Assembly (NCBI GenBank): GCA_000436755.1
Contig: FR887291.1
Location: 1 to 10,088, forward strand
DNA length: 10,088 nucleotides
Reading direction: 5' to 3'
Source: Clostridium sp. CAG:253
GTDB lineage: Bacteria > Bacillota > Clostridia > Lachnospirales > Lachnospiraceae
In this document: positions 1 to 10,088 of the stretch, piece after piece
How positions within the stretch are numbered: position 1 is the stretch's first letter
How the letters are laid out: each line of letters begins with the position of its first letter
Program-made: the position numbers and the translations under genes
The notes under the pieces: generated by a model
The model's database searches: none
Seen by the model: only the letters and a program-made list of their open reading frames with translations
Told to the model about the DNA's origin: nothing

Positions 1-1
1 T

Positions 2-781
2 GTAACACCACTTTCACTTTCAATTGAGACAATGGGTGGCGTTGCTACAAGACTTATCGAGAGAAATACTACAATTCCTACAAAGAAGAGCCAGATATTC
101 TCTACAGCCGCTGATAACCAGAGCGCAGTTGATATCAACGTACTTCAGGGTGAGAGACAGTTTGCTAAAGATAATAAATCACTCGGACAGTTCAGACTTG
201 ACGGTATCCCACCGGCAAGAAGAGGTGTTCCACAGATTGAGGTTACATTTGATATTGATGCAAACGGTATTGTAAATGTTTCAGCAAAAGACCTCGGTAC
301 AGGAAAAGAGCAGCATATCACAATCACAGCAGGCTCAAATATGTCTGATGAAGATATTGATAAGGCTGTTAAGGAAGCAGCACAGTTTGAGGCTGAGGAT
401 AAGAAACGTAAAGAGGGAATTGATGCAAGAAACGAAGCAGACAGCATGGTATTCCAGACACAGAAAGCTCTTGATGAAGCAGGTGATAAAGTGGATGCTG
501 CTGAGAAAGAAAAAGTTCAGGCAGACATTGATGCACTTAAAGCAGTTGTAGAAAAGACAAATCCTGAGTCTATGACTGACAGTGAGATTGATGAACTTAA
601 AGCCGGTAAAGAAAAACTTATGGAAAGTGCACAGGGTGTATTCCAGAAGATGTATGAGCAGGCTCAGGCACAGGGTGCAGCAGGAGCAGGTCCTGACATG
701 GGTACTGCCGGTGCAGGAGCAGCAAATGATGCAAATGCTGGTGCAGATGATGTTGTAGACGGAGATTACCGCGAGGTATAA
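2..781 (+). CDS. dnaK: Chaperone DnaK (Hsp70), 3' part; 5' end outside the window
   Basis: This is the C-terminal 259 codons of the ATP-dependent Hsp70 chaperone, which binds exposed hydrophobic segments of cytoplasmic proteins and works with DnaJ and GrpE. The visible part opens at the junction of linker and substrate-binding domain with [13 protein letters not shown], then the conserved blocks [24 protein letters not shown] and [23 protein letters not shown]. The helical lid follows (about 130 residues), then an Ala/Gly-rich flexible tail ending in [11 protein letters not shown], a variant of the usual acidic terminus. The reading frame is open to the left edge, so the ATG at 32 is internal, not the start. 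The ATPase domain is not visible. One residue differs from the textbook motif: Ser replaces Gly in LSLGIET (codon 20-22). dnaJ follows after 148 bases. No CIRCE element is visible, and any heat-shock promoter would lie upstream of the window. Confidence 0.98.
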
Positions 782-784
782 ATA

Positions 785-809
785 GCCAAAATGCTATAAG
801 CATTTTGGC
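785..809 (+). terminator. Perfect 10-bp stem-loop just after dnaK
   Basis: Left arm GCCAAAATGC (785-794), loop TATAA, right arm GCATTTTGGC (800-809) pair perfectly, beginning 4 bases after the dnaK stop codon. It is not followed by a T-run, so it is not a classical intrinsic terminator. It could be an mRNA-stabilising 3' structure, or the first part of a two-hairpin attenuator that lowers read-through into dnaJ. The structure is seen directly; the role is inferred. Confidence 0.5.
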
Positions 810-813
810 ATTA

Positions 814-836
814 GAAGAACGGCAGAGCCGTTCTTC
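814..836 (+). terminator. Second perfect 10-bp stem-loop in the dnaK-dnaJ gap
   Basis: GAAGAACGGC (814-823) and GCCGTTCTTC (827-836) form a perfect 10-bp stem with a 3-base loop, only 4 bases after the preceding hairpin. The stem is GC-rich at its top and the 3' arm is pyrimidine-rich, but the sequence after it (CACCTAAAAAAT) has no T-tract. It is probably a weak or partial terminator, or an RNase-protective structure, at the end of dnaK mRNA. Confidence 0.5.
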
Positions 837-861
837 ACCTAAAAAATAATATAAAATTTTC

Positions 862-888
862 AGGCTGCTGCCTCCACGGTGGCGGCCT
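862..888 (+). promoter_or_regulatory. GC-rich stem-loop upstream of dnaJ
   Basis: AGGCTGCTGCC (862-872) pairs with GGTGGCGGCCT (878-888) across a 5-base loop, giving 11 pairs of which 3 are G-U. It lies 41 bases before the dnaJ start and is followed by TATGGTTTATG, a weak T-rich stretch. It is the only GC-rich island in an AT-rich gap. It may act as an attenuator or processing site setting the DnaK:DnaJ ratio. The structure is visible; the function is inference. Confidence 0.4.
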
Positions 889-929
889 TATGGTTTATGT
901 GACGTTTGGTTTATGATAAGGAGTTTTTT

Positions 930-2084
930 ATGGCAGAGAAAAGAGATTATTATGAGGTCTTGGGTGTCAGTAAGGGGGCGTCTGATTCCGAGATAAAATC
1001 GGCATATAGAAAATTAGCTAAAAAATATCATCCGGATATGAACCCGGGGGATAAAGAGGCCGAGGCTAAGTTTAAAGAAGCATCGGAGGCATATGCCGTT
1101 CTTAGTGATGCAGATAAGAGACGTCAATATGATCAATTTGGTCATGCAGCATTTGATGGTGGTGCAGGTGGAGCAGGCGGCTTCGATTTTGGCGGTATGG
1201 ATATGGGAGACATATTCGGAGACATATTTGGAGATTTCTTTGGTGGCGGTCGCTCAAGAAGCCAGAGCAATGGTCCTATGAAGGGTCAGAATATTCGTAC
1301 ATCTGTAAGAATTACATTTGAAGAGGCTTGTTTTGGCGTTGACAAAGAGATTGATGTTACATTGAAAGAGGAATGTGCAACTTGCCACGGAACAGGTGCA
1401 AAACCTGGTACATCACCTGAAACATGTAAAAAATGCGGTGGTAAAGGCCAGGTTGTATTTACACAGCAGTCTTTATTTGGTGTGGTAAGAAATGTACAGT
1501 CTTGTCCGGATTGTCACGGAACCGGAAAGATTATAAAAGAACGTTGTTCAGACTGTGGCGGCTCAGGCTATATAAGCAAGAGAAAGAAGATTTCAGTATC
1601 TATTCCGGCAGGTATTGATAACGGTCAGTGTGTAAGAATTCGTGATAAGGGTGAACCGGGTGTAAACGGAGGACAGAGGGGTGACCTTTTAGTTGAGGTT
1701 GCAGTATCAAGACATCCTATTTTCCAAAGACAGGATAGAGATATATTCTCAACAGCACCTATCACATTTGCACAGGCAGCACTCGGCGGAGATGTCCGCA
1801 TAAAGACGGTTGACGGAGAAGTTATATATACTGTTAAGCCAGGAACACAGACAAATACCCGTGTACGTCTAAGAAATAAAGGTGTTCCATCACTTAGAAA
1901 TAAACAGATACGAGGAGACCATTATGTGACTCTGGTTGTTGAGGTCCCGACAAAAATGAATTCAGAACAAAAAGAACTTCTCGAAGAGTTTGATAAAGCT
2001 ATGTATGGAGAGAAGAAAGAGGAAGAAGAGCCGGAAGATAAAAAACATACAAAAAAAGGTCCATTCGGTAGAAAAAAGAAATAA
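930..2084 (+). CDS. dnaJ: Chaperone protein DnaJ (Hsp40)
   Basis: A full-length 384-residue type I J-protein, the co-chaperone that delivers clients to DnaK and stimulates its ATPase. The J domain occupies residues 1-70 with the essential HPD at 34-36. A Gly/Phe-rich linker (about 76-108) carries the DIF-type repeat [14 protein letters not shown]. The zinc-binding region has four CXXCXGXG repeats, with cysteine pairs at 149/152, 166/169, 192/195 and 206/209. The C-terminal substrate-binding and dimerisation domains follow, ending in a charged tail rich in Glu and Lys. The start at 930 is chosen because AAGGAG (918-923) sits 6 bases upstream and [13 protein letters not shown] is the normal family N-terminus; the in-frame ATG at 906 has no comparable site. 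It lies behind dnaK on the same strand, as is common in Firmicutes. No separate promoter is evident in the gap. Confidence 0.98.
1206..1241 (+). repeat. Three tandem 12-bp units inside dnaJ (DIF-type repeats)
   Basis: Units GGAGACATATTC (1206-1217), GGAGACATATTT (1218-1229) and GGAGATTTCTTT (1230-1241) encode GDIF, GDIF and GDFF at DnaJ residues 93-104. The first two differ by one base. This corresponds to the known Asp-Ile/Val-Phe repeats in the Gly/Phe linker of DnaJ. Near-identity at DNA level would permit slippage by whole 4-residue units without breaking the frame. Confidence 0.85.
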
Positions 2085-2093
2085 GAAAATATA

Positions 2094-2134
2094 AAAAAAT
2101 GACTGTTTGTGTTTTATGCAAACAGCCATTTTTT
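2094..2134. terminator. Bidirectional intrinsic terminator between dnaJ and the convergent gene
   Basis: Arms ATGACTGTTTG (2099-2109) and CAAACAGCCAT (2119-2129) with a 9-base loop are flanked by A7 on the left and T6 on the right, so each strand has a stem followed by a T-run. The single A-C mismatch on the plus strand becomes a G-U pair in the minus-strand RNA, so it should work slightly better for the minus-strand gene. It lies 10 bases after the dnaJ stop and 13 bases beyond the stop of the opposing gene. Confidence 0.88.
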
Positions 2135-2147
2135 GAATCTGTAATAC

Positions 2148-2606
2148 TTACCAATCTTCAATACCTGCAAAAGCATCAACGGTAGGTATTGAAGGGTTTG
2201 GTTCATTGTCATCAACATCACTGTCACCAAATGAATCAAATTCTTCGGCTGAAATATTTTCCGGGTTATCGTCGAGTAATGTCTGAATCTGTTCCTGTGA
2301 TATGCCGTCAGGTTCATTTGGTGATGTATCTTCAATATCATCGGCAGTAGGTTTGACAACAGAATCTGCCTCAATCTGGGCAAGTATAGCTTTGATTTGT
2401 TCGTCATGGTTATCTACAGCAAATTGTTTTTCTTTATTATCACACATATAATATTTTATGACATGACCGCTGTACATTGCAATGTTTTGTTCACCGCATA
2501 AATCAGCATTCCGTTTGTATGGAAGCTGGTCATACATAGTAATCTGATAATCTAAATGTACATCATATTTTGATGACAAGATTTCCGACATATGTAAATT
2601 ATTCAT
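2148..2606 (-). CDS. Uncharacterised acidic 152-residue protein
   Basis: I do not recognise this protein. The ATG at 2604-2606 is supported by a GGGGG Shine-Dalgarno-type site (plus-strand 2612-2616) 5 bases upstream, by a promoter-like sequence behind it and by the terminator after its stop, so it looks like a stand-alone gene. Residues 1-85 are mixed and probably folded (MNNLHMSEILSSKYDVHLDY onward), with two cysteines at about 37 and 55. From about residue 86 to the end it is dominated by Asp, Glu, Pro and Ser, with the pieces ADDIEDTSPNEPDG and FGDSDVDDNEPNP, and is probably disordered; it ends in GIEDW. There is no signal peptide, membrane helix or catalytic motif, so it is probably cytoplasmic. 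It points against its neighbours and shares no operon with them. A lineage-restricted protein of spore-forming Clostridia is possible. That it is a gene is likely; its function is unknown. Confidence 0.8.
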   Translation of the reverse strand: MNNLHMSEILSSKYDVHLDYQITMYDQLPYKRNADLCGEQNIAMYSGHVIKYYMCDNKEKQFAVDNHDEQIKAILAQIEADSVVKPTADDIEDTSPNEPDGISQEQIQTLLDDNPENISAEEFDSFGDSDVDDNEPNPSIPTVDAFAGIEDW

Positions 2607-2640
2607 AAAATCCCCCGTTTCTCAAATCATATTTATTTAA

Positions 2641-2669
2641 AGTATATCTTATTTTAGAAAAAGTAGCAA
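2641..2669 (-). promoter_or_regulatory. Probable sigma-A promoter for the acidic protein gene
   Basis: On the minus strand, TTGCTA (plus 2664-2669) and TATACT (plus 2641-2646) are separated by exactly 17 bases. Transcription would begin near 2634, about 28 bases before the ATG at 2606. The -10 matches the consensus at five of six positions and the -35 at four of six. It is divergent from the promoter at 2685-2712. Confidence 0.55.
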
Positions 2670-2684
2670 TATTATTTTTGCGAA

Positions 2685-2712
2685 TTGACTTTTTATAACT
2701 CTATGATATAAT
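2685..2712 (+). promoter_or_regulatory. Strong sigma-A promoter for the ABC transporter/LtaS-like operon
   Basis: TTGACT (2685-2690) and a perfect TATAAT (2707-2712) are separated by 16 bases. The predicted start near 2719 leaves an untranslated leader of about 107 bases before the permease ATG. With the closely spaced minus-strand promoter it makes the 2607-2825 gap a compact divergent control region (-35 elements 15 bases apart), where one regulator could affect both genes. Confidence 0.8.
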
Positions 2713-2723
2713 TAGTTTCGAGT

Positions 2724-2774
2724 TGCTTTTTGACGGATAATGTTTTATGGCTTTCAAAAACATTGTAAAAAGCA
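2724..2774 (+). promoter_or_regulatory. Two-tier stem-loop at the 5' end of the operon leader
   Basis: An outer stem TGCTTTTT (2724-2731) with AAAAAGCA (2767-2774) encloses an inner stem AATGTTTT (2739-2746) with AAAACATT (2757-2764), both perfect 8-bp pairings separated by 7 and 2 unpaired bases. It would start about 5 bases into the predicted transcript. A 5' stabilising hairpin is the simplest reading. Neither a riboswitch family nor a T-box was recognised. The stems are AT-rich, so stability is modest. Confidence 0.4.
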
Positions 2775-2825
2775 TTACTATAAGGAAAATGGGAATATAT
2801 ATTAAATATGGAGTAGTAGACAAAC

Positions 2826-3611
2826 ATGAATATTAAAAGACATTTAAACAATTTTTTGAGATACAAGTATCTGTTATTTGAACTTGTTAAGAAAAATATC
2901 AAATTAAAATACAGAAGATCATATCTTGGTATTTTGTGGACACTTGTAGAGCCTCTTCTTACAATGATTGTACTTACACTTGTGTTTGGTACGTTATTTG
3001 GAAAAGATGACAGAACATATCCGGTCTATATTTTGTGTGGACGATTGCTATATTCGTTTTTTTCATCTGCATCAAAAGCCGGTTTGAAAGCTGTCAGTGG
3101 AAATGCAGCTATGATTAAAAAAGTGTATGTTCCAAAATATATATATGTTGTTGCGGCAATAATATCAAATTTTGTAACATTTGTTATATCACTCGTTGTA
3201 CTTGTAGGTGTGGCGGCTGTGCTTAGAGTTGAACCTACATGGCATATTGTAGAGGGACTTATTCCGTTGGTGATATTATTTGTCATGACACTTGGAATAG
3301 GACTTATTCTTGCAACTTTAAATGTATTTTTCAGAGACATCGAATATATATGGTCAGTGCTTACCATGCTTATAATGTATGCATCAGCTATTTTCTATAC
3401 AACAGAGAGAGTTATAAATACAGGAAACGGATGGGTATTTAATGTTAATCCTATCTATATGTGTATAGCAAATTTCCGAAATGCTGTTTTATATGGTACG
3501 GCAATGAATGTGGATTATTGTATTCATTCGGCAATTTTTGCGGTTTTAAGTGTGATTATAGGTTCGGTATTATTTTACAAAGAACAGGATAAATTTATAT
3601 TATATGTATAA
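2826..3611 (+). CDS. ABC-2 type polysaccharide/teichoic acid export permease (Wzm/TagG family)
   Basis: A 261-residue integral membrane subunit, the usual length for permeases that flip undecaprenyl-linked O-antigen, teichoic acid or capsule-type polymers across the membrane. The N-terminus has the family's amphipathic stretch KKNIKLKYRRSYLGILWTL (22-40), followed by hydrophobic segments near 41-58, 66-81, 104-133, 141-168, 173-191 and 235-251. Signature pieces are EPLLTMIVLTLVFGTLFG (42-59), the cytoplasmic FFRDIEYIW (168-176) before the fifth helix, and NPIYMCIANFRNA (208-220). The ATG has GGAG at 2810-2813, a rather wide 12-base spacing. The stop is 14 bases before the ATPase gene, so the two are cotranscribed and form one transporter. 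The substrate cannot be read from the sequence, and no glycosyltransferase lies in the window. Confidence 0.93.
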   Translation: MNIKRHLNNFLRYKYLLFELVKKNIKLKYRRSYLGILWTLVEPLLTMIVLTLVFGTLFGKDDRTYPVYILCGRLLYSFFSSASKAGLKAVSGNAAMIKKVYVPKYIYVVAAIISNFVTFVISLVVLVGVAAVLRVEPTWHIVEGLIPLVILFVMTLGIGLILATLNVFFRDIEYIWSVLTMLIMYASAIFYTTERVINTGNGWVFNVNPIYMCIANFRNAVLYGTAMNVDYCIHSAIFAVLSVIIGSVLFYKEQDKFILYV

Positions 3612-3625
3612 TTTAGGAGGTTGCT

Positions 3626-4366
3626 GTGAAGAAGAATGTTGCAGTCAGCGTAGAAAATGTAGGAATGCGTTTTAACCTGAATCAGGAACGTGTCGATAAC
3701 TTAAAAGAATATGTGATTAAATTCTTAAAAAGAGATTTAAAATATAGTGAGTTTTGGGCTCTTAAAGATATTAATTTTGAGATAAAAAAAGGTCAGCGTC
3801 TTGGTGTACTTGGACTCAATGGTTCAGGAAAGAGTACTCTTTTAAAGGTAGTATCAGGTGTACTTAAACCATCAGCAGGAACAGTTACGACAAGAGGTGT
3901 TGTTGCTCCGCTTCTTGAACTTGGTGCGGGATTCAGCCCGGAATATACAGGCAGGGAGAACATTTATCTGTATGGTTCGGTACTCGGATATACGAAAGAA
4001 TTTTTGGATGAAAAATTTGACGAGATAGTCGATTTTTCAGAACTTGGCGAATTTATAGAAGTACCTATCAAGAATTATTCATCAGGAATGAAGTCACGTT
4101 TGGGATTTTCGATTGCGACAGTTGTAGAACCTGATATCCTTATTTTGGATGAAGTTTTGTCGGTAGGAGACAAAAAGTTTAGAAATAAGAGTGAAAAGAA
4201 AATTATGAGTATGTTTGATAAGGGTGTTACAGTATTATTTGTATCACATTCACTTGAGCAGGTTCAGAGATTGTGCGACAGAGCCATTATACTTGACAGC
4301 GGAAGACTTGTAGCGTCAGGCTCAGTTGATAAAGTAGCAAAAATATATAAGAACATGACGGAATAA
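3626..4366 (+). CDS. ABC transporter ATP-binding protein for polysaccharide/teichoic acid export (Wzt/TagH family)
   Basis: A 246-residue ATPase that powers the permease encoded just upstream. It starts at GTG 3626, with TAGGAGG at 3614-3620 five bases before it. Visible motifs are Walker A GLNGSGKST (63-71), ABC signature YSSGM (151-155), Walker B ILILDE (171-176), the D-loop region VLSVGD (177-182) and switch His208 in VSHS. An N-terminal segment with an amphipathic insertion (about 15-45, RVDNLKEYVIKFLKRDLKY) before the WALKDINFEI strand is typical of Wzt/TagH proteins. PLLELGAGFSPEYTGRENIY (96-115) is the subfamily's hallmark. The protein stops right after the nucleotide-binding fold, with no C-terminal carbohydrate-binding domain as in O8/O9a-type Wzt. 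It therefore resembles the short ATPases of capsule or Gac-type export, where export is not gated by chain-end recognition (inference). Confidence 0.95.
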   Translation: MKKNVAVSVENVGMRFNLNQERVDNLKEYVIKFLKRDLKYSEFWALKDINFEIKKGQRLGVLGLNGSGKSTLLKVVSGVLKPSAGTVTTRGVVAPLLELGAGFSPEYTGRENIYLYGSVLGYTKEFLDEKFDEIVDFSELGEFIEVPIKNYSSGMKSRLGFSIATVVEPDILILDEVLSVGDKKFRNKSEKKIMSMFDKGVTVLFVSHSLEQVQRLCDRAIILDSGRLVASGSVDKVAKIYKNMTE

Positions 4367-4421
4367 AATCTTCAGGGTTAATGATAAACAGTGGATGAAT
4401 GCATATAAAGGGGAATTTTGA

Positions 4422-6488
4422 ATGTATGATTATTATAAGTTAAAGAGATCGGCTAGATATGTATTGCAGTATTTGGTGGTACCTGTATTATTGGAAATAA
4501 TTATAGAATCATTGAGCAGAAGGTCTTTGGTTTCCGGAGTTGGCTATATGTTTTCGAGTCCGGTATTATTTTCATTTAATACACTTATCATTATGCTGAC
4601 ATTGTCAGTTGCACTCTTTTTCAAAAGGGAGATATTTGTATTTATTTCGATAGCAACTGTATGGCTGTGTTTTGGAATAGCAAATTTTGTTATACTGCAT
4701 TTCAGGGTCACACCGTTTTCGGCGGTTGATTTTACGATGATAAAGACTGCCATAAGTGTATCGGGGCATTATCTTACGGTATTAAATATTTCTATGATGG
4801 TTGTCGCTGTATGTGTACTTGCTTTTGCGATGATATCACTTTACAAAAGAGCACCGAGACATCATAAGAGAAACCACAAGCGTATGGTATTTTCTGCATC
4901 TGCCGTTGCAGTCATATCATTGGCACTTGTATTTTTGAAAAGTTCTAGTGGTTCAGTTAAGGCACTTGCCACAAATTATACAAATATATCTGAAGCATAT
5001 GAAAATTATGGATTTGTGTATTGTTTTACAAACAGTATAATCGATGTAGGCATATCAAAGCCGGATGATTATAGCGAACAGTCGGTTAACGACATAATAA
5101 ATAAAATTGATGACAGTTCAAAAAATCAGTCGAAATCAAAAAACAGTGATGATAAGCCAAATATCATAATGATTCAGCTGGAATCATTTTTTGACGTTGA
5201 CTATATGAAGGGACTTAAGTTCTCTGAAGATCCGCTGCCGGTGTTCCATGAACTTACAAAAAATTATTCCAGTGGACTTCTCACGGTTCCAACGGTCGGT
5301 GCAGGTACCGTAAATACGGAATTTGAAGTGCTCACAGGTATGCGTCAGCGTGATTTTGGTGCTTGTGAATATCCTTACAAAACAGTTTTAAGAAATATGA
5401 CATCAGAAAGTATATGTAATGATCTTTCTAAGATTGGATACACATCGCATTGTGTCCACAACAACAGTGCGACATTTTATGGAAGAAATGATGTATTTAA
5501 AAATCTTGGATTTGACACATTTACTTCTATGGAATATATGAATGGATTACAGGAAAATCCAAATGGATGGGTTAACGATGATGTTATTGCCCCTCAGATA
5601 ATCAAGACACTTGATTCTACAGATGGTGCAGACTTTACATTTGGTATTACTGTTCAGAGCCACGGCAAGTATGACGTTGATACGGGCGATTATGAACAAA
5701 AAATAAAGGTTTTGGGAGCACCGGAAGGGATGGAAAACCAATATAACTATTATGTGAATGAAATTGCACTGGTTGACAAAATGCTCGGAAATCTTATCAA
5801 GAGACTTGAAAACAGAAATGAAAAAACTGTCCTTGTTCTTTACGGAGATCATCTTCCAAGTCTCGACATTAAGGCCGATGAACTTAAAAATTCTGATTTA
5901 TATCAGACACAGTATGTCATTTGGGACAATTTCGGCTTGAAAAAGTCAGACAAAGATATGGCTGCTTATCAGCTTTATTCATATGTTTTAAACAAGATTG
6001 GAATACATGAAGGGCTGATAACAAAGTATCATCAGCAGACAGACTGGGATAGTGACTACTATCTTTCAGGATTGAAAACTCTTGAGTATGATTGGTTTTA
6101 TGGAGATAAGTATGCATACGGCGGTATGAACGAGTTTGAGAAAACTGATTTGCAGATGGGAACATATCCGGTTGTGTTAGAGAATGTAAAGAGAAACAGC
6201 AAGGGTTATATCGTAAAGGGAAAAGGATTTACAGATTATACTTATATTTACTTTGGTGGAAGTAAGCTTGAGGGATATAAGATTGACAGCAGCCATTATC
6301 AGATTACGGATAATATTGAATATGATGAAGATGAAGGATATATGTCTCTTCAGATGGCAAAAGAAAATAATGTCGCAGATGAAGATATTCCAAATGCTTT
6401 TATGGCAAAAGTAATAGATGCGGATAATGTTGAATTGAGCAGCAGTAAACCTTTACTTTGGAATTTCACATCGCTTTATCTTGAATAA
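4422..6488 (+). CDS. LtaS-family membrane phosphoglycerol transferase (LTA synthase-like) with extra C-terminal domain
   Basis: A 688-residue membrane enzyme with an extracellular sulfatase-fold domain. The start is fixed by AAGGGGA at 4408-4414, 7 bases before the ATG. Five hydrophobic helices lie near 14-30, 45-66, 70-93, 118-140 and 155-172, then an ALA-T stretch (181-184) that could be a signal-peptidase site. Catalytic residues match S. aureus LtaS almost number for number: Glu254 (QLESFFD), nucleophile Thr296 (GAGT), His414 (QSHGKY), Asp476 and His477 (YGDHLP). The family transfers glycerol phosphate from phosphatidylglycerol to a lipid anchor or to glycans. Residues about 580-688 form an additional, probably beta-rich domain (VVLENVKRNSKGYIVKGKGF onward) not found in classical LtaS. 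The gene lies 55 bases after the ATPase with no terminator between, so it is likely in the same operon. Either true LTA synthesis or GacH-like decoration of the exported glycan is possible. Confidence 0.92.
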   Translation: MYDYYKLKRSARYVLQYLVVPVLLEIIIESLSRRSLVSGVGYMFSSPVLFSFNTLIIMLTLSVALFFKREIFVFISIATVWLCFGIANFVILHFRVTPFSAVDFTMIKTAISVSGHYLTVLNISMMVVAVCVLAFAMISLYKRAPRHHKRNHKRMVFSASAVAVISLALVFLKSSSGSVKALATNYTNISEAYENYGFVYCFTNSIIDVGISKPDDYSEQSVNDIINKIDDSSKNQSKSKNSDDKPNIIMIQLESFFDVDYMKGLKFSEDPLPVFHELTKNYSSGLLTVPTVGAGTVNTEFEVLTGMRQRDFGACEYPYKTVLRNMTSESICNDLSKIGYTSHCVHNNSATFYGRNDVFKNLGFDTFTSMEYMNGLQENPNGWVNDDVIAPQIIKTLDSTDGADFTFGITVQSHGKYDVDTGDYEQKIKVLGAPEGMENQYNYYVNEIALVDKMLGNLIKRLENRNEKTVLVLYGDHLPSLDIKADELKNSDLYQTQYVIWDNFGLKKSDKDMAAYQLYSYVLNKIGIHEGLITKYHQQTDWDSDYYLSGLKTLEYDWFYGDKYAYGGMNEFEKTDLQMGTYPVVLENVKRNSKGYIVKGKGFTDYTYIYFGGSKLEGYKIDSSHYQITDNIEYDEDEGYMSLQMAKENNVADEDIPNAFMAKVIDADNVELSSSKPLLWNFTSLYLE

Positions 6489-6515
6489 CTTAAAATAATA
6501 GAATGGTAAAAAGAG

Positions 6516-6542
6516 GGCAAAACGTTGGTTTTGCCTTTTTTT
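6516..6542 (+). terminator. Intrinsic terminator of the transporter/LtaS-like operon
   Basis: GGCAAAAC (6516-6523) pairs perfectly with GTTTTGCC (6528-6535) around the loop GTTG, followed by seven T (6536-6542). The A/G-rich left flank can lengthen the stem. It lies 27 bases after the stop of the LtaS-like gene and separates the envelope operon from the sporulation cluster. Confidence 0.93.
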
Positions 6543-6560
6543 GTATATAAAAACTGTTGT

Positions 6561-6608
6561 TTTTGGCACATTTTGACATAATCTGCAAGAAAGATACTGT
6601 AATATAAA
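6561..6608 (+). promoter_or_regulatory. Probable Spo0A-controlled sigma-A promoter of spoIIGA-sigE
   Basis: TTTTGGCA (6561-6568) and TTTTGACA (6571-6578) are exactly 10 bases apart. On the opposite strand they read TGCCAAA and TGTCAAA, each one mismatch from the 0A-box TGNCGAA. The second overlaps a perfect -35 TTGACA (6573-6578). Possible -10 elements are TAATAT (6600-6605, spacer 21) or TATAAA (6603-6608, spacer 24), both too far for ordinary sigma-A promoters. The B. subtilis spoIIG promoter is known for a consensus -35 with a 22-base spacer and 0A boxes overlapping the -35, activated by Spo0A-P. The same layout here is a strong contextual match; the exact -10 is uncertain. Confidence 0.65.
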
Positions 6609-6628
6609 TTTAACATCACATCAGTACA

Positions 6629-6641
6629 GGGGGTTGTAATT
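6629..6641 (+). promoter_or_regulatory. Ribosome binding site and AUU initiation codon of spoIIGA
   Basis: A GGGGG run (6629-6633) precedes ATT (6639-6641) by 5 bases, the best spacing among the in-frame near-cognate codons (ATC 6615, ATT 6639, ATT 6666, ATA 6678). G-runs of the same kind precede the ylmC-like gene (9062-9066) and the minus-strand acidic gene (2612-2616), so this is a usable Shine-Dalgarno variant here. A poor start codon would keep protease levels low. Confidence 0.6.
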
Positions 6642-7484
6642 TTATTTTATGCTGATTTTTATTGGATTCTAAACTTTATAATGAATTTATTTCTAGTATG
6701 GATTACGGCGTTTATACGCAGAAAAAAGTATACGCCGTTTCGATGGCTCACAGCTTCGGCTGTGGTATCTTTTTTGTCACTGATATATAAAATCCGACTG
6801 CTCATGGGAAAAAGAAGTATACCGGAGTTTTTTTTCATGTTTTTTAGTATTATGCTTCTCACGGCATTTTCATATACATATAGAGAGTATAAAGGGAAAA
6901 ATATACTGAAAGCATATATTAAAGACATGGTATCGTTATTGTTTAGCTCAGTTCTGACTGCCGGAAGTCTTTTATTGGTGAGAAGAGTTATTCACACCGG
7001 AGAGAAGGCAAGTATCCTGACTGCATTTGGTTTATCAATAGTATCATTTGCAATACTTTATGTATTATTTGCTGTTTTGCGTAATATGATTAAGAGTGAG
7101 GCGAAAAAGTGTGAAGTTACTTTAAAGGCAACGCTTTTTCAGGGGAATAAGCATGTAATAATAAATGTTTTGTATGATACGGGAAATAATCTGTCGAGTC
7201 CATATACAAATGAACCTGTAAATATAATATCAGAAAAGACAGCCATGCAGATTGGAATCAGGAAAGTACAGAAACCGCTTCTTATACCGTACAATTCAAT
7301 TGGCGGAAGCGGTATGTTGGAAACTTTCAGATTTGAGAAAGCTGTATTTCAAAATGGTGAAGTGATGCTGAATTTTTTGGGAGCATTAAGCAAAGAGATA
7401 GATGATAACGATGATATTCAGATGATTCTAAATTGCTCCAGCAAAAAACAGAAAAAAAGTGCTAAAAGGAGGACAAAATGGTAA
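6639..7484 (+). CDS. spoIIGA: SpoIIGA, sporulation sigma-E factor-processing membrane peptidase (AUU start)
   Basis: A 281-residue aspartic protease that sits in the sporulation septum and removes the pro-sequence of pro-sigma E. The N-terminal half is hydrophobic with about five membrane segments. The cytoplasmic half has the active-site motif YDTGNNL, with Asp180 (B. subtilis Asp183), then [12 protein letters not shown]. The first ATG (6681) would cut off half of the first helix. Upstream the frame is open to a TAA at 6600-6602 and contains no ATG, GTG or TTG. Starting at ATT 6639 gives [13 protein letters not shown], which aligns without gaps to the B. subtilis start MKIYLDVIWLLNF, and a G-run (6629-6633) lies 5 bases before it. 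I therefore choose ATT; a sequencing error is the alternative. The end overlaps sigE by 7 bases. The family assignment is firm; the start is inferred. Confidence 0.9.
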
Positions 7485-8218
7485 AGATTTCAATGCCAAA
7501 CAAATTTCAATTCAGAATGATGCCGGAGATAAGAGGATTTATATTTCCTAAAAGAGGAGGGGAGATACATTATATAGGAGGAGCCGAGATTTTACCTGCA
7601 CCGTTTACGGTAGAAGAAGAGGAACAGGTGATGAAAAAACTCGGTTCGGATGATGATAAGGAGGCCAGGAGCAGTCTTATCGAGCACAATTTGAGACTTG
7701 TTGTATATATAGCAAAAAAGTTTGATAATACGGGTGTCGGTGTCGAGGACCTTATATCAATAGGTACGATTGGACTTATTAAAGCGATAAATACATTTAA
7801 TCCGCTTAAAAATATCAAACTTGCTACATATGCGTCGAGATGTATAGAAAATGAAATTCTGATGTATTTGAGAAGAAATAATAAACTTAAACTTGAAGTA
7901 TCAATTGATGAGCCGCTAAATGTTGACTGGGACGGAAATGAACTGCTCTTGTCCGATATTCTTGGCACTGATGAAAATATTATATCAAAGGACATGGAGG
8001 ATGAAGTTGATAAGAAACTTTTGAGACTGGCACTTGAAAAACTGAGTAAAAGAGAACGCATGATAATTGAATTAAGGTTTGGACTTAATTCAAAGGACGG
8101 AGAGGAAAAAACACAGAAAGAAGTTGCGGATATGATGGGGATTTCACAGTCATATATTTCAAGACTTGAGAAAAAAATAATAAGACGTCTCAAAAAAGAG
8201 ATAGTAAGATTGGAATAA
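7478..8218 (+). CDS. sigE: RNA polymerase sporulation sigma factor sigma-E (pro-form)
   Basis: A 246-residue precursor of the first mother-cell-specific sigma factor. The ATG at 7478 lies inside the end of spoIIGA (shared ATGGTAA), and AGGAGG (7467-7472) is 5 bases upstream within spoIIGA, so translation is probably coupled. Residues 1 to about 29 form a basic, hydrophobic pro-sequence that tethers the protein to the membrane; the cleavage zone is near [11 protein letters not shown] (27-37), matching DEVYYIGG in B. subtilis. Region 2 includes [12 protein letters not shown] (71-82), [17 protein letters not shown] (91-107) and [20 protein letters not shown] (114-133). The segment [19 protein letters not shown] (147-165) is sigma-E-specific. 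The region 4 helix-turn-helix spans [20 protein letters not shown] (214-233). The product is held inactive until SpoIIGA, encoded just upstream, cleaves it. Confidence 0.97.
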
Positions 8219-8239
8219 TAATAACATAATTGGTAAATC
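8213..8239 (+). promoter_or_regulatory. Tentative sigma-F-type promoter for sigG
   Basis: GAATA (8213-8217) and GGTAAATC (8232-8239) are 14 bases apart. They fit the B. subtilis sigma-F pattern (-35 GYWTA, -10 GGHRARHT) at four of five and seven of eight positions. The -35 overlaps the sigE stop codon, and transcription would start about 35 bases before the sigG ATG. Forespore sigma-F transcription of sigG is established in B. subtilis. AT-rich DNA gives chance matches, so this is suggestive only. Confidence 0.35.
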
Positions 8240-8281
8240 CTATTTTATATAAGCTTAAATTGAGAATATCTGGAGGTTTCG

Positions 8282-9055
8282 ATGGCTGTATATAAAGTAG
8301 AGATATGTGGTGTCAATACATCAAAATTACCGTTACTTACAGAGAAAGAAAAGAAAGAATTATTTGACAAAATAAGAAAAGGGGATAAAGAAGCAAGAGA
8401 AAAATTTATTAAGGGGAATTTAAGACTTGTATTAAGTATAATACAGAGATTTGGAGCAGCGGGTGAAAACAGCGATGATTTATTTCAAATCGGATGTGTA
8501 GGGCTTATGAAAGCTATAGACCATTTTGATGTGACAATGAACGTAAAGTTTTCGACCTACGCTGTGCCAATGATCATAGGAGAGATAAGAAGGTACCTGA
8601 GGGACAACAATAGTATAAGGGTGAGCAGGTCTGTGCGAGACCTTGCATATAAGGCGATATATACTAAAGAAGCATTGATGAAACAAAGTGAGGTAGAACC
8701 GGGAATCGAACAAATAGCTAAGGTACTCGAGGTGACGCCTGAGGATGTTGCGTTTGCACTTGATGCGATACAAAGTCCGGTTTCGCTTTATGAACCTGTA
8801 TTTGCAGAGGGAGGGGATACTCTGTATATTATGGATCAGATAAGCGATAAGAAAAATCTTGAGGAAGACTGGGTAGAGAAAATGTCGATAAAAGCAGCGA
8901 TAGACCACCTGTCTGAGAGAGAGCATCGCATAATAAAAATGAGATATTATGAGGGGAAAACGCAGATGGAAGTTGCCAATGAAATAAGTATTTCACAGGC
9001 TCAGGTAAGCAGGCTTGAAAAAAGAGCTTTGAAGGTTATGAAACAATATTTATAG
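8282..9055 (+). CDS. sigG: RNA polymerase sporulation sigma factor sigma-G
   Basis: A 257-residue late forespore sigma factor. The diagnostic N-terminus KVEICGVNTSKLPLL (5-19) is present, with region 2 NLRLVLSIIQRF (46-57), DDLFQIGCVGLMKAIDHFD (65-83) and KFSTYAVPMIIGEIRRYLRD (89-108). Region 3 has RVSRSVRDLAYKA (113-125) and VSLYEPVFAEGGDTLYIMDQ (167-186). The region 4 helix-turn-helix is GKTQMEVANEISISQAQVSR (225-244). There is no pro-sequence, as expected. The start at 8282 is supported by GGAGG (8272-8276), 5 bases upstream. It lies 63 bases after sigE with no terminator, so read-through from the spoIIGA promoter is likely, with a separate forespore promoter possible. The residue matching Asn45 of B. 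subtilis sigma-G, implicated in control by the anti-sigma CsfB/Gin, is Lys44 here. Confidence 0.97.
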   Translation: MAVYKVEICGVNTSKLPLLTEKEKKELFDKIRKGDKEAREKFIKGNLRLVLSIIQRFGAAGENSDDLFQIGCVGLMKAIDHFDVTMNVKFSTYAVPMIIGEIRRYLRDNNSIRVSRSVRDLAYKAIYTKEALMKQSEVEPGIEQIAKVLEVTPEDVAFALDAIQSPVSLYEPVFAEGGDTLYIMDQISDKKNLEEDWVEKMSIKAAIDHLSEREHRIIKMRYYEGKTQMEVANEISISQAQVSRLEKRALKVMKQYL

Positions 9056-9070
9056 TTATTTGGGGGAAGT

Positions 9071-9331
9071 ATGAGGATTTGTGAACTCAGGGAAAAGGAA
9101 GTAGTCAATGTCTGTGATGGGGAGAGGCTTGGTAATATTTGTGATATAGATTTTGAGGAACGTACAGGCAGAATCTGTACACTTGTAATACCGGGTCCAT
9201 GCAAAATATTTGGGATTATAGGACGTGACAGTGAGTATCTGATACCATACGAATGTGTAAAGCGGATAGGCGCCGACGTGGTGCTTGTTGAAATAGAAGC
9301 CGCAAAATGCCTTCATAAATGTGAATGGTAG
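9071..9331 (+). CDS. ylmC: YlmC/YmxH family PRC-barrel sporulation protein, cysteine-rich
   Basis: An 86-residue PRC-barrel-type protein of the YlmC/YmxH family. Its function is not established; the family is linked to sporulation mainly through its position after sigG. Family traits are the opening MRICELREKEVVNVCDGERL, the glycine turn, a TGRICTLVIPG strand (32-42), an FGIIGRD turn (47-53) and the closing pattern IPYECVKRIGADVVLVEI (58-75). Eight of 86 residues are cysteine (4, 15, 24, 36, 44, 62, 80, 84), including a C-terminal CLHKC pair. The ATG at 9071 is preceded by GGGGGA (9062-9067) and follows the sigG stop by only 15 bases, so it is cotranscribed with sigG. There is no signal peptide or membrane helix. 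Confidence 0.9.
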   Translation: MRICELREKEVVNVCDGERLGNICDIDFEERTGRICTLVIPGPCKIFGIIGRDSEYLIPYECVKRIGADVVLVEIEAAKCLHKCEW

Positions 9332-9343
9332 CAATTTATCCGA

Positions 9344-9372
9344 TGGACAATTAGGGTTTCTTCTATTATAAT
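9344..9372 (+). promoter_or_regulatory. Sigma-A promoter of nrdR
   Basis: TGGACA (9344-9349, one mismatch) and a perfect TATAAT (9367-9372) are separated by the ideal 17 bases. Transcription would begin near 9379, about 32 bases before the nrdR start. It sets nrdR apart from the sporulation genes upstream. I saw no NrdR-box-like palindrome here, so autoregulation is not supported. Confidence 0.78.
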
Positions 9373-9410
9373 TATTCTGAATAACGATATTTGACTGGAG
9401 GATAATGATT

Positions 9411-9863
9411 ATGAAGTGTCCATTTTGCGGTGAAGCAGATACAAGAGTGATAGATTCAAGACCGGCGGATGAAAATGCATCTATAAGAAGAAGAAGGCAG
9501 TGTGATAAATGCAATAAAAGATTTACTACATATGAGAAAGTCGAATCAATTCCGCTTGTTGTCATAAAAAAAGACCAGACAAGGGAACCGTATGACCGCT
9601 CAAAGATAGAGAGGGGGGTTTTCAGGTCGTGCCATAAACTGCCTATTTCGGTAGATGCCATGAATGCCCTTGTTGATAATGTAGAAGCAGAAGTTTTCAG
9701 CAGGGAGGCAAATGAGGTTCCGAGCAGTCTTATAGGAGAACTTGTTATGAAAAGTCTTGAAAAACTCAATGCGGTTGCATATGTAAGATTTGCATCTATA
9801 TATAGGGAATTTAAGGATGTGGATACTTTTATGGAAGAGTTAAAAAGAATTTTGGACAAATAA
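9411..9863 (+). CDS. nrdR: Transcriptional repressor NrdR
   Basis: A 150-residue regulator that represses ribonucleotide reductase genes when its ATP-cone domain senses dATP/ATP. An N-terminal zinc ribbon has Cys3/Cys6 (MKCPFCG) and Cys31/Cys34 (QCDKCNKRFTTYE), with the basic loop SIRRRRQ between them. The ATP-cone follows from about residue 47 (PLVVIKKDQTREPYDRSKIE). The C-terminus has the family pattern VAYVRFASIYREFKDVDTF. The start at 9411 is preferred over the ATG at 9405, because GGAGG (9397-9401) is 9 bases away instead of 3 and MKCPFCG is the invariant family N-terminus. Length is typical (about 150). No nrd operon is in the window; nrdR next to the sigG/ylmC group is a familiar clostridial arrangement. 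Confidence 0.97.
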   Translation: MKCPFCGEADTRVIDSRPADENASIRRRRQCDKCNKRFTTYEKVESIPLVVIKKDQTREPYDRSKIERGVFRSCHKLPISVDAMNALVDNVEAEVFSREANEVPSSLIGELVMKSLEKLNAVAYVRFASIYREFKDVDTFMEELKRILDK

Positions 9864-9877
9864 TTTATTTCATAATA

Positions 9878-9906
9878 TTGTCATATTAAAAATATTCTGT
9901 TAGTAT
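9878..9906 (+). promoter_or_regulatory. Possible sigma-A promoter for the comM-like gene
   Basis: TTGTCA (9878-9883) and TAGTAT (9901-9906) are separated by 17 bases in the 87-base gap after nrdR. The -35 has five of six and the -10 four of six consensus positions. No terminator is evident after nrdR, so the next gene may also be reached by read-through. Confidence 0.4.
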
Positions 9907-9950
9907 ATGAATATGATTTACGGGGATTTACTGTACATGGAGGAAAAATT

Positions 9951-10088
9951 ATGTATAGTGAATCGTTTAGTGCGGCTGTCTGTGGGATAGACGGCTGTGT
10001 TGTGCATGTTGAGGCAGATATTTCAGATGGGCTTCCGGGGCTCATACTTGTTGGATATCTGTCATCAGAAGTGAAAGAGGCAAGGGAA
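9951..10088 (+). CDS. comM: YifB/ComM-family Mg-chelatase-like AAA ATPase, N-terminal fragment; 3' end outside the window
   Basis: Only the first 46 codons are present. The start ATG at 9951 has GGAGG (9939-9943) 7 bases upstream. The visible N-terminus, with SAAVCGIDGCVVHVEADISD (residues 7-26), GLPGLILVG (27-35) and SSEVKEARE (38-46), matches the opening domain of the YifB/ComM family, where the pattern is usually GIDGxxVxVEVDISxGLPxFxIVG followed by LPDxAVKESRE. ComM is a hexameric branch-migration helicase that helps integrate transformed DNA in Haemophilus and Vibrio; in Clostridia the role is not established. In place of the common GLPDS the sequence has GYLSS (35-39). The AAA and C-terminal domains lie to the right. 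The symbol denotes the family, not proven function. Confidence 0.85.
   Translation, partial: MYSESFSAAVCGIDGCVVHVEADISDGLPGLILVGYLSSEVKEARE

Follow-up and report, generated by a model that had tools for sequence, protein, structure and literature searches.

A probable AUU start codon in the sporulation gene spoIIGA and recurrent non-canonical starts among its orthologues

In the stretch of Clostridium sp. CAG:253 DNA analysed here (10,088 nt, hereafter the window), the gene for the sigma-E processing peptidase SpoIIGA most likely begins at a rare and weak AUU codon at position 6639. We assign a probability of roughly 80% to the overall explanation, built from sequence comparison, in which this AUU would lie on a short leader transcribed from a Spo0A-type promoter and would throttle the protease relative to its substrate, pro-sigma-E. 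An upstream non-canonical start had been proposed in an earlier note on this DNA, and the proposal is now strongly backed by conservation, the position of the Shine-Dalgarno sequence, a predicted helix, a predicted promoter and repeated non-canonical starts in orthologues. The features at the start site are as follows.

6628-6634, forward strand: Shine-Dalgarno sequence AGGGGGT, seven continuous pairs with the anti-Shine-Dalgarno sequence (one of them G-U), duplex energy -10.6 kcal/mol
6639-6641, forward strand: ATT, proposed AUU start codon of spoIIGA, from Shine-Dalgarno position, orthologue comparison and missing canonical start
6681-6683, forward strand: first in-frame ATG of spoIIGA, internal Met15, inside predicted helix 1
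6639-7484, forward strand: spoIIGA, sigma-E processing peptidase, 281 residues counted from the AUU; PF03419, 116.2 bits

As the note had stated, the ATT at 6639-6641 is in frame with ATG 6681 and 14 codons ahead of it, the frame is open back to the TAA at 6600-6602 (12 codons before the ATT), and no ATG, GTG or TTG occurs in this frame across 6603-6680. The G-run that it described near the start is GGGGG at 6629-6633, 5 nt before the ATT. Its claim that the N-terminus upstream of ATG 6681 is conserved also held: of the 36 nt before that ATG, 34 are identical to those of Butyribacter intestini (L001), whose spoIIGA has a GTG start, and since identity over the compared stretch from ATG 6681 onwards is 65%, the upstream conservation is beyond chance. 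Identity in the promoter and leader is 61%. The window gene thus has no ATG, GTG or TTG at its conserved N-terminus and carries a near-cognate codon at Shine-Dalgarno distance, which makes it a candidate for the class of genes with near-cognate starts.

Profile searches gave a similar picture. Translated from the ATT, the protein scores 116.2 bits against PF03419 (curated cut-off 28.4) with a match that begins at profile position 2; translated from ATG 6681, it scores 96.7 bits, 19.5 fewer, and the match begins at position 14. The corresponding scores for TIGR02854 are 71.1 and 54.6 bits, a gain of 16.5 with both values below the equivalog cut-off of 209.55, and as the E-value is 9.9e-20 the window SpoIIGA is a diverged relative by that narrower model. 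SpoIIGA proteins have five N-terminal helices followed by an aspartic protease domain with a conserved Asp. An AlphaFold2 model (47 sequences, mean pLDDT 77.2, pTM 0.48) predicts helices at residues 2-27, 33-55, 63-78, 87-118 and 126-158, followed by a strand-rich domain containing Asp180. This residue, which the note had named as the protease Asp at position 180 counted from the ATT, is invariant in two alignments, one of them comprising 47 sequences. The first helix, which the note expected the ATT start to restore, is present in the model from residue 2, so a start at Met15 would leave only 13 of its residues.

The gene lies directly upstream of sigE and downstream of a promoter-like sequence, with the following features.

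6562-6568, complement: 0A-box-like TGCCAAA, one mismatch, upstream of the -35 element
6572-6578, complement: 0A-box-like TGTCAAA, one mismatch, overlapping the -35 element
6573-6578, forward strand: TTGACA, -35 element of a spoIIG-type promoter
6600-6605, forward strand: TAATAT, -10 element, 21 bp after the -35 element and containing the in-frame TAA at 6600-6602
7478-8218, forward strand: sigE (pro-sigma-E), starting with ATG behind a AAAGGAGG site of its own; NF006158, 393.3 bits, and TIGR02835, 381.2 bits
From 8282: sigG, downstream of sigE
From 9071: a gene for a YlmC/YmxH-family protein, downstream of sigG

The spoIIG promoter of B. subtilis is activated by Spo0A and has unusually wide spacing between its elements. 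In our survey of 177 spoIIGA loci, whose family part consists of the best 150 of 254 matching genomes, the pattern TTGACA-N21-TATAAT with at most two mismatches was found in 146 loci, compared with at most 18 of 177 for each of the other spacers between 15 and 24 bp and a single occurrence of the 21-bp spacer in shuffled sequence (one shuffle per locus). In the window, the predicted +1 falls near 6613, 26 nt before the ATT, so that ribosomes on this transcript would meet AGGGGGT at 6628-6634 first. A 7-bp hairpin in this leader (6619-6625 with 6650-6656), which would hold the Shine-Dalgarno sequence and the AUU in its loop, was rejected as it was no better than in shuffled sequences (z 0.60).

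These data bear on the simplest alternative, that translation begins at ATG 6681, with the conserved codons ahead of it untranslated or dispensable. This ATG is the first canonical start in the frame, and the predicted proteins of close relatives begin there. Inspection of the window sequence, however, showed no Shine-Dalgarno sequence before it, and some 68 nt would separate it from the predicted +1, with a Shine-Dalgarno sequence already present at 6628-6634. Together with the truncated helix, the far better conservation of the 36 nt before this ATG than of the gene after it, and orthologues that start upstream of the aligned position, this makes a start at ATG 6681 very unlikely.

The relatives whose predicted proteins begin at Met15 bear on a further alternative, that a GTG or ATG at 6633-6641 is hidden by a sequencing or assembly error. 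Two protein searches recovered 91 distinct proteins, and in exactly ten clusters of these (P0001-P0008, P0018 and P0019), 54-99% identical to the window SpoIIGA, the first residue is the one that aligns with Met15 (query position 15). A few other proteins are shorter and begin elsewhere inside, for example P0010, P0021, P0051, P0066 and P0085. A branch with 89/96 support separates the ten clusters and the window from upstream-starting Butyribacter-like proteins. A single base change would be enough to give back a canonical start, and the window could be a contig of metagenomic origin. Yet P0001 shares the internal start and differs from the window protein at two residues, which makes a chance error in one assembly unlikely, and the other nine clusters, though more diverged, have their first residue there as well. 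As ATT, ATC or ACG stands at the spoIIGA start site in other lineages too, and canonical starts are retained in nrdR from 79 of the surveyed genomes, we consider a hidden canonical codon highly improbable.

As the ten clusters are known as proteins, they show only that gene finders picked no canonical start upstream; that their start codons are non-canonical is read from where the predicted proteins begin. A contig search for their DNA returned only Butyribacter, and the genus, family, relatives and order samples yielded nothing above 56%. Viral contigs contained no relative (three pattern matches came without a SpoIIGA match), and phages gave no match. Gene finders limited to ATG, GTG and TTG would place the spoIIGA start at ATG 6681; in doing so they would mis-start the gene in whole clades, with the loss of half of the first predicted helix.

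To compare the aligned codon among orthologues, as the earlier note had proposed, we surveyed 177 loci comprising the window, 26 from a genus set (26 of 28 genomes) and 150 from a family sample (the best 150 of 254 matching genomes, out of 394); many of these genomes may be metagenome bins. Loci were anchored on the conserved Tyr-x-Asp segment with a position matrix, and a canonical start was sought from -5 to +2 codons (8 codons). This replaced an earlier motif anchoring that had given 21 loci without a start among 175, left one locus unanchored and mis-placed several. With the family part being the best 150 of 254, a canonical start was found in 162 of the 177 loci (54 ATG, 76 GTG and 32 TTG), so that 108 loci start with GTG or TTG, and 15 have no canonical start at the aligned site. 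The GTG count is 75 or 76 and the TTG count correspondingly 33 or 32, depending on the allowed Shine-Dalgarno distance.

Non-canonical codons recur among these 15 loci. ATT stands at the start in eight (L052, L091, L107, L113, L149, L180, L184 and the window), ATC in L147, and ACG after GGAGGTGA in L045, L057 and L073; to our knowledge, ACG starts are hardly known in bacteria. No codon was assigned in the remaining three (L101, L112 and L111, the last of which resembles a one-base indel). These 12 of 177 loci carry their ATT, ATC or ACG after a Shine-Dalgarno run of at least 5 at a distance of 5-11 nt, L057 only by way of its ATT, and a spare ATT, ATC or ACG meeting the same criterion occurs in 10 of the 162 canonical loci. 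L057 has two candidate starts, the ACG at 13 nt from the Shine-Dalgarno sequence and, in the codon just before it, an ATT at 10 nt. L180 and L184 have an in-frame stop directly before the ATT, and in L073 a GTG lies inside the GGAGGTG. L111 has an apparent one-base frameshift, an error or real, just past an out-of-frame ATG at its spoIIGA start.

On a tree without L101, L111 and L112, the non-canonical start needs eight changes, seven of them forced by well-supported branches; a rougher tree that includes these three loci needs 11, of which five are forced. Both trees carry six of the ten Met15-starting clusters, labelled non-canonical by inference. A class sample, in which 143 of 196 genomes matched and 50 loci were taken (the 30 best and 20 picked down the remaining list), gave 24 ATG, 16 GTG and 8 TTG starts, with one locus, L313, anchored at a low score. 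The two loci of this sample without a canonical start, L310 and L297, carry ATA either at the aligned site or in the codon that precedes it.

The survey also informs the choice of codon in the window, where the AUU is not the only candidate. Initiation could be upstream but at GUA 6636, which by alignment holds the position of the Butyribacter GTG, or at UUA 6642, the codon after the AUU, whose 8-nt spacing is nominally better than the 5 nt of the AUU. The available part of one study gives experimental support for a GTC start in Streptomyces sigR (PMC5472188). GUA 6636 is only 2 nt from the G-run, however, and both GUA and UUA are two positions away from AUG, whereas AUU 6639 shares its aligned offset with the ATT of L052, L091, L149, L180 and L184. 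A start at GUA or UUA is therefore unlikely, and AUU 6639 appears to be the best choice. Its 5-nt spacing falls short of the 7-10 nt seen in the eight other ATT or ATC loci. Its Shine-Dalgarno pairing is also towards the weak end for non-canonical starts, with an energy that does not reach their average and lies close to that of ATG loci. We also considered a start at the out-of-frame ATG 6649, which opens a 7-codon ORF ending at 6672, 8 nt before ATG 6681, with a subsequent frameshift or reinitiation at ATG 6681. This ATG is 15 nt from the G-run, a frameshift would lose the conserved Tyr-x-Asp, and the same ATG arises from the Tyr-Ala-Asp codons of normally starting orthologues (for example L003 and L005-L008). 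We rejected the mini-ORF as a coding by-product, with next to no probability left to it.

The diversity of start codons is not shared by control genes. In the same loci, sigE starts with ATG in 148, GTG in 20 and TTG in 7 of 175 when a wide position range is allowed, with none lacking a canonical start; two loci had no sigE match. With the 8-codon range, 170 are canonical and the remaining five show ATG at another nearby position. All 34 sigG genes found in these loci start with ATG, and nrdR, found in 79 of 80 surveyed genomes, starts with ATG in 70, GTG in 6, TTG in 3 and no other codon. Mean Shine-Dalgarno duplex energies for spoIIGA are -11.2 kcal/mol for ATG, -13.7 for GTG, -15.2 for TTG and -15.6 for non-canonical starts, compared with -11.4 for sigE.

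That the Shine-Dalgarno sites of spoIIGA become stronger towards the weaker codons (Kruskal p about 5e-9, relatedness ignored) speaks to whether a weak start, if real, is adaptive. Trace amounts of SpoIIGA might suffice, leaving start codons to drift under relaxed constraint; they are diverse and change repeatedly, and selection might tolerate weak starts without favouring them. The stronger Shine-Dalgarno sites, as well as the apparent persistence of non-canonical starts in whole clades, argues against such drift, which we regard as possible but doubtful.

The explanation that we favour, a weak AUU that limits the protease, would operate as follows. Transcription would proceed from the Spo0A-type promoter with its 21-bp spacer, ribosomes would bind AGGGGGU and initiate with fMet-tRNA at the AUU, and the product would be SpoIIGA with a complete first membrane helix. 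A weak codon behind a Shine-Dalgarno sequence may give low but reliable initiation, and since the same mRNA offers sigE an ATG with a separate AAAGGAGG site, we propose that pro-sigma-E is plentiful and the protease scarce by comparison. Start codons are weak in spoIIGA but those of sigE, its operon partner, are not, which suggests, indirectly, that SpoIIGA is held at low levels. The purpose may be stoichiometry or a delay in sigma-E activation; the most economical function would be stoichiometric, as the gene for a membrane protease of which little is probably required precedes the gene for its bulk substrate. The sequences themselves show the lack of a canonical start, the conservation, the Shine-Dalgarno position, the promoter pattern, the start-codon bias and its recurrence; initiation at the AUU, its low yield and its purpose are what we infer from them. 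The end of spoIIGA and the start of sigE overlap by 7 nt (7478-7484), so translational coupling is possible despite the strong site of sigE.

More speculatively, and with a low probability in our estimate, the spoIIGA start might work as a dial, turned in the course of evolution, that sets the first mother-cell checkpoint of sporulation, with lineages moving repeatedly from AUG through GUG and UUG to AUU, AUC, ACG or AUA as the Shine-Dalgarno sequence strengthens. Near-cognate forms would then make sigma-E activation sensitive to IF3, a link that the earlier note had raised, and to ribosome state, such that falling vegetative translation would help to release the checkpoint.

Near-cognate starts are already known from infC, pcnB, sigR and cvfC1, and what would be unusual about spoIIGA is recurrence in a single sporulation gene; no report of a non-canonical spoIIGA start was found among the papers listed in our literature searches. 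The AUU start of E. coli pcnB, in an unrelated gene and organism, reportedly limits gene expression. Another likeness is Streptomyces coelicolor sigR, for which the available part of the source describes a GTC start that is repressed by IF3 and sets the SigR:RsrA ratio, the annotated GTG lying within the ribosome-binding site (PMC5472188), as does the GTG of spoIIGA locus L073. Like spoIIGA, sigR on this partial account has a non-canonical start in a sigma-factor control operon that bears on the ratio of two partners, except that there the sigma factor itself is throttled and here, by our proposal, the protease that activates one.

Firmicute near-cognate starts have been described in S. aureus, in genes unrelated to spoIIGA. 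According to the accessible portion of that work, cvfC1 (AUU), ccpN and infC (both AUA) combine low efficiency with an extended Shine-Dalgarno sequence, reporters reach ~10% of AUG in poor medium, and ccpN reaches up to 30% in rich medium with no medium effect for cvfC1 (PMC13009471). The non-canonical codon is described there as conserved, whereas that of spoIIGA has changed repeatedly across a family. Weak start codons bear on sigma-factor circuits in two further cases, as far as the parts of these papers that were available indicate: B. subtilis sigG, where a canonical GTG acts together with a hairpin and with promoter spacing (PMC5942855), and Listeria rsbW, in which ATA and ATT variants are selected mutants (PMC13068326). 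In spoIIGA, near-cognate initiation appears to have been gained repeatedly in nature, beside a co-transcribed partner with strong starts, and its orthologues may serve as natural variants in which to test how the strength of a start codon affects the protease-to-substrate ratio and developmental timing.

Finally, infC in all six relatives examined has GGAGG-N9-ATT before its conserved segment, an apparent AUU start that makes AUU-type initiation plausible in this lineage. As in spoIIGA, the AUU stands behind a strong Shine-Dalgarno sequence, but SpoIIGA has no known role in initiation. The available text of PMC5472188 describes infC as autoregulated by its own product, IF3. The six infC loci (L061-L066, from G001, G002, G003, G020, G004 and G014) read TGGAGGTG(T/C)ACT, three bases, then ATT AGC GA(A/G) TTA ATG. 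The apparent AUU is thus four codons ahead of the next in-frame ATG, and in L064 a further in-frame ATG precedes the Shine-Dalgarno sequence.
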